Source of the DNA: an uncultured Acetatifactor sp. | GTDB taxonomy: Bacteria > Bacillota > Clostridia > Lachnospirales > Lachnospiraceae | DNA length: 64,000 bases | NCBI GenBank assembly: GCA_947627535.1 | Contig: CANQWM010000001.1 | Location: 124,001-188,000 of the forward strand | Direction: 5' to 3' | In this document: positions 1 to 64,000 of the stretch, piece by piece | Numbering within the stretch: the stretch's first letter is position 1 | Layout of the letters: every line of letters starts with the position of its first letter | The notes under the pieces: generated by a model | The model's input: only the letters and a program-made list of their open reading frames with translations | Told to the model about the DNA's origin: nothing | Databases searched by the model: none | Position numbers and translations under genes: made by a program

Positions 1-2079
1 TGGCGCTTTGGTGAACAGCAGGGGGAGGACGGCGGTCTTGCAAGAGGGCCGGAGGGCCTTTATTTCCTGGAAATTTGGGATACGGAAACGGGCGGAATGA
101 GGACGGAACGGTTTACCGCGGGAGATCTGGGACTGGAAGGGAAAGAATCCTTTTTTTGTGACATGGAAATGCTGGACGAAGAACACTTTGTGTTCCGGTT
201 TCTGGACTATGAGAGGACGGAGAGCGGCTACTCACAGATCTCGGACGGGATGCTCTGGACGGATCTGGACCAAAATACCAGTCGGCAGGATTTTCTGGAG
301 AAGTATCTGGCGCTTGGGATCGAGGGGACGCGGGAAGCGACGGAACTGCCGCTGATACAGCACCTGGAATGGAGCCTGGATGGAAAGGGAGATATCCAGG
401 TCCTCTATTCAGAAGGCGGGGGCCTGGATTCGGCCTGTGTTTTCGGAAGAGAAGGAGAAATTCTGTTACAATGGTCAGGAAGCCCGCAGCAGCATGCCCT
501 GGGATTTTTGCGGGATGACGGCGGAGAATCGATCCTTGCCGTCTGTGATCTTGCTGAGGGAAGTTGCGAATTTCTGCTGTCTTGCGGGGAACAGGGGACG
601 TTTTCTTCCCTGGGAAAGCTGCAGACAGAGGGGACGGATCTGAAACTGTACGGGATGCTGGGGGACGAGTTGTATTACAGTGCGGAAGAGGAGGGACTCG
701 GCGAGGGGCTGATCAGCTGGAACGTGGCTACGGGGGAAAGGAGGTTCCTGTATGACTTTCAGGACGCTGGGATGGGCGTTAACACCCGGATCTTGTTTGC
801 GCTGCGGGACGGACTGCCCCCGGTGGCATGTCTTCTGAATCATGAGGAAACGGGAAACGACCGGATATGGACGGCGGAGCTTTCCCGGGAGCGCCCCGAG
901 ACGCCGGATTCCTTACAGGTGGCGGATTTCACCGGAAGCTGTGAGTATGTGAAGGAATGTCTGCCGGAGCTTTCCAGAAGCAATCCCAACTACACCTACG
1001 AATATGCGGACGCTTCCTCCGAAGAGGTCAGGGACCGGATCCTGGCGGAGCTTTCCCGGGGGGAGGGACCGGCGTTCTTTGTGATGAATGCCGGGGATTT
1101 TTACATGCTGAGAGAAAAGGGCGTCTTCCTTGACCTTGCTGAGCTTCTTTCCGACCGGCAGAAAGACGAACTGCTGCCGGGAGCCTGGGTGTACGGCGGG
1201 ACGGACGGCGGCCTCCAGGGAGTTACCCTGAGGGTCTGGGCCCAGACGCTGCTTGTCCCCGGCGGGATCGCCTGCGGGGAGGAGTGGACGCTGGAACAGG
1301 TGATCCAGCTGATGGAGGAAGGGCGCCTTTCGGGAGCGGTGCGGTATGCGCCTTTCGAGATGCAGGGAAGATATCTGTCCTTTGAGGACGCGGTGCTGAG
1401 TCTGCTGAACGCTTATTTATGGGATTCCGCCCTGATTGACCGGGAGAAGGGAATCAGCCATTTCGACGACGGGAGGTTTGTAAAACTGCTGGAGCTGATG
1501 CGGGCGGGGACGGAGGCTTCTCTGGCAGGCGGGGAGGAATGGTTCGGAAACGGTGATATGGTGGTGGCGGATGTTTGGTTCCCGGCGGACTTTATGGAGC
1601 TGTTCGGACGCCTGGAAACCGGAGAGGGACAGATCGCTGGATTTCCCGGGGAGAGCGGCGGAGAAAGCAGCCTGAGCGGTGTGATCCTGGCGGTGAACGC
1701 CGGGCTGGAGGACAGACAGGCGGCTGCCTTTTTGCTGGAGACGCTTCTGGGAGAAAAGATGCAGTCCAAAACCACAGCGATGGAGATGAGCGTTCGGAGG
1801 ATGAATCCGGGGACATTTGCGGTGCCCGGGGAGGACGGACGGCTTTTCTATATGGGCGGCGACGAGGAGGTGACGGTGTTCGCCGACGGGACGAACGCCT
1901 TTGACCGGGCGGCGGCGTTTCTGGAGAGCTGCACGGCCCAGCCCCGGCGCGATCTGCAGATCATGAATATTCTCAGGGAGGAATTATCCGCCATGGCGAC
2001 GGGAAACATTCCTGCCGCAAAGGCCGCGGACACGATAGACAGACGGGTTCAGCTGTATCTGGATGAAAAAAATACTTGA
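1..2079 (+). CDS. Extracellular solute-binding-like protein, 5' end outside window
   Basis: The reading frame is open from the first base, so the ATG at 97 in the ORF track is probably internal; 692 codons are visible. The N-terminal half resembles a beta-propeller-like sensor region. The C-terminal half has the look of a family 1-type extracellular solute-binding protein (for example the stretch around REKGVFLDLAELL and the terminal VQLYLDEKNT). It resembles the lipoprotein at 53314-55710 in layout and in its C-terminal ending, so the two are probably paralogs. Its lipobox, if any, would lie upstream of the window. No permease or ATPase gene follows; the next transcript is the trp operon, whose -35 box overlaps this stop codon. 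The ligand is unknown. Confidence 0.8.
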   Translation, partial: WRFGEQQGEDGGLARGPEGLYFLEIWDTETGGMRTERFTAGDLGLEGKESFFCDMEMLDEEHFVFRFLDYERTESGYSQISDGMLWTDLDQNTSRQDFLEKYLALGIEGTREATELPLIQHLEWSLDGKGDIQVLYSEGGGLDSACVFGREGEILLQWSGSPQQHALGFLRDDGGESILAVCDLAEGSCEFLLSCGEQGTFSSLGKLQTEGTDLKLYGMLGDELYYSAEEEGLGEGLISWNVATGERRFLYDFQDAGMGVNTRILFALRDGLPPVACLLNHEETGNDRIWTAELSRERPETPDSLQVADFTGSCEYVKECLPELSRSNPNYTYEYADASSEEVRDRILAELSRGEGPAFFVMNAGDFYMLREKGVFLDLAELLSDRQKDELLPGAWVYGGTDGGLQGVTLRVWAQTLLVPGGIACGEEWTLEQVIQLMEEGRLSGAVRYAPFEMQGRYLSFEDAVLSLLNAYLWDSALIDREKGISHFDDGRFVKLLELMRAGTEASLAGGEEWFGNGDMVVADVWFPADFMELFGRLETGEGQIAGFPGESGGESSLSGVILAVNAGLEDRQAAAFLLETLLGEKMQSKTTAMEMSVRRMNPGTFAVPGEDGRLFYMGGDEEVTVFADGTNAFDRAAAFLESCTAQPRRDLQIMNILREELSAMATGNIPAAKAADTIDRRVQLYLDEKNT

Positions 2080-2104
2080 CACGGATTTGGGATTGGAGTA
2101 ATAT
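2076..2104 (+). promoter_or_regulatory. Promoter of the trp operon
   Basis: TTGACA at 2076-2081 is followed by a 17-base spacer and TAATAT at 2099-2104, a near-consensus vegetative promoter. The -35 box overlaps the stop codon of the preceding gene. Transcription would start near 2111 and give a leader of about 335 bases before trpE. Confidence 0.8.
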
Positions 2105-2110
2105 TATTTA

Positions 2111-2446
2111 AAATCAAAAAGCACAACTTGAAACCGTAGATGTGGAGATAAAAACAGTACGTGCACTTACAGAGAGACCGGAGGCTGAGAAAGGTCGGGA
2201 CGCAGGCTGTTAAATGGACCACGGAGGGCGCGGGGAACGGAAGGTGACTTCTCAGTATCTTGCGACGTATGGCACGCGTCAGATTGCCGGGAATATGATG
2301 GTATTCCGTAAGCGCACTCGTCAGAGTGAAGCAAGGTGGCACCGCGGGGAAAGATTTGACCCGTCCTTGACAGAATCAGATGGTTTTCTGTCAGGGGCGG
2401 GTTTGTTGCGTACAGGCGCCGGGGCGGAAAGCGGAAAGGAGACTAT
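2111..2446 (+). promoter_or_regulatory. T-box leader, tryptophan specificity
   Basis: The T-box core AAGGTGGCACCGCGG lies at about 2333-2347. It is followed by a terminator whose 5' arm would be shared with the antiterminator. Upstream, the sequence TTAAATGGACC places a UGG tryptophan codon at 2215-2217 in what would be the Stem I specifier loop; I infer this position from sequence context, not from a computed fold. In this RNA class uncharged tRNA pairs with both the specifier and the UGGN bulge and prevents termination. The genes downstream are all tryptophan biosynthesis, which fits. This accounts for the whole 366-base gap between genes. Confidence 0.9.
2360..2407 (+). terminator. Regulated terminator of the trp T-box leader
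   Basis: A 16-base-pair stem (2360-2375 with 2386-2401, including a few G-U pairs) closes a short loop and is followed by TTTGTTG. The tail is weak in T residues. The stem begins just after the T-box core, as expected for the alternative to the antiterminator. Confidence 0.8.
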
Positions 2447-3925
2447 ATGAATCTGAAACCGACACTGGAAGAATGCAGGGCCTTTGCGGAGGAAGGACAG
2501 TACGGCGTAATTCCCGTCAGCACGGAGATCCTTGCGGACACGTCGACGCCCATCGAAGTGCTCAGAATCCTAAAAAAGGTCAGCAGCCACGTCTATCTGC
2601 TGGAAAGCGCGGAGGCGGACAAACGATGGGGAAGATATTCCTTTCTGGGGTACGATCCGCTTCTGGAGATCACATGTTATAACAAGTCGGTCCGTGTAAA
2701 GACGCCTCTTACCACACAGACCACGCAGGAGGATATCCGGGACTGTATCCGGGGGATCCTTAAGGAAAACCGCAGCCCGAAAATTCCTGATCTGCCGCCT
2801 TTTACCGGCGGACTGGTAGGATATTTTTCCTATGATTACATCAAGTACAGCGAGCCCACGTTGAAGCTGGATGCGGAGGATGAGGAAGGCTTTCAGGACG
2901 TCAATTTGATGCTGTTCCACAAGGTCATCGCCTTTGACAACTACAGACAGAAGATCGTCCTGATCACCAACATCAAGACGGACGATGTGGAGGCAAACTA
3001 CAACAAGGCCGTTCTGGAGCTGGAAAGCATGAAACAGCTGATCCGCAGGGGGGAGAAGGCGGAGCATGTTCCGTTTAAGCTGACGTCGGAATTCCGGCCT
3101 CTCTTCGGGGAGGAAGAATACTGCCGGATGGTGGAAAAAGGGAAGCATTACATCAGGGAGGGGGACATCTTTCAGGTCGTGCTTTCCAACAGGCTGGAAG
3201 CCGGGATGGAGGGAAGCCTGCTGGATGCGTACAGGGTGCTGCGCACCACGAATCCTTCGCCCTACATGTTTTATTTCTCGGGCGGCGACGGGGAGATCGC
3301 GGGGGCAAGTCCGGAGACGCTGGTAAAGCTGGAAGGGGAAAAACTTTATACTTTCCCGTTAGCGGGGACGAGACCCAGAGGACGCACCGACGAGGAAGAC
3401 AGACGGCTGGAGAAGGAGCTTCTGGCGGACGAGAAGGAGCTGGCGGAACACAATATGCTGGTGGATCTTGGGCGGAACGATATCGGAAAGATCAGTCAGG
3501 TCGGCACCGTGAAGGTGGAAAAATACATGTCCATTGAGCGGTATTCCCATGTGATGCACATCGGCTCCACGGTGAGCGGCGTCCTGCGAAAGGACCGGGA
3601 CGCGCTTGACGCGGTGGACGCCATCCTGCCGGCAGGGACCCTGTCGGGGGCGCCCAAGCTTCGCGCCTGTGAGATTATCAACGAGCTGGAGAACAATAAG
3701 CGGGGGATCTACGGCGGCGCCATCGGGTATGTCTCCTTCACGGGAAACCTTGACACCTGTATCGCCATCCGGCTGGCCTTTTCCAAAAACGGGAAGGTGT
3801 TCATCCGCTCCGGGGCCGGGATCGTGGCGGACAGCGTGCCCCAGAAAGAATACAGGGAGTGCATTCAGAAGGCCGCTGCGGTGAAAAACGCGGTGGAGAC
3901 GGCGCAGGAGGGCATGGAAGAATGA
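2447..3925 (+). CDS. trpE: Anthranilate synthase component I
   Basis: TrpE makes anthranilate from chorismate using ammonia supplied by the TrpG glutaminase. The protein is 492 aa, the usual length. The N-terminal [17 protein letters not shown] carries the LLES motif that forms the tryptophan feedback site in this family. The C-terminal chorismate-binding domain has [18 protein letters not shown] and [17 protein letters not shown]. The start follows GGAAAGGAG at a good distance. It is the first gene of a complete trp operon, and its TGA overlaps the trpGD start as ATGA, implying translational coupling between the two subunits. Expression should be controlled by the T-box leader, and activity by tryptophan at the LLES site. 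Confidence 0.97.
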
Positions 3926-5634
3926 TCCTTTTGATTGATAATTACGACAGTTTTTCCTATAATGTATATCAGCTGACGGCTTCCGTGGACCCGGACGTCA
4001 GGGTGATCCGGAATGATGAAATGACGGTGGAGGAAATCGAAGTCCTGAAGCCGGACCGCATCATTCTGTCGCCGGGGCCGGGAAAGCCCGCCGACGCCGG
4101 AATCTGCGAAGAGGTGATCCGGCGTTTCAAGGGAAGGATCCCGATCCTGGGAATCTGTCTGGGGCATCAGGCGATCTGTGAGGTGTTCGGCGCCACGGTG
4201 ACGTACGCCAAAAAGCTGATGCATGGGAAACGGTCCAGAATCCGGCTGGATACGGACAGCGTCCTGTTCCAGGGGATGGAGCGGGAGATCACGGTGGCAA
4301 GGTATCACTCGCTGGCCGCAGCCCCGGATACCATGCCGGAGGTGCTGAAGGTCACGGCGCTGACGGAGGATGGCGAGATCATGGCGGTGGAGCATGTGGA
4401 GTATCCGGTCTACGGCGTACAGTTCCATCCGGAATCGGTGCTGACGCCAGACGGAGCGGCCATTATGGAAAACTTTGTGAGACGGGCCGGGAAGAAACCC
4501 GGCGGAAACATGACTGCCGGGGAAGGGGCCGGAACCCACGGGAAGGATCCTGTCGGGAAAACGGCGGACGTACCGGCGGCTATACAAAAATCTGCGGAGA
4601 ACGGGAAAGGAAGAGAGAAAATGATCGGAGAGGCAATTTTAAAGCTTACGAAAAAGGAAGACATCGGATATGAGATGGCAAAGGAAGTCATGAACGAGAT
4701 TATGGGCGGCATCGCCACGGACGTGCAGAAGAGCGCGTATCTGACAGCCCTGAGCATGAAGGGGGAGACGATTGAGGAAATCACCGGCTCCGCCGAGGCC
4801 ATGCGGAGCCATGCGCTGCCGGTAACGCCCGACAGGGAGGTGCTGGAGATTGTGGGCACGGGCGGCGACGGCTCCAATTCCTTTAACATTTCCACCACCG
4901 CGGCCCTGATCATCTCCGCGGCGGGGGTTCCCGTGGCAAAGCACGGAAACCGGGCGGCAAGCTCAAAGTCGGGCGCGGCGGACTGTCTGGAAGCGCTGGG
5001 CGTAAACATTGTGCTGGAGCCCGAGCAGGCGGAAAAACTGATCCGGGAAGCGGGGATCTGTTTCTTCTTCGCCCAGAAATACCACGCCGCCATGAAATAT
5101 GTGGGGCCCATCCGGAAGGAGCTGGGCATCCGCACCGTGTTCAATATTCTTGGGCCTCTCACCAATCCGGCAAAGCCTTCCATGCAGGTTATGGGCGTCT
5201 ACGACGAAAGCCTTCTGGAGAGCATGGCTCATGTCCTGAGCAACCTTGGGGTAAAGAAGGGGATGGTGGTATACGGACGGGAAAGGCTGGATGAGATTTC
5301 CATCTGCGGACCCACCGCCGTCTGCGCCTTCCACAACGGCCAGTTCAAAAGCTATACCATCACTCCGGAGGAAGTGGGCCTGAAGTGTTACGGGAAGGGA
5401 GAACTGCTGGGCGGAACGCCTAAAGAGAACGCGGAAATCACAAGGGCCATCCTGCAGGGGGCGCAGAAGGGCGCAAAGCGGGACGCGGCGGTCATCAACG
5501 CGGCGGCGGCGCTCTTTGTGGCCGGAAAGACTACCAGCTTAAAGGAAGCCGTAAAGCTTGCGGAAGAGACCATAGACAGCGGGAAAGCCAACGCAAAGCT
5601 GGATGAGTTCATCAGGCTGTCCAACGAAAAATAA
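3922..5634 (+). CDS. trpGD: Fused anthranilate synthase glutaminase and anthranilate phosphoribosyltransferase
   Basis: This is a 570-aa fusion. Residues 1-190 are a class I glutamine amidotransferase with nucleophile Cys79 in GICLGHQ and His169/Glu171 in HPES. Residues about 234-570 are anthranilate phosphoribosyltransferase, with GTGGDGSNSFNIST and HGNRAASSKSG for PRPP and anthranilate binding. I use the ATG at 3922, which overlaps the trpE stop; the longer ORF at 3859 lies inside trpE. The linker (about 190-233) is Gly/Lys/Ala-rich with no domain character. A ribosome binding site (GGAAGAGAG) precedes the ATG at 4621, exactly where a free TrpD would begin, so a separate TrpD may also be made. 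The fusion supplies ammonia to TrpE and catalyses the next pathway step. Confidence 0.95.
   Translation: MILLIDNYDSFSYNVYQLTASVDPDVRVIRNDEMTVEEIEVLKPDRIILSPGPGKPADAGICEEVIRRFKGRIPILGICLGHQAICEVFGATVTYAKKLMHGKRSRIRLDTDSVLFQGMEREITVARYHSLAAAPDTMPEVLKVTALTEDGEIMAVEHVEYPVYGVQFHPESVLTPDGAAIMENFVRRAGKKPGGNMTAGEGAGTHGKDPVGKTADVPAAIQKSAENGKGREKMIGEAILKLTKKEDIGYEMAKEVMNEIMGGIATDVQKSAYLTALSMKGETIEEITGSAEAMRSHALPVTPDREVLEIVGTGGDGSNSFNISTTAALIISAAGVPVAKHGNRAASSKSGAADCLEALGVNIVLEPEQAEKLIREAGICFFFAQKYHAAMKYVGPIRKELGIRTVFNILGPLTNPAKPSMQVMGVYDESLLESMAHVLSNLGVKKGMVVYGRERLDEISICGPTAVCAFHNGQFKSYTITPEEVGLKCYGKGELLGGTPKENAEITRAILQGAQKGAKRDAAVINAAAALFVAGKTTSLKEAVKLAEETIDSGKANAKLDEFIRLSNEK
4605..4623 (+). promoter_or_regulatory. 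Internal ribosome binding site and start codon at the trpG-trpD junction
   Basis: AAAGGAAGAGAGAAA immediately precedes the in-frame ATG at 4621. The spacing is normal for translation initiation, and the following residues (MIGEAILKL) are a natural TrpD N-terminus. This is evidence for dual translation or a recent fusion by loss of a trpG stop codon. Confidence 0.55.
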
Positions 5635-5661
5635 GGATCGGGAAGGACAGGACGCAAAGAT

Positions 5662-6444
5662 ATGATTTTAGAGGAAATCGCGGCAAAGACCGCGGAGAGG
5701 ATCGAGGCAAAAAAACGGCAGTTCCCCTTAAGCGAGCTGAAGGCGGCGGTGGGGGATATGGAGAAAAAGACTGACTTCCCCTTTGAAAAGGCGCTGGCCG
5801 GTCCGGGAATGAGCTTTATCTGCGAGGTGAAAAAGGCTTCTCCCTCCAAGGGGGTCATCGCGGAAAATTTTCCGTACGTCGAGATCGGGAAGGAATACGA
5901 GCGGGCGGGGGCGGACGCTTTGTCCGTCCTCACGGAGCCCTTTTATTTTCAGGGAAGCGACAGTTATCTTGCGGCGATTCGGAAGGAAGTGTCCCTTCCG
6001 CTGCTGCGCAAGGATTTTACGGTGGATGAATACATGCTCTATGAGGCCCGTCAGATCGGCGCCGACGCGGTGCTGCTGATCTGCGCCGTCCTAAGCCAGA
6101 CCCAGCTGGAGGAATACGCAGGGATCGCCGGGGAACTGGGACTTTCCGCGCTGGTGGAGGCGCACGACGAAAAAGAAATCCGGATGGCGCTGAAGGCGGG
6201 GGCGAAGATCATCGGCGTGAACAACCGGAATCTGAAGGATTTTACCGTGGACATTTCCAATTCCCTGGGGCTGCGCAAGCTGGTGCCGGAAGATGTCCTG
6301 TTTGTGTCCGAGAGCGGCATGAAAACCCGGGCTGACATCGCAAGACTGGAGGAGAACGGGACGGACGCGGTGCTGATCGGGGAGACCCTGATGCGAAGCG
6401 CCGACAAGGCCGGTATGCTGCGGGAACTGAGAGGAAAGAAATGA
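5662..6444 (+). CDS. trpC: Indole-3-glycerol-phosphate synthase
   Basis: This TIM-barrel enzyme closes the ring of carboxyphenylamino-deoxyribulose phosphate to give indole-3-glycerol phosphate. It is 260 aa, the typical length. FICEVKKASPSKG (residues 52-64) carries the conserved Glu and Lys of the first strand. LRKDFTVDEYML holds the catalytic Lys, and VGVNNRNLKDFTVD and FVSESGM follow in order. A 27-base gap separates it from trpGD, and its stop overlaps the trpF start (ATGA). No fusion to TrpF is present, unlike in E. coli. Confidence 0.97.
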   Translation: MILEEIAAKTAERIEAKKRQFPLSELKAAVGDMEKKTDFPFEKALAGPGMSFICEVKKASPSKGVIAENFPYVEIGKEYERAGADALSVLTEPFYFQGSDSYLAAIRKEVSLPLLRKDFTVDEYMLYEARQIGADAVLLICAVLSQTQLEEYAGIAGELGLSALVEAHDEKEIRMALKAGAKIIGVNNRNLKDFTVDISNSLGLRKLVPEDVLFVSESGMKTRADIARLEENGTDAVLIGETLMRSADKAGMLRELRGKK

Positions 6445-7049
6445 AACAGACCAAAATCAAGCTCTGCGGGATGTTCCGGCCGGAGGATATCGGGTATGTC
6501 AATCAGGTAAAGCCGGATTTCTGCGGATTTATACTGGCGGAGGGCTTCCGGAGACAGATCACGGAGGAACAGGCGGCGCGGTTTCGCGAGACGCTGGATC
6601 CCGGGATCCCGGCGGTGGGCGTTTTTGTGAACAATTCCTGCCGGGAGGTGATCTCTTACCTGCAGAAGGGAATTATACAGATGGCACAGCTCCACGGCGG
6701 GGAGACCGAAGAGGATATCCGGTCCATCCGGGAGGCGACGGGGAAACCGGTTGTGAAGGCGGTAAAGGTGAGGACCCGGCGGGATGTGGAAGCATGGCTG
6801 GATTCCGACGCGGACTATCTTTTGTTCGACGGGGGAACGGGAGCGGGAAAAGCTTTTGACTGGAATTTGCTGGGCGGCACAGACCGGGATTTTTTCCTGG
6901 CAGGCGGATTGCACCCGGGAAATCTTCGTGAAGCGATTGGGACGATACGGCCGTTTGCGGTGGATTTAAGCTCCGGCATTGAGACGGACGGGGTAAAGGA
7001 CCTCGAAAAGATGCGGCGGGTTGTGGAGATCGTGAGAGAATTATCGTGA
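6441..7049 (+). CDS. trpF: Phosphoribosylanthranilate isomerase
   Basis: TrpF converts phosphoribosylanthranilate to the aminodeoxyribulose form, the step between TrpD and TrpC. The 202-aa protein is of normal length. KLCGM near residue 7 holds the catalytic Cys9, and AVDLSSGIETDGVKD near the C-terminus holds the catalytic Asp and phosphate-binding loop. The start overlaps the trpC stop by four bases, so translation is probably coupled. Position and order match a standard trp operon. Confidence 0.96.
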   Translation: MKQTKIKLCGMFRPEDIGYVNQVKPDFCGFILAEGFRRQITEEQAARFRETLDPGIPAVGVFVNNSCREVISYLQKGIIQMAQLHGGETEEDIRSIREATGKPVVKAVKVRTRRDVEAWLDSDADYLLFDGGTGAGKAFDWNLLGGTDRDFFLAGGLHPGNLREAIGTIRPFAVDLSSGIETDGVKDLEKMRRVVEIVRELS

Positions 7050-7159
7050 GAGAATTAAAGATATAGCAGGATGAAGCAGGATGATCGCGGGAGCGGCGCC
7101 TGCAGGCAGAGTGGCGCATGACGGACGAACAGGAAAATATGAGAGAAAAGGAGAGCGTT

Positions 7160-8344
7160 ATGAGCAAAGGACGTTACGGGATCTACGGAGGACAGTATAT
7201 TTCCGAGACTCTGATGAACGAGCTGATCCATCTGGAGGAATGTTATGAGAATTACAAGAACGATCCGGAATTTCAGAGGGAACTTGACACCCTGAACAGA
7301 GAGTATGCGGGCAGACCTTCTCTTCTGTATTATGCGGAGAAGATGACAAAGGATCTGGGAGGGGCAAAGATCTATCTGAAAAGGGAAGACCTGAACCATA
7401 CGGGATCCCATAAGATCAACAACGTGCTGGGGCAGGCGCTTCTGGCAAAGCGGATGGGAAAGACGCGCATCATCGCGGAGACCGGCGCGGGCCAGCACGG
7501 AGTCGCAACGGCGACGGCAGCGGCGCTGCTGGGAATGGAATGCGAGATCTATATGGGGAAGGAGGACACGGTGCGCCAGGCTCTGAATGTGTACCGCATG
7601 GAGCTTCTGGGCGCAAAGGTGCATCCTGTGACAACGGGAACGCAGACGCTGAAGGACGCGGTCAACGAATGCATGAGAGAGTGGACGAACCGGGTGGACG
7701 ATACGCTTTATGTGTTGGGTTCCGTTATGGGTCCGCATCCCTTCCCCATGATCGTGCGGGACTTCCAAAGCGTGATCAGCAGAGAGGCGAAGGCGCAGAT
7801 TCTGGAGAAGGAAGGGAAGCTTCCCGCGGCCGTGGTGGCCTGTGTGGGAGGGGGAAGCAATTCCATGGGCGCCTTCTATAACTTTATCGAAAACAAAGAG
7901 GTGGAGCTGATCGGGTGCGAGGCGGCGGGAAAAGGGGTGGATACGGCCTTTACGGCGGCTACCATCGCAACGGGAAGCCTTGGGATCTTCCACGGTATGA
8001 AATCTTATTTCTGTCAGGATGAGTACGGGCAGATCGCGCCGGTTTATTCGATCTCCGCCGGATTGGATTATCCGGGCATCGGACCGGAGCATGCGTATCT
8101 CCACGATATCGGCAGGGCACAGTATGTTCCGATCACCGACGACGAGGCGGTGGACGCCTTTGAATATCTGGCGCGCACCGAGGGCATTATCTGCGCCATT
8201 GAGAGCGCCCACGCCGTGGCGCATGTAAAAAAGATTGCAAAAAATTACAGGCCGGATCAGAGCATCATCATCTGTCTGTCGGGACGGGGAGACAAGGATG
8301 TGGCTGCAATCGCAAGATACAGGGGGGTGGATATCCATGAGTAA
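7160..8344 (+). CDS. trpB: Tryptophan synthase beta subunit
   Basis: TrpB is the PLP enzyme that joins indole and serine to make tryptophan. The PLP lysine is Lys85 in HTGSHKINN, and VGGGSNSMG is the phosphate-binding glycine loop. The protein is 394 aa from the ATG at 7160, which follows AAAAGGAGAG. The ORF track start at 7118 and an ATG at 7139 have weaker upstream signals. It lies 110 bases after trpF, the largest gap within the operon, and overlaps trpA by eight bases. Confidence 0.97.
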
Positions 8345-9122
8345 CAGGCTGAAGAAGGTTTTTGACACGCCGAATAAAAAGGCGTTTATCGCGTTTCTCA
8401 CCGCCGGAGATCCCACGGCGGACTGTACGGTGGAATGTATTCTGGAGATGGAACGGGCCGGCGCGGATCTGGTGGAGATCGGGATTCCCTTTTCCGATCC
8501 CACGGCCGAGGGAGTTGTGATCCAGGACGCCAACATCAGGGCGCTGAAGAACGGGATGACCACGGATGGCGCCTTTGAGATCGTCCGCAGGGTGCGGGAG
8601 AAGTCCCAGATCCCGCTGGCGTTCATGACCTATGCAAACCCGGTGTTTCACTACGGTTACGACAGATTTTTTGCAAAATGCAGGGAGCTGGGAGTGGATG
8701 CCATCATCGTTCCCGACATGCCCTTTGAAGAAAAGAGGGAGATGGAAGAGCCCGCAAATGCTCATGATGTGGCGGTGATCTCCATGATCGCACCCACCTC
8801 CGAGAGCAGGATCCGGGAAATCGCTTCGGAGGCAAAGGGTTTTCTCTATGTGGTGTCCTCCATGGGCGTCACGGGGGTCCGCAGCGAGATCAGGACCGAT
8901 CTGGGCGCGATCGTGGAGAGCATCCGCAAGGTGACGGATATTCCCTGCGCCGTGGGATTCGGCATCAGCACGCCGGAGCAGGCGAAGGCCATGGCGGAGG
9001 TTTCCGACGGGGCTATCGTAGGCAGCGCCATTGTAAAGATCATCGCAAAGTACGGGGAGAAAGCCGCGCCGGAAGTCTACCGGTACGTGAAGAGCATGAA
9101 GGATGCCGTCGCACAGGTTTAA
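8337..9122 (+). CDS. trpA: Tryptophan synthase alpha subunit
   Basis: TrpA cleaves indole-3-glycerol phosphate and passes indole to TrpB through the complex tunnel. I place the start at the ATG at 8337, overlapping the trpB stop, giving 261 aa (the family is about 265). The 34 extra residues in the ORF track are trpB antisense-frame reading. Residues [18 protein letters not shown] carry the catalytic Glu and Asp region, and [14 protein letters not shown] carries the phosphate loop. It is the last gene of the trp operon; no clear terminator was seen directly after it. Confidence 0.96.
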
Positions 9123-9153
9123 AGAAAAGGCGTGAATGAAATGTATGAAAATC

Positions 9154-9182
9154 TTTACAGGTGGGAATGAATTTGTTAAGAT
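9154..9182 (+). promoter_or_regulatory. Putative promoter of the small membrane protein
   Basis: TTTACA at 9154-9159, a 17-base spacer, and TAAGAT at 9177-9182. It lies in the 114-base gap after trpA, so the next gene can be transcribed separately. Confidence 0.55.
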
Positions 9183-9236
9183 GGGGACAGAAACAGTACA
9201 TGACGGATAACAGGATTCTCTGAGGTGGTGTATGTT

Positions 9237-9500
9237 ATGAAAACGGAAAGCAAAGCGGTACGGATTTTGTTTTTTATCAGGATGATCCTTTGGATCATAG
9301 CGCTCGCCGCAACCGTTTACTGGATCTACTGGTCGTTTAAACTGTATGCTCTTGGCTATTACGATGTCCATGAATACAGCGGTTATCTGCGGCCTATTCT
9401 GGGGAGAGGGCTGCTGATCTCTTTTGGAAGTCTGGGCGTCAGCCTGATCCTGCGCGGGATCAGCGACAGGATCAAAAAGCGCCGGGACAGCCTGCCGTAG
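9237..9500 (+). CDS. Small membrane protein of unknown function
   Basis: An 87-aa protein with two predicted membrane segments, about residues 9-33 (rich in Ile, Leu and Trp) and 55-75, followed by a basic tail (RIKKRRDSLP). The start is the ATG at 9237 preceded by GAGGTGG at good spacing; the ORF track uses an upstream GTG. I do not recognise the family. It has its own likely promoter and a strong terminator, so it appears to be a single-gene transcript unrelated to tryptophan synthesis. Confidence 0.7.
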   Translation: MKTESKAVRILFFIRMILWIIALAATVYWIYWSFKLYALGYYDVHEYSGYLRPILGRGLLISFGSLGVSLILRGISDRIKKRRDSLP

Positions 9501-9530
9501 ATCATGGTGCATTGCCGGCAACAACAGGAA

Positions 9531-9557
9531 ATGCCGCCCACCGGCGGCATTTTTTTA
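9531..9557 (+). terminator. Rho-independent terminator
   Basis: ATGCCGCC-CACC-GGCGGCAT forms a perfect 8-base-pair stem followed by seven T residues. It ends the small membrane protein transcript before the deoC promoter. Confidence 0.92.
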
Positions 9558-9586
9558 TTGTTTTTTAGAAGCGTGGGTATTACAAT
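9558..9586 (+). promoter_or_regulatory. Putative deoC promoter
   Basis: TTGTTT at 9558-9563, a 17-base spacer, and TACAAT at 9581-9586, immediately after the preceding terminator. Its -35 element overlaps the terminator T-tract. Confidence 0.6.
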
Positions 9587-9636
9587 AGAGGACAGATGTG
9601 AAATGGCCGTATCGGCGGCGGAAATGTGAGGAAGTT

Positions 9637-10299
9637 ATGACGAGAGAAGAAATGCTTGGCAAGGTTGACCATACCCAGTTAAAGGCGTTCGCCACGTGGG
9701 ATGATATCAGAACGCTGTGTGAGGAGGCAATGGAGTTTAAAACCGCGAGTGTCTGCGTTCCGCCTGCCTATGTGGGCCGAATCCGCAGCGCTTACGGGGA
9801 CAGGATCCGTATCTGTACGGTGGTGGGCTTCCCTCTGGGATACAGCGTCACCGAGGCAAAGGCGGCGGAGGTGAAGAAGGCGCTGGAGGAGGGCTGTGAT
9901 GAGATCGACATGGTGGTGAATATCAGCGACGTGAAAAACGGCCTGTACGACAAGGTGGAACAGGAGATCCGTCTGCTGAAGGGGCTCTGCGGGGATCACA
10001 TCCTGAAGGTGATCGTAGAGACCTGTTATTTGACGGAAGAAGAAAAAATCGCCATGTGCAGGGCCGTCACCAACGCCGGGGCGGACTATATCAAGACGTC
10101 AACGGGATTTGGTACCGGCGGCGCAACGAAGGAAGATGTGGAACTTTTTAAGAAATATATCGGGCCGAAGGTAAAAATCAAGGCAGCCGGGGGCGTTTCG
10201 ACGCTGGAGGACCTGGAGATGTTTCTCCGCCTGGGATGCGACCGGATCGGGACTTCCCGGGCAGTGGGACTCTGCAGGAGAGAGCGGGAAGGAAGCTGA
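9637..10299 (+). CDS. deoC: Deoxyribose-phosphate aldolase
   Basis: DeoC splits 2-deoxyribose 5-phosphate into acetaldehyde and glyceraldehyde 3-phosphate in deoxynucleoside catabolism. The protein is 220 aa from the ATG at 9637, which follows GAGGAAG; this matches the family length. VVGFPLGYSVTEAK, EIDMVVNI and IKTSTGFGTGGAT (Schiff-base lysine) are the class I aldolase signature motifs in order. No other deo genes (deoD, deoB, cdd) are beside it. Confidence 0.95.
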   Translation: MTREEMLGKVDHTQLKAFATWDDIRTLCEEAMEFKTASVCVPPAYVGRIRSAYGDRIRICTVVGFPLGYSVTEAKAAEVKKALEEGCDEIDMVVNISDVKNGLYDKVEQEIRLLKGLCGDHILKVIVETCYLTEEEKIAMCRAVTNAGADYIKTSTGFGTGGATKEDVELFKKYIGPKVKIKAAGGVSTLEDLEMFLRLGCDRIGTSRAVGLCRREREGS

Positions 10300-10501
10300 A
10301 TGCGAAACGTCGTCCGCAGATGCCGGAATGTGACGGCGGGGGATGCGGTTACCCCTGAGAAAGCCGGAGCCGGTGACGGCGGGCGCGGATGGAGCCGCTT
10401 ACGGTGAAAACGGCGCCGCCGGAAGCAGACAGGCGGGGAATGCCGGAAACGGTTATGGCGGCGGAAGTAACGAAAAAGGGAGAGGAAAGGCAGGGCATAA
10501 A

Positions 10502-12301
10502 ATGGAGAACAGGATTATCAGGGAGAGACTTGCGGCGCTTCGGTCCGTGATGAGAGAAAAAAAGATAGATTATTATATGATACCGACGGAAGACTTTCAC
10601 AACTCCGAGTATGTGAATGATTATTTTAAGGTGCGGGAATATTTCTGCGGATTTACCGGTTCCAACGGTACGCTGCTGGTCTGGCAGGAGGGCGCCGGCC
10701 TCTGGACGGACGGCAGATATTTTATCCAGGCGGAAAGGGAACTGCAGGGAACGGGAGTGGAACTGTTCCGTATGCTGGACGAAGGCGTGCCCACTCTGGA
10801 AGAGTTTCTTGTACAGAATATGGGAGAGGGACAGACGCTCGGCTTTGACGGAAGAGTCGTTTCCGCGGGGGACGGCCTGAAGTATGAAAGGAAGCTGAAG
10901 GAAAAGAAGATCCGTTTTGCATGCGGGGAAGATCTGGCGGAGGAAATCTGGCGTGACCGCCCGGCTTTTCCGGCGGGAAAGGTGAGCGTACTCGACGAGG
11001 CGCTTGCGGGAGAGAGCGTGGAATCGAAGCTTGACAGGACGCTGGCGCAGGTGGAGAAGGAGGGAGCGGACGGTCTGTTCCTTTCCAAACTGGACGACCT
11101 GATGTGGCTTTTTAACATCAGGGGCTGTGATGTGGAATGCAATCCCGTGGCCATGTGTTACGGGTATTTTGAGAGGGAGCAGGCGGTCCTGTTCATCCAG
11201 CAGGCTGCGCTGGACCGGCAGACGAAAGACTATCTGGCGGAGAAAAATATCCGGGTGGAGGAGTACGGAACTGTAGGGGATTTTCTGACGAGACTTCCCG
11301 GAGAGAAGAAGGTTATGCTCGATTCCCGGTATACCGGCTATGCTCTGTACAAGGCGCTGAATGACCGGGGGGAGACGGTGGACAAAAAAAATCCCACGGA
11401 ATTGTTAAAGGCTGTGAAAAATCCCGTGGAGCTGGCCCGCATGGAGGAAATCTATTTAAAGGACAGCGTGGCGGTGACAAAATTTATCTGCTGGCTGAAG
11501 ACTAACATCGGGAAAACGGAGATCACCGAGCTTTCCGCGGCGGATTATCTGGAGGGACTGCGCCGCCGGATTCCGGAATTTCTGGATCTCTCGTTCCCTA
11601 CTATCGCGGGGTATCGGGCAAACGCCGCTATGATGCATTATGAGGCCACCCCGGAGAATCATGCCGTTCTGAAGCCGGAGGGGATGCTGCTGGTAGATTC
11701 CGGCGGACAGTATCTTGGCGGCACTACGGACGTAACCCGGACGATCGTGCTGGGACCGTTGACGGAGGAAGAAAAGCGCCATTACACGGCGGTGGCGGCG
11801 GGTATGCTTCAGATGAGCGCCGCGCGCTGGCTTCACGGCTGTACCGGGCGGAATCTGGACATTCTGGCGCGCCAGCCCCTTTGGAATATGGGGCTTGATT
11901 ATAAATGCGGCACCGGCCACGGGGTGGGCTATATCCTGAATGTGCATGAGGGACCTCAGAGCCTGCGGTGGCGCTATGCGGAGGGCGTGGGCGAGACCGT
12001 GCTGGAAGCCGGCATGGACGTGACTAATGAGCCGGGCGTTTACATCGAGGGAAGCCACGGAATCCGCATCGAAAATGTGATGGTGGCTGAGAACGATGAA
12101 AAGAATGAATACGGCCAGTTCATGCATTTTAAGACGCTGACATGGGTTCCCATCGATATGGAAGCCATAGACGAAGCGTACCTGACGCCGGAACAGAAGA
12201 CATGGCTGCACGATTATCAGCAGAAGGTCTATGAGAAGGTATCCCCCTATCTGACGGCGGAGGAAGCAGAGTGGCTGAAGAAGGAGACCGATGCCGGATG
12301 A
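10502..12301 (+). CDS. Xaa-Pro aminopeptidase, M24 family
   Basis: Aminopeptidase P-type metalloenzyme that removes the N-terminal residue before proline. At 599 aa it is the long three-domain form: two creatinase-like N-terminal domains (about 1-300) and a C-terminal pita-bread M24 domain. Metal ligands are visible in LLVDSGGQYLGGTTDVTRT, GTGHGVGYILNVHEGP and VTNEPGVYIEGSHGIRIEN. I use the ATG at 10502; the 53 upstream codons of the ORF are Gly/Ala-rich and lack family similarity. The last 55 bases overlap, antisense, the hydrolase gene on the minus strand. The 200 bases between deoC and this gene hold no recognisable element. Confidence 0.93.
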   Translation: MENRIIRERLAALRSVMREKKIDYYMIPTEDFHNSEYVNDYFKVREYFCGFTGSNGTLLVWQEGAGLWTDGRYFIQAERELQGTGVELFRMLDEGVPTLEEFLVQNMGEGQTLGFDGRVVSAGDGLKYERKLKEKKIRFACGEDLAEEIWRDRPAFPAGKVSVLDEALAGESVESKLDRTLAQVEKEGADGLFLSKLDDLMWLFNIRGCDVECNPVAMCYGYFEREQAVLFIQQAALDRQTKDYLAEKNIRVEEYGTVGDFLTRLPGEKKVMLDSRYTGYALYKALNDRGETVDKKNPTELLKAVKNPVELARMEEIYLKDSVAVTKFICWLKTNIGKTEITELSAADYLEGLRRRIPEFLDLSFPTIAGYRANAAMMHYEATPENHAVLKPEGMLLVDSGGQYLGGTTDVTRTIVLGPLTEEEKRHYTAVAAGMLQMSAARWLHGCTGRNLDILARQPLWNMGLDYKCGTGHGVGYILNVHEGPQSLRWRYAEGVGETVLEAGMDVTNEPGVYIEGSHGIRIENVMVAENDEKNEYGQFMHFKTLTWVPIDMEAIDEAYLTPEQKTWLHDYQQKVYEKVSPYLTAEEAEWLKKETDAG

Positions 12302-12918
12302 ACCGGCATGTCTGCGGTCTGTTCGTTTAGTATAGCGGCAATATCCTGCGGCGCAGTTTTATTGGCTTCATGTCCTGCACCGGGAATGATATGCAGCTTC
12401 GCCTGCGGCAGCAATTCCGCCAATTCCCTGGAAGCCTTTAAATTTGCGCTGTCCTTTTCTCCGCATACGATTGCCGCCGGACAGGTTATTGCGGCTAATT
12501 GAGACGTAAAATCTAATGTCCGCATGGAATGGGATAATTTTATCATATTCTTTTTTGATATTCCCATATTTGCAAAAGACCTGTTCGGCATACAGTGAAA
12601 CAATAAATTTTGAAAATCTATCAGGAAACGAGGGACTTTATACTGTGCGCCGATCAGAATGAGAGAGCAAACTTTATCTTCATGCCGGATAGCAAAGTCA
12701 AGTGCAAGAATTGCGCCTAATGAAAGACCACAAATACAAAGGGGTTCGGTTCCATCCGCATACTGTCGCTCCAGATCGGTTAAAAGCCGGAGATAGGATA
12801 TATCATTTGTGTCGGAAAAGAGCTCCGGACAATCTATGTCAGAAACTGAAAGCTGTCGCGTCACCTCGTTCCAGTCTTTTGCTGTCTGCCCCAGGCCGTG
12901 TAAAATAACAATTTTCAT
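12247..12918 (-). CDS. Alpha/beta hydrolase
   Basis: A 223-aa cytoplasmic alpha/beta hydrolase. The first strand and oxyanion region are VILHGLGQTAKDW, the nucleophile elbow is CGLSLGA (Ser about residue 66), an acid candidate sits in CGEKDSAN, and the catalytic His is in PGAGHEAN. The substrate is unknown. Its start overlaps the stop of the XRE regulator gene (ATGA), so the two form an operon. The final 18 or so residues are encoded antisense to the end of the aminopeptidase gene and look like read-through. Base composition is clearly lower in GC than the flanks. Confidence 0.85.
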   Translation of the reverse strand: MKIVILHGLGQTAKDWNEVTRQLSVSDIDCPELFSDTNDISYLRLLTDLERQYADGTEPLCICGLSLGAILALDFAIRHEDKVCSLILIGAQYKVPRFLIDFQNLLFHCMPNRSFANMGISKKNMIKLSHSMRTLDFTSQLAAITCPAAIVCGEKDSANLKASRELAELLPQAKLHIIPGAGHEANKTAPQDIAAILNEQTADMPVHPASVSFFSHSASSAVR

Positions 12919-13721
12919 TTTTCTGCATTTTTCCCCCTGTGTGCCCTGTGTGAAAAGAAATAATCAAGACCAAAAAATACAAAGGACAACAGGAGAGTAG
13001 TTCCGCTGTTAAATATGTCGGATGTATAGTCAATCCGGGCCTGCGGCAAAAAGCAGGACACAGTATGAATGATTGCAATTGGTACAGGCACTAAAACCAA
13101 CAGGGCAAAGCCAAACGCCCTGTACCATCGTCTTCTGCACTTGTGAAAAATGCCGTAAATTATCCATATTGCACCAATCGCTATCAATGTGATACAACTG
13201 CCCAGTTTAAACAGGATCGGTTTTTTCAAAAGCAGAGAAAGAACTGCCAGCAGCGGAATCGGGATAACGCTGATGATTATTAGAGTCTTCAATATAATTT
13301 TTGTTTTGGCCGTTAAAAGGGGAACAAGTACAAACCATGCCGCAATGACGGACACGCTGACAATTAATGACCAGGACAGCTTTTCCGCAGTAAAGTAATC
13401 GCAGATTAAGCATATATAAATTGCTATCAGTGCCGACGCAGAGACAATTACCAGGATCGTGCGCCTGCTTTTTTCGGACAATCGATAATTCCGCTTTTTA
13501 TACGGTAACTCGTCGGGGACGTTCCATTCGTCTTTGATAAGGTAATCAGAAGACACATGAAAGATATCGCTGAGCCGGGCGATAAAATCTAAATCCGGAA
13601 GCGATTGACCCAACTCCCATTTTGAAATCGTCTGCCGTGTAACCATTACCTTTTCAGCAAGCGCTTCCTGGGAAAGCCCGCTTTGTTTCCTTAACTTTTG
13701 TATTTTTTCTCCCAGTGTCAT
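12915..13721 (-). CDS. XRE-family regulator with C-terminal membrane segments
   Basis: A 268-aa protein. Residues about 3-58 are a Cro/C1-type helix-turn-helix (LGEKIQKLRKQSGLSQEAL). Roughly five or six hydrophobic segments follow from residue about 85 to the end, so it is a membrane-tethered DNA-binding protein. The start at 13721 follows AGGAGG at perfect spacing. The frame stays open upstream to an ATG at 13910, which also has a weak ribosome binding site (AAAAGG) and sits about 20 bases after a likely promoter, so a longer 331-aa form is possible. It probably controls itself and the downstream hydrolase. Composition is AT-richer than its neighbours. Confidence 0.85.
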   Translation of the reverse strand: MTLGEKIQKLRKQSGLSQEALAEKVMVTRQTISKWELGQSLPDLDFIARLSDIFHVSSDYLIKDEWNVPDELPYKKRNYRLSEKSRRTILVIVSASALIAIYICLICDYFTAEKLSWSLIVSVSVIAAWFVLVPLLTAKTKIILKTLIIISVIPIPLLAVLSLLLKKPILFKLGSCITLIAIGAIWIIYGIFHKCRRRWYRAFGFALLVLVPVPIAIIHTVSCFLPQARIDYTSDIFNSGTTLLLSFVFFGLDYFFSHRAHRGKNAEK

Positions 13722-13936
13722 GTAGTTTGCCTCCTGTCGCCAAGTCTTGAGATCATCATAGCCTTCAAGCCGTCTTACGTCTACCTGTTCATGCAGGAAG
13801 CGGCGCAACGAAGCGTTGCGACAAGCAATTTCAGCTATTTTCCGGGCGTCCCAAAACCGCATGTCCTGCTTTATTCCAGTTGCCGCTGCGTTTGTTTCAG
13901 GTAAAGCCATAGTGTGTACCTTTTCGGCATATCTCC

Positions 13937-13964
13937 ATTATACAGGCAAATTGAAAAATCGCAA
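13937..13964 (-). promoter_or_regulatory. Putative promoter of the XRE-hydrolase pair
   Basis: Read on the minus strand: TTGCGA, a 16-base spacer, and TATAAT. Transcription would start near 13930, about 20 bases before the upstream ATG at 13910 and 210 bases before the main start at 13721. Confidence 0.6.
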
Positions 13965-14036
13965 TTGCTGAATTGTTACCAAGTTGGAGTTCTTACAAAA
14001 ATTTTCTGTATCTGGCAGCCCTGTTTTGATTTTCTG

Positions 14037-14225
14037 TTTTTTTCTGAGATTTCCTGTCCCTTTTCTGAGATTTCCTGTCCCTTTTCTGAGATTTCCTGTC
14101 CCTTTTCTGAGATTTCCTGTCCCTTTTCTGAGATTTCCTGTCCCTTTCCTGAGATTTTCTGTTTCTTTCCTGAGACTTTTGTAGGTTCTTTCCTGAAATT
14201 TTTGCAGGTTTCTTTCCTGAAATTT
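14037..14225. repeat. 21-bp tandem repeat array
   Basis: Five near-identical copies of a 21-base unit (TTTCTGAGATTTCCTGTCCCT) run from about 14041 to 14145. Three or four degenerate copies follow to about 14225, ending TTTCCTGAAATTTT. The unit length is a multiple of three, so both strands read as peptide repeats (FSEISCP; KSQKRDR), but neither ORF has other gene features. There are no spacers, so it is not a CRISPR array. It lies between the XRE promoter and the Rpn promoter and occupies most of the 390-base divergent gap there. Confidence 0.92.
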
Positions 14226-14230
14226 TTTCC

Positions 14231-14259
14231 TTTACAAAACCTTTCAACCCTGTTACAAT
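14231..14259 (+). promoter_or_regulatory. Putative promoter of the Rpn nuclease gene
   Basis: TTTACA at 14231-14236, a 17-base spacer and TACAAT at 14254-14259, directly after the tandem repeat array. It gives a leader of about 88 bases. Confidence 0.6.
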
Positions 14260-14353
14260 CAATCTATCCTTGAAAAATCAAATCTTCTTTATTTCACGCA
14301 ATTTCTGCGGCATTTTTCAAGACAACAATTCATCTCACAGGAGGAGTCTGCCT

Positions 14354-15382
14354 ATGACAGAGGACGAAACGAAAAACGAAACAAAAAACAGAGCCCAAAC
14401 CGGAGCCCAAACCAAAACCAAAGGCAGAGCCAGAAAAAGGCTTCCAAAAGTGTCAAACCGGGAGTTAAAGTCCGACGTGTTCACGGCTCTTTTCAGCGAG
14501 CCGGAAAATGCCGCGAAACTCTATACGGCCCTCTCCGGCGAAGAGACCGCCCCGGAGGATATCCAGATCACCACGCTGGAGGGCGTGCTGTTTTTGGCCC
14601 GCAAGAACGATCTGGGCTTTACCGTAAAGGAGCGGATGCTGGTTATCAGCGAGCACCAGTCCACGGTAAACGAGAATATGCCCCTGCGGAGCATGCTCTA
14701 TTACGGCCGCACCATGGAGAAGCTTCTGCAGGACCGGAACCTGTACCGGGAGAAGCGCGTCCCGATCCCGACGCCGGAGTTTTATCTGTTTTACAACGGG
14801 GCAAGGGACGTACCCGGTGAAAAAGTATTAAAACTTTCGGACGGGTATATTGTCAAAACCAAAGATCCTATGTTAGAATTGAAGGTGAAGATGATCAACA
14901 TCAATCTTCCGGCGGGACACAGGTTGCTTCGGGACTGCGTGCCGCTGTATGAGTATTCCTGGTTTATCGAACGGGTGAGGACGTACGTAAAGGAAGGTCA
15001 GGACCGTGACAGTGCGGTTACCCTTGCGGTGAAGGACAGTGTGCGGGAAGGGATCTTTTCGGACTTCGTGACGAAGCATGGGTCGGAGGTGGAGAATATG
15101 CTGTTTACGCAGTTTAACATGGATGACGCCCTGGAGGTGAGGTACGAGGAGGGCGTGGAGGATGGCCTGGAACAGGGCCGCACCCAGGGGGAACGCCGTC
15201 TTCTGGTCCATTTGGTCTGGGGCAAGCTTCAGAAGGGAGAGAAGCCGGAGAAGATCGCGGAGGATCTTCTGGCGGACGAAGCGCAGATTCGCCGGATCTG
15301 CGAAGCGATTGCGGCCTGCGGCCCGGAGGAAGCGGTCGTTTCCCGCTGGCTGGAAGACGGGTCTGAGAATCCGGATACCTAA
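14354..15382 (+). CDS. Rpn-family PD-(D/E)XK nuclease / putative transposase
   Basis: A 342-aa member of the Rpn (recombination-promoting nuclease) family. The nuclease core carries ARKNDLGF followed by VISEHQSTVNENMPLRSMLY, matching the D...ExQ pattern of this PD-(D/E)XK clade. The N-terminal 40 residues are Lys/Thr-rich and disordered. The C-terminal part (about 249-342) contains YEEGVEDGLEQGRTQG, common in the Rpn C-terminal extension. The start at 14354 follows AGGAGGAG; the upstream ORF start is in the leader. An in-frame internal ATG at 15098 has a perfect Shine-Dalgarno. Rpn proteins of E. coli are toxic, can act in phage defence, and are inhibited by intragenic C-terminal products; that is family knowledge, not shown here. 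Confidence 0.88.
   Translation: MTEDETKNETKNRAQTGAQTKTKGRARKRLPKVSNRELKSDVFTALFSEPENAAKLYTALSGEETAPEDIQITTLEGVLFLARKNDLGFTVKERMLVISEHQSTVNENMPLRSMLYYGRTMEKLLQDRNLYREKRVPIPTPEFYLFYNGARDVPGEKVLKLSDGYIVKTKDPMLELKVKMININLPAGHRLLRDCVPLYEYSWFIERVRTYVKEGQDRDSAVTLAVKDSVREGIFSDFVTKHGSEVENMLFTQFNMDDALEVRYEEGVEDGLEQGRTQGERRLLVHLVWGKLQKGEKPEKIAEDLLADEAQIRRICEAIAACGPEEAVVSRWLEDGSENPDT
15098..15382 (+). CDS. Possible internally translated C-terminal fragment of the Rpn protein
   Basis: GGAGGT at 15085-15090 lies seven bases before the in-frame ATG at 15098, a near-ideal initiation signal inside a coding region. The product would be 94 aa (starting MLFTQFNMDD) and would lack the nuclease core. By analogy with the intragenic small Rpn antitoxins described in E. 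coli, it could bind and restrain the full-length nuclease. It is a prediction from start-site quality only. Confidence 0.45.
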   Translation: MLFTQFNMDDALEVRYEEGVEDGLEQGRTQGERRLLVHLVWGKLQKGEKPEKIAEDLLADEAQIRRICEAIAACGPEEAVVSRWLEDGSENPDT

Positions 15383-15409
15383 AATAAATATAAATTTCTA
15401 AACCGTTTA

Positions 15410-15491
15410 TTGACTTTTACAGACAGGTTTGAGATAATACAAAAGATGTTAAAAAATGTAAGTCCTGCGCCAGTGGGGTTTGAAGGCAGGA
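15410..15491 (+). promoter_or_regulatory. pckA promoter and leader hairpin
   Basis: TTGACT at 15410-15415, a 17-base spacer and GATAAT at 15433-15438. The leader then carries a small hairpin (TCCTGC at 15463 pairing with GCAGGA at 15486) before the ribosome binding site. No T-run follows the hairpin, so it is not an obvious terminator. Confidence 0.65.
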
Positions 15492-15530
15492 AGACGTAAC
15501 AAAAATATTTTAAGGAAAGAGGTAAAAAAG

Positions 15531-17135
15531 ATGGCAGAACTGAATTTGACAAAGTACGGCATCGCCGGCACCACCGAGATCGTACACAACCCTTCTTTTG
15601 AGATGCTGTATGAAGAGGAGACCAAGCCCGGTCTGGAGGGCTATGAAAAAGGCCAGGTCAGCGAACTGGGCGCCGTGAACGTTATGACCGGTATCTACAC
15701 CGGACGTTCCCCCAAAGATAAGTACATCGTCATGGACAAAAACTCCAAGGATACCGTATGGTGGACTACTGAGGGATACAAGAATGACAACCATCCCATG
15801 ACGGAAGAGACATGGGCAGTGGTGAAGAAGCTGGCACAGGAGGAGCTGTCCAACAAGAGACTCTTCGTCGTGGACGCTTTCTGCGGCGCAAACAAGGATA
15901 CCCGTATGGCAGTCCGCTTTATCGTTGAGGTTGCATGGCAGGCTCACTTTATCAAGAACATGTTCATCCAGCCTTCCGAGGAAGAGCTTAAGAACTTTGA
16001 GCCTGACTTTGTGGTGTACAACGCTTCCAAGGCAAAGGTGGAGAATTACAAGGAGCTGGGTCTGAATTCTGAGACCTGCGTTGCGTTCAATATTACCAGC
16101 CGCGAGCAGGTTATTATCAACACCTGGTACGGCGGAGAGATGAAGAAGGGTATGTTCTCCATGATGAACTATTACCTTCCTCTGAAGGGCATCGCTTCCA
16201 TGCACTGCTCTGCAAACACCGACATGAACGGTGAGAACACCGCTATCTTCTTCGGACTTTCCGGAACCGGCAAGACGACCCTTTCCACCGACCCCAAGCG
16301 TCTGCTGATCGGCGACGACGAGCACGGCTGGGACGACAACGGCGTGTTCAATTTCGAGGGCGGCTGCTACGCAAAGGTTATCAATCTGGATAAGGATTCC
16401 GAGCCCGACATTTACAACGCCATCAAGAGGAATGCGCTTCTGGAGAACGTGACTCTGGACGCAGACGGAAAGATCGATTTCAACGACAAGAGCGTTACCG
16501 AGAATACCCGTGTTTCCTATCCGATCAACCATATTGAGAAGATTGTTCAGCCTGTTTCCGCAGGACCTGCGGCAAAGAACGTGATCTTCCTGTCAGCGGA
16601 TGCATTCGGCGTACTGCCTCCCGTGTCCGTATTGACTCCCGAGCAGACCCAGTATTATTTCCTGTCCGGCTTTACGGCAAAGCTGGCCGGCACGGAGCGC
16701 GGTATCACCGAGCCTACCCCTACCTTCTCCGCATGCTTTGGCCAGGCGTTCCTGGAGCTGCATCCTACAAAGTATGCAGAAGAGCTGGTGAAGAAGATGC
16801 AGGCAAACGGCGCTAAGGCATATCTGGTGAACACCGGATGGAACGGCACCGGAAAGCGTATCTCCATCAAGGATACCCGCGGCATCATCGACGCAATCCT
16901 GAACGGCGATATCGCCAAGGCGTCCACCAAGAAGATTCCTTACTTCAACTTTGAGGTTCCCACCGAGCTGCCCGGAGTTGACACCAACATTCTGGATCCC
17001 CGGAATACTTATGCGGATGCTTCCGAATGGGAGACAAAGGCAAAGGATCTGTCGCAGAGATTCATCAAGAACTTTGCGAAGTATGAGAGCAACGACGCCG
17101 GCAAGGCACTGGTGGCTGCGGGCCCTCAGCTGTAA
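15531..17135 (+). CDS. pckA: Phosphoenolpyruvate carboxykinase (ATP)
   Basis: PckA interconverts oxaloacetate and phosphoenolpyruvate with ATP/ADP. In fermentative gut bacteria it often runs toward oxaloacetate. The protein is 534 aa from the ATG at 15531, after a GGAAAGAGGT ribosome binding site; the ORF track start at 15480 lies in the leader. Motifs in order: [12 protein letters not shown] substrate site, MHCSANTD, P-loop [11 protein letters not shown], kinase-2 motif [11 protein letters not shown], and [11 protein letters not shown]. It has its own promoter and terminator. Codon use is more biased than in its neighbours, as expected for a highly expressed gene. Confidence 0.97.
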
Positions 17136-17171
17136 GAAACAAAATAAAACGGCGGTTTAAGCCGTGAGCCA

Positions 17172-17217
17172 CAGACGGCGGGAGATCGTGTCAGCACGGT
17201 TCCCGCCGTCTGCTTTA
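17172..17217 (+). terminator. pckA terminator
   Basis: A 12-base-pair stem, CAGACGGCGGGA pairing with TCCCGCCGTCTG, with a 17-base loop, followed by CTTTAT. The T-tract is short but the stem is strong. Confidence 0.8.
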
Positions 17218-17334
17218 TAGTGCGCTCCGGTTATTTTATTATGTTACGTCCCGGCAGCATGAAAACAGCGTCCTGTCCGGCGGTGAGCCGTTACGGGTCA
17301 TTTTCGGACAGGCGGAGAAAAGAGGAGGATTACC

Positions 17335-18732
17335 ATGAAAAAACAGGCGTTTAACCCTTATCTGCCGTCCTGGGAGTATATCCCCGACGGCGAGCCCTAT
17401 GTATTCGGAGACAGGGTGTATATTTACGGATCTCACGATATGTATAACGGATATGTTTTCTGCCTTGGCGATTATGTCTGCTGGTCTGCGCCTGTGGACG
17501 ACCTTGGCAGCTGGCGCTATGAAGGCGTGATTTATCCGAAAACTTCTGACCCGCTGAACCGGGATGGGAAAATGTGTCTGTACGCCCCGGACGTGACGGT
17601 GGGACCGGACGGGAGATATTATCTTTATTATGTGCTGGATCATGTTTCCGTGGTGTCCGTTGCGGTCAGCGACACGCCCGCAGGAAGATATGAGTTTTAC
17701 GGATATGTGCATCATGCGGACGGAACCCGTCTGGGAGACAGGGAGGGGGACCAGCCCCAGTTTGATCCCGGCGTCCTGACGGAAGGAAAGAAGACCTATC
17801 TTTATACGGGTTTCTGCGGCCGCGGAGACAAATCCCGGAAGGGTTCCATGGCGGCGGTGCTGGGCGAGGATATGCTTACCATTCTGGAGGAACCCGTATT
17901 GGTTGTGCCCGGCTGCGAGTATGCGCAGGGGACCAGCTTTGATGAGCATCCTTTTTTTGAAGCGTCCTCGATTCGGAAAAACAATGACACCTATTATTTT
18001 GTGTATTCCTCCTCTGTCATGCATGAACTGTGTTACGCCGTCAGTAAGAATCCCACATCCGGATTTACCTATGGCGGGGTGCTGGTCAGCAACTGTGATC
18101 TTCATATCGATACCTATAAGCCGGCGGCCCAGCCCATGGCGTATGGGGCGAACAACCACGGGAGCATTGTAAAGATCGGGGAGCAGTGGTACATCTTTTA
18201 CCACCGCCACACAAACGGAACCTGGTACAGCAGGCAGGGCTGCGCGGAGCCGATAGAGATCCTGGCAGACGGCAGTATTCCCCAGGTAGAAATGACATCC
18301 TGCGGATTAAACGGCGGGCCTCTTGCAGGAAAGGGGGAATATCCGGCATATATTGCATGTAACCTGTTCTGCAGCCAGCAGTCCGCTTATGTGGGCGGCG
18401 ACCGGTTCCCGAAAGTTATGCAGGACGGCAGGGACGGTGACGAGGAGCCGGGCTACATCGGCAACATACAGGACTCCGCCACGGCGGGTTTCAAGTATTT
18501 TGACTGTAAAGACGTAAAGGAGATACGAATCAAGGTCAGAGGCTATGCGGACGGTGTCTTTGAGGTACGAACCGCTTGGGACGGCGAGCCGTTAGCTTCG
18601 ATCCGGGTGCAGTATTCCAACGTCTGGGAGGAATATGCCGCGCCTGTCAGGATACCGGATGGAAAGCAGGCGGTCTATCTCACCTACCGGGGAGGCGGAA
18701 ACGCAAGTCTGTTATCTTTTGCATTACGGTAA
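17335..18732 (+). CDS. Family 43-type glycoside hydrolase, intracellular
   Basis: A 465-aa protein resembling GH43 beta-xylosidases and arabinofuranosidases. The N-terminal five-bladed propeller includes IPDGEPYVFGDRVYIYGSHD (candidate base Asp), CLYAPDVTVGPDGRYYLYYV (pKa-modulating Asp), and HPFFEASSIRKNNDTYYFVY (acid Glu). A C-terminal beta-sandwich-like part follows from about residue 330. There is no signal peptide, so it probably acts on imported oligosaccharides. The start follows AGAGGAGGAT. An esterase gene follows after 121 bases, which suggests a hemicellulose side-chain function; the exact sugar is unknown. A long inverted repeat (CCTGTCCG/CGGACAGG) lies in its 5' region at about 17273-17312. 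Confidence 0.85.
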   Translation: MKKQAFNPYLPSWEYIPDGEPYVFGDRVYIYGSHDMYNGYVFCLGDYVCWSAPVDDLGSWRYEGVIYPKTSDPLNRDGKMCLYAPDVTVGPDGRYYLYYVLDHVSVVSVAVSDTPAGRYEFYGYVHHADGTRLGDREGDQPQFDPGVLTEGKKTYLYTGFCGRGDKSRKGSMAAVLGEDMLTILEEPVLVVPGCEYAQGTSFDEHPFFEASSIRKNNDTYYFVYSSSVMHELCYAVSKNPTSGFTYGGVLVSNCDLHIDTYKPAAQPMAYGANNHGSIVKIGEQWYIFYHRHTNGTWYSRQGCAEPIEILADGSIPQVEMTSCGLNGGPLAGKGEYPAYIACNLFCSQQSAYVGGDRFPKVMQDGRDGDEEPGYIGNIQDSATAGFKYFDCKDVKEIRIKVRGYADGVFEVRTAWDGEPLASIRVQYSNVWEEYAAPVRIPDGKQAVYLTYRGGGNASLLSFALR

Positions 18733-18853
18733 GTCCACCGTAAGTTTTGCCGGACGGGTGAGAGAGACAGGAGCGGGTTACAGGAAATGTCACAGGAAAT
18801 GTCATGGGAAATGGTAAAAAGGAATCGGGATCTTTTCCGGAAAAGGAGGATTT

Positions 18854-19633
18854 ATGGCAGTCGGCAATTTTGAATTTTACTCACAGTGTCTGAGGAGAAA
18901 CGTATCGTTTCGGGTGATCGTGCCCAACGAAGGAGACGGGACGGACGCGGCGCCCATGAAGACGCTGATGCTTCTGCACGGCTATAACGGAGGATACTCC
19001 GACTGGCTGTGGAACAGCAACATTGTGGACCTCGCCCAGGCCCACCATCTCTGCATTGTTCTACCGAACGGTGAGAACAGTTTTTATCTGGATGGAGAGG
19101 CAACCGGACGGCAGTACGGAACCTACGTGGGGGATGAGCTGCTTGGGTATGTACGAAAGACATTCCGGCTGTCGGACAAGAGGGAGGATACTTATGTGGC
19201 AGGATTTTCCATGGGCGGCTTCGGGGCTATCCATACGGCCTGCCAGTTCCCGGAGAATTATGGCGGGGCAGTTGCGCTTTCCTCCGCGCTTTTGATCGGG
19301 GGGATCGATTCCATGAAGCCCGGCGACGACAACGGGGTCGCAAATTATGAATATTACCGGCTGATGTTCGGCGATCCGGCTACCGCAAAGGACCGGGATG
19401 TCAATCCGGAAAAGCTGCTGAGAGAGCTTGTGGCTGCCGGGAAAAATGTGCCAAAGTTTTATGTCGCCTGCGGAGAACAGGATTTTCTTGTGAACCCGAA
19501 CCGCCGGTTCAGGGCGTTCCTGGAAGAACAGGGCATTGAACACTGCTATCAGGAGGGTCCCGGAGAACACAATTTTGAATACTGGAACCGCCATATCGGG
19601 CCGGGTGTCCAATGGGTTTTGGAAAATTGTTGA
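18854..19633 (+). CDS. Esterase, EstA/esterase D-like alpha/beta hydrolase
   Basis: A 259-aa cytoplasmic esterase of the esterase D / tributyrin esterase family. The oxyanion region is LLHGYNGGYSDW, the nucleophile is Ser119 in AGFSMGGFGA, the acid is in CGEQDFLVN, and the catalytic His is in GPGEHNFEYW. The start follows AAAAGGAGGA. It sits just downstream of the GH43-like gene, so removal of acetyl or feruloyl groups from plant oligosaccharides is a reasonable inference, not shown. A non-coding RNA promoter follows 40 bases after its stop. Confidence 0.87.
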   Translation: MAVGNFEFYSQCLRRNVSFRVIVPNEGDGTDAAPMKTLMLLHGYNGGYSDWLWNSNIVDLAQAHHLCIVLPNGENSFYLDGEATGRQYGTYVGDELLGYVRKTFRLSDKREDTYVAGFSMGGFGAIHTACQFPENYGGAVALSSALLIGGIDSMKPGDDNGVANYEYYRLMFGDPATAKDRDVNPEKLLRELVAAGKNVPKFYVACGEQDFLVNPNRRFRAFLEEQGIEHCYQEGPGEHNFEYWNRHIGPGVQWVLENC

Positions 19634-19672
19634 AAAAAAGCGCCAAAAGTGGATAAATCCCAAATTTTCCTG

Positions 19673-19701
19673 TTGTAATATCCGGGAGGATTGGCTATAA
19701 T
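19673..19701 (+). promoter_or_regulatory. Promoter of the structured RNA
   Basis: TTGTAA at 19673-19678, a 17-base spacer, and a perfect TATAAT at 19696-19701. No good start codon for a protein follows until after the terminator at 19949, so the transcript is non-coding. Confidence 0.8.
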
Positions 19702-19707
19702 GAAAAT

Positions 19708-19915
19708 AACCTGAAATGTTCGATAACTCCTGTTCATTTTTGAACCTACATTTACTTTAAACGGGATTCCTATATTGCCAGGTGGCTGTCAAGCCCTCAC
19801 TCGGCGGCAGGTTCCGCCGAGGATTGGAAGGGAAGGCAAAAGCCTGACTGCGGTGACCCACCTAGCGCTGCTAGGAGTCAAAAAACAGGAGGCGGCATTT
19901 TGGGGTTATAGACAG
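19708..19915 (+). ncRNA. ssrS: Structured non-coding RNA, 6S RNA candidate
   Basis: About 210 bases between a consensus promoter and a terminator. Hand pairing gives a closing stem (CTCCTGTT at 19727 with AACAGGAG at 19885, and ATAAC with GTTAT outside it). A large open middle follows, then an inner arm (GATTCCTA with TAGGAGTC; AGGTGG at 19780 with CCACCT at 19858) capped by a GC hairpin, CTCGGCGG with CCGCCGAG. A closed end, a wide central bubble and a long apical arm is the 6S RNA architecture, and the AGGC-AAAA-GCCT-GACTGCGG stretch resembles 6S. 6S RNA binds vegetative RNA polymerase holoenzyme. No covariance search was possible. This accounts for the 345-base gap after the esterase. Confidence 0.62.
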
Positions 19916-19920
19916 AAGAA

Positions 19921-19949
19921 AAGAGCAGTCCTGAGGGACTGCTCTTTTA
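19921..19949 (+). terminator. Terminator of the structured RNA
   Basis: AAGAGCAGTCC-TGAG-GGACTGCTCTT is a perfect 11-base-pair stem ending in TTTTA. It separates the RNA gene from the downstream SpoIID-like gene. Confidence 0.93.
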
Positions 19950-19978
19950 TGATAGCCGATAGCCGGAGGGATGGGAAG

Positions 19979-22042
19979 TTGAGGAATGGATGGAGACTGA
20001 ACAGATCCCAGAGAATGCAGATGAAAGCGTTTATCTGTCTTCTGGGCGTGATACTGATCGCAGCGCTGTGTGTGGGAAAGCTGTTTTCGATATTCGCAGA
20101 GCCGCAGGAGGAACAACAGCCCTCCGGGCCGGCCGGCACGGAGGCGCCCCATGTTCCGGTGATACAGGTGTTGAAAAATGTCTGGATCCTGGAGGAGGGA
20201 GAGGATATGCTTTCCGTTTTCCGGGACGGACAGCGGGAGGCTTATCCCTATGGGGAAACCTGGGTAGGGAATGCTTCCGGTGCGCCTGAAACTGTCCAGG
20301 GGGAGGCGGGGGCCGGGGAATCCGAAGCGGAAGGGGGATCCTGGATGCGTGGGAGCCTTCGGGAACAGGTGGCCGATGTGGAGCTTACCGACGGTGCCGT
20401 TACGTCCGTGCGGACAAAGACGGAAAAAATAAGCGGCAGGGTCCTCGGCGCGGATGACAATGGGATCGAGGTGGAGGGGTACGGTATGCTGCCCCTTTCT
20501 GCAGACTGCAGAGGATATAAGCTGTACGGTGAGATGCGGATGTGTACGCCGAAGGATCTGTATTTCGGTTACGGGAATGCGGATTTTTGCCTGGAGAACG
20601 GGGAGATCTGCGGGATTCTGATGGTTCGTGAGGAAACTCCGGAAAAGATACGGGTTTTGATCAGAACCGGGAATTACGGGGGAAATTATCACGAAAGGCT
20701 TGTCCTGACGGCGGATACGGATTTTACGGTTACATATGGAAATCCCGCGGCGCCTTTGACGGAAGGTTATGCTGCCGGGCAGGAGTTTTGTGTGGATACC
20801 GGGAGCAGCTGCTTTCAGGGCGGGAGAGTTTGGATCGTCCCGGACGTACAGACGGGAAGGATCACGCTTGAAAATGTGGAGAGAAGCCAGGGCCGTCCGG
20901 CTTATCGGGGGCAGCTGGAACTTGTTCTGACCGATCAGGGGATCGTGGTGATCAACGAACTGCCCCTGGAAGAATACCTCTACAGCGTAGTGCCCAGCGA
21001 AATGCCGTCCCGCTACCCCGGGGAGGCGCTGAAGGCCCAGGCGGTCTGTGCCAGAACCTATGCCTATGACCATATCGCCCACGCAGGCTATCCCCGATAC
21101 GGCGCCCATGTGGACGACAGTACCTCCTACCAGGTCTATAACAATATTCTGGAGCAGGAGAGTACCACCGCGGCGGTAAGGGAGACCTACGGACAGATTC
21201 TCTGTGCGGCGGACGGGACGCCGGCCTCCGTCTATTACTATTCTACCTCCTGCGGGGTCGGGAGCGACGAAAATGTGTGGAAGACGGCTGTGCCGCAGGA
21301 TCTGCCCTACCTGAAATCAAAGCCCTTAACCCGCACGGCCATGGCGGCACAGACGGCGGCCATGACCGCCGGAGGCGAGCTGCCGGCGGATGATACCGGC
21401 GACAGGCTGCGGGAAGAATCCGCTTTCGCGGAATTTATTTCTTCGGTAAATGAGGACGATTTCGAAAACCAGGAAGGATGGTATCGCTGGACCTACACTG
21501 TGGACCAGGTGGATCCCGGGTGCATTACAAAAGCGCTCCGGGACAGGTACGATGTCAATGAAGAGCTGGTGCTGACACTGAGGGACGGAAAGTACGTCAG
21601 CGAAGAGATCAGCGACATAGGATCCGTGAAGGACATTTCTGTGGCGAAGCGGGGAAGCGGAGGCGTGGCGGAAGAGCTTGTGATAGAGGGGAAAAAGAAT
21701 ACATATAAAGTCATTTCGGAGCATAATATCCGTTATGTACTCAACAGCGGGACCGACAGGGTAAAACGTCAGGACGGAAGCCTGGTGGAAAGCACTGTCC
21801 TGCTTCCCAGCGGTTTTTTTATCATCACTACTGGCAAAAAGGATGGAAGTGTGGTAGCATATACTCTGACTGGAGGAGGGTTCGGTCACGGAGTGGGAAT
21901 GAGCCAGAACGGTGCGGCGCAGATGGCCCGCGAAGGCTTTCAGGCCCAGGACATTCTTCTGTTCTTTTTTGAAGGGTGCGATATCAGAACGATTTACGAG
22001 GAGACATACAGCGATGCGGAAGCTATACGATACCATCCGTGA
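19979..22042 (+). CDS. SpoIID/LytB domain-containing protein
   Basis: About 687 aa, with an N-terminal membrane anchor (KAFICLLGVILIAALCVG) and an extracytoplasmic region. The SpoIID/LytB core is clear: NELPLEEYLYSVVPSEMPS, LKAQAVCARTYAY, and the C-terminal GGGFGHGVGMSQNGA. SpoIID is a lytic transglycosylase used in engulfment during sporulation; this protein is about twice the length of classical SpoIID, so it may be a wall-remodelling relative. The start is uncertain. The ORF track start runs through the upstream RNA gene; TTG at 19979 has a good GGAGGG signal, and ATG at 20015 is the alternative. Its 3' end overlaps yihY by 29 bases. Confidence 0.85.
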   Translation: MRNGWRLNRSQRMQMKAFICLLGVILIAALCVGKLFSIFAEPQEEQQPSGPAGTEAPHVPVIQVLKNVWILEEGEDMLSVFRDGQREAYPYGETWVGNASGAPETVQGEAGAGESEAEGGSWMRGSLREQVADVELTDGAVTSVRTKTEKISGRVLGADDNGIEVEGYGMLPLSADCRGYKLYGEMRMCTPKDLYFGYGNADFCLENGEICGILMVREETPEKIRVLIRTGNYGGNYHERLVLTADTDFTVTYGNPAAPLTEGYAAGQEFCVDTGSSCFQGGRVWIVPDVQTGRITLENVERSQGRPAYRGQLELVLTDQGIVVINELPLEEYLYSVVPSEMPSRYPGEALKAQAVCARTYAYDHIAHAGYPRYGAHVDDSTSYQVYNNILEQESTTAAVRETYGQILCAADGTPASVYYYSTSCGVGSDENVWKTAVPQDLPYLKSKPLTRTAMAAQTAAMTAGGELPADDTGDRLREESAFAEFISSVNEDDFENQEGWYRWTYTVDQVDPGCITKALRDRYDVNEELVLTLRDGKYVSEEISDIGSVKDISVAKRGSGGVAEELVIEGKKNTYKVISEHNIRYVLNSGTDRVKRQDGSLVESTVLLPSGFFIITTGKKDGSVVAYTLTGGGFGHGVGMSQNGAAQMAREGFQAQDILLFFFEGCDIRTIYEETYSDAEAIRYHP

Positions 22043-22823
22043 ATTATCCGCAGGAATGCGGGGGCGAAACATCAGTGCATATGCGGCGAGCATTGCTTTC
22101 TTTTTCTTTCTTTCCGTGGTGCCCATGCTGATCCTGATTTGTACGATCCTGCCCTATACGACTCTGACCGAGGAAAATCTCGTGACGGCTCTGACAGATC
22201 TGATGCCGGATATGGTGGATCCTATGATAGAGAGCGTGGTGGGGGATGTATACAACCGCTCCGCTGGCATTCTGTCCGTGGCGGCGGTGGCAACCGTGTG
22301 GTCGGCGGCCAAGGGCGTCATGGCGCTGATGCAGGGGCTGAACGTGGTAAACGAGGTGGAGGATACCAGAAATTATTTTGTCATCCGGGCCATCGCCTCT
22401 TTCTATACGCTGGTTATGCTGGTGGTGGTGATTCTGTCGCTGTTTCTCATGGTGTTTGGCAACCAGCTGGTCACCCTTGCCCTGCATCGGATCCCGCGGA
22501 TGCAGGCGGTGGTGTCTTTTGCTATGAATTTCCGCTTTATCCTGGTCTGGGCCATTTTAACCATTCTGTTTGCGGCCATTTACGCCTATGTGCCGGACCG
22601 GAAGCTGAAATTCCGGGAACAGATACCGGGGGCAGTGTTTTCCGCCGTGGTGTGGAGCGTATTTTCCTGGGGTTTTTCTCTCTATGTAACTTACGGAAAC
22701 TCCTATGGAATCTATGGCAGCCTCGCCATTATCATTATCGTTCTGCTGTGGCTGTATTTCTGTATGTACATCATGCTGATCGGCGCCTTCCTGAACCGGT
22801 ATTTTCATCCCGACGGGCAATGA
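22014..22823 (+). CDS. YihY/BrkB-family inner membrane protein
   Basis: A 269-aa polytopic membrane protein with about six hydrophobic segments. Family hallmarks include AYAASIAFFFFLSVVPMLI near the N-terminus, VWSAAKGVMALMQGLN, and GSLAIIIIVLLWLYFCMYI near the C-terminus. The family was once annotated as RNase BN, which is incorrect; its transport role is unsettled. The ATG at 22014 follows GAGGAGA and overlaps the SpoIID-like gene, so the two are co-translated. Confidence 0.93.
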   Translation: MRKLYDTIRELSAGMRGRNISAYAASIAFFFFLSVVPMLILICTILPYTTLTEENLVTALTDLMPDMVDPMIESVVGDVYNRSAGILSVAAVATVWSAAKGVMALMQGLNVVNEVEDTRNYFVIRAIASFYTLVMLVVVILSLFLMVFGNQLVTLALHRIPRMQAVVSFAMNFRFILVWAILTILFAAIYAYVPDRKLKFREQIPGAVFSAVVWSVFSWGFSLYVTYGNSYGIYGSLAIIIIVLLWLYFCMYIMLIGAFLNRYFHPDGQ

Positions 22824-22892
22824 GCCGGGCGCGTGCCTGCGCCGGCAGAGGCCGGCCTGTGAAAGGGGAACTGCCTTTGCCAAATTTTTTTC

Positions 22893-22921
22893 TTGACATT
22901 TTCCGTCTGTCTCAGTAAGAT
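22893..22921 (+). promoter_or_regulatory. Promoter of the pheST operon
   Basis: TTGACA at 22893-22898, a 17-base spacer and TAAGAT at 22916-22921. Transcription would start near 22928 and produce the T-box leader. Confidence 0.82.
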
Positions 22922-22927
22922 AAGAAA

Positions 22928-23249
22928 TTAGTAAGATATAAGGATGGTAAAAAGCAGAGAAACAAAGGCATGGATGGTGCGCAGTAGGGTTTCATTTTCC
23001 GACAGAGAGAGGAGGCCGCCGGCTGAAAGCCCCTCAGGTTCAGATGAACACCTGAAATTCCCACCGGAGCCGCCGCCGTGAACTACAGTAGCGGAGGACG
23101 CGGACGCGCGTTATGCGTAACAAAGAGCCTGCGGGCGGCCGGAGAGTCTGTGGGAATCAGGGTGGTAACGCGGAGTGATTCGTCCCTTTTGGCAAGGGAC
23201 GTTTTTTTATGGAATCATTTGTACAGCAGAATGCAGAAAGAGGTCAAAT
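22928..23249 (+). promoter_or_regulatory. T-box leader, phenylalanine specificity
   Basis: The T-box core AGGGTGGTAACGCGG is at 23159-23173. A UUC phenylalanine codon at 23058-23060 (in CCTGAAATTCCC) sits in the expected specifier loop. Uncharged tRNA-Phe should favour antitermination and so raise pheST transcription. The core reads TGGTAAC, one base off the canonical TGGNACC. This element fills the 426-base gap between yihY and pheS. Confidence 0.93.
23181..23208 (+). terminator. Regulated terminator of the Phe T-box
   Basis: CGTCCCTT and AAGGGACG form an 8-base-pair stem followed by seven T residues. The CGTCCC arm can instead pair with the GGG and GCG of the T-box core, as in the known antiterminator. 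Confidence 0.93.
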
Positions 23250-24287
23250 ATGAAAGAAAAGCTTCAGAAACTACTGGCGGAGGGGGAAGCCGCAATTTTA
23301 CGAACGAAGAACGAAACGGAACTCCAGGAGGTCAAGGGGACCATTCTCGGCAAGCAGGGCACATTGACGGAGCTCCTGAAAGAGATTCCCAAGCTGGCCG
23401 CTGATCTCCGCCCTGAGATGGGACGTGTGGTCAACGAGGCCAAGACAAAACTGAACAGCCTGATCGATTCCCGCAGGGAGGAACTGAAACTGAAGGCCGC
23501 GGAGGTCCCGGCGGATTTTGACTATACGATTCCCGGCGTCGCGCCTCTGATGGGAGGACTTCATCCGATTACCCAGATGCGGTATGATCTGGATGACGCA
23601 TTCCGTTCCATGGGGTTTGAGATCTATCAAGAGGACGATATCACAAGCGAGCTGTACGCCTTTGACAAGCTGAACTTTCCGCCCAACCATCCGGCGAGAG
23701 AGAGCATGGATACCTACTGGCTGGAGGGACATGACACCGGGGACGCTTTCCGAAAGCTCTGCCTGCGGCCCCATCTGACGGGCGGCAGTGTGCGGTACAT
23801 GCAGACGCATAAGCCGCCGTACCGTTTTGTCTATCCTGGCAGGGTATACCGCAACGAGACCACGGATGCCCGCCATGAGCGCGCATTCTTTCAGTATGAA
23901 GCTCTGATCGTGGATCGGGATTTTACCTTCACAGCCGGTAAGGTGATGATCAAGAGCATTCTCTCCAAGGTGTTCGGACGGGATGTCCCCGTGCGCATGA
24001 GAGCCGGTTTCTTCCCCTTTGTGGAGCCGGGCTTTGAGATTGACATGGGATGTCTGGTATGCGGCGGCAAGGGCTGCAGCGTCTGCAAGCATGTGGGCTG
24101 GATCGAGATCATGCCCGGCGGGACCCCTCATCCCAACGTGCTGCGGGCGGCAGGTCTGGATCCTGACGAGTATACAGGTTTCTATGTAAACATCGGGCTG
24201 GACAGGCTGGTGATGATGCGCTACGGCGTGGACGACGTAAGGCTTTTCCACAGTGCGGATCTGCGCTTCCTGAAGCAGTTCCATTGA
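23250..24287 (+). CDS. pheS: Phenylalanyl-tRNA synthetase alpha subunit
   Basis: Catalytic subunit of the alpha2-beta2 enzyme that charges tRNA-Phe. It is 345 aa from the ATG at 23250, which follows AAGAGGTC; the ORF track start at 23175 lies within the leader terminator. The N-terminal coiled coil (1-85) precedes a class II aminoacyl-tRNA synthetase core with motif 2 (FVYPGRVYRNETTDARHE) and motif 3 (GLDRLVMMRYGVDD). HPITQMRYDLDDAFRSMGF is also typical. pheT follows after 20 bases. Confidence 0.97.
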   Translation: MKEKLQKLLAEGEAAILRTKNETELQEVKGTILGKQGTLTELLKEIPKLAADLRPEMGRVVNEAKTKLNSLIDSRREELKLKAAEVPADFDYTIPGVAPLMGGLHPITQMRYDLDDAFRSMGFEIYQEDDITSELYAFDKLNFPPNHPARESMDTYWLEGHDTGDAFRKLCLRPHLTGGSVRYMQTHKPPYRFVYPGRVYRNETTDARHERAFFQYEALIVDRDFTFTAGKVMIKSILSKVFGRDVPVRMRAGFFPFVEPGFEIDMGCLVCGGKGCSVCKHVGWIEIMPGGTPHPNVLRAAGLDPDEYTGFYVNIGLDRLVMMRYGVDDVRLFHSADLRFLKQFH

Positions 24288-24307
24288 TTTTAGGAGGAGA
24301 ATGAACG

Positions 24308-26749
24308 ATGAAAGTATCCCTGAATTGGCTGAATGATTATGTAGCGTTACCCAAGGACATGGATCTGAAACAGCTGGCTTTTGACCTGACCATGTCCACG
24401 GTGGAGGTAGAGAGCGTCACGGAGCTGGCGCGTCAGTTTGACGGCATTGTGGTGGGCGAGATCCGGGAGGTGCTGCCGCATCCCAACGCCGACAGGCTCC
24501 GCGTCTGTAAGGTGGATATCGCAGACGGACAGATCCATGACATTGTCTGCGGCGGCTCCAACCTTGCCGCCGGAATGAAGACGGTGGTGGCCTGCCCCGG
24601 CTCCTTTGTCCGCTGGCACGGAGAGGGAGAGCCTGTGGAGATTAAGAACACAAAGCTGCGCGGCGTGGCAAGCTTCGGCATGATCTGCGCTTCCGTGGAG
24701 GTGGGGCTTTCGGATCTTTTTCCCGCGCAGGAAGAGGCGGAGATCATGGATCTCACGGCTTTTGACGCCCCGGCGGGAACGCCCCTTGCCAAGGCGCTGG
24801 AGCTGGACGACGTGATCCTTGAGATCGATAACAAATCCATGACCAACCGCCCCGATCTCTGGGGACATTACGGGATTGCCAGAGAGATTTCCGCCCTCTA
24901 TAATCTGCCGCTGAAAAAATTTGAACCTTATGTGCCGGGAGAGGTGCCCGCCTTCCCCATTTCGATTGAAGATACCGACCGCTGCCCGCGCTATATCGGC
25001 GTCCAGATGGAGGGAGTCTGTGTCAGGCCCGCGCCGTTTCTGATCCAGAGCCGCATCTGGCGCGTGGGCATGAGGCCGATCAACGCGCTGGTGGATATTA
25101 CCAACTATGTGATGCTGGCGGTAGGGCAGCCCACGCACGTGTTTGACTCGGACAATATCACGGATTATATCTGCGTGCGCAGAGCCAAAAAGGGAGAGGA
25201 ACTGCTTCTTCTGAACGACAGGACGCTTTCGCTTTCGGAGGATGATCTTGTCATCGCCGACAGCGACGGCGCTGTGGCGCTGGCCGGCGTCATGGGAGGG
25301 GCAAAGGATTCGGTGCTGCCCGATACGACGAAGGTGATTCTGGAGGTGGCGAACTTTGACGCCGCCGGCGTGCGGCGCACGGCGCTTCGCTACGATAACC
25401 GGACGGAAGCCTCCGCGCGATACGAGAAAGCCATCGACCCCGACCGCTGCGACCTTGCGCTCTCCCTGGCCATGGAGCTGTTTTCCGGGCTCTATCCTTC
25501 CGTGAAGGTATGCGCCTATGCGGACCAGTATCCCAGAAAGCTGGTGAAAAAGGAGCTGGACGTGGAGCTTGACTGGCTCAACCGCAGGCTTGGCAAGCAT
25601 ATCCCCAACGAAGAGATCCGGGCAAAGCTGGAGCTTCTGGGATTTGAGATCGGGTTTACGGAAACCGCCATGCATGTTGTGGTTCCCACCTGGCGCTCCA
25701 CCGGAGATGTGGGGATCAAGGCGGACATTATGGAGGAAGTGGCGAGAATGTACGGCTATGAGAACTTCGAGCCTACATCCATTGTCACCAGCTTCGACGG
25801 GGCCATCAACCAGCTGGAGACGGATCTTCTCAGGAGGATCAAGGAATATCTGGCCTTCCGCTGCGGCCTGCAGGAGGTCTTTACCTACCCTTGGATGCAG
25901 GATGTTTATGTCAATGCGATTCTGAAGGACACGGAGGGCATTTTAAAGCTTTCCACGCCCCCGGCGCCGGATGAGAGCATGATACGGTCATCCCTTCTGC
26001 CGAACCTCTGCCGTGCCGTGGTGGAAAATGAAAGATATTTTAATGAATTTGGGATTTTTGAGGAGGCGCAGGTCTTTCAGGACGGGGGATACCGCGCGGT
26101 CTATGACGAAAGGGAAGAGCTGCCCCGGCAGCGCCGCAATATCGCCGCCGCTTTCGCCGGGAACGCGGAGGACGTGTCGGGCTTGTTCCGCCGCGCCAAG
26201 GGGGTAGTGGAAAATATGTCCCGCATGACCCACATGGAGAGCCTGACCTTCCGGCGTATGGAAAAGCCGTACTGGGCGGACGATACGGTATGGCTCAATG
26301 TTTATCTGGGAGACGAAAAGGTGGGAGATCTCGCGCTGCTCTCCGGAAAGGCGTCCATGGCTGTCGGGATCAAGAATCTCGCGGTGGTGTTCTTTGAGAT
26401 AGATGCGGACTCGCTGAAGCCGCTGCGCTCCCGTACCAATGAGTTTCATCATCTGGCGGAATACCCTCTGATCGACTATGACCTTTCCATGCTGTTTGAC
26501 AGAGAGATCAAGTGGGAGCAGATCAGTGCGTGCGCACTGAAAAAGAAGAACCGCGAAAGCTTCCTGCAGGATGTTCAGTTTGTGGACGAATACAAGGGAG
26601 CCCAGATCCCCGCGGGAAAGAAGTCCGTCACCATCAGGCTGACCATCGGCTCGTCGGAGAAGACGCTGAAATCGGAAGAAATCGAAAAATGCGCGGACAG
26701 TGTAATCAGACAGCTGGAAAAAGAACTGCAGGGACAGCTTCGCAAATAG
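24308..26749 (+). CDS. pheT: Phenylalanyl-tRNA synthetase beta subunit
   Basis: The 813-aa beta subunit of PheRS, normal length. Domains in order: N-terminal tRNA-binding EMAP/OB fold (VGEIREVLPHPNADRLRVCKV, about residues 40-150), B3/B4 editing domain with INALVDITNYVMLAVGQPTH, B5 domain, the catalytic-like core, and a C-terminal ferredoxin-fold anticodon-binding domain (about 720-813). The start follows GGAGGAGAATG. It acts with PheS and is controlled by the upstream Phe T-box. Confidence 0.97.
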   Translation: MKVSLNWLNDYVALPKDMDLKQLAFDLTMSTVEVESVTELARQFDGIVVGEIREVLPHPNADRLRVCKVDIADGQIHDIVCGGSNLAAGMKTVVACPGSFVRWHGEGEPVEIKNTKLRGVASFGMICASVEVGLSDLFPAQEEAEIMDLTAFDAPAGTPLAKALELDDVILEIDNKSMTNRPDLWGHYGIAREISALYNLPLKKFEPYVPGEVPAFPISIEDTDRCPRYIGVQMEGVCVRPAPFLIQSRIWRVGMRPINALVDITNYVMLAVGQPTHVFDSDNITDYICVRRAKKGEELLLLNDRTLSLSEDDLVIADSDGAVALAGVMGGAKDSVLPDTTKVILEVANFDAAGVRRTALRYDNRTEASARYEKAIDPDRCDLALSLAMELFSGLYPSVKVCAYADQYPRKLVKKELDVELDWLNRRLGKHIPNEEIRAKLELLGFEIGFTETAMHVVVPTWRSTGDVGIKADIMEEVARMYGYENFEPTSIVTSFDGAINQLETDLLRRIKEYLAFRCGLQEVFTYPWMQDVYVNAILKDTEGILKLSTPPAPDESMIRSSLLPNLCRAVVENERYFNEFGIFEEAQVFQDGGYRAVYDEREELPRQRRNIAAAFAGNAEDVSGLFRRAKGVVENMSRMTHMESLTFRRMEKPYWADDTVWLNVYLGDEKVGDLALLSGKASMAVGIKNLAVVFFEIDADSLKPLRSRTNEFHHLAEYPLIDYDLSMLFDREIKWEQISACALKKKNRESFLQDVQFVDEYKGAQIPAGKKSVTIRLTIGSSEKTLKSEEIEKCADSVIRQLEKELQGQLRK

Positions 26750-26797
26750 CCGGATACAGAATAAGACGCACAGGCATGTGCAGACAGGAGAGAGCAT

Positions 26798-28231
26798 ATG
26801 GAAAAGAAAAATTTATGGGAAACCTACAGCGCAAAGCAGATGAAAGAGCTGGAGAAACTGAATCAGGAGTACAGAGATTTCCTGGACAACGGAAAGACCG
26901 AGCGGGAGTGTATCGACAGGATCGTCAACACCATTGAGGCGGAGGGATACCGGGAGCTGGAGACGCTGATCAAGGCCGGGACAAGGCTGAAAAAGGGCGA
27001 CAAGGTGTACAGCGTCTGGATGAACAAATCCATCGCCATGTTCCGCATCGGCTCCGAACCGCTTGAGGAGGGCATGAATATTCTCGGCGCCCATATCGAC
27101 AGCCCCAGGCTGGATGTAAAGCAGAACCCTCTCTACGAGGACGGCGGCTTTGCCTATCTTGACACGCACTACTACGGCGGCGTGAAGAAATATCAGTGGG
27201 TTGCTATCCCGCTGAGCCTTCATGGTGTGATCGTGAAAAAGGACGGCACCACGGTGGAGATCAATATCGGCGACAACGAGGACGATCCGGTATTCTTTGT
27301 GTCCGATCTTCTGATCCATCTGGCCGGGGAGCAGATGGAGAAAAAAGCGTCCAAGGTTATCGAGGGCGAGGCGCTGGATCTGATCGTCGGCAACAGACCG
27401 CTTGTCATCGACAATAAGAAGGACAGGAAAGGCGAAGGGGAATCGGAGGAAAAGGAAAAGGCAAAAGAGGGCGTGAAGGCCGGTGTGCTGGATATCCTAA
27501 AAAAGACCTACGGCGTTGAAGAGGAAGATTTCATCTCCGCGGAGCTTGAGATTGTACCCGCGGGGAAGGCAAGGGAATCTGGCCTTGACAGGAGCATGAT
27601 TCTGGCTTACGGGCAGGACGACAGAGTCTGCGCGTTTACCTCCATGCGGGCCATGCTGGATGTAAAGGATTCCCGGCGCACCGCGTGCTGTATTCTGGTG
27701 GACAAGGAAGAGATCGGTTCCGTGGGCGCCACGGGAATGCAGTCCCGGTTCTTTGAGAACGCCGTGGCGGAATTGATGAACCTCTGCGGCGGGTACAGCG
27801 AGCTTGGCGTGAGAAGATGCCTGGCGCACAGCTGTATGCTTTCCTCCGACGTCAGCGCGGGCTACGATCCGTCTTACGCATCCTGTTTTGAAAAGAAAAA
27901 CGCGGCCTTTTTGGGCAGCGGCATGGTGTTCAACAAGTTTACCGGCTCCCGTGGAAAGAGCGGCTCCAACGACGCGAACGCGGAGTATCTGGCGCATCTG
28001 CGCAAGGTTCTTGACGAGAAAAAGGTGGGATACCAGACTGCGGAGCTGGGCAAGGTAGATGTAGGCGGCGGCGGGACTATCGCGTATATCCTTGCCCTGT
28101 ACGGCATGAATGTAGTGGACAGCGGCGTGGCGGTATTGAATATGCATGCGCCCTGGGAGGCGACGAGCAAGGCGGATGTCTATGAGGCGTACCGCGGTTA
28201 TATGGCCTTTGTGGAAGGGGCAGCAATGTAA
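26798..28231 (+). CDS. M18-family aminopeptidase
   Basis: A 477-aa cytosolic zinc aminopeptidase of family M18 (aspartyl aminopeptidase-like; ApeA/LAP4 group). Metal-site and catalytic regions are visible as [19 protein letters not shown] (first His-Asp), [15 protein letters not shown] (Glu-Glu) and [18 protein letters not shown] (C-terminal His). The protein is likely part of a large dodecamer, as known for the family. The start follows AGGAGAGAG. Its stop codon shares a base with the queA start, so the two genes are tightly coupled. Confidence 0.94.
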
Positions 28232-29271
28232 TGCTGAAAAAATCGGACTTTTATTTTGACCTGCCGAAGGAACTGATCGCCCAGGATCCTCTGCAGGACC
28301 GTTCCGCCTCCCGGCTCCTTGTGCTGGATAAGGAGACAGGGGCGGTATCGCACCATGTGTTCCGGGACATTGTGGATTTCCTGGAGCCCGGAGACTGCCT
28401 GGTGCTGAACGATACCAAGGTGATACCGGCGCGGCTTCTGGGGGAGAGAGAAGGGACCGGCGGCAGGGTGGAAGTCCTTCTGTTAAACAGAAGAGAAGGC
28501 GACGTATGGGAGACCCTTGTAAAGCCCGGGAAAAAATGCAGGCCGGGCGCAAGGCTTTCCTTTGGGAACGGCCTTTTAAAGGCCGAAGTCCTTGGAACGG
28601 TGGAAGAGGGGAACCGGCTGATCCGTTTTGCATACGAGGGAATTTTTGAAGAGATCCTGGACCGGCTGGGGGAGATGCCGCTTCCCCCTTACATTACCCA
28701 TAAACTGAAGGATAAGGAGCGCTACCAGACGGTTTACGCCAGGTACGAGGGCTCCGCCGCGGCGCCCACGGCAGGTCTGCACTTTACGGAGGAACTGCTG
28801 GAGCAGATCCGGGAAAAGGGTGTGAAGATCGTTTTTGTGACCCTTCATGTGGGGCTTGGGACGTTCCGGCCCGTGAAGGAAGAGAATGTGACGGATCATC
28901 ACATGCATTCGGAGTTTTACCGGGTGTCCCCGGAGGCGGCCGGAGAGATCAACGCCGCGAAGCGGGCGGGAAAGAGAGTGATCTGTGTAGGGACAACCGC
29001 CTGCAGGACGCTGGAGAGCGCGGCGGACGAAGGGGGCGAGGTAAGGCCGGGAAGCGGAAACACACAGATCTTTATCTATCCCGGATACCGGTTTAAAGTG
29101 CTGGACGCCCTGATCACAAATTTTCATCTGCCGGAATCGACGCTGGTCATGCTGGTGTCGGCGCTGGCGGGCCGGGAGAACGTGCTGAACGCATACGCCG
29201 AGGCCGTGAAGGAAAAATACCGGTTTTTCAGCTTCGGGGACGCGATGTTTATTGTATCACGGCAAGGATAG
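28231..29271 (+). CDS. queA: S-adenosylmethionine:tRNA ribosyltransferase-isomerase
   Basis: QueA transfers and isomerises the ribosyl group of SAM onto 7-aminomethyl-7-deazaguanine in tRNA, the penultimate step of queuosine synthesis. It is 346 aa with family motifs [15 protein letters not shown] at the N-terminus, [27 protein letters not shown], and [32 protein letters not shown] is near the end. No other queuosine gene (tgt, queC-F) is visible nearby. The start overlaps the M18 stop. Confidence 0.97.
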
Positions 29272-29289
29272 AGGGATTTTTGACTGTCA

Positions 29290-29913
29290 ATGAAAACCGG
29301 AAATAGTATGAAACTGCGAAATAAGATAATCATGACGGCGGTGTCTGCCGTCCTTTTGACGGCGCTCTATATGGTCATTTTCGGGTTCTCGGCGCAGGAT
29401 GCGGAACAGTCCGGCTCCTTAAGCCTGCGGATCTCGGAGGGCGCCGTGGAACTTCTCGATTCCCTGACGGGAGGGAACTGGAGCAGGCAGTTCAAGGAGG
29501 AGCTGGCGCTTTATTTTCAGCATCCCATCAGGAAGCTGGCTCATTTTGGGGAATACACCTGTGTGGGCATTCTGGTGTACCTGATCTGGAGACCCTGGAT
29601 GAAGCGGGGAAGAAGGCTGTATCTTCTCACCGTTGTATGGGTATTTGTCTCCGGGGCCTGCGACGAGTTCCACCAGCTTTTTGTACCCGGCCGCTACGGG
29701 GGCCCTGCAGATGTATGTCTCGATACCTGCGGCGGTATTTTCGGCCTTCTGCTCTGCATTGGGGCGGAAATGCTGTACCGGCGTTTCCGGGGGCGGAAAG
29801 CAAAACAAAAACAGAGCGCGGAGCATGACCGCGCGGAAGCTCAGCCGGGCTCGTGTACCGTATATCCGGCCTCCGAAAGCAGCCTTGCGCCTTCTGCCAG
29901 AGAAGATTCCTGA
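29290..29913 (+). CDS. VanZ-like membrane protein
   Basis: A 207-aa protein with four likely membrane segments and the VanZ-type signature HPIRKLAHFGEYTCVGILVYL plus DEFHQLFVPGR. VanZ confers low-level teicoplanin resistance in enterococci, but most homologues have no proven role. Start is at 29290, with an ATG six codons later (29308) as an alternative. The last 73 bases overlap the end of the convergent prephenate dehydrogenase gene, and the C-terminal 50 residues are low-complexity Lys/Gln/Ala/Ser. Confidence 0.85.
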   Translation: MKTGNSMKLRNKIIMTAVSAVLLTALYMVIFGFSAQDAEQSGSLSLRISEGAVELLDSLTGGNWSRQFKEELALYFQHPIRKLAHFGEYTCVGILVYLIWRPWMKRGRRLYLLTVVWVFVSGACDEFHQLFVPGRYGGPADVCLDTCGGIFGLLLCIGAEMLYRRFRGRKAKQKQSAEHDRAEAQPGSCTVYPASESSLAPSAREDS

Positions 29914-30941
29914 TAAAATTCGATTCTGAGAACGCCGTCCTCGGATTCCCTGTTATGGGAAATGGAGATATTCTTGATGCTCAGCTGATGATCTGCCAGA
30001 AGCGTGACGATATGCGCCAGCGCGCCAGCGTGGTCCGCAATGTCCACGCTGATCCGGAAGGAGCGTTTGATGGGGCCGCTGGAGAGATCCGCAAAAGAGT
30101 CCCGGTAGGTTCTTGCGCTGTCGAAGAGCCGGTAAAGTTCGTCCGTATCGCTTCGGTCCACGGCGTCCTTAAACTCCGTCAGCGTCTGAATATAGCGGGA
30201 GAGCAGATCGGAAATATTATCCCGGTTGGTCAGACAGATCTGCTGCCACATGACAGCGGAGGAGGAGGCGATCCGGGTGATGTCCTTGAAGCCCCCGGCG
30301 GCCACCATGCGCATCAGTCCGTCCGGGGAATCGCTCTGCCGGATGAGATTTACCAGGGACGCGGCCGCCACATGGGGCAGATGGCTGACGGCAGCGGTCA
30401 CATAGTCGTGCTGCCTGCAGTCCAGTACCAGCGGAATGGCCCCCAGACCCGCAACAAGCGCCCGGAGGGCTTCCAGCTTTTCCGGCGCTGCTAAAGGGGA
30501 GGGAGTCAGGATATAGTAAGCGTTTTCCAGCAGGGATGCCTTGGAGTTTACGTATCCCGTGCGCTCGCTTCCGGCCATGGGGTGGCCGCCGATAAAACGG
30601 TCCCCAAGACCCGCCCGCCGGACAGCTTCATGAATGCCGGATTTGACGCTCCCAACGTCTGTCAGCACGCAGGAATCGGAGAGCACCCTTTTCACGGCAG
30701 ACAGGTTCTCGTCGTTTCTCTGTACGGGAGCGCAGAGAAAGAGATAGTCACAGGGGAGAAAGGCCTCATTGATCTCTTCGGAGATGATGTCAACGACCCC
30801 TTCTTTTTTCGCAAGGGACAACGATTCTTTGTTCACATCGTACGCGATGATCGCTGTGTCGGGATAAAACTGTCTGAGCGCTCTGGCGATGGAGCCGCCG
30901 ATCAGGCCGAGACCGATGAAGCCGCAGGTCAGATGTGACAT
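29841..30941 (-). CDS. tyrA: Prephenate dehydrogenase with C-terminal ACT domain
   Basis: A 366-aa NAD-dependent enzyme that oxidises prephenate to 4-hydroxyphenylpyruvate for tyrosine synthesis. The N-terminal Rossmann loop is GFIGLGLIGGSIARAL, followed by LTDVGSVKSGI and GGHPMAGSERTGY. The middle helical domain has HDYVTAAVSHLPHVAAASLVN. The final 75 or so residues form an ACT regulatory domain (FRISVDIADHAGALAHIV), consistent with feedback by tyrosine. The start follows GAGGTA. It is monocistronic with its own strong promoter and overlaps the VanZ-like gene convergently. Confidence 0.95.
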   Translation of the reverse strand: MSHLTCGFIGLGLIGGSIARALRQFYPDTAIIAYDVNKESLSLAKKEGVVDIISEEINEAFLPCDYLFLCAPVQRNDENLSAVKRVLSDSCVLTDVGSVKSGIHEAVRRAGLGDRFIGGHPMAGSERTGYVNSKASLLENAYYILTPSPLAAPEKLEALRALVAGLGAIPLVLDCRQHDYVTAAVSHLPHVAAASLVNLIRQSDSPDGLMRMVAAGGFKDITRIASSSAVMWQQICLTNRDNISDLLSRYIQTLTEFKDAVDRSDTDELYRLFDSARTYRDSFADLSSGPIKRSFRISVDIADHAGALAHIVTLLADHQLSIKNISISHNRESEDGVLRIEFYQESSLAEGARLLSEAGYTVHEPG

Positions 30942-31014
30942 ATTTGGATACCTCGTTTCTTGGGCTGCGCGGGGACGCTGGCCCCGGCCGCATGCTTCTG
31001 GATTGTACCCCGAT

Positions 31015-31043
31015 ACTATACCACTTTAAAGTGCGAAAGTCAA
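31015..31043 (-). promoter_or_regulatory. tyrA promoter with embedded palindrome
   Basis: On the minus strand: TTGACT, a 17-base spacer and TATAGT. The spacer contains a perfect 12-base palindrome, CACTTTAAAGTG (31022-31033), a possible repressor site. Confidence 0.75.
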
Positions 31044-31081
31044 CAGAAACAGAAAAAATGTGAAAAACATCTAATAACGGG

Positions 31082-31110
31082 TTGTAAAAAAGGCTTTTTT
31101 TTAGTAAAAT
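31082..31110 (+). promoter_or_regulatory. Putative promoter of the EF-G2 gene
   Basis: TTGTAA at 31082-31087, a 17-base spacer (containing a T8 run) and TAAAAT at 31105-31110. It is divergent from the tyrA promoter about 40 bases away. Confidence 0.7.
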
Positions 31111-31187
31111 GGCAGTATGGGAACCGATGGGTCCGGACAGAGGCAGGACAATATCCCCAAAATCATATAAGTCGGAGGAAACTCAAT

Positions 31188-33281
31188 ATGAAAGTTTACA
31201 CAACTGACAAGATTCGCAACGTGGTACTCCTTGGACACGGCGGAAGCGGTAAGACCAGCCTTGCGGAAGCGATGGCTTACCTGTCCGGAATCACCTCCAG
31301 AATGGGAAAGGTGACGGACGGAAACACCATCAGCGATTACGGCAAGGAGGAACAGAAACGCCAGTTTTCCATCAGCGCCTCCGTGATCCCCGTGGAGTGG
31401 GAGGGCTGTAAGATCAATATCATAGATACCCCGGGCTATTTTGACTTCGTGGGCGAAGTGGAAGAGGCGGTCAGCGCTGCCGGAGCGGCGGTCATCGTGG
31501 TAAACGGAAAATCCGGCATTGAGGTGGGAACCCAGAAGGCGTGGGAGCTGTGTGAAAAGTATAAGCTGCCCCGGATCATCTATGTCTCCAATATGGATGT
31601 GGACAACGCTTCCTTCCGCCAGGTGGTGGAGGATATGACGGCGGCCTACGGAAAGAAGATGGCGCCTTTCCATCTTCCCATCCGTGAGAACGAGAAATTT
31701 GTGGGCTATGTGAACGTTGTGACAGAGACCGGAAACCGCTGGCAGGGAAAGGACGTCGTCCCCTGCGAGGTGCCCGAGTACAATAAGGCGAACCTGCAGA
31801 TCTGCCGGGACACGCTGATGGAGGCGGTGGCCGAGACCAGCGAGGAGATGATGGAGCGCTATTTCGGCGGAGAGACCTTCTCCGAGGCGGAGATCCGCGC
31901 CGCCCTCAGGACCAACGTCTGCGACTGCAGCATCGTGCCTATGACCATGGGCTCCAACACGCTCTGCCAGGGCGTCTACACGCTGTTAGACGATATCGTG
32001 AAATATATGCCAAGCCCCGAGAACCGCAAGGTGGCGGGTATCAACCTGAAGACGAACGAGATCTACAACGCGGACTATGATTTCTCAAAGGCAAAATCCG
32101 CGTATATCTGGAAGACCATTGTGGATCCCTTTATCGGCAAGTATTCCCTGATCAAGGTAAACTCCGGCGTACTCAAGACGGACGACCTGATCTACAACGT
32201 GGATAAGGATATCGAGGAGAAGATCGGCAAGCTGTATGTGCTTCAGGGAAACAAGCCCATGGAGGTGCCGGAGCTGCATGCAGGCGATATCGGCGCACTG
32301 GCGAAGCTGTCCGGCGCGCGTACCGGCGACAGCCTTTCCACAAAAGCATGCGCCATCAAGTTTGGAAAGTTTGAAATCTCGACGCCGTATACTTACATGC
32401 GCTACAAGCCGAAGAACAAAGCCGATGTGGATAAAATCTCCCAGGCGCTGCAGAAGATCACACATGAGGACCTGACAGTCAGGACGGTGAACGATTCCGA
32501 CAACCGCCAGATGCTGCTTTACGGCATGGGCGACCAGCATCTTGAGATCATTGCCAGCAGGCTTTTAAACGAGTACAAGGTGGAGGTAGAGCTTACGCGG
32601 CCCAAGATCGCCTACAGGGAGACCATTAAGGCCAATTCCGACGTGGAATATAAATACAAGAAACAGTCCGGCGGCCACGGCCAGTACGGCCACGTCAAGA
32701 TGCGCTTCAGCCCCTCCGGAGACCTGGAGAAGCCCTATGTATTTGAACAGGAGGTGGTAGGCGGGGCAGTGCCGAAGAACTACTACCCGGCGGTGGAGAA
32801 GGGACTGCAGGAATCTGTCCAGAGAGGCCCCATGGCTGCCTATCCCGTGGTAGGGGTGAAGGCTGTGCTCTATGACGGCTCCTATCATCCCGTGGACTCG
32901 TCGGAGCAGGCGTTCAAGGTTGCCACCGTTCAGGCGTTCCGGAAGGGATTTATGGAAGCGAAGCCCGTGCTTTTGGAGCCTATCGCATCCCTGAAGGTTA
33001 CGGTGCCTGACACCTATACCGGCGACGTTATGGGCGATCTGAACAAGCGCAGGGGCCGTGTCCTTGGCATGAACCCCCTGGCGGGCGGCAGGCAGGTTAT
33101 CGAGGCGGATATTCCTGTGAGCAGTCTATACGGTTACTGTACGGATCTCAGATCCATGACCGGCGGCAGAGGAGAGTACACCTATGAGTTCGCGCGCTAT
33201 GAGCAGGCGCCTTCGGATGTGCAGGAGAAGGAAGTAGCCGAGCGTGCGGCGAAGGTGGCGGAGAACAGCGGCGAGGAGTAA
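31188..33281 (+). CDS. EF-G2-type translational GTPase
   Basis: A 697-aa five-domain elongation factor G homologue. The P-loop is GHGGSGKTS (16-24) rather than the canonical AHIDAGKTT. The G3 motif is DTPGYFDF, with Tyr84 in place of the catalytic His of EF-G, and G4 reads SNMD instead of NKMD. These changes are shared with the EF-G2 group (for example the second EF-G of Thermus), so this is probably not the housekeeping translocase. Domain IV is present with GGHGQYGHVKMRFSP. The ATG at 31188 follows CGGAGG; the longer ORF starts in the divergent promoter region. Its cellular role in Clostridia is not established. Confidence 0.9.
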   Translation: MKVYTTDKIRNVVLLGHGGSGKTSLAEAMAYLSGITSRMGKVTDGNTISDYGKEEQKRQFSISASVIPVEWEGCKINIIDTPGYFDFVGEVEEAVSAAGAAVIVVNGKSGIEVGTQKAWELCEKYKLPRIIYVSNMDVDNASFRQVVEDMTAAYGKKMAPFHLPIRENEKFVGYVNVVTETGNRWQGKDVVPCEVPEYNKANLQICRDTLMEAVAETSEEMMERYFGGETFSEAEIRAALRTNVCDCSIVPMTMGSNTLCQGVYTLLDDIVKYMPSPENRKVAGINLKTNEIYNADYDFSKAKSAYIWKTIVDPFIGKYSLIKVNSGVLKTDDLIYNVDKDIEEKIGKLYVLQGNKPMEVPELHAGDIGALAKLSGARTGDSLSTKACAIKFGKFEISTPYTYMRYKPKNKADVDKISQALQKITHEDLTVRTVNDSDNRQMLLYGMGDQHLEIIASRLLNEYKVEVELTRPKIAYRETIKANSDVEYKYKKQSGGHGQYGHVKMRFSPSGDLEKPYVFEQEVVGGAVPKNYYPAVEKGLQESVQRGPMAAYPVVGVKAVLYDGSYHPVDSSEQAFKVATVQAFRKGFMEAKPVLLEPIASLKVTVPDTYTGDVMGDLNKRRGRVLGMNPLAGGRQVIEADIPVSSLYGYCTDLRSMTGGRGEYTYEFARYEQAPSDVQEKEVAERAAKVAENSGEE

Positions 33282-33294
33282 GAACGGCAGCGGG

Positions 33295-34740
33295 ATGAGA
33301 GAAAAGAGTTATCATATTTTGTGGGTGCTGCTTCCGCTGGCGGGCCTGGTTCTCTGGGGGGGTTACGGCATTACCGAAAATCTTTGGTATGACGAGGCAT
33401 ATTCGGCTGCGCTGGTAACCCATACGCCCTGGGAGATCGTAAGGATTACCGCCAGCGATGTGCATTCCCCCTTTTATTATTTCCTGCTGCAGATCGTCTG
33501 GAGGATTTTCGGCCCCATTATGGGGTTTCGATGCCTGAAGTGGTTTTCCATTCTGGCCATGACAGGCTATATGCTGCTGGGAAAGTATTATGTAAAGAAA
33601 TTCTTTGGGGAAAAGGTATCCGTCTGGTTCCTGTTTTTTTCCATCGTTATGCCGATTATGCTGGTGCAGAGCGGCACGGTGAGGATGTACGCGATGGCTC
33701 TGTTTTTTATGACGCTGTCGGAGCTGCTCATGCTGGATCTTTACAGGGAACCGTCACGGAAAAAGTGGCTGCTGTTTTTCGCGGCAAGCGTCTGCAGCGT
33801 ATACAGCCATACCTATGCCATGCTGCAGATGTTCTTTTTGTATTTGATTTTTCTTGCCGTTATCCTGTACAAAAAGAGGTATGAGCTTCTGAAGGGATTT
33901 TTTATCTGCGGCGTGGGTGTTTCCGTTCTGTATCTGCCGTGGCTGTTTGTTGTTTTTCTGCAGCTGAAGCAGCGGACGGGCGGTATGGCGGGGGCAGATG
34001 CCGGCCAGATGATAGCTGCGACGATGTGGGATTGTTTCACAGAGTGGTTTACGGCTTTGGAGAAGCCGGTCTGGCCTGTTTTTTATGGGGAGGCGGCGCT
34101 GTTTCTGTTCCTGTGCTGGAAAGGCGCGGGGTGGATGAGAAAACGGAGGAACTGCATTCCCGGCCTGGGTGTCCTCGCTATAGCGCTGACCATAGCTGCA
34201 AGCCTTGCCGTCTATCTTTTCACGGGACAGGGATTTTTCGGACGGGTATTTTTCCCGGGGTTTGCGTCGGTTATGCTTCTGTATGCTGTTGGGATGGAAC
34301 AGCTGCGTTCCCGAATCGGGAAGGGACTTGTAATCGCCGCGGCGCTGGTGTGCTTTGTCCTGCAGTACCGTTCGGAGCTGGAGCTGGAATACGATCCGGG
34401 ACTCCAGACATGGAAAGACTTTGTGGAGGAGAATGTGCAGGAGAACGACATGATTATGGCGCCCAATGTGCATACGCTTTACCTCAGTGTGTTCTGTCCC
34501 GATACAGATTTTATGATTTACATGTACCTCCCCGGAAATTCGCCTTTCCGCGCGCAGGTTTTTTCGGACTTTCCTCAGCTTGACAGATTTGCAGGGCGCC
34601 AGGCGACGTTATGGTATGTCTGTGCCGAGGGGGAGACGCCGGACTTTCTGGAAGGGCGGTTCACCTGGGAGGAAGCGCTGAATTTCCACTATATGTATCA
34701 GGATTTCACGGTTTTTCAGCTGAGCCCGTCGGCTCTGTAA
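33295..34740 (+). CDS. GT-C membrane glycosyltransferase (GT39-like)
   Basis: A 481-aa integral membrane protein with about ten to twelve hydrophobic segments. The first extracellular loop carries LWYDEAYSAALV, the acidic motif of GT-C glycosyltransferases such as the PMT/ArnT (GT39/GT83) group, which use polyprenyl-phosphate sugars. The C-terminal 100 residues form a soluble outer domain (WYVCAEGETPDF). It starts 14 bases after the EF-G2 stop; the ORF track start overlaps that gene and is less likely. The acceptor (protein, lipid or wall polymer) is unknown. Confidence 0.82.
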   Translation: MREKSYHILWVLLPLAGLVLWGGYGITENLWYDEAYSAALVTHTPWEIVRITASDVHSPFYYFLLQIVWRIFGPIMGFRCLKWFSILAMTGYMLLGKYYVKKFFGEKVSVWFLFFSIVMPIMLVQSGTVRMYAMALFFMTLSELLMLDLYREPSRKKWLLFFAASVCSVYSHTYAMLQMFFLYLIFLAVILYKKRYELLKGFFICGVGVSVLYLPWLFVVFLQLKQRTGGMAGADAGQMIAATMWDCFTEWFTALEKPVWPVFYGEAALFLFLCWKGAGWMRKRRNCIPGLGVLAIALTIAASLAVYLFTGQGFFGRVFFPGFASVMLLYAVGMEQLRSRIGKGLVIAAALVCFVLQYRSELELEYDPGLQTWKDFVEENVQENDMIMAPNVHTLYLSVFCPDTDFMIYMYLPGNSPFRAQVFSDFPQLDRFAGRQATLWYVCAEGETPDFLEGRFTWEEALNFHYMYQDFTVFQLSPSAL

Positions 34741-34810
34741 ATGGAATCCCGGCACCCCGGCGTTTCGGTTCCCGGATTCCATGCTTTCAGTTCCCGGATT
34801 CCATGCTTTT
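34741..34810 (+). terminator. Terminator-like hairpin with duplicated 3' arm
   Basis: ATGGAATCCCGG at 34741 can pair with CCGGATTCCAT in either of two direct repeats (34768-34788 and 34790-34810, each GTTCCCGGATTCCATGCTTT). Both copies end in a short T-tract. Only one stem can form at a time. Confidence 0.6.
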
Positions 34811-34815
34811 CGCTC

Positions 34816-34844
34816 TTGACAGGATATCGTAAAACGGATAAAAT
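34816..34844 (+). promoter_or_regulatory. leuS promoter
   Basis: TTGACA at 34816-34821, an exact 17-base spacer and TAAAAT at 34839-34844. The transcript would begin near 34851, giving a leader of about 165 bases. Confidence 0.88.
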
Positions 34845-34850
34845 GAGTAA

Positions 34851-34969
34851 AGTTTTATGATGCAGCCGAGAGGAAGACGAAGCAGAGCAGCCGCAGGCGG
34901 TGGAACCGTTACAGATCGGAAAAAGGATACAGCCCTTTCGTCTTAAAAGGCGGGAGGGCCTTTATATTG
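34851..34969 (+). promoter_or_regulatory. leuS leader with alternative antiterminator/terminator pairing
   Basis: AAGACGAA at 34874-34881 is perfectly complementary to TTCGTCTT at 34937-34944. The second of these is also the 3' part of the 5' arm of a terminator-like stem (34932-34944 with 34947-34959). The two structures are mutually exclusive, the pattern of an attenuator or riboswitch. GGTGGAACCG at 34899-34908 recalls the T-box UGGNACC core, but the leader is too short for a normal Stem I and lacks the AGGG and GCG flanks. The inducing signal is unknown; uncharged tRNA-Leu is the natural guess. Confidence 0.55.
34932..34965 (+). terminator. Attenuator hairpin upstream of leuS
   Basis: GCCCTTTCGTCTT pairs with AAGGCGGGAGGGC; all positions pair if G-U is allowed, with the top pairs opening to form the loop. 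CTTTATATT follows. The U-tract is interrupted, so termination may be partial. Confidence 0.55.
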
Positions 34970-35014
34970 TGCTGCGCAGACCGGAAACGGCGCAAAAAGA
35001 GAGGAGACGGACCT

Positions 35015-37426
35015 ATGGCAGTACCTTACAATCACCATGAGGTGGAAAAAAAGTGGCAGGATATCTGGGATGAAGAGAAGGCGTTTGCAACATCCGACGA
35101 TTATTCCAAGCCGAAATATTACGCGCTGGTAGAATTTCCCTACCCTTCGGGACAGGGGCTTCATGTAGGCCATCCGCGGCCCTATACCGCGCTGGATATC
35201 GTGGCCAGAAAGCGCAGGATGCAGGGCTATAACGTGCTTTATCCCATGGGATGGGACGCCTTTGGGCTTCCTACGGAGAATTACGCCATCAAGAACCACA
35301 TCCATCCTAAGATCGTGACGAAAAACAATGTGGAACGCTTTAAAAACCAGCTCCATTCTCTGGGTTATTCCTTTGACTGGGAGAGGGAAGTGAATACCAC
35401 CGATCCGGAGTATTACAAATGGACCCAGTGGATCTTCCTGAAGCTGTTTAAAGCGGGCCTGGCCTATAAAACCGAGATGCCCATCAACTGGTGTACCTCC
35501 TGCAAAGTTGGCCTTGCCAACGAGGAAGTGGTAAACGGCGTCTGCGAGCGCTGCGGCTCCGAGGTGGTCCGCAAGGTCAAGAGCCAGTGGATGCTGAAGA
35601 TCACGGAATACGCCGACAAGCTGATCCAGGGACTGGACACCGTGGATTATATCGAGCGCGTCAAGGTTTCCCAGAGGAACTGGATCGGCAAGTCCCAGGG
35701 AGCGGAGGTGGATTTCCCCATCACGGGAAAGGATGACAGGCTGCGCATTTACACCACCCGTCCCGACACCCTGTTCGGCGCCACCTACATGGTCGTTTCC
35801 CCGGAGCATCCGCTGATCGAGAAGTATAAGGATGAGATCGGAAATTACGACGCGCTTGTAAAGTACCGGGAGCAGGCGGCGAAGAAATCCGATTTTGAGA
35901 GAACGGAGCTCGCAAAGGATAAGACCGGCGTCCAGATCGAGGGCCTGACCGCCACGAACCCCGTAAACGGCAGAACGATCCCCATCTGGATCTCGGACTA
36001 TGTATTGATGACATACGGAACCGGCGCCATTATGGCGGTGCCGGCGCATGACGAGAGAGACTGGGATTTCGCAAAGAAATTCGGCCTTCCCATCATAGAG
36101 GTGGTAGCGGGCAGTCCCGTCAGCGTCCAGGAGCAGGTGTACACGGATGTGGCGGTGGGAACGATGGTCAATTCCGACTTCCTGGACGGCCTTTCCGTGG
36201 AAGAGGCAAAGAAAAAAATCATCGCCTTTCTGGAAGAAAAGGGGATCGGCCACAGCAAGACCAACTTTAAGCTCCGCGACTGGGTTTTCTCCAGACAGCG
36301 CTACTGGGGCGAGCCCATTCCCATCGTAAAGTGTGAGAAATGCGGCTTTGTGCCGTTGGACGAGAGCGAGCTGCCGCTGATGCTTCCGGAGGTGGAGAGC
36401 TATGAGCCCACCGACAACGGCGAATCCCCTCTGGCCGCCATGGAAGACTGGGTGAACACTACCTGTCCCTGCTGCAAGGGCCCCGCAAAGCGGGAGACGG
36501 ACACCATGCCCCAGTGGGCGGGTTCCTCCTGGTATTTCCTGCGCTACACGGATCCCCACAACAAGGAGGCGCTGGCAGGGAAGGAGGCGCTGGAATACTG
36601 GATGCCTGTGGACTGGTACAACGGCGGTATGGAGCATACCACACTGCATCTGCTGTATTCCCGGTTCTGGCACAGATTTCTTTATGACCAGGGATACGTG
36701 CCCTGTCCGGAGCCTTACCAGAAGCGTACCAGCCACGGCATGATCCTTGGCTCCAACGGCGAGAAGATGTCAAAATCCAGAGGAAACGTGGTGAATCCGG
36801 ACGACATTGTCCGGGATTACGGCGCGGATACCCTGCGGACTTATGAGATGTTCATCGGCGCCTTCGATTTAAGCGCCGCATGGAGCGAGGACGGCGTAAA
36901 GGGCTGCCGGAGATTTCTGGAGCGCGTCTGGAAGCTTGGGGACATCCTGACGGAGGGAGAGGGCTACAGCGCGGATCTGGAGACAAAAATGCACCAGACC
37001 GTGAAAAAAGTTTCCGGCGACTACGAGACATTAAAATACAATACTGCCATTGCGGCCATGATGTCCCTGCTGAACGAGTTTTATAAGAAAAATGCGGTGA
37101 CGCGGGGAGAGTACAGGACATTGCTGATCCTGTTAAACCCTGTTGCGCCCCATATCACGGAGGAACTGTGGCAGACGGCGGGATTTGAGGGAAGGCTGTA
37201 TCAGGCCAAATGGCCGGAGTACGACGAGGCAAAGACCGTGGAGAGCACCGTGGAGATCGGCGTCCAGATCAACGGAAAGATGCGGGCCGCGATCACGGTG
37301 CCGAAGGATGAGGAAAAGGAGAAGGTCATCGCCGCCGCAAAGGAGGCGCTGGGAGAAAAGCTGACCGGAACCGTGGTCAAAGAGATCTTTGTGCCCGGAA
37401 GGCTTGTGAATATCGTGATGAAATAA
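35015..37426 (+). CDS. leuS: Leucyl-tRNA synthetase
   Basis: An 803-aa class I synthetase charging tRNA-Leu. The HIGH-type motif is [12 protein letters not shown] and the KMSKS loop is [16 protein letters not shown]. The CP1 editing domain (about 220-420) contains [20 protein letters not shown]. Cysteine pairs in [24 protein letters not shown] and CPCCKG suggest zinc binding. The C-terminal anticodon-binding and LeuRS-specific domains end in [16 protein letters not shown]. The ATG at 35015 follows GAGGAGAC; the ORF track start at 34967 is in the leader. Expression is likely set by the upstream leader. Confidence 0.97.
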
Positions 37427-37431
37427 TAGAA

Positions 37432-37459
37432 TGCGGCGGGCCGATGGCCTGCCGCACCG
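37432..37459. terminator. Bidirectional terminator between leuS and the convergent small gene
   Basis: TGCGGCGGGCC-GAT-GGCCTGCCGCA forms an 11-base-pair stem with one G-U pair. On the plus strand CCGTTATTTT follows; on the minus strand TTCTATTATTT follows. Confidence 0.8.
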
Positions 37460-37762
37460 TTATTTTCCGAACACTTTGGCCCTTTCCAGGATGCTGTCAA
37501 TCTGCTTTAACTCATCCTGATTGCTGTATTTCCGGACGGCGGCGATGGCCGCGCCCATTTCCTGGGGAGTAAAGGTCAGATTCTCCTGCTTTGCCCGTGC
37601 CATCATGGGCAGCAGGGAGGTCATCAGCTCCCGCTGGTTTTTGCCCTGACTCTCCTGAAACATCTGTCCGAGAAAATCCAGTTTCTTTTCCGGAATGTCC
37701 TTCACCAAAGGGTCCGCCATCCATGCCGGTCTGTTTTTGCTGTTCATATTTTCGCTGTTCAT
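37460..37762 (-). CDS. Hypothetical protein
   Basis: About 100 aa, hydrophilic, helical and Gln/Met-rich, with no membrane segment or known motif. I choose the ATG at 37762 because it follows GGAAAGGTATGGT, almost the same sequence that precedes the next minus-strand gene start at 38362; the longer ORF start at 37816 has no ribosome binding site. I do not recognise the family. It probably forms an operon with the upstream 177-aa gene, 66 bases away. Confidence 0.7.
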   Translation of the reverse strand: MNSENMNSKNRPAWMADPLVKDIPEKKLDFLGQMFQESQGKNQRELMTSLLPMMARAKQENLTFTPQEMGAAIAAVRKYSNQDELKQIDSILERAKVFGK

Positions 37763-37828
37763 AAAATACCATACCTTTCCGTTTTTTCCGCCGCCGCGGC
37801 TTTTTTTGCGTCCCATGGGGCAGGACGG

Positions 37829-38362
37829 TTATGTTTTGTCCGGCGCCTGACCGTCGCCGGAGGAGGCTTGGAACATCTGGAACATCTGCATGGCGGAGGT
37901 AAGATCGGCGCCCTGAAATATGTCTTCAGGACGGGTTCCTTCTCCCATGCCCTCCGGGAAGAGCTCCTTCAGCATGTCGACCATCGCCATCATTTCTTTC
38001 ATGCGGGAGAGGCTGTTCAGAAAATCCTTCAGGCTTTCGATCCACGCCCGCTCCTTCGGCCCGCTGAAAGGGAGCAGTTCATCCAGCAGCTCCAACACTC
38101 CGTCCCTGTCCCGGTCAAGCAGGCTGCCGTCAAAAAGGGAGGCGGGCGACAGGGTACAGCGGCTTTCCGTAAACAGGGGGCGGCCGGGGAAACGCCGGAG
38201 AAACTGCAGGGTGTACTGCAGCTCGGAAAACTTGATGCAGACGGCGAGCACGCCCTGTTGGTTCGGGGGAAGATAGGAGAGGAATATCTTCATCATCCGC
38301 ATGTGGTCGTTGGTCAGCAGCCGGTCAAACGCGGCGATCCTTTCCTTTCCCTTCTCGTCCAT
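37829..38362 (-). CDS. Hypothetical protein, Met-rich C-terminus
   Basis: A 177-aa soluble protein with no recognised domain. The N-terminal half is helical, and the C-terminal half is unusually rich in Met and Phe (MKEMMAMVDMLKELFPEGM and AMQMFQMFQASS), suggesting amphipathic helices that could mediate assembly. The start follows GGAAAGGTATGGT. It lies upstream of the 100-aa gene on the same strand and shares its ribosome-binding context, so the two are probably co-regulated. Function unknown. Confidence 0.72.
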   Translation of the reverse strand: MDEKGKERIAAFDRLLTNDHMRMMKIFLSYLPPNQQGVLAVCIKFSELQYTLQFLRRFPGRPLFTESRCTLSPASLFDGSLLDRDRDGVLELLDELLPFSGPKERAWIESLKDFLNSLSRMKEMMAMVDMLKELFPEGMGEGTRPEDIFQGADLTSAMQMFQMFQASSGDGQAPDKT

Positions 38363-38482
38363 AATGAGACCATACCTTTCCCGCCGGACATCGACGGCTT
38401 CACTGTTTTATAGTATGTTTTCAAATGCGTACTTATGTGTTCCGCGCATTTATGAGTTCTGTTCTGCCTGATGCGCACGGAG

Positions 38483-38512
38483 GGGCACAGGCCCCGAATG
38501 GAGTCTGTGCCC
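38483..38512. other. Inverted repeat after the Cys-rich small gene
   Basis: GGGCACAG pairs with CTGTGCCC. It sits downstream of the minus-strand Cys-rich gene but is not followed by a T-run on either strand, so it is a weak terminator candidate. Confidence 0.4.
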
Positions 38513-38538
38513 GCCGCGCCGTCACTTATCCGCTGGCT

Positions 38539-38814
38539 TTAGTTGTTGCATCCGCAGCCGTTGCCGCCGCAGACACTGGAGAGCAGCAGGATGATAACCA
38601 GCCATTCGCAGCAGCTTCCGCCGTTGTTGAACAGGCTGATGCCGTTGCCGCCGCATCCGCAGCCGTTGCCGCTGCGTCCAAACCCGTTGCCGTTCAGGAA
38701 GAACAGCAGGAGAAGGATCCAGATCCAGCTGGAGCATCCTCCGTTGTTGTTAGCGGTGTTGATGCCGTTGCAGGAATCGTTGCACCCGCAGTTGGTAGCA
38801 GTTAAATCGCTCAT
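38539..38814 (-). CDS. Small Cys/Gly/Asn-rich protein with hydrophobic segments
   Basis: A 91-aa protein with 12 or so cysteines and many Gly and Asn residues, arranged around two short hydrophobic stretches (SWIWILLLLFFL and EWLVIILLLSSV). The start at 38814 follows GGAGG eight bases upstream; the ORF track start at 38829 is before the ribosome binding site. Motifs such as GNGCGCGGNG repeat at both ends. The composition resembles small coat or crust proteins of spores, and a sigma-E/K-like promoter lies upstream, but the family is not recognised. The antisense ORF at 38425-38805 is a shadow. Confidence 0.75.
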   Translation of the reverse strand: MSDLTATNCGCNDSCNGINTANNNGGCSSWIWILLLLFFLNGNGFGRSGNGCGCGGNGISLFNNGGSCCEWLVIILLLSSVCGGNGCGCNN

Positions 38815-38843
38815 TTTAAATGCCTCCATTATTTTTTATGGTT

Positions 38844-38873
38844 TATTGTATGCACCCCGGCCTGTCAATGTTT
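38844..38873 (-). promoter_or_regulatory. Sigma-E/sigma-K-like promoter
   Basis: Read on the minus strand, an AC-containing -35 (AAACATT) lies about 17 bases before CATACAATA, which fits the CATAnnnTA -10 pattern of mother-cell sporulation sigma factors. A vegetative -35 (TTGACA) is also nearby, but its -10 is poor. Confidence 0.4.
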
Positions 38874-39019
38874 CATGATAAAAAATGTTTCCTTTTCCCT
38901 GGGTTTTTTGCTCCGGTTTTCGGATTTCCTTGAAGCGGGGTGGGGTTCATGGTATAATTAATGTAAAAAGTAAGTTTCTTCGCGGACGGGCAGGCTCCGC
39001 TGTGGGAAAAGGGAAAAAT

Positions 39020-40096
39020 ATGACACAGACGGGTTATACGGTGGAGGGCAGGCATTTCCGGACGAAGAGCGATTACGCCCGCGCCCTGCACGATAAGCAG
39101 ATCATGGAACGGCTCCGCAGGGAGACGGACCTTCAGGACAGACGGCAGCTGGAAAGACTGAAAAAGGATCTCGAAGGCGGGAAATATAAGTTTTTTACTC
39201 TTCTGGGACAGGACTTTCTGGAGGAGGTGGAGGGATATCTGCAGAGTGTCGGCGGAAACAGCAAAAGGAAGCTGGAGGAGGAAGCCAGAAAGGAACTGAA
39301 CAGACAGAACCGCCGGAGAAAACAGATCATCGCGGTATGCAGCCTCGTGGCGGCGGGGTGCATGGTTTATCTGGGAATTTATTCCTATCAGAGCAGGCGG
39401 GCATCAGGCACATACGATGAGGCGCGCCGGATGAAGGACGGGATAGGATTTTCCGCCGCGGCGCCGGAGGCGACGCCGCAGTTTACGCTGGACGGGGAGC
39501 AGCCGCCGAAAGAAGTGCTGGATAAATATAAAAATTTGGCAAATAAGTACAAAAGGCTAATCGGATGGGTCAAAGTTGACGATACAAATATAGATTACCC
39601 CGTTATGCAGACTGACAACAACGATTATTATCTGTCCCACAATCTGGATCAGGAGGCGGACAGGAACGGCGCGGTCTTTCTGGATAAGGACTGCGATGTC
39701 TTAAAGCCCAGTACAAACCTGATCCTGTACGGCCACCATATGCGGAGCGGTATGATGTTCGGACAGCTGGACCGCTATGAAAAGGAGTCCTTCTGGGAGG
39801 AACATCCTTACATACAGTTTGATACCATATACGAGGAAGGAACCTGGGAGGTCATGTATGTCTTCCGATCCAGAGTGTACAGCCAGGAAGAGATCGTATT
39901 TAAATATTATCAGTTTATAGACGCAAACAGCGAGCAGGAGTTTGATTCAAACATGCAGGAGATGGCGGCCATGTCCCTTTATGACACGGGAGTGACGGCC
40001 AGCTATGGCGATCAGCTTTTGACGCTGTCTACCTGTGATTATGAGGAAACCAATGGGCGTTTTGTGGTAGTGGCGAAGAAAGTCGCAAAGGAGTAA
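39020..40096 (+). CDS. srtB: Class B sortase
   Basis: A 358-aa membrane-anchored transpeptidase that cleaves a C-terminal sorting signal and links the protein to peptidoglycan. The cytoplasmic N-terminus (about 1-100) is long, basic and coiled-coil-like. A single membrane segment (IIAVCSLVAAGCMVYLGIY) and the sortase barrel follow. The catalytic triad is His in LYGHHMRSG, Cys in TLSTCDYEE and Arg in NGRFVVVAKK. Class B assignment rests on the long insertion and TLSTC. The start at 39020 follows GAAAAGGG. Four bases separate it from the LRR protein carrying a TPKTG signal, its likely substrate. Confidence 0.92.
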   Translation: MTQTGYTVEGRHFRTKSDYARALHDKQIMERLRRETDLQDRRQLERLKKDLEGGKYKFFTLLGQDFLEEVEGYLQSVGGNSKRKLEEEARKELNRQNRRRKQIIAVCSLVAAGCMVYLGIYSYQSRRASGTYDEARRMKDGIGFSAAAPEATPQFTLDGEQPPKEVLDKYKNLANKYKRLIGWVKVDDTNIDYPVMQTDNNDYYLSHNLDQEADRNGAVFLDKDCDVLKPSTNLILYGHHMRSGMMFGQLDRYEKESFWEEHPYIQFDTIYEEGTWEVMYVFRSRVYSQEEIVFKYYQFIDANSEQEFDSNMQEMAAMSLYDTGVTASYGDQLLTLSTCDYEETNGRFVVVAKKVAKE

Positions 40097-40100
40097 GGAC

Positions 40101-43100
40101 ATGGCAGAAAAAGAAATCAAAAAAACCGTTCATAAAGGAAGCGCTGGAAAGAAGAGGCGGTTAAAGCGGTCGGTGCGAAGGACGCTTGGGGCGCTGTCCC
40201 TTGCGGCTGCCATTGCGGTGGCGGCGATCCCCACAGACGGGCTGCGGGCTGCGTCCGGAGACAGAACAGCGCCGTCCTTTACAACGGACAGTAAAAGCAT
40301 CATTCCTCAGTTTACTAAAGATGATACGATCTATCTGTCCAATGACGGCAATTTCCGGTTTGCCTTCCACAGAGGCGAGGGCGGCGCGCCTGTAGCCGTA
40401 ATACTGGGGTATACCGGCCAGGCGCTGGGAGATGTGGGCGGGGAGGTAGTCATTCCCGAACAGTTAGAGCCTTATGTAAAATTTACGGATTCCATGGGAA
40501 CCTCCGGCGGTTATGTGGCTGTGGGACAGCACGGAAACTTCCTGTTCTGGAAAAAGACAGAGAGTGTGCCTGTGATGAAGGATGGAAAGCAGGAGCAGGA
40601 CGAGAACGGCAACCCCAAATTTGAGGATAAATTTGTGTCCTATGAACCCTGCTACGCAGATACCATTGCTGAGTGGGGGAGCATCAAGCCTGGTGAACTG
40701 TATTATGACAAAAATCAGCTGGTGGCGGTGCCCGGCAAGGGAAATCAGAATCTCCAAGAGGAAGATGGGGTGCAGACGACTGACGCCAACTATCAGCGTA
40801 TTATGGCCGATGTGGCGTATATCGGGAATCAGTATCTGGTAGACCAGGGCGGTTCAGATCATCCCACCGGTATCTGGACTGTAGGCGGGTCGGTGACGTC
40901 TGCAAATCCCGATCAGGGTGTCTTTGCCGGCGACAAGGGCGGCAATATCAGATCCCTGAAGATCAGCTCCAAACTCAGGGGAATCGGGGATTATGCCTTT
41001 TACCGCTGCGGCTCTCTGGGAAAAGTCACGCTGGCGGACGGGCTTATCATTATCGGGGAAGGCGCCTTTTCCGACTGCGTCAATATGCAGGAGGTCAGTC
41101 TGGATGTACACGGTACGCTTCAGACCATCGGGCAGAAGGCGTTTTATAACTGCCAGGCCCTGCAGACCTTTACGCTCCCCTTGAATGTAACGAGAATCGG
41201 AGACCAGGCGTTCGAGAACTGCAGTGCACTGCGTTCGGTGGATCTGCTCAGCGCCGGCAACAATAACCAGCTCACGGATCTGGGGCGCGATCTGTTCAAG
41301 GGCTGTACCGCCCTGCAGAATATTACCTTCCCCAGCGGCGTCAGGACGAATGTTTATCTGTCCTCCTTCCAGGGCTGTCTGTCGTTACAGTGGATTTCTA
41401 CCAGAAACACCGACATTTCGTTTGTGGAGGAGCCGGGCGTCTTTACCTATGACCAGTTTAAAGCCATGCTGGGAGAGGGGACGGAATCTCCGGTAAACGG
41501 TGGTTTTTATTTTGAGGGACTGTCGGGTTCCAATCTGCAGAGCATGACCAGGGAAAAGTGCTTTGCGTTCAGCTATCTTCGGTATGACGGCGCGACGGGA
41601 ACGTATGTGCCGGAGGATCGTTATGAGCTGACGGTTCAGGAAAATTCGGGGACTACCAGCAGCGGAGACGCCAGCGGAAGGGCAATCTACGAGGTGAACT
41701 CGTCCCGGCACCTGACGCGCTATGAGGCGGGTCCCAACGTAAAAACCGTAACGATACCGTCCCGGATTGGACCTTATCCTATCAATTATATTGACCAGGG
41801 GACCTTCCAGAACAAGTGTCATATCGAAAAGGTGACGATACCGGCTAACGTCAGGGAGGTTGCGGCAGATGCTTTCCGCGGCTGTCACAATCTGGAAAAT
41901 GTGATCTGGAAAACCGGGGATGTGGTGATCGGGGCCAATGCGTTCAAGACCCAGGACAATACTTCCCATGAAGCCGGCTGTGGCGGAACAGAGTCGGAGG
42001 CGGATAAATCGCCCTCTGTAAAACTGAAATTCGCCGGTCCGGTATCTTCTTCCTCCGGTCCGTTCAATTATGCCATGAGCGAGAGCGGAAGGTACAATGC
42101 GGAGAACCAGATCCCGTCGTATATCACTTATTATACGGGCTGGCCGACCAATATGGAGATTCAGTACAACACGCAGACGGGGCTCAGCGAGCTGGTGAAT
42201 TTCCCATCGCTGAAAGAACTGAAGGACACTACGACCTATACCAGCAAGAATTATGCCTATATAGACAAAGATCATGAGCTTGCGACGACGACCGCGATTG
42301 AGAAATATGTAAGCGGTGAAGAAGCCACTATGACGGAGATGGAGAGGGATATCATCGACGCCGCCATGAACATTGTGATTCCCGAGGGCGTACAGTCTGT
42401 CAAGGACGGCCTGTTCCAGCAGAAGGAAAAGGATGACACCGGTACGCTGAAGGAGCCGAAAACGGTTACCGCGTACAGCCTGCAGAAGATTGCATGCACG
42501 GAGAGCGAGCCGGATGAGATCACCGGTACGTTTGCGGGCTGCAAGGAAATATCCAGCATCCGCCTGCTGGGCGGGGTGACGGACGTTGACGATCATGCGT
42601 TCAAGGATTGTGAAAAGCTTTCGCATATGGAACTGCCCGCTACCGTGGAACATATGGGGACCAGGCCGTTTGCGGGCTGCAAGGCGCTGGATTCTGTCAG
42701 CTTTGGCGGCGGCCCTTATTTCACCTGTGAAAACTCGATCATCTATGAGCTGAAAAACGGGGCAAAAGACAAGATCTTGGAATGTCTGGAAGGCAGATCC
42801 AATCCGCGTGTGAGCGCGGAGGAACTGGCCGGAGTAACGGCGCTTTACCCCGAGGCATTCATGGGCTCCAATGTGTCGAAGGTCGACCTGAGCCAGTCCA
42901 CTGTTACCGAGATACCGGAGCGGGCGTTTAAGGACACGCAGAAGCTGAGAGAGGTGATCCTGCCGAGACACGAGCCCAAGAGCCTGAAGGCGGAGTCCTT
43001 TGCAAACAGCAGCATTGAAGAGCTGACAATCCCCGGCGTGAGAGCGCAGATTGACCAGAATGCTTTCAAGGATACCGATACGGATAATCTTTGGTTTTAT

Positions 43101-44690
43101 TGCGAGGAAAACAGCGATCCATGGCTGTACGCGGTAAACAACGACATCAACCGGGACGAGACCAAACCGGAACGCTACTGGGTAGTAAGGTTTGTATATT
43201 ATGATGAGGAAGGAGCGGAGCACCAGATTGGTGAGGAACAGGAGATCCTTGAGGGTGAGGCCGCTGTTCCGCCCGAACCGCCTGCAAGGCCGGGGCTGGT
43301 ATTTCAGCGCTGGCAGCCCTCGGATTATCTGGCGGTATATAAGGATGTGACGATTACGGCCAACTATGTGGATGAAAACGAGGTCATGTATACAGTCACG
43401 TTCCTCAATGAGGACGGTTCTGAGTATACCAGCCAGAGGGTAGTGCAGGGACAGGCGGCGATCATGCCCCAGCCGCCCTATAAAAAGGGTTTTGTCTTTG
43501 TTGGATGGAGAGTCCTGGGAGGAGACGGAAGTACCGTTACCACCCTCGCGAATATCCAGGGAGATTTGATGGTACAGGCGGTATACAGAACTGCCCAGGA
43601 TGGGGAGGATGACGGTTCGGGAACCCAATCCACAAGCCCTTCCCCCGGTGCAAGCGGCAGTCCTAATCCCAGCGGCACCGCAAGCCCCAGTCCCGGTACA
43701 AACGGCTCTGCAAGCCCCAGCCCCGGCACGAACGGTTCCGCAAGTCCCAGCCCCGGCACAAACAGCTCTGCAAGCCCCAGTCCCGGTGCGGCAGGCACCT
43801 TTTACACTCTGACGGTGCAGAACGGAAGCGGTTCCGGCAGCTATCTGGAAGGCTCACAGCCCGTCATTATAGCGAACGATCCGGCTTCCGGGCAGGAATT
43901 TGACTACTGGTCCGTCAGCCCTGAGGATGTTAAGATCGCAAGTAAGGTTTTGTCCGCATCCATCGTTACGATGCCGGCGAAGGACGTGACCGTGACGGCG
44001 CATTATAAGGCAAAGACCGGCAGCAGCGGCGGAGGTTATACCGGCAGCGGCAACAGCAGCCAGAGGCCCAACGGCAATTCCGTCACGGTGAACAGAGGCG
44101 GGACGACGGTTGTGATCGACAAGAACGGCCTGTCCAACACAGGTGTGGTTTCCGCTACGGTGAACGGCTCTTCCGACAATTTTACCGTAAAGATATCGGA
44201 ATCGGCTGAGGCAACGGAAGCGGCGCTTCGGGCACTGATGGCGGAGTACGGAGACAACCTTGACAATATTAAGTTCTTCCCCATGGATATTTCCCTTTAT
44301 GATTCCACGGGGACCACAAAGATAACGGACACGACGGGACTTTCCGTGAGCATTACGCTCCCCCTGCCGGATTCTCTGATCACCTACGCAGGCAATAACA
44401 AGGTGGCCAGCGTCGTAAACGACCGGCTGGAGCGGCTGTCCGCAAGATTTTCCACGATACAGGGCGTGTCCTGTATCACCTTTACGGCGGAGCATTTTTC
44501 GCCTTATGTGATCTATGTGAACACTGGAGATCTTTCGTCTGGGCTTGTGTCTGACGAAACGCCGAAGACCGGAGATTTTATCCATCCGAAATGGTTCCTT
44601 TCCATCGCGCTTGCATGTCTGTCCTTTATCTTGCTGGTGCAGCGCGACACAAAGGAAACGAAAAAGGTGAAAGCAAAGGTCAGGGCATAG
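40101..44690 (+). CDS. BspA-like leucine-rich-repeat surface protein with sortase signal
   Basis: A 1529-aa secreted protein. Residues 1-55 form a long, basic signal peptide (LGALSLAAAIAVAAIPTDG). About 250-1080 hold many LRR_5 (BspA/TpLRR) units such as ITLADGLIIIGEGAFSDC-type repeats. Two InlB/Listeria-Bacteroides-type repeats (EEGAEHQIGEEQEILEGE and YTVTFLNEDGSEYTSQRV) follow, then a Pro/Ser tandem linker of 10-residue units (SASPSPGTNG) and a beta-rich stalk. The C-terminus has TPKTGD, a hydrophobic span and a basic tail, a classic sorting signal. The ribosome binding site overlaps the sortase stop. Function is probably adhesion to host or matrix; the ligand is unknown. Confidence 0.93.
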   Translation: MAEKEIKKTVHKGSAGKKRRLKRSVRRTLGALSLAAAIAVAAIPTDGLRAASGDRTAPSFTTDSKSIIPQFTKDDTIYLSNDGNFRFAFHRGEGGAPVAVILGYTGQALGDVGGEVVIPEQLEPYVKFTDSMGTSGGYVAVGQHGNFLFWKKTESVPVMKDGKQEQDENGNPKFEDKFVSYEPCYADTIAEWGSIKPGELYYDKNQLVAVPGKGNQNLQEEDGVQTTDANYQRIMADVAYIGNQYLVDQGGSDHPTGIWTVGGSVTSANPDQGVFAGDKGGNIRSLKISSKLRGIGDYAFYRCGSLGKVTLADGLIIIGEGAFSDCVNMQEVSLDVHGTLQTIGQKAFYNCQALQTFTLPLNVTRIGDQAFENCSALRSVDLLSAGNNNQLTDLGRDLFKGCTALQNITFPSGVRTNVYLSSFQGCLSLQWISTRNTDISFVEEPGVFTYDQFKAMLGEGTESPVNGGFYFEGLSGSNLQSMTREKCFAFSYLRYDGATGTYVPEDRYELTVQENSGTTSSGDASGRAIYEVNSSRHLTRYEAGPNVKTVTIPSRIGPYPINYIDQGTFQNKCHIEKVTIPANVREVAADAFRGCHNLENVIWKTGDVVIGANAFKTQDNTSHEAGCGGTESEADKSPSVKLKFAGPVSSSSGPFNYAMSESGRYNAENQIPSYITYYTGWPTNMEIQYNTQTGLSELVNFPSLKELKDTTTYTSKNYAYIDKDHELATTTAIEKYVSGEEATMTEMERDIIDAAMNIVIPEGVQSVKDGLFQQKEKDDTGTLKEPKTVTAYSLQKIACTESEPDEITGTFAGCKEISSIRLLGGVTDVDDHAFKDCEKLSHMELPATVEHMGTRPFAGCKALDSVSFGGGPYFTCENSIIYELKNGAKDKILECLEGRSNPRVSAEELAGVTALYPEAFMGSNVSKVDLSQSTVTEIPERAFKDTQKLREVILPRHEPKSLKAESFANSSIEELTIPGVRAQIDQNAFKDTDTDNLWFYCEENSDPWLYAVNNDINRDETKPERYWVVRFVYYDEEGAEHQIGEEQEILEGEAAVPPEPPARPGLVFQRWQPSDYLAVYKDVTITANYVDENEVMYTVTFLNEDGSEYTSQRVVQGQAAIMPQPPYKKGFVFVGWRVLGGDGSTVTTLANIQGDLMVQAVYRTAQDGEDDGSGTQSTSPSPGASGSPNPSGTASPSPGTNGSASPSPGTNGSASPSPGTNSSASPSPGAAGTFYTLTVQNGSGSGSYLEGSQPVIIANDPASGQEFDYWSVSPEDVKIASKVLSASIVTMPAKDVTVTAHYKAKTGSSGGGYTGSGNSSQRPNGNSVTVNRGGTTVVIDKNGLSNTGVVSATVNGSSDNFTVKISESAEATEAALRALMAEYGDNLDNIKFFPMDISLYDSTGTTKITDTTGLSVSITLPLPDSLITYAGNNKVASVVNDRLERLSARFSTIQGVSCITFTAEHFSPYVIYVNTGDLSSGLVSDETPKTGDFIHPKWFLSIALACLSFILLVQRDTKETKKVKAKVRA
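43620..43799 (+). repeat. 30-bp tandem repeats in the LRR protein linker
   Basis: About four good copies of a 30-base unit (GCAAGCCCCAGTCCCGGTAC...) run from 43680 to 43799, with degenerate copies before them. They encode SASPSPGTNG-type units and probably set stalk length. Confidence 0.88.
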
Positions 44691-44714
44691 AAAGTCTGAA
44701 AAAGGGAAGAGCAT

Positions 44715-46859
44715 ATGGGAAAAAGGAAACAGCTGTGCGGAGCCATTTTGGTAATTGCGGCGCTGATCATCATGCAGCTTCCTGTATCGGAAGCGGAGGC
44801 GGCAGCGTCGTCCGCTTCCGATTTTAAAATAGAGGGAAGTACGCTGGTTAAGTATCGCGGCAGGGATAAGAATGTATCTGTGCCGGATACCGTGGAGGTC
44901 ATTGCCGAGGAAGCGTTCGAGGAAAACGACAATATCGAACTGGTAGTGCTGCCAAATTCCGTAAAAAGGATTGAAGCGTATTCCTTTTGGGGATGTGACA
45001 ATCTTGACACGGTGGTGCTTGGAAAGGGCTTGGACCAGGTAGATGATTATGCGTTCGCAGGCTGTAAAGGGCTGGAACAGATCAGTCTTCCGTCTAATAT
45101 TAAATCCATCGGTGTCATGGCCTTCGGAGACTGTGTGAATCTGAAGGATATTTCCATTCCGGCCGAGACTGCAAGCATCCATGATACGGCGTTTGACGGA
45201 TGCAGCAAGCTGACCATTCACTGTGACAAGGGAAGCGCCGCGGATCTTTTTGCAAAAGCATTTTATGAGAAACAGCAGGAAATGCCGGAATATCAGGATG
45301 TACCGGACTATGATCCGGACGGGACAAAGAACCCTGCGGCGGATGATACGCCGGCGACACCTGTACCGGAACCGGCTGCAAGTGAGGCGCCTGCGCCGGA
45401 TCCTTCGGGCGGTCAGGAGCTGGGAAATACAAAGATTGTAGGAAACCGTGCGGTGGTGTTTGTCAACGCCGGTACGCTGAATGTCTATGATGCGTCCGCC
45501 GCTGTACCGACTCAGGCGCCTGCGGCGGACTTTGGCGCCGGGTCTCTGGATGGGGGGATTCCCAAGTATACGGTGGTGGACGGAAAAGTGGTGGCCGATC
45601 AGGCATATTATAAAAACGTCGGCATCAGTGAGATAACGCTGCCGGAGGGGATCCGTGAGATCGGCCAGTTTTCCTTTGCCAGGAGCACGCTAACCGGAAT
45701 CGAGCTGCCCCAGGGACTTGAAACGGTCTGTTATGGCGCTTTTTATCACTGCGACGGCCTGGAGGATCTGGAACTGCCGGATACCGTGATGCTGGTGGAG
45801 CCGAAGGCATTTGAACATACGGGCTGGATGGACAGCTTTTTAAATGGCAGTACGGGTGAAGGAGACTTCCTGATCAGCGGCGGTGTACTTGCGGCATACC
45901 GCGGCTCGGGCGGGGAGGTTGTGATTCCGGACGGCGTCCGTGTGATAGCTGCGGAGGCGTTTCGCGGACACAGCGAAATGGAATCCGTAACCATGCCGGA
46001 GAGCCTGCGGGTGATCGGGGAGGGCGCGTTTGAGGACTGTACCGGCATCAAGGAGATTCTTTTAAACGAAGGGCTGGAACAGATCAAGGACCGTGCTTTC
46101 TTAAACTGCGCCGCGGAAACCGTCCGTGTGCCTGCCACCGTAACGACGGTGGGGCTGCGCGCTCTGGAAGGAATAGAGGCGGAGTATGCGGGAGCGGTTC
46201 CGGAAACGACCTATGAAACCTCCGCTGAGAGATTGTCCAACGAGGCGTACAGGGCGCCGGAACCGGATGCGGAGGCCATTGCGGACGGCGTGACTGTGGA
46301 GGAGCCGGAGGGAGCCGCGGCCGTTTTGGAGGGCGCGGCGCGAAGCTATCTGCTGCGGATTTTGGAAAGTCAGGATACCCGGCCTATGGCAGACGCATTT
46401 TGGCGTGCTTTCGGCATTCAGCCGCCGGAAGGGTCCTTGATTTATGATATGAGTCTTACAGACAGCAGCGGCATTCCCCTGACAAAGCTGGGGAGACAGA
46501 TGCTGACGGTAACGCTGCCTCTGCCGGACAGTCTGAAGGGAAAGGAACTGAGACTGTTTTGTCTGGACCGGAACGGTCAGCTGGAGGAAAAAGGGCTGGA
46601 GCGCGTCACGGCGGACGGCGTGGAGGGAGTGCGGTTTTCCGTTAATACGGTGTCCCGGTTCGCTCTTTGTCCTACCGGCGCGGCGGCGTCCGGGACGCCT
46701 TTAGAGATCAGCGTGGATCTGGAAAGCATGGCGGCGCCTCCCAGGAAGACGGCAGCCGTTCCCGGGGGTATGGTGAAAGCCCTTTTGGCAGGGGCGGTCT
46801 TTCTTACAGGGCTTGCGCTGATCCTTTCCGGCAAGAGAAAGGCGCGTCCGGCTGTCTGA
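44715..46859 (+). CDS. Second leucine-rich-repeat surface protein
   Basis: A 714-aa secreted protein with a signal peptide (LCGAILVIAALIIMQLPVSEAEA), two blocks of LRR_5 repeats (about 50-170 and 300-470) separated by a Pro/Ala linker, and a stalk region (TLPLPDSLKGKELRLFC) resembling that of the preceding protein. The C-terminus has a hydrophobic span (ALLAGAVFLTGLALILSG) and a KRKAR tail. The expected PxTG is replaced by PPRKTA, so sortase anchoring is uncertain. The gene begins 24 bases after the first LRR gene in the same operon. Confidence 0.9.
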   Translation: MGKRKQLCGAILVIAALIIMQLPVSEAEAAASSASDFKIEGSTLVKYRGRDKNVSVPDTVEVIAEEAFEENDNIELVVLPNSVKRIEAYSFWGCDNLDTVVLGKGLDQVDDYAFAGCKGLEQISLPSNIKSIGVMAFGDCVNLKDISIPAETASIHDTAFDGCSKLTIHCDKGSAADLFAKAFYEKQQEMPEYQDVPDYDPDGTKNPAADDTPATPVPEPAASEAPAPDPSGGQELGNTKIVGNRAVVFVNAGTLNVYDASAAVPTQAPAADFGAGSLDGGIPKYTVVDGKVVADQAYYKNVGISEITLPEGIREIGQFSFARSTLTGIELPQGLETVCYGAFYHCDGLEDLELPDTVMLVEPKAFEHTGWMDSFLNGSTGEGDFLISGGVLAAYRGSGGEVVIPDGVRVIAAEAFRGHSEMESVTMPESLRVIGEGAFEDCTGIKEILLNEGLEQIKDRAFLNCAAETVRVPATVTTVGLRALEGIEAEYAGAVPETTYETSAERLSNEAYRAPEPDAEAIADGVTVEEPEGAAAVLEGAARSYLLRILESQDTRPMADAFWRAFGIQPPEGSLIYDMSLTDSSGIPLTKLGRQMLTVTLPLPDSLKGKELRLFCLDRNGQLEEKGLERVTADGVEGVRFSVNTVSRFALCPTGAAASGTPLEISVDLESMAAPPRKTAAVPGGMVKALLAGAVFLTGLALILSGKRKARPAV

Positions 46860-46911
46860 TACTCTGAGATAGAAAAAGACGGTCTGTAAAATTGGGAAAG
46901 CACTAAAATGG

Positions 46912-46954
46912 CGCTCCGGCATATTATGAATTAAAGTATATGCCGGAGCGTTTT
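46912..46954 (+). terminator. Terminator-like hairpin between LRR operon and subtilase
   Basis: CGCTCCGGCATAT and ATATGCCGGAGCG form a perfect 13-base-pair stem with a 13-base loop, followed by TTTT. It would end the LRR operon. The 3' arm also contains GGAG, the only Shine-Dalgarno candidate for the subtilase ATG at 46960. Confidence 0.85.
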
Positions 46955-46959
46955 CTGTT

Positions 46960-47889
46960 ATGCAGAGGGTGAGGGAGCAGGTGGAAGATATTTCCGGCCA
47001 GAGACTGGACGGCGGCGCCGGAGTTACCGTCGCGCTTCTTGACACCGGCGTCGCACCTCATCCGGATCTGGACGGAAGGATCCTGTGTTTTCGGGACTTT
47101 GTAAAGGAAGGGTTTCTGCCGGCCTTTCGCGCCGGCATTTCTTATGATGACAACGGACACGGAACCCATGTGGCAGGGATCCTTTGCGGCAGCGGCGGGC
47201 TGTCCCAGGGGAAATACAGGGGCATTGCCCCCGGCGCAAAGCTTGTGGTGGGGAAGGTTCTGGACGAAAAGGGGGACGGCTCTACCGAAGCCATGCTCCG
47301 GGGCCTTGACTGGATCATGGAGGTCCGGGAACAGTATCATATCCGCATATTGAATATTTCTGTGGGAATCGGGGACCTGGACGACAAAAGGAAGGAATGG
47401 GCGCTGCGAAGAAAGCTGGAAAGGCTCTGGCAGCTGGGAATACTGGTGGTCTGCGCCGCAGGGAATAAGGGCCCCGGGGACGGCACGGTCTCCTCCGTGG
47501 GGGGAAATTCCAAGGTGGTGACCGTGGGCTGTCACGATGGAAGCTTTCAGGCAGGGGCCCCCTGGCTCTGTGCCAACTACTCCGGACGGGGGCTGCCCGG
47601 AGCGGCGGTCAGAAAGCCGGATCTTGTAGCGCCCGGGACGGATATCGTATCCTGCAGCGCAAACTGCTGCCGGTTTCACGGAAGATGGGTGAACGCTTAT
47701 GTGACGAAAAGCGGGACTTCCATGGCAACGCCCATTGTATCGGGTGCGGCGGCTCTGTGCCTGCAGAGGTTTCCGTCCATGACGAACGAGGAATGCAAGC
47801 AGAAGCTGCAGTATACGGCGACGGACCTGGGCGCGCCTTGGAACCAGCAGGGGTGGGGTATGCTGAACGTGCGGCGGCTGTTGCTGTGA
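46960..47889 (+). CDS. Subtilisin-family serine protease (S8)
   Basis: A 309-aa subtilase with the triad Asp28 (ALLDTGVAPHPD), His67 (DDNGHGTHVAGI) and Ser about 250 (KSGTSMATPIVSG). It lacks a signal peptide and a clear propeptide, like intracellular subtilisins. ORF start at 46960 is only six bases after the hairpin T-run, and its ribosome binding site overlaps the hairpin arm, so the 5' end is unusual. It follows the LRR operon and converges with a glycosidase gene. Substrates are unknown. Confidence 0.88.
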   Translation: MQRVREQVEDISGQRLDGGAGVTVALLDTGVAPHPDLDGRILCFRDFVKEGFLPAFRAGISYDDNGHGTHVAGILCGSGGLSQGKYRGIAPGAKLVVGKVLDEKGDGSTEAMLRGLDWIMEVREQYHIRILNISVGIGDLDDKRKEWALRRKLERLWQLGILVVCAAGNKGPGDGTVSSVGGNSKVVTVGCHDGSFQAGAPWLCANYSGRGLPGAAVRKPDLVAPGTDIVSCSANCCRFHGRWVNAYVTKSGTSMATPIVSGAAALCLQRFPSMTNEECKQKLQYTATDLGAPWNQQGWGMLNVRRLLL

Positions 47890-47895
47890 TGATCT

Positions 47896-49602
47896 TTATT
47901 TTTCCGGTTTCGGGAAATCATGGGCGAGAATAAATGCCCCGCTCGATGTCCAGGTATAAGCCCTGTCCCGCAGTCCCTCGCCGGTGACGGCGTTGAAGTT
48001 TTCGGCAAAGCCGCTTTTTTTGCACATTTGGAAGAAACTGTCCGCTATTTTCCCGGCAAAATCCCTCTCACCGCATTTTGCAAGACCATCGCAGAGAAGC
48101 ACCGTCGACGGCGCCCAGATCGGTCCGCGCCAATAGCCGTCGGCACGATAGAAGGCGCTGTCGGTACTTTCGGTAGCAAAGCCGTGTTCCGTGACAAATC
48201 CTCCGGTTTTCAGGCTGGCAATCATTTTTTCGCGGTATGCCTGCGGCAGCTTATTCCCCAGGATCAGGCAGAGATATGGAAGCAGGCTTTTATTTTCCAG
48301 GATTTCATGGGTCCCGCTTTTAAAGGCGGCTGGCAGACCGTTCACAAAGCAGTTGTTCAAAAAGAGTTTTAACAAACTGTCGGATTTACGGCTCCATCCG
48401 GCACAGCGCTCCGGCTGTCCGAGCCGCGTGGAAAGCGCTGCGAGCGCATCCATCTGAACGATCAGAAAAGCCTGCAGATCCGGCGAACAGATGGGCGGTA
48501 CATGGGAGAACACCGTGGAATTGTCCCAGCCGGAATCGTTTCCGTGGGCGTATTCCATAAGTCCGTCACCATCGAAATCGCGGAAAGTAAGCCACCAGCC
48601 AGTCTGCTTCTCCAGTGCGGCGTAAGCTTCGGCAAGCTGCGACCTTTCAGGCTGCATACCGCCCTCAAGCATTTTCAGGAGCGTCCAGCCGTGTATCGGC
48701 GGCTTGACATAGTTCCAGATTATTTTTGAGTCGTTCACGCTGTCAGGAAGTCTGCCCGTCTCGTCCTGAAAATCGAAAAGCAGCATAAACTGGTCCCATG
48801 CCGCTAGGGGATTATGGTACGAAAGGGCCAGGGCATTAAAGCAGTGATCCCAGCTCCAGACGCTGGTCATATGATTTTTTGACATTAACATAGCCGGACG
48901 TTTCAGAAAACCTCTTGGAGAGAGGTACGCCGACCAGTTGATATATGCGCCTGTAACGGATAAATCGTCCAATCCGTCCGGCAGGGCGGGATATCCTGCG
49001 CGAAACTGTTCAAACTCCTTTGCGGTGGCTGCGCGGCAGATATCAAAGGTATATTCGGGACATTTTCTGTCCCATTCGGTCCTGGTCTCTTTCAGCACGA
49101 GTAAAAAGCCGCTGTCACCGGAAATCTTCAGGCGTGAATACTCTGACGACTGCTCCCGCCATCGCTGATCAAGCGTGATTTCTCCGGTCTGCGCCCATAC
49201 CGCAAAGCTTGTGTTATTCTTGTAGCAGTTAGCGAAATAACAGTGCCTTCCGGAAGTCTCAAGCTCGTAAATATAGTCGTAGGGACCGTTTTCCGTCATG
49301 AAATCAAGTGTCAGAAAGGCATCGGCCGAGCCGCGTATCAGGAGTGTATCCGGATCGGGAAAGCAAAAGTCATAACGGTAATCTTTCACGAAGAGCGACA
49401 TGGAACCGCCGTCCAGATTCGCGGAAACCGTTTCGCCCGGAAAAACGATTCTGGCCGCGAGGGGACTGCCTGCAGAGCCGCTGACTGTCTTTAGATAAAT
49501 GCCGTGGGGAATCTGGTGGCCCTGCCAGTGTTCCGGCAGTTCCGAGACCGCCATGTAGGAACCGCGGCGCGAGAACGGTATTTGGGAAAGATCAAAACGC
49601 AT
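47896..49602 (-). CDS. GH63/MGH1-like glycoside hydrolase
   Basis: A 568-aa protein with an (alpha/alpha)6-barrel in its C-terminal 330 residues. MTSVWSWDHCFNALAL, HGNDSGWDNSTVF, ADGYWRGPIWAPSTVLL and YTWTSSGAFILAH are typical of GH63 and related alpha-glycosidases (YgjK, mannosylglycerate hydrolase, GH37/GH15 clan). The N-terminal 220 residues are a beta-domain. No signal peptide. The ATG at 49602 follows GGAGGT at good spacing; the ORF track start extends into the divergent promoter. The substrate is probably an alpha-linked disaccharide or glycoside. Confidence 0.8.
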   Translation of the reverse strand: MRFDLSQIPFSRRGSYMAVSELPEHWQGHQIPHGIYLKTVSGSAGSPLAARIVFPGETVSANLDGGSMSLFVKDYRYDFCFPDPDTLLIRGSADAFLTLDFMTENGPYDYIYELETSGRHCYFANCYKNNTSFAVWAQTGEITLDQRWREQSSEYSRLKISGDSGFLLVLKETRTEWDRKCPEYTFDICRAATAKEFEQFRAGYPALPDGLDDLSVTGAYINWSAYLSPRGFLKRPAMLMSKNHMTSVWSWDHCFNALALSYHNPLAAWDQFMLLFDFQDETGRLPDSVNDSKIIWNYVKPPIHGWTLLKMLEGGMQPERSQLAEAYAALEKQTGWWLTFRDFDGDGLMEYAHGNDSGWDNSTVFSHVPPICSPDLQAFLIVQMDALAALSTRLGQPERCAGWSRKSDSLLKLFLNNCFVNGLPAAFKSGTHEILENKSLLPYLCLILGNKLPQAYREKMIASLKTGGFVTEHGFATESTDSAFYRADGYWRGPIWAPSTVLLCDGLAKCGERDFAGKIADSFFQMCKKSGFAENFNAVTGEGLRDRAYTWTSSGAFILAHDFPKPEK

Positions 49603-49725
49603 AATTGCCGTTACCTCCAATGGGAAAATGTTGTTCCATTCCCATTCTATCATAGTGGGGAAGTTTTGCAAGACGCGGCAAAACCTTTCTTTATTTTGTG
49701 CATAAAGATTCTCTGCATAAAGCAC

Positions 49726-49754
49726 TTGACATGGCTCGTATGATTGTATACAAT
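49726..49754 (+). promoter_or_regulatory. Promoter of the condensing enzyme-gntR-icd operon
   Basis: TTGACA at 49726-49731, a 17-base spacer and TACAAT at 49749-49754. Most of it lies inside a 32-base palindrome. Confidence 0.85.
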
Positions 49755-49764
49755 TATACGAGCC
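49733..49764. promoter_or_regulatory. 32-bp palindromic operator, probable GntR/FCD site
   Basis: GGCTCGTATGATTGTATACAATTATACGAGCC differs from its reverse complement at only one pair of positions. The centre ATTGTATACAAT fits operators of FadR/FCD-type GntR regulators. It overlaps the spacer and -10 box, so binding should repress. The operon's second gene is a GntR/FCD regulator. Confidence 0.75.
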
Positions 49765-49796
49765 AAACAATTTATAAAAAAGGAGACGGAGCGGAT

Positions 49797-51200
49797 ATGA
49801 GAGAGAACGAGACCTTTCAGAATCGACCTGTCACAATGAATCCCAAAAACAACCTGCTGCAGATAGAGGAACATATGTACATACTGGACGACGTGTCAAA
49901 GCCAAACGTGTTCCGGAATATGTTCCCGTACTCTGAAATTCCGAAGATTCCGTTTAACGACAGGATCGTGCCCCATAATATGCCGAAGGATATCTGGATC
50001 ACCGATACCACCTTCCGGGACGGCCAGCAGTCCAGAGCGCCCTATACGACGGAGCAGATCGTCACGATTTACGACTATCTCCATAAGCTGGGCGGTCCAA
50101 ACGGCATGATCCGTGCCAGCGAATTTTTCCTGTACAGCAAGAAGGACCGGGACGCGGTTTACAAGTGCATGGAGCGGGGCTATCAGTTCCCGGAGGTTAC
50201 AAGCTGGATCCGTGCCAGCAAGGAGGATTTCAAGCTGGTAAAGGAAATCGGCATGAAGGAGACGGGCATTCTGGTCAGCTGTTCCGACTACCATATTTTC
50301 CTGAAGCTGAAGATGACGAGACGTCAGGCCATGGATCATTATTTAAGCGTGATCCGGGACTGCCTGGAAGAAGGGATCAGCCCCCGGTGTCATCTGGAGG
50401 ATATTACGAGAGCCGATATTTACGGTTATGTCGTGCCTTTCTGTCTGGAGCTGATGCGCCTGATGGAGGAGTATAAGATTCCCATTAAGGTCCGGGCCTG
50501 CGACACCATGGGCTACGGCGTGAATTTCCCCGGCGCGGTGATACCGAGAAGCGTACAGGGCATCATCTATGCACTCTATACTCACGCGGGCGTTCCTCAC
50601 GAGCTGATCGAGTGGCACGGACACAACGATTTTTACAAGGCGGTGAGCAATTCCACCACCGCATGGCTTTATGGCTGCGCGGGCGTCAATACGTCGCTGT
50701 TCGGCATCGGGGAACGGACGGGTAATACGCCTCTGGAGGCAATGGTGTTTGAGTATGCGCAGCTGAAGGGCAATCTCAACGGAATGGATACCACGGTGAT
50801 CACGGAGCTGGCGGAGTATTATGAGAAGGAGATCGGCTATCAGATACCGCCCAGAACTCCTTTTGTGGGAAAGAATTTTAATGTGACCCGAGCGGGCATT
50901 CACGCGGACGGCCTTCTGAAGAATGAGGAGATCTACAATATTTTTGATACGGAGAAATTCCTGAACCGCCCGGTGCTCTGCGCCGTGTCCAACACCTCCG
51001 GGCTGGCGGGCATCGCCCACTGGCTGAATACCTATTACGGCCTGAAGGGAGAAAAACAGGTGGATAAGAACTCCGAACTGGTGAAGGAGATCAAGGCGTG
51101 GGTGGACGAGGAATACGCGGGCGGGCGCGTGACCGTCATGACGGACGAAGAGATCGTGGCCTGCGTGGAGAGGATCTGCAAAGAAAAAAACTGGAAATGA
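49797..51200 (+). CDS. DRE-TIM condensing enzyme, candidate Re-citrate synthase
   Basis: A 467-aa member of the 2-isopropylmalate/homocitrate/citramalate synthase family. It has the DRE-TIM motif ITDTTFRDGQQSRAPY, the HGHND metal site in IEWHGHNDFYKA, and GNTPLEAMVF. It lacks a C-terminal LeuA regulatory domain. Re-citrate synthase of Clostridium kluyveri belongs to this family and is usually misannotated. Here the same operon carries isocitrate dehydrogenase, so citrate formation from acetyl-CoA and oxaloacetate toward 2-oxoglutarate is the best inference. Homocitrate or citramalate synthase remain alternatives. The ATG at 49797 is preceded by AAGGAGACGGAG. Confidence 0.8.
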   Translation: MRENETFQNRPVTMNPKNNLLQIEEHMYILDDVSKPNVFRNMFPYSEIPKIPFNDRIVPHNMPKDIWITDTTFRDGQQSRAPYTTEQIVTIYDYLHKLGGPNGMIRASEFFLYSKKDRDAVYKCMERGYQFPEVTSWIRASKEDFKLVKEIGMKETGILVSCSDYHIFLKLKMTRRQAMDHYLSVIRDCLEEGISPRCHLEDITRADIYGYVVPFCLELMRLMEEYKIPIKVRACDTMGYGVNFPGAVIPRSVQGIIYALYTHAGVPHELIEWHGHNDFYKAVSNSTTAWLYGCAGVNTSLFGIGERTGNTPLEAMVFEYAQLKGNLNGMDTTVITELAEYYEKEIGYQIPPRTPFVGKNFNVTRAGIHADGLLKNEEIYNIFDTEKFLNRPVLCAVSNTSGLAGIAHWLNTYYGLKGEKQVDKNSELVKEIKAWVDEEYAGGRVTVMTDEEIVACVERICKEKNWK

Positions 51201-51213
51201 TAATGGAGAAAAA

Positions 51214-51927
51214 ATGAGCGATTTTGATGTCAGGCAGGAGGTTTCAGACAAATATTCCCTTCGGGGCAGGGTCTTTCACAGACTGCGGGACGATATTTTA
51301 AGCGGTAAGTATGCGGAGCATGAGGAACTGAAGGAGATGGCCATCGGCGAGGAAATGGGCGTCAGCCGGACGCCTGTGAGGGAGGCCTTCCGCCAGCTGG
51401 AGCTGGAGGGATTGATCCAGATTATCCCCAACAAGGGCGCCTATGTCACCGGCATTACCGAGAAGGATGTGAAGGATATTTATATGATCCGGTCTCTGCT
51501 GGAGGGGCTCTGCGCCCGCTGGGCCACGGAGCATATCACGAAGGAACAGATGGAAGAGATGGAGGAAAATGTGTATCTGGCGGAATTTCACGCCAAGAAG
51601 GGCCATCTGGAGCAGCTGGCGGAGCTGGATAACCGCTTCCATGATATCCTGTATGAAGCGTGCGACAGCAAGATCCTGGAGCATCAGCTGAAAGATTTTC
51701 ACCAGTATGTGCTGCGGGTGAGAAAAAAGACGCTGGCGAACGCAAACCGGGGCCCGAAGTCCAACGAAGAGCACAGGGGGATCATGGAGGCGATCCGCAG
51801 CAGGGACGCGGAGCTGGCGGAGCGGCTGGCAAACCGCCACATGATCAACGCATACGATAATATGGTGAAAAACGGTCTGCATGAGATTTACGGACGGGAA
51901 GAGACGCCGTCGGGCGATTCGCTTTAA
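51214..51927 (+). CDS. GntR-family regulator with FCD domain
   Basis: A 237-aa transcription factor. Residues about 15-80 form the winged helix ([21 protein letters not shown]), and about 90-220 the all-helical FCD effector domain. Asp and His residues ([25 protein letters not shown]) match the metal and ligand site of the FCD group. It starts 13 bases after the condensing enzyme and ends 44 bases before icd. Autoregulation through the upstream 32-bp palindrome is likely. The effector is probably an organic acid such as citrate or 2-oxoglutarate, which is inference. Confidence 0.92.
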
Positions 51928-51971
51928 ACGGCAGAAGGAAAGGCCGCGGCGCGGCGGAAAGAGAGGAAAAT

Positions 51972-53186
51972 ATGGAGAAGATAAAGATGACGACTCCGCT
52001 GGTGGAGATGGACGGGGACGAGATGACGAGAGTCCTCTGGAAGATGATCAAGGAGGAGCTTCTGCTTCCGTACATAGACCTGAAGACGGAATATTACGAT
52101 CTGGGGCTTGAGAACCGCAACGCCACAGACGATCAGGTGACGGTGGATTCCGCCAACGCCACGCTGAAGTACGGTGTGGCGGTAAAATGCGCCACCATCA
52201 CGCCGAACGGCGCCAGAATGAAGGAATATTCGCTGAAAGAGATGTGGAAGAGCCCTAACGGCACTATCCGCGCCATTCTGGACGGCACCGTGTTCCGGGC
52301 GCCCATCCTTGTAAAGGGAATTGTTCCCTATGTAAAGAACTGGACGAAGCCGATCACGATCGCCCGTCACGCTTACGGAGATGTCTATAAGAATACGGAG
52401 ATCCGGGTGCCCGGCCCCGGAAAGGCGGAGCTGGTCTACACGGCGGAGGATGGCACCCAGGTGCGGGAACTGATCCATAACTTTGACGGAGCGGGGATCC
52501 TTCAGGGAATCCACAACACGGAGAAATCCATCCGCAGCTTTGCGCGGGCCTGCTTTTCTTATGCGGTGGATACCAGGCAGGACCTTTGGTTCTCTACAAA
52601 GGACACCATCTCCAAGAAGTACGACCATACCTTTAAGGATATTTTTCAGGAGATCTATGACACGGAATATAAGGAAAAATTTGAGAAGCTGGGAATCGAA
52701 TATTTCTATACCCTGATCGATGACGCGGTGGCAAGAGTGATCCGCTCCGAAGGGGGATTTATCTGGGCCTGCAAGAATTATGACGGTGATGTCATGAGCG
52801 ATATGGTAGCTACGGCTTACGGCGATCTTTCCATGATGACCTCCGTGCTGGTCTCTCCGGAGGGCGTCTATGAGTACGAGGCTGCCCATGGCACCGTACA
52901 GCGTCATTATTACAAGTATCTGAAGGGAGAAGAGACCTCCACGAACTCTATCGCCACCATCTTCGCCTGGACGGGGGCGCTGAACAAGAGAGGGGAGCTG
53001 GACGGAATTCCGGAGCTTTCGTCTTTTGCAAAAAAGCTGGAGAAGGCCTGTATCAGGACCGTGGAAGAGGGAAAGATGACCAAAAGCCTGTCCCTGATCT
53101 CCACCTGTGAACACCCTGTGATCCTGAACAGTCTGGATTTCATCAGGGCGATTCGTCAGACGCTGGACACCTTAATCAATTCTTAA
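51972..53186 (+). CDS. icd: Isocitrate dehydrogenase (NADP), eukaryotic-type
   Basis: A 404-aa enzyme oxidising isocitrate to 2-oxoglutarate and CO2. The short N-terminus ([15 protein letters not shown]), [17 protein letters not shown], and [11 protein letters not shown] place it in the dimeric eukaryotic-like NADP group rather than the E. coli type. [25 protein letters not shown] is the nucleotide-binding region. The start follows AGAGGAAAAT. It completes an operon with the candidate citrate synthase and a GntR regulator; no aconitase gene is in the window. It likely feeds glutamate synthesis. Confidence 0.96.
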
Positions 53187-53198
53187 AGGAGTTACCGC

Positions 53199-53227
53199 TT
53201 GTTTCTTAATCTTTCTTCTGCTATACT
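53199..53227 (+). promoter_or_regulatory. Putative promoter of the lipoprotein gene
   Basis: TTGTTT at 53199-53204, a 17-base spacer and TATACT at 53222-53227. Confidence 0.6.
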
Positions 53228-53255
53228 GAATATAAGGCAGAAGAAATGATGCAGA

Positions 53256-53286
53256 AAACATGCGCTTGGGGAAAAGGCGCATGTTT
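53256..53286 (+). other. 5' leader hairpin upstream of the lipoprotein
   Basis: AAACATGCGC pairs perfectly with GCGCATGTTT across an 11-base loop. No T-run follows, so it is more likely an RNA-stability or operator element than a terminator. The ORF track start at 53260 lies inside it. Confidence 0.6.
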
Positions 53287-53313
53287 CCGAAGGGCGTCGG
53301 AGAGGAGACAGGT

Positions 53314-55710
53314 ATGGCGGAAGAAAGAACAGGATCGAATGCGGCCGCGCGGCTGCGCCACATGGTGTGTGTGGCGGCCGCGCTTGTTGTTATGGCCGGC
53401 TTCTGCGGCTGCGGGGGAGAGGCGGAAGAAAAGCAGATGCCGGAATCTCCAAAGGAGATCATGCGCTGGCAGGGACAGGAGTTCGCCCCACCGGAAGAGC
53501 CGAAGGAGGGGGAACGCTTTTATCTGACGGGATATGAAGAGGGGCTGGGGCAGGTGCCGGAGGAACAGTATCCGGGCTGCAGGATTTCCACGGAGCTTTG
53601 CGGCGTCAGGGAGGATACGCTTTATCTGTATTCGGAAGTCTGGAACTATGAGGCCGCACAGGACGAGGACGGGTCTGAAACGGTATTAGTCAACGTAAAG
53701 GGGGAGTACATAGGCACCTACGACGTTAAAACCGGGGAGGGGACAAGCCGGGAGCTTAAGCTGGATGTGCCGGAGTTTCCGAAATTTTCAGCCAGGGGAC
53801 AGGAGCTTGCGGGCGCCGGGGAGATGATGTATTATGATTTCACCTATGACGACAGCGGAGCGGTGGAACAGGTCCGCGTGGTTTATGCGGATCTCGAGGG
53901 AAATGTGCGAAAATGTCTTGATATAGGCAGCGCGTTCCAGGAGTTTGGGATAGAGCTGCCGATATCCAACAGTTTCTTTGACTGCGTGAGATGTGATTCC
54001 CAGGGATATCTGTACCTGTGCGACCCTAACGCCCCCAGGGTGGGCGTGGTGGACGAAAGCGGGGAGCTTGTGTGCGTTATGGAGCCTCCGGTCAGCAGGG
54101 CAGGCGGCGCGTCCTGCTCCATGCGAAGCGATGACGGCAGGGTTTTCTTTGAGGCTTCCGGCATAATGGACGGAGAAAAGTCCAGAGTCATGTTCCGGTA
54201 CGACCCGGAAGCGGGAGAGATGGACATTGTGGGAAAGGAACGCGCCGGCAACGGCACGACGTTGTCTTATTACATGGACTCCTATGGGGATATCTGGTAT
54301 TCCACGACGCAGGAGCTGGTGAGATGGAACTGGAGTACGGGGAAGCGGGAGAAGGTGTTCCGGCTTAAAGAAAACGGCATAAACGCCGATCCATACAGTC
54401 AGTGCGTTTTTATAGACAGTCAGGGCAGGCTCTTTTTCGTCGGCACGGATACGGCCACAGGAAGGGTCCAGCTCTGCAGTCTTTCCCAGACCCAGCCGGA
54501 CTATGAAAACGAGATCAGGATCGTGGACGCCGCAGGCATAGAAGCCGATTCATATCTTCAGTGGTGTGCCGCGGTTTACAGCAGGAAACACCCGCTCTGT
54601 CATGTGAGCTATGAACTGGAGGACCGGGAACGCGCCGTCAATGAGCTGGTGTCGGGAAAGGGAGCCGATATCCTTGTAGTGGACAGGGAGGATATGGAGA
54701 ACCTTTGGGGAAAAGGCGCGCTGGCCGATCTGTCCGACGTACTTGACAGTAAGACCCAGGAGCAGATATTTCCTGCCGTTCTGGAATCGGGAAGGATAGA
54801 CGGAAGGCTTTACGGTCTTGCAAACGGAATTAGCGGCTGGCCGATTTATGTGTCTGAGAAACTCTGGCAGAAGGATACCTGGACGGTGGAGGAGTTTGTT
54901 AATTTGGTGGAATCTCTGGAAGGACAGCTGGATGCGGTCTTTGTAAGTCAGTTGAGTCCGGCAGGCGGGATCGAGACTTTTCTGAATATTGCCATGCGGG
55001 ATCTGGAGACTTCTCCTTTTATCGACTGGCAGAACGGAAAGTGTCATTTTGATGATCCTTTGTTCAGCAGAGTGCTGGAGCTTTCCGCGCGGTACGGCGG
55101 GGAGGCGGAACAATATGCAAACATGGATTCGGAGGAACGGGCAAATCGGATGATTCAGATGCTTCAGGAAGGGCGCGCCATCGCCTATTTAGGGTTCGGG
55201 CTGGGAGACATTGGAACTTTCAGCGATGAATTGGCGGCTCTGGGGGAAGACTATTTCTGTGTAGGGTTTCCCACCTCCAAGGCAAGCGGAATCTTTACCG
55301 TCAGCGGGGATGTCATGGTTTTGAACGCAGCGACGCTGAATCGGGATGCGGCGGAGGATTTTTTGAGATTCTGCTACGAGGCTGACAGCCAGAAGCAGGC
55401 GGATACCAGCACCGTGAGCCGGGAGCTGGTGAGGGAAAGGGTCCAGCAGGACTATGCGGGAAACTGGGTATACAGATACGGAAACGGGGGCTCCCTTATC
55501 TTGAAAACAAAACCGGACGGAAGCAGCTGGATGGAGGAGTATCTGGAATGTATGGACAAGGCGGTCCCCCTGCCGGTTAAGTCCGAGGAGGTCTACAATA
55601 TCATCTGGGAGGAAGTGGAGCCCTTTTTTGCCGGAGAAAGAGACGAGGCTTCGACGGTGGAAGCGCTGCAGAACAGGGTGCAGCTGTGGCTGGACGAACA
55701 CAGTTCATGA
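53314..55710 (+). CDS. Solute-binding-like lipoprotein with N-terminal propeller-like region
   Basis: A 798-aa secreted protein. The ATG at 53314 follows GAGGAGACAGG, giving an N-terminus MAEERTG..., then a hydrophobic signal (MVCVAAALVVMAGFCGCGG) with Cys residues suitable for lipid attachment. About 60-400 is beta-rich with repeated YLY/WYS motifs, and about 420-790 resembles a family 1-type solute-binding domain (GKGADILVVDREDMENLW). It shares layout and C-terminal ending with the partial protein at 1-2079. No ABC permease genes lie near it, so uptake would depend on distant partners, or it may be a sensor. Confidence 0.83.
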   Translation: MAEERTGSNAAARLRHMVCVAAALVVMAGFCGCGGEAEEKQMPESPKEIMRWQGQEFAPPEEPKEGERFYLTGYEEGLGQVPEEQYPGCRISTELCGVREDTLYLYSEVWNYEAAQDEDGSETVLVNVKGEYIGTYDVKTGEGTSRELKLDVPEFPKFSARGQELAGAGEMMYYDFTYDDSGAVEQVRVVYADLEGNVRKCLDIGSAFQEFGIELPISNSFFDCVRCDSQGYLYLCDPNAPRVGVVDESGELVCVMEPPVSRAGGASCSMRSDDGRVFFEASGIMDGEKSRVMFRYDPEAGEMDIVGKERAGNGTTLSYYMDSYGDIWYSTTQELVRWNWSTGKREKVFRLKENGINADPYSQCVFIDSQGRLFFVGTDTATGRVQLCSLSQTQPDYENEIRIVDAAGIEADSYLQWCAAVYSRKHPLCHVSYELEDRERAVNELVSGKGADILVVDREDMENLWGKGALADLSDVLDSKTQEQIFPAVLESGRIDGRLYGLANGISGWPIYVSEKLWQKDTWTVEEFVNLVESLEGQLDAVFVSQLSPAGGIETFLNIAMRDLETSPFIDWQNGKCHFDDPLFSRVLELSARYGGEAEQYANMDSEERANRMIQMLQEGRAIAYLGFGLGDIGTFSDELAALGEDYFCVGFPTSKASGIFTVSGDVMVLNAATLNRDAAEDFLRFCYEADSQKQADTSTVSRELVRERVQQDYAGNWVYRYGNGGSLILKTKPDGSSWMEEYLECMDKAVPLPVKSEEVYNIIWEEVEPFFAGERDEASTVEALQNRVQLWLDEHSS

Positions 55711-55724
55711 CGAATCCTCATTCA

Positions 55725-55753
55725 AAAGCATGGCGCTTACTGCGCCATGCTTT
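55725..55753. terminator. Hairpin shared by lipoprotein and ABC-F gene ends
   Basis: AAAGCATGGCGC and GCGCCATGCTTT form a 12-base-pair stem. On the minus strand TTTTGAATG follows, so it works best for the ABC-F transcript, whose stop codon lies in the loop region. Confidence 0.8.
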
Positions 55754-57665
55754 CCCATTCTTCGTATAAAGCCTCCAGCTGCGCCGACGTATCCGCCTGC
55801 TGTTTTGCAAGCTCCTGGAGTTTTGCGGCCTGTGTGCCGTTTGCGGGATCCGTAAGGAAGGTTTCCAGCTCCTTCAGTTTTGCTTCCAGGGCGGCTATTT
55901 TCTCCTCACATTTCTTCAGATCATTTTCCTTTTTCCGGATTTTTGCCTGTTCCTCCTTCCGGGCCTTCCAATCCTGTTTGCTGTCCGTTTCGGCAGGGCG
56001 GGAGACGCCGGAGGCAGCAAAGGCGCCGGAGCCGGACCGCGGCTTTAAGGTTTCGGGTTCCTCCTCCCGCTTTTCCAGATAATAATCGTAATTTCCGATA
56101 TAGTTTACAAGCCTGTGGGCGGTAAGATCCAGGATCCTGTGGGCGGTGCGGTTGATAAAATAACGGTCATGGGAGACATAGAGCACCGTTCCCTCGTAAT
56201 TGTTTAGAGCGTCCTCCAAAATCTCCTTGGACAGGATGTCAAGGTGGTTTGTGGGCTCGTCCAGGATCAGAAAATTCGCGTTTCCCAGCATGAGCTTCGC
56301 GAGGGATACGCGGCCCCGTTCGCCGCCGCTTAAGTCCGAGATCCGCTTGAAAACGTCGTCCCCGGTAAAGAGGAAGGCGGCCAGCACATTCCGGATCTGT
56401 GTGTTGGTCAGGAAAGGGTAGTCGTCGGAAATTTCTTCAAACAGCGTCTTTTCGCTGTGGAGCACATGATGTTCCTGGTCATAATAGCCGATCTCCACGT
56501 TGGCGCCCAGCCGGAAGCGCCCCGCGTCCGGAGGAAGAAGACGGTTGAGGATCCTTAAGAGAGTGGTCTTGCCAGTACCGTTGTCCCCGATGATGGCAAC
56601 GTGTTCACCCCGTTTCAGCTCAAAGGCGACATTTTCAAAAAGCAGGTTCCCGTCAAAGCTCTTGGCAAGCCCCTCCACGGAAAGCACGTCTTTCCCGCTC
56701 TGGCAGCGGGGCGTGAGCGTCAGCTTCATGTCGGCCTTCGTTTCCACAGGCTTTTCCAGCCTGTCTGTTTTCTCCAGCATTTTTTCACGGCTCTCGGCGC
56801 GCTTTATGGATTTTTCCCGGTTGAAGGAGCGCAGCTTGTCGATGACCTCTTCCTGATGCCGGATCTCGCGCTGCTGGTTCATGTAGGCGCTCAGCGCGGC
56901 GGCGCGGAGCTGTTCCTTTTTTGCGGCGTAGTCGGAGTAGTTCCCGGAAAAGGTAATGGCCTTTGTCTGGTCGATTTCGATCACCTTTGCAGCGATCCGG
57001 TCGAGAAAATAGCGGTCATGGGATACAATGACCACGGCGCCCCGATAGTTTGCCAGCCAGACCTCCAGCCAGGCGATGGAGCGCATGTCCAGATGGTTGG
57101 TGGGTTCGTCCAGTATGATCAGGTCTGGCTTTTGGAGAAGCAGTTTTCCCAGCGCCACTCTGGTTTTCTGGCCGCCGGAGAGTGTGGAAACGGACCGGCC
57201 GAAGTCTTCCTCCGAAAAGCCGAGACCCTTCAGCACCCCCACAAGCTCGCTCCGATAGGCGTAACCGTCGCCTGTCTCGAAGGCGTGGGTGAGATCGGCG
57301 TACCGGCGCATGAGGGCGTCCAGGGCGTCTCCGGTCTGGGTCTGCATGGCGGCTTCGCACGCCCGGATGCGTTCCTCCAGGTCGACGAGATTCTGTTTTA
57401 CGGACAGAAGTTCTTCATAGATGGTTCTGGCAGTGTCCACGGCGCCGTCCTGGGCGAGATATCCAAGGGTCCGTCCCCTGGAGAGCGTCACTGTCCCGGC
57501 GTCCGCCTGCAGCTGGCCCACAAGGATGCGCAGCAGGGTGGTCTTGCCCGCGCCGTTGATGCCAACGATGGCTGCTTTTTCGCCGTCCTCTATATGGAAA
57601 CTGACGTTTTCGAGCACCTTTGTTTCGCTGAAAGCCTTGGAGATGCCCTGACAGGAAAGTATCAT
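55737..57665 (-). CDS. ABC-F family ATPase
   Basis: A 642-aa soluble protein with two ABC domains and no membrane segments. Walker A sequences are GINGAGKTTLL (about 36) and GDNGTGKTTLL; signatures are LSGGQKTRVALGKLL and LSGGERGRVSLAKLML. The inter-domain linker is rich in Arg, Lys and Glu, and the C-terminus is a coiled coil (about 545-640). ABC-F proteins act on the ribosome, some as antibiotic-protection factors; this one resembles the housekeeping YdiF group. In Bacillus subtilis ydiF also neighbours rex. It is divergent from rex, about 150 bases apart. Confidence 0.93.
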   Translation of the reverse strand: MILSCQGISKAFSETKVLENVSFHIEDGEKAAIVGINGAGKTTLLRILVGQLQADAGTVTLSRGRTLGYLAQDGAVDTARTIYEELLSVKQNLVDLEERIRACEAAMQTQTGDALDALMRRYADLTHAFETGDGYAYRSELVGVLKGLGFSEEDFGRSVSTLSGGQKTRVALGKLLLQKPDLIILDEPTNHLDMRSIAWLEVWLANYRGAVVIVSHDRYFLDRIAAKVIEIDQTKAITFSGNYSDYAAKKEQLRAAALSAYMNQQREIRHQEEVIDKLRSFNREKSIKRAESREKMLEKTDRLEKPVETKADMKLTLTPRCQSGKDVLSVEGLAKSFDGNLLFENVAFELKRGEHVAIIGDNGTGKTTLLRILNRLLPPDAGRFRLGANVEIGYYDQEHHVLHSEKTLFEEISDDYPFLTNTQIRNVLAAFLFTGDDVFKRISDLSGGERGRVSLAKLMLGNANFLILDEPTNHLDILSKEILEDALNNYEGTVLYVSHDRYFINRTAHRILDLTAHRLVNYIGNYDYYLEKREEEPETLKPRSGSGAFAASGVSRPAETDSKQDWKARKEEQAKIRKKENDLKKCEEKIAALEAKLKELETFLTDPANGTQAAKLQELAKQQADTSAQLEALYEEWESMAQ

Positions 57666-57753
57666 GGTTTCGAGTACCTTTCATTCATATTGCATTTATT
57701 TTACCGACAATTTAGACGCATGTCAATTCCCATGTAAATATGGGTCTATTTCA

Positions 57754-57782
57754 TTGACAGATTTTTAACATTTTGTTAAACT
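57754..57782 (+). promoter_or_regulatory. rex promoter with inverted repeat
   Basis: TTGACA at 57754-57759, a 17-base spacer and TAAACT. Within it, TTTAACA-TTT-TGTTAAA (57764-57780) is a perfect 7-base inverted repeat. Its half-sites resemble Rex operator halves but face the opposite way, so Rex binding is uncertain. Confidence 0.55.
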
Positions 57783-57813
57783 AAAAAACAAGAGAAATGA
57801 TGGAGGTAGCACC

Positions 57814-58455
57814 TTGGAGGAGAAGGAAATTTCCCAGGCCGTCATCAGCCGGCTTCCCAGATATTTCCGGTATCTGGGGGAATTAAAGGACAGGGGCGTG
57901 GAACGGATCTCGTCTCAGGACCTAAGCCGACTGATGCATGTGACAGCGTCTCAGATCCGTCAGGATTTTAATAATTTCGGCGGATTCGGCCAGCAGGGAT
58001 ACGGGTATAATGTGACTTATCTCTATGATGAGATCGGTAAGATACTTGGGCTGGACAGACAGCACAATTTTGTGATTATCGGCGCGGGTAATCTGGGGCG
58101 CGCGCTGGGAAATTATATGAACTTTGAGCGGCGCGGTTTTATCTTAAAGGGAATGTTCGACCGGGATCCCGAGCTGATCGGCCGGAGGGTAAGAGATGTC
58201 AGCGTTATGCCCATGGAGGAGCTGGAGAGCTTTATCCGGGAGAATGATATTGATATCGCCGTGCTTACCATCCCGAAGGAAGGGGCCGTCAGTGTGGCCG
58301 AACGGCTGGGCAAGACCCAGATCCGCGCCATCTGGAATTTCGCCCATGTGGATCTGAATGTACCGGAGGGGGTACAGGTAGAAAACGTTCATCTGTCGGA
58401 CAGTCTGATGAAGCTGTCTTATAATATCAACCGCTACAGAAATGAGCAGATGTGA
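57814..58455 (+). CDS. rex: Redox-sensing transcriptional repressor Rex
   Basis: A 213-aa homodimeric repressor that senses the NADH/NAD ratio. Residues 1-80 form the winged helix (SQDLSRLMHVTASQIRQDF and FGGFGQQGYGY). About 85-200 is a Rossmann domain (IIGAGNLGRALGNY), and the C-terminal helix swaps between subunits. The start is a TTG at 57814, six bases after GGAGGT; no better ATG is in frame. Genes downstream (coiled-coil unknown, NAD(P)HX repair) run in the same direction and may be part of the same transcript. Confidence 0.95.
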   Translation: MEEKEISQAVISRLPRYFRYLGELKDRGVERISSQDLSRLMHVTASQIRQDFNNFGGFGQQGYGYNVTYLYDEIGKILGLDRQHNFVIIGAGNLGRALGNYMNFERRGFILKGMFDRDPELIGRRVRDVSVMPMEELESFIRENDIDIAVLTIPKEGAVSVAERLGKTQIRAIWNFAHVDLNVPEGVQVENVHLSDSLMKLSYNINRYRNEQM

Positions 58456-58467
58456 GAGGAAACGTCT

Positions 58468-59214
58468 ATGAAAAGCAAATCGGGGGCTTTCAGGCAGGAA
58501 GCGTTCGCGCAGGCGCTGCAGGGGAAAAAGATTCCGATCCTCACGCTGGACAACAAGTGGTATCGTCTCCTGGACGATGACACCCGCAGAGCGGTAAAGG
58601 GGATGGAAGATCAGCTGAACAGCCTGCTGAAGCGGCAGGGAAAGCTGAATACGGAGATGACGGAGATCCGGAAGCTGAAAAAGAAGCTGATGAATGAGAT
58701 CGTTCCGCTGGTGGACGAGGCCGACCAGATGGGAGGGAGCCGCGAGCTGGACAAAAAGATCGACCAGAACAAGAGACTGGTGGAAGAGTGCAGCCAGAAG
58801 ATGGAGGACTACAAAGAGGAGCTGATGGAGCTGCCGCGCCGGATCGACAAGCTGAATTTCCAGCTGATGCTGCAGACCATGAACTGCTGCTATGACGCCA
58901 TGCAGGAAAACACGGAGGAGATCCGAAGGATCGAGGAATGGGTGAAGGAAATCCGGGTGGAGTTAAAGAAACGGCTGGTCCGCAAGCAGGAGATGGAGCA
59001 GCAGAACCATGAGATCTATTCCTACATGCACGATGTTTTCGGGGCGGATGTGGTAGATGTGTTCGACATGCAGTACAACCCCGAGGAAAAACGGCCCCGT
59101 ATGCCGGGGAAGAGGAGGGGCGCAAGGCGGCCCGGCTCTGAGGAAAAGGGGCTTGAAGATATGGGCTTTGAGGGAAGGGCTGCAGACGGAGAGGATGCGG
59201 AAAACAAAAGCTGA
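58468..59214 (+). CDS. Coiled-coil protein of unknown function
   Basis: A 248-aa hydrophilic protein. Residues about 40-175 are a long charged coiled coil (LNTEMTEIRKLKKKLMNEIV), and the C-terminal 55 residues are disordered and basic (RRGARRPGSEEKG). There is no membrane segment, HTH or enzymatic motif. The start follows GAGAGGAAA, 12 bases after rex, so it is in the rex operon. I do not recognise the family. Confidence 0.75.
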   Translation: MKSKSGAFRQEAFAQALQGKKIPILTLDNKWYRLLDDDTRRAVKGMEDQLNSLLKRQGKLNTEMTEIRKLKKKLMNEIVPLVDEADQMGGSRELDKKIDQNKRLVEECSQKMEDYKEELMELPRRIDKLNFQLMLQTMNCCYDAMQENTEEIRRIEEWVKEIRVELKKRLVRKQEMEQQNHEIYSYMHDVFGADVVDVFDMQYNPEEKRPRMPGKRRGARRPGSEEKGLEDMGFEGRAADGEDAENKS

Positions 59215-59293
59215 TGAGATAGGAGGACTGCCCCGGACGGCCGCGGGCGGTCCTTTGTGCGTAAAACAGAGCCGGAAGGAGGGCAGGGAAGGC

Positions 59294-60772
59294 ATGAAGT
59301 ATCTTGTGACGGCTAAAGAGATGCGGCAGTATGACGCGAATACGGCGGAGAAGATAGGAATTTCGCCGGAGGTACTGATGGAGCGGGCGGCGCTTAAGGC
59401 GCTGGAGGCGGTGGAGAGATACTGCGGGGAAAAGAAGGGGACGGCGTTTGTCCTGGCGGGGATGGGGAACAACGGCGGAGACGGTCTTGCGCTGGCGAGG
59501 CTCCTGTGCGAACAGGGCTTTGCGGTGGAGGTAATGGATGTGGGAGACCGGGGAAGGGCGTCGGCACTGCGGGAAAAGCAGAGCAGGATCCTGGAAAGTT
59601 ATCCGGTAAAAACGGTAACAGGGCCAGGCAGACAGGAATATACTGTTGTGATAGACGCAATGTTCGGTATCGGGCTGTCCAGAGCGCCGGAGGGCGTTTT
59701 CCGCGAGGCCGTGGAGCTGGTCAACGGGCTGGACGGCTATAAGATCGCGCTGGATCTTCCAAGCGGCGTGGATTCCGATACGGGAAGGGTGCCGGGCTGC
59801 GCTGTCAGGGCGGACGAAACGGTGACGTTCGCTTTCTGCAAGCGCGGTCTTATGATGTATCCGGGCTGTGAGTATGCGGGAACGGTTACCGTTGCGGACA
59901 TCGGTATCGGTGAGAGAAGCTTTTTCGGGGAAGAACCGGGGATGGTGCTCTGCGACGGGACGGCCAGGTCGCTTCTGCCGCCCAGAAGGGCGGACGGAAA
60001 TAAGGGGACATTCGGGAAGGTGCTGCTGGTCGCGGGAAGCAGGAACATGGCGGGCGCGGCTGTACTTTCGACCAGGGCCGCCTATCGCATCGGCGCGGGG
60101 ATGGTGAAGGTGATCACGCCGGAGGAAAACAGGGTGATCCTGCAGGAGACCGTGCCGGAGGCGTTGCTGGGAACGGAAGCGGATCTGGAAAAGAGCATGG
60201 AATGGGCGGATGTGATCGCGTTTGGCCCCGGCGTGGGGAAAGGCGGGGAGGCGCTGGCCTGTCTGGAAAAGGTGATGGAAGGAAGCGACAGGCCCGTGGT
60301 GCTGGACGCGGACGGGCTGAATCTGCTGGCGGAGTCCCCGTCGCTGCAGGAGCTGACGGCAGAGCAGGGAAGGGCCGGACGGGCGTTTGTGCTGACGCCG
60401 CATCCCGGCGAGCTGGCCAGGCTGATGGGACAGCCCGCGGCGAAGCTCAAGGAGGATCCTGCGGGATACGGTATGCAGCTTGCCGGAAGGCTTCACGCCG
60501 TTGTGGCGGCCAAGGACGCGAGGACCTTTATCTGTGCGGAGAAGAGGCCGGTATGTTTAAGCCTTGGCGGCGGCAGCGGCATGGCGACGGCCGGCAGCGG
60601 CGACGTGCTGACCGGCGTTATAGCGGGGCTGATGGCACAGGGCATGGGGGCCTATGAGGCGGCCTGCGCGGGCGTCAGGATTCACGGTCTCGCCGGCGAA
60701 AGGGTGAGCGCCAGGATCGGGGAGCACGCCTGTATGGCGGGCGATCTGGCTGACGCGCTGGCCAATTTATAA
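59294..60772 (+). CDS. nnr: Bifunctional NAD(P)HX epimerase/dehydratase
   Basis: A 492-aa fusion that repairs hydrated NADH and NADPH. Residues 1-210 are the YjeF_N epimerase ([32 protein letters not shown]). About 215-492 is the ADP/ATP-dependent dehydratase with the ribokinase-like fold ([41 protein letters not shown]). The ATG at 59294 follows AAGGAGGGCAGGGAAGG. The ORF track start overlaps the coiled-coil gene. Its position downstream of rex links redox sensing with cofactor repair. Confidence 0.95.
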
Positions 60773-60861
60773 TTTTTCGTTTAAAAATCCGATCATCGGC
60801 AATACTGTTCCTCAGACAAGGACGAAGACCGCGCCGTCAGGCTGCGGCAGAAAGAGGCAAT

Positions 60862-61203
60862 ATGAGACGAGGAGATGTATATTACGCAGATCTAAGGCCG
60901 GTCATCGGCTCGGAGCAGGGGGGCGTCAGGCCCGTGCTGATCGTACAGAACGACGTGGGAAACAGACACAGCCCGACGGTGATCTGCGCCGCTATTACCT
61001 CCAAGATGAACAAGGCGAAGCTGCCTACCCATATAGAGTTAAATTCGGCGCTCTACGACATGGATAAGGATTCCGTGGTGCTTCTGGAGCAGCTGCGCAC
61101 CATAGACAAGACGCGGCTGAAAGACAAGGTGTGCCATCTTGACGGCGAGATCATGCGAAAGGTAGACCGTGCGCTGATGATCAGCCTGGAGCTGGATACA
61201 TAA
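60862..61203 (+). CDS. ndoA: MazF/PemK-type endoribonuclease
   Basis: A 113-aa mRNA interferase of the EndoA/MazF type, with the PemK-fold core [33 protein letters not shown], and [16 protein letters not shown]. MazF cuts mRNA at short specific sequences and is normally held by a MazE/EndoAI antitoxin. No antitoxin ORF is visible in the 89 bases before it or on either side, so either the antitoxin is elsewhere or regulation differs. The start follows AGAGGCAAT. Confidence 0.93.
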
Positions 61204-61217
61204 GATCCGAGCGGTTC

Positions 61218-61246
61218 TTGACGAACGGGCCGCAAGATGGTATAGT
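61218..61246 (+). promoter_or_regulatory. Promoter of the CNNM/CBS membrane protein
   Basis: TTGACG at 61218-61223, a 17-base spacer and TATAGT at 61241-61246, directly after the MazF stop. Confidence 0.7.
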
Positions 61247-61302
61247 TAGGATAATGCTCTGCGAAAAGCGGAAAAAATGACTTTGGAGGAAGAAATTTTC
61301 CT

Positions 61303-62709
61303 ATGGATGACGGCGGGCCTACGGCCAGTATGATCTTGTACGTGGTTCTATTGTTGATCGATGTATTTTTTTACGGGTTCAGCGCTGCCCTGGACGCTCT
61401 GAATGAGAAGGAGGTCGCCCGCAGGGCCGACGAAGACAAGGATAAGAGGTCCCTGCGGCTTCGGAGGATGCTGAACAACCCCACGGATTTTCTCAATACC
61501 TCCCAGCTTGTGACGATGCTCGTAAATGTGACCATCGGCGCGGTGAATCTTGGTATCCTGCTGCGGGCCGTCCAACGGGCGCTTGCGGCGCTGGCGCGGC
61601 GGCAGGCGGATGCGGAATGGATTTCCCGGGCGCTGGTTGTGACGGCCGCGGTACTCTCCACCGTACTGCTTCTGTACATAACGCTGACCCTGGGTGTGCT
61701 GCTGCCGAGGAAGATCGCGGCAAGGGTCCCGGAGAAATGGGCTTACGCCTGCGTGACGCCGGTGCTTCTTGTCACCAGGCTTCTCTATCCCTTTACCGCG
61801 CTTGCGTCCGTGACTTCCAACGGGATTTTACGGCTGTTCGGGGCAAATGTCAGCGCGGACGCGGGAGATGTCACCGAGGAAGAGATTATCAGCATGATCA
61901 ACGAGGGACATGAGCAGGGTGTGATTCAGGCCAGCGAGGCGGAGATGATTTCCAACATCTTTGAGTTCGGTGACAAGGAAGCCCAGGATATCATGACCCA
62001 TCGGAACAATATCGTGGGAATAGACGCGGGAATGACGTTAAGGGACGCAGTGGGGGTCATGCTGGACGGGACCAACAGCCGCTATCCGGTCTTTGAGGAG
62101 AATCTGGACCACATCATCGGTATTCTGCACTTTAAGGATGCCATGCGTTACTATGGGGACGAATCCAGAATGAACCGGCCGCTGCGGGAGCAGGAGGGGC
62201 TTTTGCGGGAGCCTGTCTTTGTGCCGAAGACCAAAAATATCGACGAACTGTTCCGTGAGATGCAGGCCGGAAAGCTGCAGATGGTGATCGTTGTGGATGA
62301 ATACGGCCAGACGGACGGCCTTGTCGCCATGGAGGACATTCTGGAGGAGATCGTCGGCAATATCCTGGATGAGTATGACGAGGACAGCGAACCCCTGATC
62401 GAGGAGAAGGGGGAGGACGTTTATGTGGCGGAGGGAATGACGCGCCTGGAGGAACTGGAGGATCAGTTCGGCATCTCTTTTGAAAACGAGGAGTTCGAGA
62501 CGCTGAACGGGTTTCTGATTTCCAGACTCGACAGGATCCCGGAGCCGGACGAGCAGTTTGACGTTGACTATGGAGGATACAATTTTAAGATCCTGAAGGT
62601 GGAGAATAAGATGATCCAGCAGGTGCAGGTGACGAAGCTGCCCGGGGAACCGCAGGACGGGGACGGGGGCCGGAAGGAATCCGCCCTTGAAGAAACCGGC
62701 CAGAAATGA
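61303..62709 (+). CDS. CNNM/CorC-type membrane protein with CBS pair
   Basis: A 468-aa protein often annotated as hemolysin, but in the CNNM magnesium/cobalt transport-associated family. Residues about 10-190 are a DUF21/CNNM membrane region with four segments. About 210-335 is a CBS pair (QDIMTHRNNIVGI; MVIVVDEYGQTDGLVAMEDILEEIVGNI), and about 350-440 is the CorC_HlyC domain. The acidic C-terminus is low complexity. The start follows TTGGAGGAAG. Metal export or homeostasis is the likely role. Confidence 0.92.
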   Translation: MDDGGPTASMILYVVLLLIDVFFYGFSAALDALNEKEVARRADEDKDKRSLRLRRMLNNPTDFLNTSQLVTMLVNVTIGAVNLGILLRAVQRALAALARRQADAEWISRALVVTAAVLSTVLLLYITLTLGVLLPRKIAARVPEKWAYACVTPVLLVTRLLYPFTALASVTSNGILRLFGANVSADAGDVTEEEIISMINEGHEQGVIQASEAEMISNIFEFGDKEAQDIMTHRNNIVGIDAGMTLRDAVGVMLDGTNSRYPVFEENLDHIIGILHFKDAMRYYGDESRMNRPLREQEGLLREPVFVPKTKNIDELFREMQAGKLQMVIVVDEYGQTDGLVAMEDILEEIVGNILDEYDEDSEPLIEEKGEDVYVAEGMTRLEELEDQFGISFENEEFETLNGFLISRLDRIPEPDEQFDVDYGGYNFKILKVENKMIQQVQVTKLPGEPQDGDGGRKESALEETGQK

Positions 62710-62715
62710 TATGAT
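62687..62715 (+). promoter_or_regulatory. Putative yebC promoter
   Basis: TTGAAG, a 17-base spacer and TATGAT, at the very end of the preceding gene. Confidence 0.5.
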
Positions 62716-62758
62716 AAAAGCTGCAAAAAGCAGACGTTAAAAACAGGGAGGACACATC

Positions 62759-63487
62759 ATGTCAGGACATTCCAAATTTGCGAACATAAAGCATAAAAAA
62801 GAGAAAAACGACGCGGCAAAGGGCAAGATCTTTACCATTATCGGCCGTGAGATCGCGGTGGCGGTCAAGGAGGGAGGCCCGGACCCGAACAATAACTTTA
62901 AGCTGGCCACTGTCATCGCCAAGGCGAAAGCCAACAATATGCCCAACGATACCATCGAGCGCGGGATCAAAAAGGCGGCCGGAGACGTGGGAAACGTAAA
63001 CTATGAGTATGTGACCTATGAGGGCTATGGCCCCAACGGCATCGCCATTATCGTAGACGCTCTCACCGACAACAAGAACCGGACGGCGGCAAACATCAGA
63101 AGCGCATTTACGAAGGGACAGGGAAATGTGGGAACGCCCGGATGCGTTTCCTTCATGTTTGACAAAAAGGGACAGATCATCATCGACAAGGAAGAGTGTG
63201 AGCTTGAGGCGGACGATCTGATGATGACGGCGCTGGATGCGGGCGCCGAGGATTTCAGCGAGGAAGAGGACAGCTATGAGGTGCTGACGGATCCCGACGG
63301 CTTTGAGGAGGTGCGCAGGGCGCTGGAGGAAGCGGACATCCCCATGCTCAGCGCGGAGGTTACCATGATACCCCAGAATTATGTGGAGCTGACGGATGAG
63401 ACCGCGGTAAAGAATCTGCAGAGGATCCTTGATATCCTGGAGGAGGACGACGACGTTCAGGCCGTGTATCATAACTGGGACGAGTAA
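62759..63487 (+). CDS. yebC: YebC/TACO1-family protein
   Basis: A 242-aa cytoplasmic protein with the N-terminal signature [23 protein letters not shown] and [23 protein letters not shown]. Members were annotated as transcription regulators; several are now known to help ribosomes translate proline-rich stretches. The length and three-domain layout are typical. The start follows GGGAGGACAC. A glycosyltransferase gene begins 15 bases downstream. Confidence 0.95.
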
Positions 63488-63502
63488 GGGAAGGAAAGAG
63501 CA

Positions 63503-64000
63503 ATGGACAAGCTTGCGATTGTGGTGCCCTGCTATAACGAGGAGGAAGTATTAAAGATTGCCTCCCAGGCCCTCCGGGAGGTCCTCGGGGATCTGGCGGG
63601 CAAGGGGAAAATATCGGAGGAGAGCTTTATCCTGTTTGTAGACGACGGAAGCCGGGACCGTACCTGGGAGCTGATCGAGGAGGAGCATGCCGCTTATCCT
63701 GACCGGGTGTGCGGCGTAAAGCTTGCGGGCAATGTGGGGCATCAGTTCGCGCTGACGGCGGGACTGCTGACGGCGAAGGACATGTGCGACGTAACGGTTT
63801 CCATCGATGCGGATCTGCAGGATGACGTGGCCGTTATCGAAGAGATGATCGACAAGTTCCACGCAGGCTGTGACATCGTTTACGGCGTGAGAAGGGAACG
63901 AAAGACGGATACCTTTTTCAAGCGGACCACGGCGCAGGCCTTCTATAAGCTGATGAGCCTTATGGGTGTAAAGACGGTTTATAATCATGCCGATTTCAGG
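63503..64000 (+). CDS. Family 2 glycosyltransferase, 3' end outside window
   Basis: The ATG at 63503 opens a frame that stays open for 166 codons to the window end; it is missing from the ORF track because it lacks a stop. The GT-A core is clear: VVPCYNEEEVL, FVDDGSRDRTWELI, GNVGHQFALTAGLLTA, and the metal-binding IDADLQDD. This matches polyprenyl-phosphate glycosyltransferases (DPM1/GtrB type), which normally have two C-terminal membrane segments beyond the window. The ribosome binding site is AAGGAAAGAG. Confidence 0.9.
   Translation, partial: MDKLAIVVPCYNEEEVLKIASQALREVLGDLAGKGKISEESFILFVDDGSRDRTWELIEEEHAAYPDRVCGVKLAGNVGHQFALTAGLLTAKDMCDVTVSIDADLQDDVAVIEEMIDKFHAGCDIVYGVRRERKTDTFFKRTTAQAFYKLMSLMGVKTVYNHADFR

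Follow-up and report, generated by a model that had tools for sequence, protein, structure and literature searches.

The closest described relatives of the leader reported here are the T-boxes (Rfam RF00230), in particular the leucine-specific T-box that precedes leuS. A T-box of this family has Stem I, a specifier, Stem III, an antiterminator 5' arm and a UGGN bulge. Shortened forms have been described: the ultrashort-Stem-I, translational T-boxes located before ileS in Actinobacteria keep the specifier, Stem II and a discriminator domain with the UGGN bulge, and the F-box is given as CCGUCA for N. farcinica (PMC7583486). Degenerated T-boxes have also appeared in comparative surveys, where some transporter T-boxes were marked as seemingly degenerated and regressive evolution was suggested for the low T-box numbers of some streptococci (PMC2494555).

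The leader studied here precedes leuS in an uncultured Acetatifactor sp. and lies within a 64-kb stretch of DNA that was analysed as a whole and is called the window below. Like the leucine T-box, it has the promoter region, the first bases of Stem I, the Stem IIA/F-box hairpin, the terminator and the position before leuS, whereas Stem I beyond those first bases and all of the other parts named above are absent. The distance from the predicted transcription start to the terminator is 81 nt, against a median of 254 nt in intact leaders. The ultrashort-Stem-I T-boxes are likewise shortened leaders of a synthetase gene; of the elements that they keep, only Stem IIA is present in the window. With the degenerated T-boxes of the surveys, the leader shares the presence of T-box remains before a gene whose relatives are T-box regulated. 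It differs from them in belonging to a graded series (intact, truncated, none) before one essential gene in one genus. No description of such truncated leaders was found in the open-access literature.

Layout of the leuS leader

The following features, all on the forward strand, were distinguished in the window:

34816-34844, + strand: leuS promoter TTGACA-17-TAAAAT, sigma-A-type, 11 of 12 consensus positions matched
34874-34881, + strand: AAGACGAA, remnant of the 5' base of Stem I and 5' arm of a possible competing (antiterminator-like) helix
34892-34911, + strand: CGCAGGCGG-TGGAA-CCGTTA, what is left of the Stem IIA hairpin of the T-box, including the F-box (CCGTTA, 34906-34911)
34932-34959, + strand: intrinsic terminator hairpin of 12 pairs, inherited from the leuS T-box
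34937-34944, + strand: TTCGTCTT, common to the competing helix (3' arm) and the terminator (part of the 5' arm)
34967-34995, + strand: small hairpin just 5' of the leuS ribosome-binding site
35015-37426, + strand: leuS, leucyl-tRNA synthetase, the only copy found in the genome

The -35 box TTGACA (34816-34821) and the -10 box TAAAAT (34839-34844) are separated by a spacer of 17 nt. Transcription of the leader was predicted to start at about 34851, so that about 81 nt of RNA precede the terminator. The terminator has a weak U tract behind it (CTTTATATTG) and lies 55 nt before the leuS ATG at 35015. A second promoter was sought between the terminator and leuS, and none was found. The fold stability of the whole leader was ordinary (z -0.30).

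An earlier, sequence-only reading of this locus had proposed a leader with mutually exclusive hairpins that was not a normal T-box, and much of that description was confirmed. The promoter, which had been called perfect, has the position and boxes assigned to it, although one consensus match is missing. The complementarity of AAGACGAA (34874) to TTCGTCTT (34937) was exact, and the two hairpins do exclude each other because both need 34937-34944. The terminator-like stem that uses the second segment is real, with 12 pairs instead of the 13 counted. The leader is indeed too short for a usual Stem I, and it is not a normal T-box: RF00230 gave no match to 34700-35100 at E values up to 10, and a scan of the whole window at the gathering score found no T-box at leuS. 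The search for a known leader family returned no other credible candidate at the leader, the sole weak Rfam match being a snoRNA model, below its cut-off and on the opposite strand. The pheST leader (22962-23190), with the T-box noted there for pheS, scores 107 bits in Rfam.

Nine T-box matches were found in the genome to which the window belongs, and all 138 genus members sampled had T-box matches. Most of the nine fall below the Rfam cut-off of 93 bits, among them the T-box before trpE (2128-2371, 68 bits); therefore, the gathering score undercounts T-boxes here. A 6S RNA (RF00013) was found at 19705-19910 of the window with 76.7 bits.

Several observations were made on the surroundings of the leader. 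The upstream neighbour of leuS (33244-34740) encodes a membrane protein of 498 aa that by eye resembles a glycosyltransferase, and it sits between an EF-G-like gene and leuS; several relatives, among them the sister genome G159, have the EF-G-like gene immediately 5' of leuS. The membrane-protein gene is followed at 34740-34810 by a terminator-like hairpin (ATGGAATCCCGG...CCGGATTCCAT), the 3' arm of which is duplicated in tandem (TTCCCGGATTCCATGCTTT twice), so that one 5' arm has two possible partners. The small hairpin at 34967-34995 is separated from the leuS start by 19 nt. Hairpins resembling it occupy the same place in G159 (with a paired change from G-C to A-U), G013 and G041, with or without a T-box terminator.

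Homology to intact leucine T-boxes

A profile built from 39 intact leuS leaders of the genus matched the window at the 5' end of the leader (34806-34877, E 4.8e-5) and at the terminator (34927-34970, E 8.4e-6). This profile alone did not recover the Stem IIA hairpin, which was tested by local alignment and by pattern. The IIA/F-box segment aligned to intact leaders better than shuffled sequences did (p 0.003 for the window, p < 0.001 for G159), and the pattern of the F-box hairpin had one match in 64 kb, with 0 expected.

The retained parts could be placed within the intact leaders by alignment. AAGACGAA aligned with AAAGACGGA/AAAGATGGA, the 5' base of Stem I in G005, G121 and G166, and the first Stem I bases are retained (GGAAGACGA in the window, AAAGACGGA in G005). 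The Stem IIA/B element with the F-box is represented by the IIA hairpin and the F-box: GAGCAGCCGCAGGCGG-TGGAA-CCGTTACAGA of the window aligned with GAGTAGTCGCAGGCGGTGTGGCTCCCGTTAAAGA of G005, and GGTGGAACCG at 34899-34908 forms the loop and the 3' arm of this hairpin. The CCGTTA of the window corresponds to the F-box in the form CCGUUA. As judged by eye, the IIA loop of intact leaders pairs with a downstream GAGC or GAUC strand (IIB); G159 retains this pairing (GGUC/GAUC), which the window no longer has. Stem III is missing from the window, as are the remainder of Stem I, including the specifier, and the antiterminator 5' arm, AGAGTGGTACCACGGAA. The specifier, which reads AACTGG or AACTC (Leu CUG/CUC) in intact leaders, has no counterpart in the window.

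Leader states across the genus

The genus sample comprised 138 genomes, many of them metagenome-assembled. The leuS loci of 100 genomes were taken with about 700 bases on each side of the start and, together with the locus of the window and two others, gave a set of 103 upstream regions. Leader states were assigned from sequence patterns and by visual inspection, and the automatic labels of three leaders were corrected: the truncated label of G105 rested on a chance match at -592, so that this leader was moved to the class without a T-box, and two contig-end cases were moved to the intact class. By these calls, about 42 leaders have an intact leucine T-box, 17 are truncated, with the window among them, and 44 have no T-box feature, showing a promoter or other upstream sequence instead.

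In a truncated leader, which lacks Stem I, a promoter is followed by 1-91 nt and the T-box terminator. The corresponding distance from the predicted start to the terminator in intact leaders is 211-373 nt. All 12 intact leaders tested passed the Rfam T-box gathering score (99.7-139.8 bits), and none of the seven truncated leaders tested matched the T-box model at E 1. Hairpin stability did not differ between intact and truncated leaders. A comparison of U counts between truncated and intact terminators (p 0.02) was set aside because the stem ends had been chosen inconsistently.

On an unrooted tree of 99 leuS sequences (690 nt), 12 changes were needed for the truncated state, at least eight of them forced by well-supported branches; the distinction of intact leaders from all others needed 17 changes, and all three states together needed 23. 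The clearest single example is a sister pair (support 99) in which G059 has a full T-box and G031 a truncated one with a common 5' end. In G031, Stem I is deleted and the bulge has decayed to TAATACC. Outside the genus, intact leuS T-boxes were found at 4 of 20 loci searched, and inspection by pattern of 35 leuS loci from Lachnospiraceae and Clostridia revealed no further truncated leaders. In about 22 genomes of the genus, including G008, G056 and G142, the common leuS is replaced by a second type; this type is only 52-56% identical to the leuS of the window over the N-terminal 236 aa, and an intact T-box precedes at least one copy of it (G108). Because intact leuS T-boxes occur both outside the genus and on this diverged second type, loss rather than gain is likely to have been the direction of change at leuS, the tree being unrooted. 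The leader of the window would be one of many independent losses of the leuS T-box within a single genus of gut bacteria.

Comparison with the sister genome

The layout of the window is present in two sequences only, the window and G159. The N-terminus of leuS is 99.6% identical between them at the protein level, and the truncated layout is the same. From the promoter to the start codon about 21% of columns differ, compared with 11 of 94 fourfold sites in leuS; therefore, strong constraint does not act on the leader in its entirety. Three of its parts were nearly or wholly unchanged, namely the promoter, the ribosome-binding site and a 27-nt block that contains AAGACGAA. This block is identical in both sequences (permutation p 0.05, with 14 differences in 88 leader columns).

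Four pairs of the terminator stem have changed between the two genomes, and all of them still pair. Two of the changes are both-sided (U-A/C-G and G-C/A-U) and two are one-sided (U-G/U-A). The sequence-only reading was to be refuted by a lack of compensatory changes in both stems. Such changes were found in the terminator only; the first stem is invariant and thus uninformative. Since the four changed pairs remain paired, the terminator hairpin appears to be kept as a structure and not to be simply decaying.

Probable mode of leuS expression

Taken together, these comparisons make it likely that the leader of the window is the remnant of a leucine T-box that lost its sensor by internal deletion, with leuS now expressed constitutively via a leaky terminator. 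The deletion would have taken out Stem III, Stem I together with its specifier, and the antiterminator 5' arm that bears the UGGUACC bulge, leaving the promoter, the first Stem I bases, the Stem IIA/F-box hairpin and the terminator. With Stem I, the specifier and the bulge gone, tRNA-Leu charging could not be read in the manner of a T-box, and tRNA sensing has most likely been lost.

According to this model, the strong promoter would fire and RNA polymerase would partly read through the terminator with its poor U tract. Such read-through is required because leuS is single-copy and no second promoter was found after the terminator. Expression of leuS would then be constitutive and partly attenuated by a fixed, leaky terminator. 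Read-through might be eased by the early-forming AAGACGAA:TTCGTCTT helix, the fold of which is about 4 kcal/mol less stable than the terminator fold. Some room for function is left by the preserved terminator pairs, the identical 27-nt block and the equal hairpin stability of intact and truncated leaders. By the predicted folds, the competing helix may act in unregulated antitermination or, less likely, as part of a rewired switch.

Alternative explanations

One alternative is a rewired attenuator, in which the terminator and the competing helix were kept after sensor loss to serve another signal (elongation speed, a protein or temperature) or as a built-in antiterminator at a fixed level. The complementarity of AAGACGAA and TTCGTCTT extends over 8 nt in the window and 9 nt in G159, longer than in shuffled leaders (p 0.034, which is marginal, and p 0.010, respectively). 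In the predicted folding of the growing chain, the competing helix formed when the RNA was about 92-106 nt long and gave way to the terminator beyond 108 nt. Folds in which the helix was enforced reached -26.7 kcal/mol against -30.9 kcal/mol for the terminator fold in the window, and -34.4 against -38.1 kcal/mol in G159. In both members, the antiterminator and terminator folds thus differ by about 4 kcal/mol, and the preservation of the terminator pairs through changes also fits retained attenuation. However, the duplex energy was no better than that of shuffles (p 0.47 in the window, 0.15 in G159) in a test of low power that intact antiterminators fail too, and the competing helix is unchanged between the only two sequences that have it. 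In the remaining 15 truncated leaders, complementarity of this kind is limited to 0-6 nt, as it is in most intact ones; therefore, the helix is not a common property of truncated leaders. Retention of a rewired attenuator was considered unlikely on this evidence.

The retained hairpin could instead serve mainly as a 5' stabilizing structure of the leuS mRNA. This would suit G015, G025, G161, G002 and G160, where the hairpin lies 1-21 nt after the predicted start and termination is unlikely. In the window, however, 81 nt of RNA precede the hairpin, which is more simply read as a terminator; moreover, 44 leaders manage without it. For the window, a mainly stabilizing role seems rather improbable.

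In the sequence-only reading, UGGAACC was taken for the tRNA-binding core of a minimal or new class of attenuator, in which uncharged tRNA-Leu bound to this motif would stabilize AAGACGAA:TTCGTCTT against the terminator. The mutual exclusion of the helices and the resemblance of UGGAACC to the T-box bulge speak for such a switch. However, the motif (34901-34907) comprises the loop and the start of the 3' arm of the Stem IIA hairpin and is not located between antiterminator helices; the antiterminator segment with the 7-nt UGGNACC bulge is deleted in the window. Therefore, its reading as a tRNA core was wrong. The fourth base points the same way. The bulge was UGGUACC in 40 of 40 scored intact leuS leaders of the genus, and all five tRNA-Leu genes read in this genome have A73 (for three of them read from acceptor pairing, as ARAGORN adds one base at each end). 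UGGU pairs with ACCA, whereas UGGA of the window fails to pair at the discriminator position, a match at which is taken as a criterion by TBDB (PMC7778990). The motif was also not kept in the sister, which reads CCGGTCC at this site, and the leader has no specifier, no Stem I and no Rfam match. A new class had to be abandoned as well, because other leuS genes of the genus have full leucine T-boxes and the window aligns as a product of internal deletion from them. A minimal tRNA-responsive switch is accordingly very improbable.

Ribosome-mediated attenuation through a leader peptide encoded by a 29-codon frame (34857-34946), which ends in the terminator loop and also opens in G159, can practically be dismissed, since the frame has one Leu codon in the window and none in G159, is shifted between the two by a one-base length difference in the IIA loop, and is preceded by no ribosome-binding site, and the 5' end would be about 7 nt.

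Implications

The preferred explanation, sensor loss with leaky constitutive expression, makes the leader of the window, taken alone, a regulatory fossil. If the two-helix arrangement (AAGACGAA:TTCGTCTT against the inherited terminator) did prove functional, it would set or regulate leuS expression without tRNA in the species of the window and its sister, and a riboswitch expression platform would have been reused after loss of the aptamer. The case of UGGAACC also calls for caution when a T-box-like core is recognized by eye, since the motif may belong to a different part of a decayed T-box. Across the genus, the T-box before one essential gene is intact, partly deleted or absent, which amounts to a natural series. 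This series allows testing of how a riboswitch can be lost without losing expression of an essential gene, and of whether a retained terminator turns into a fixed attenuator.
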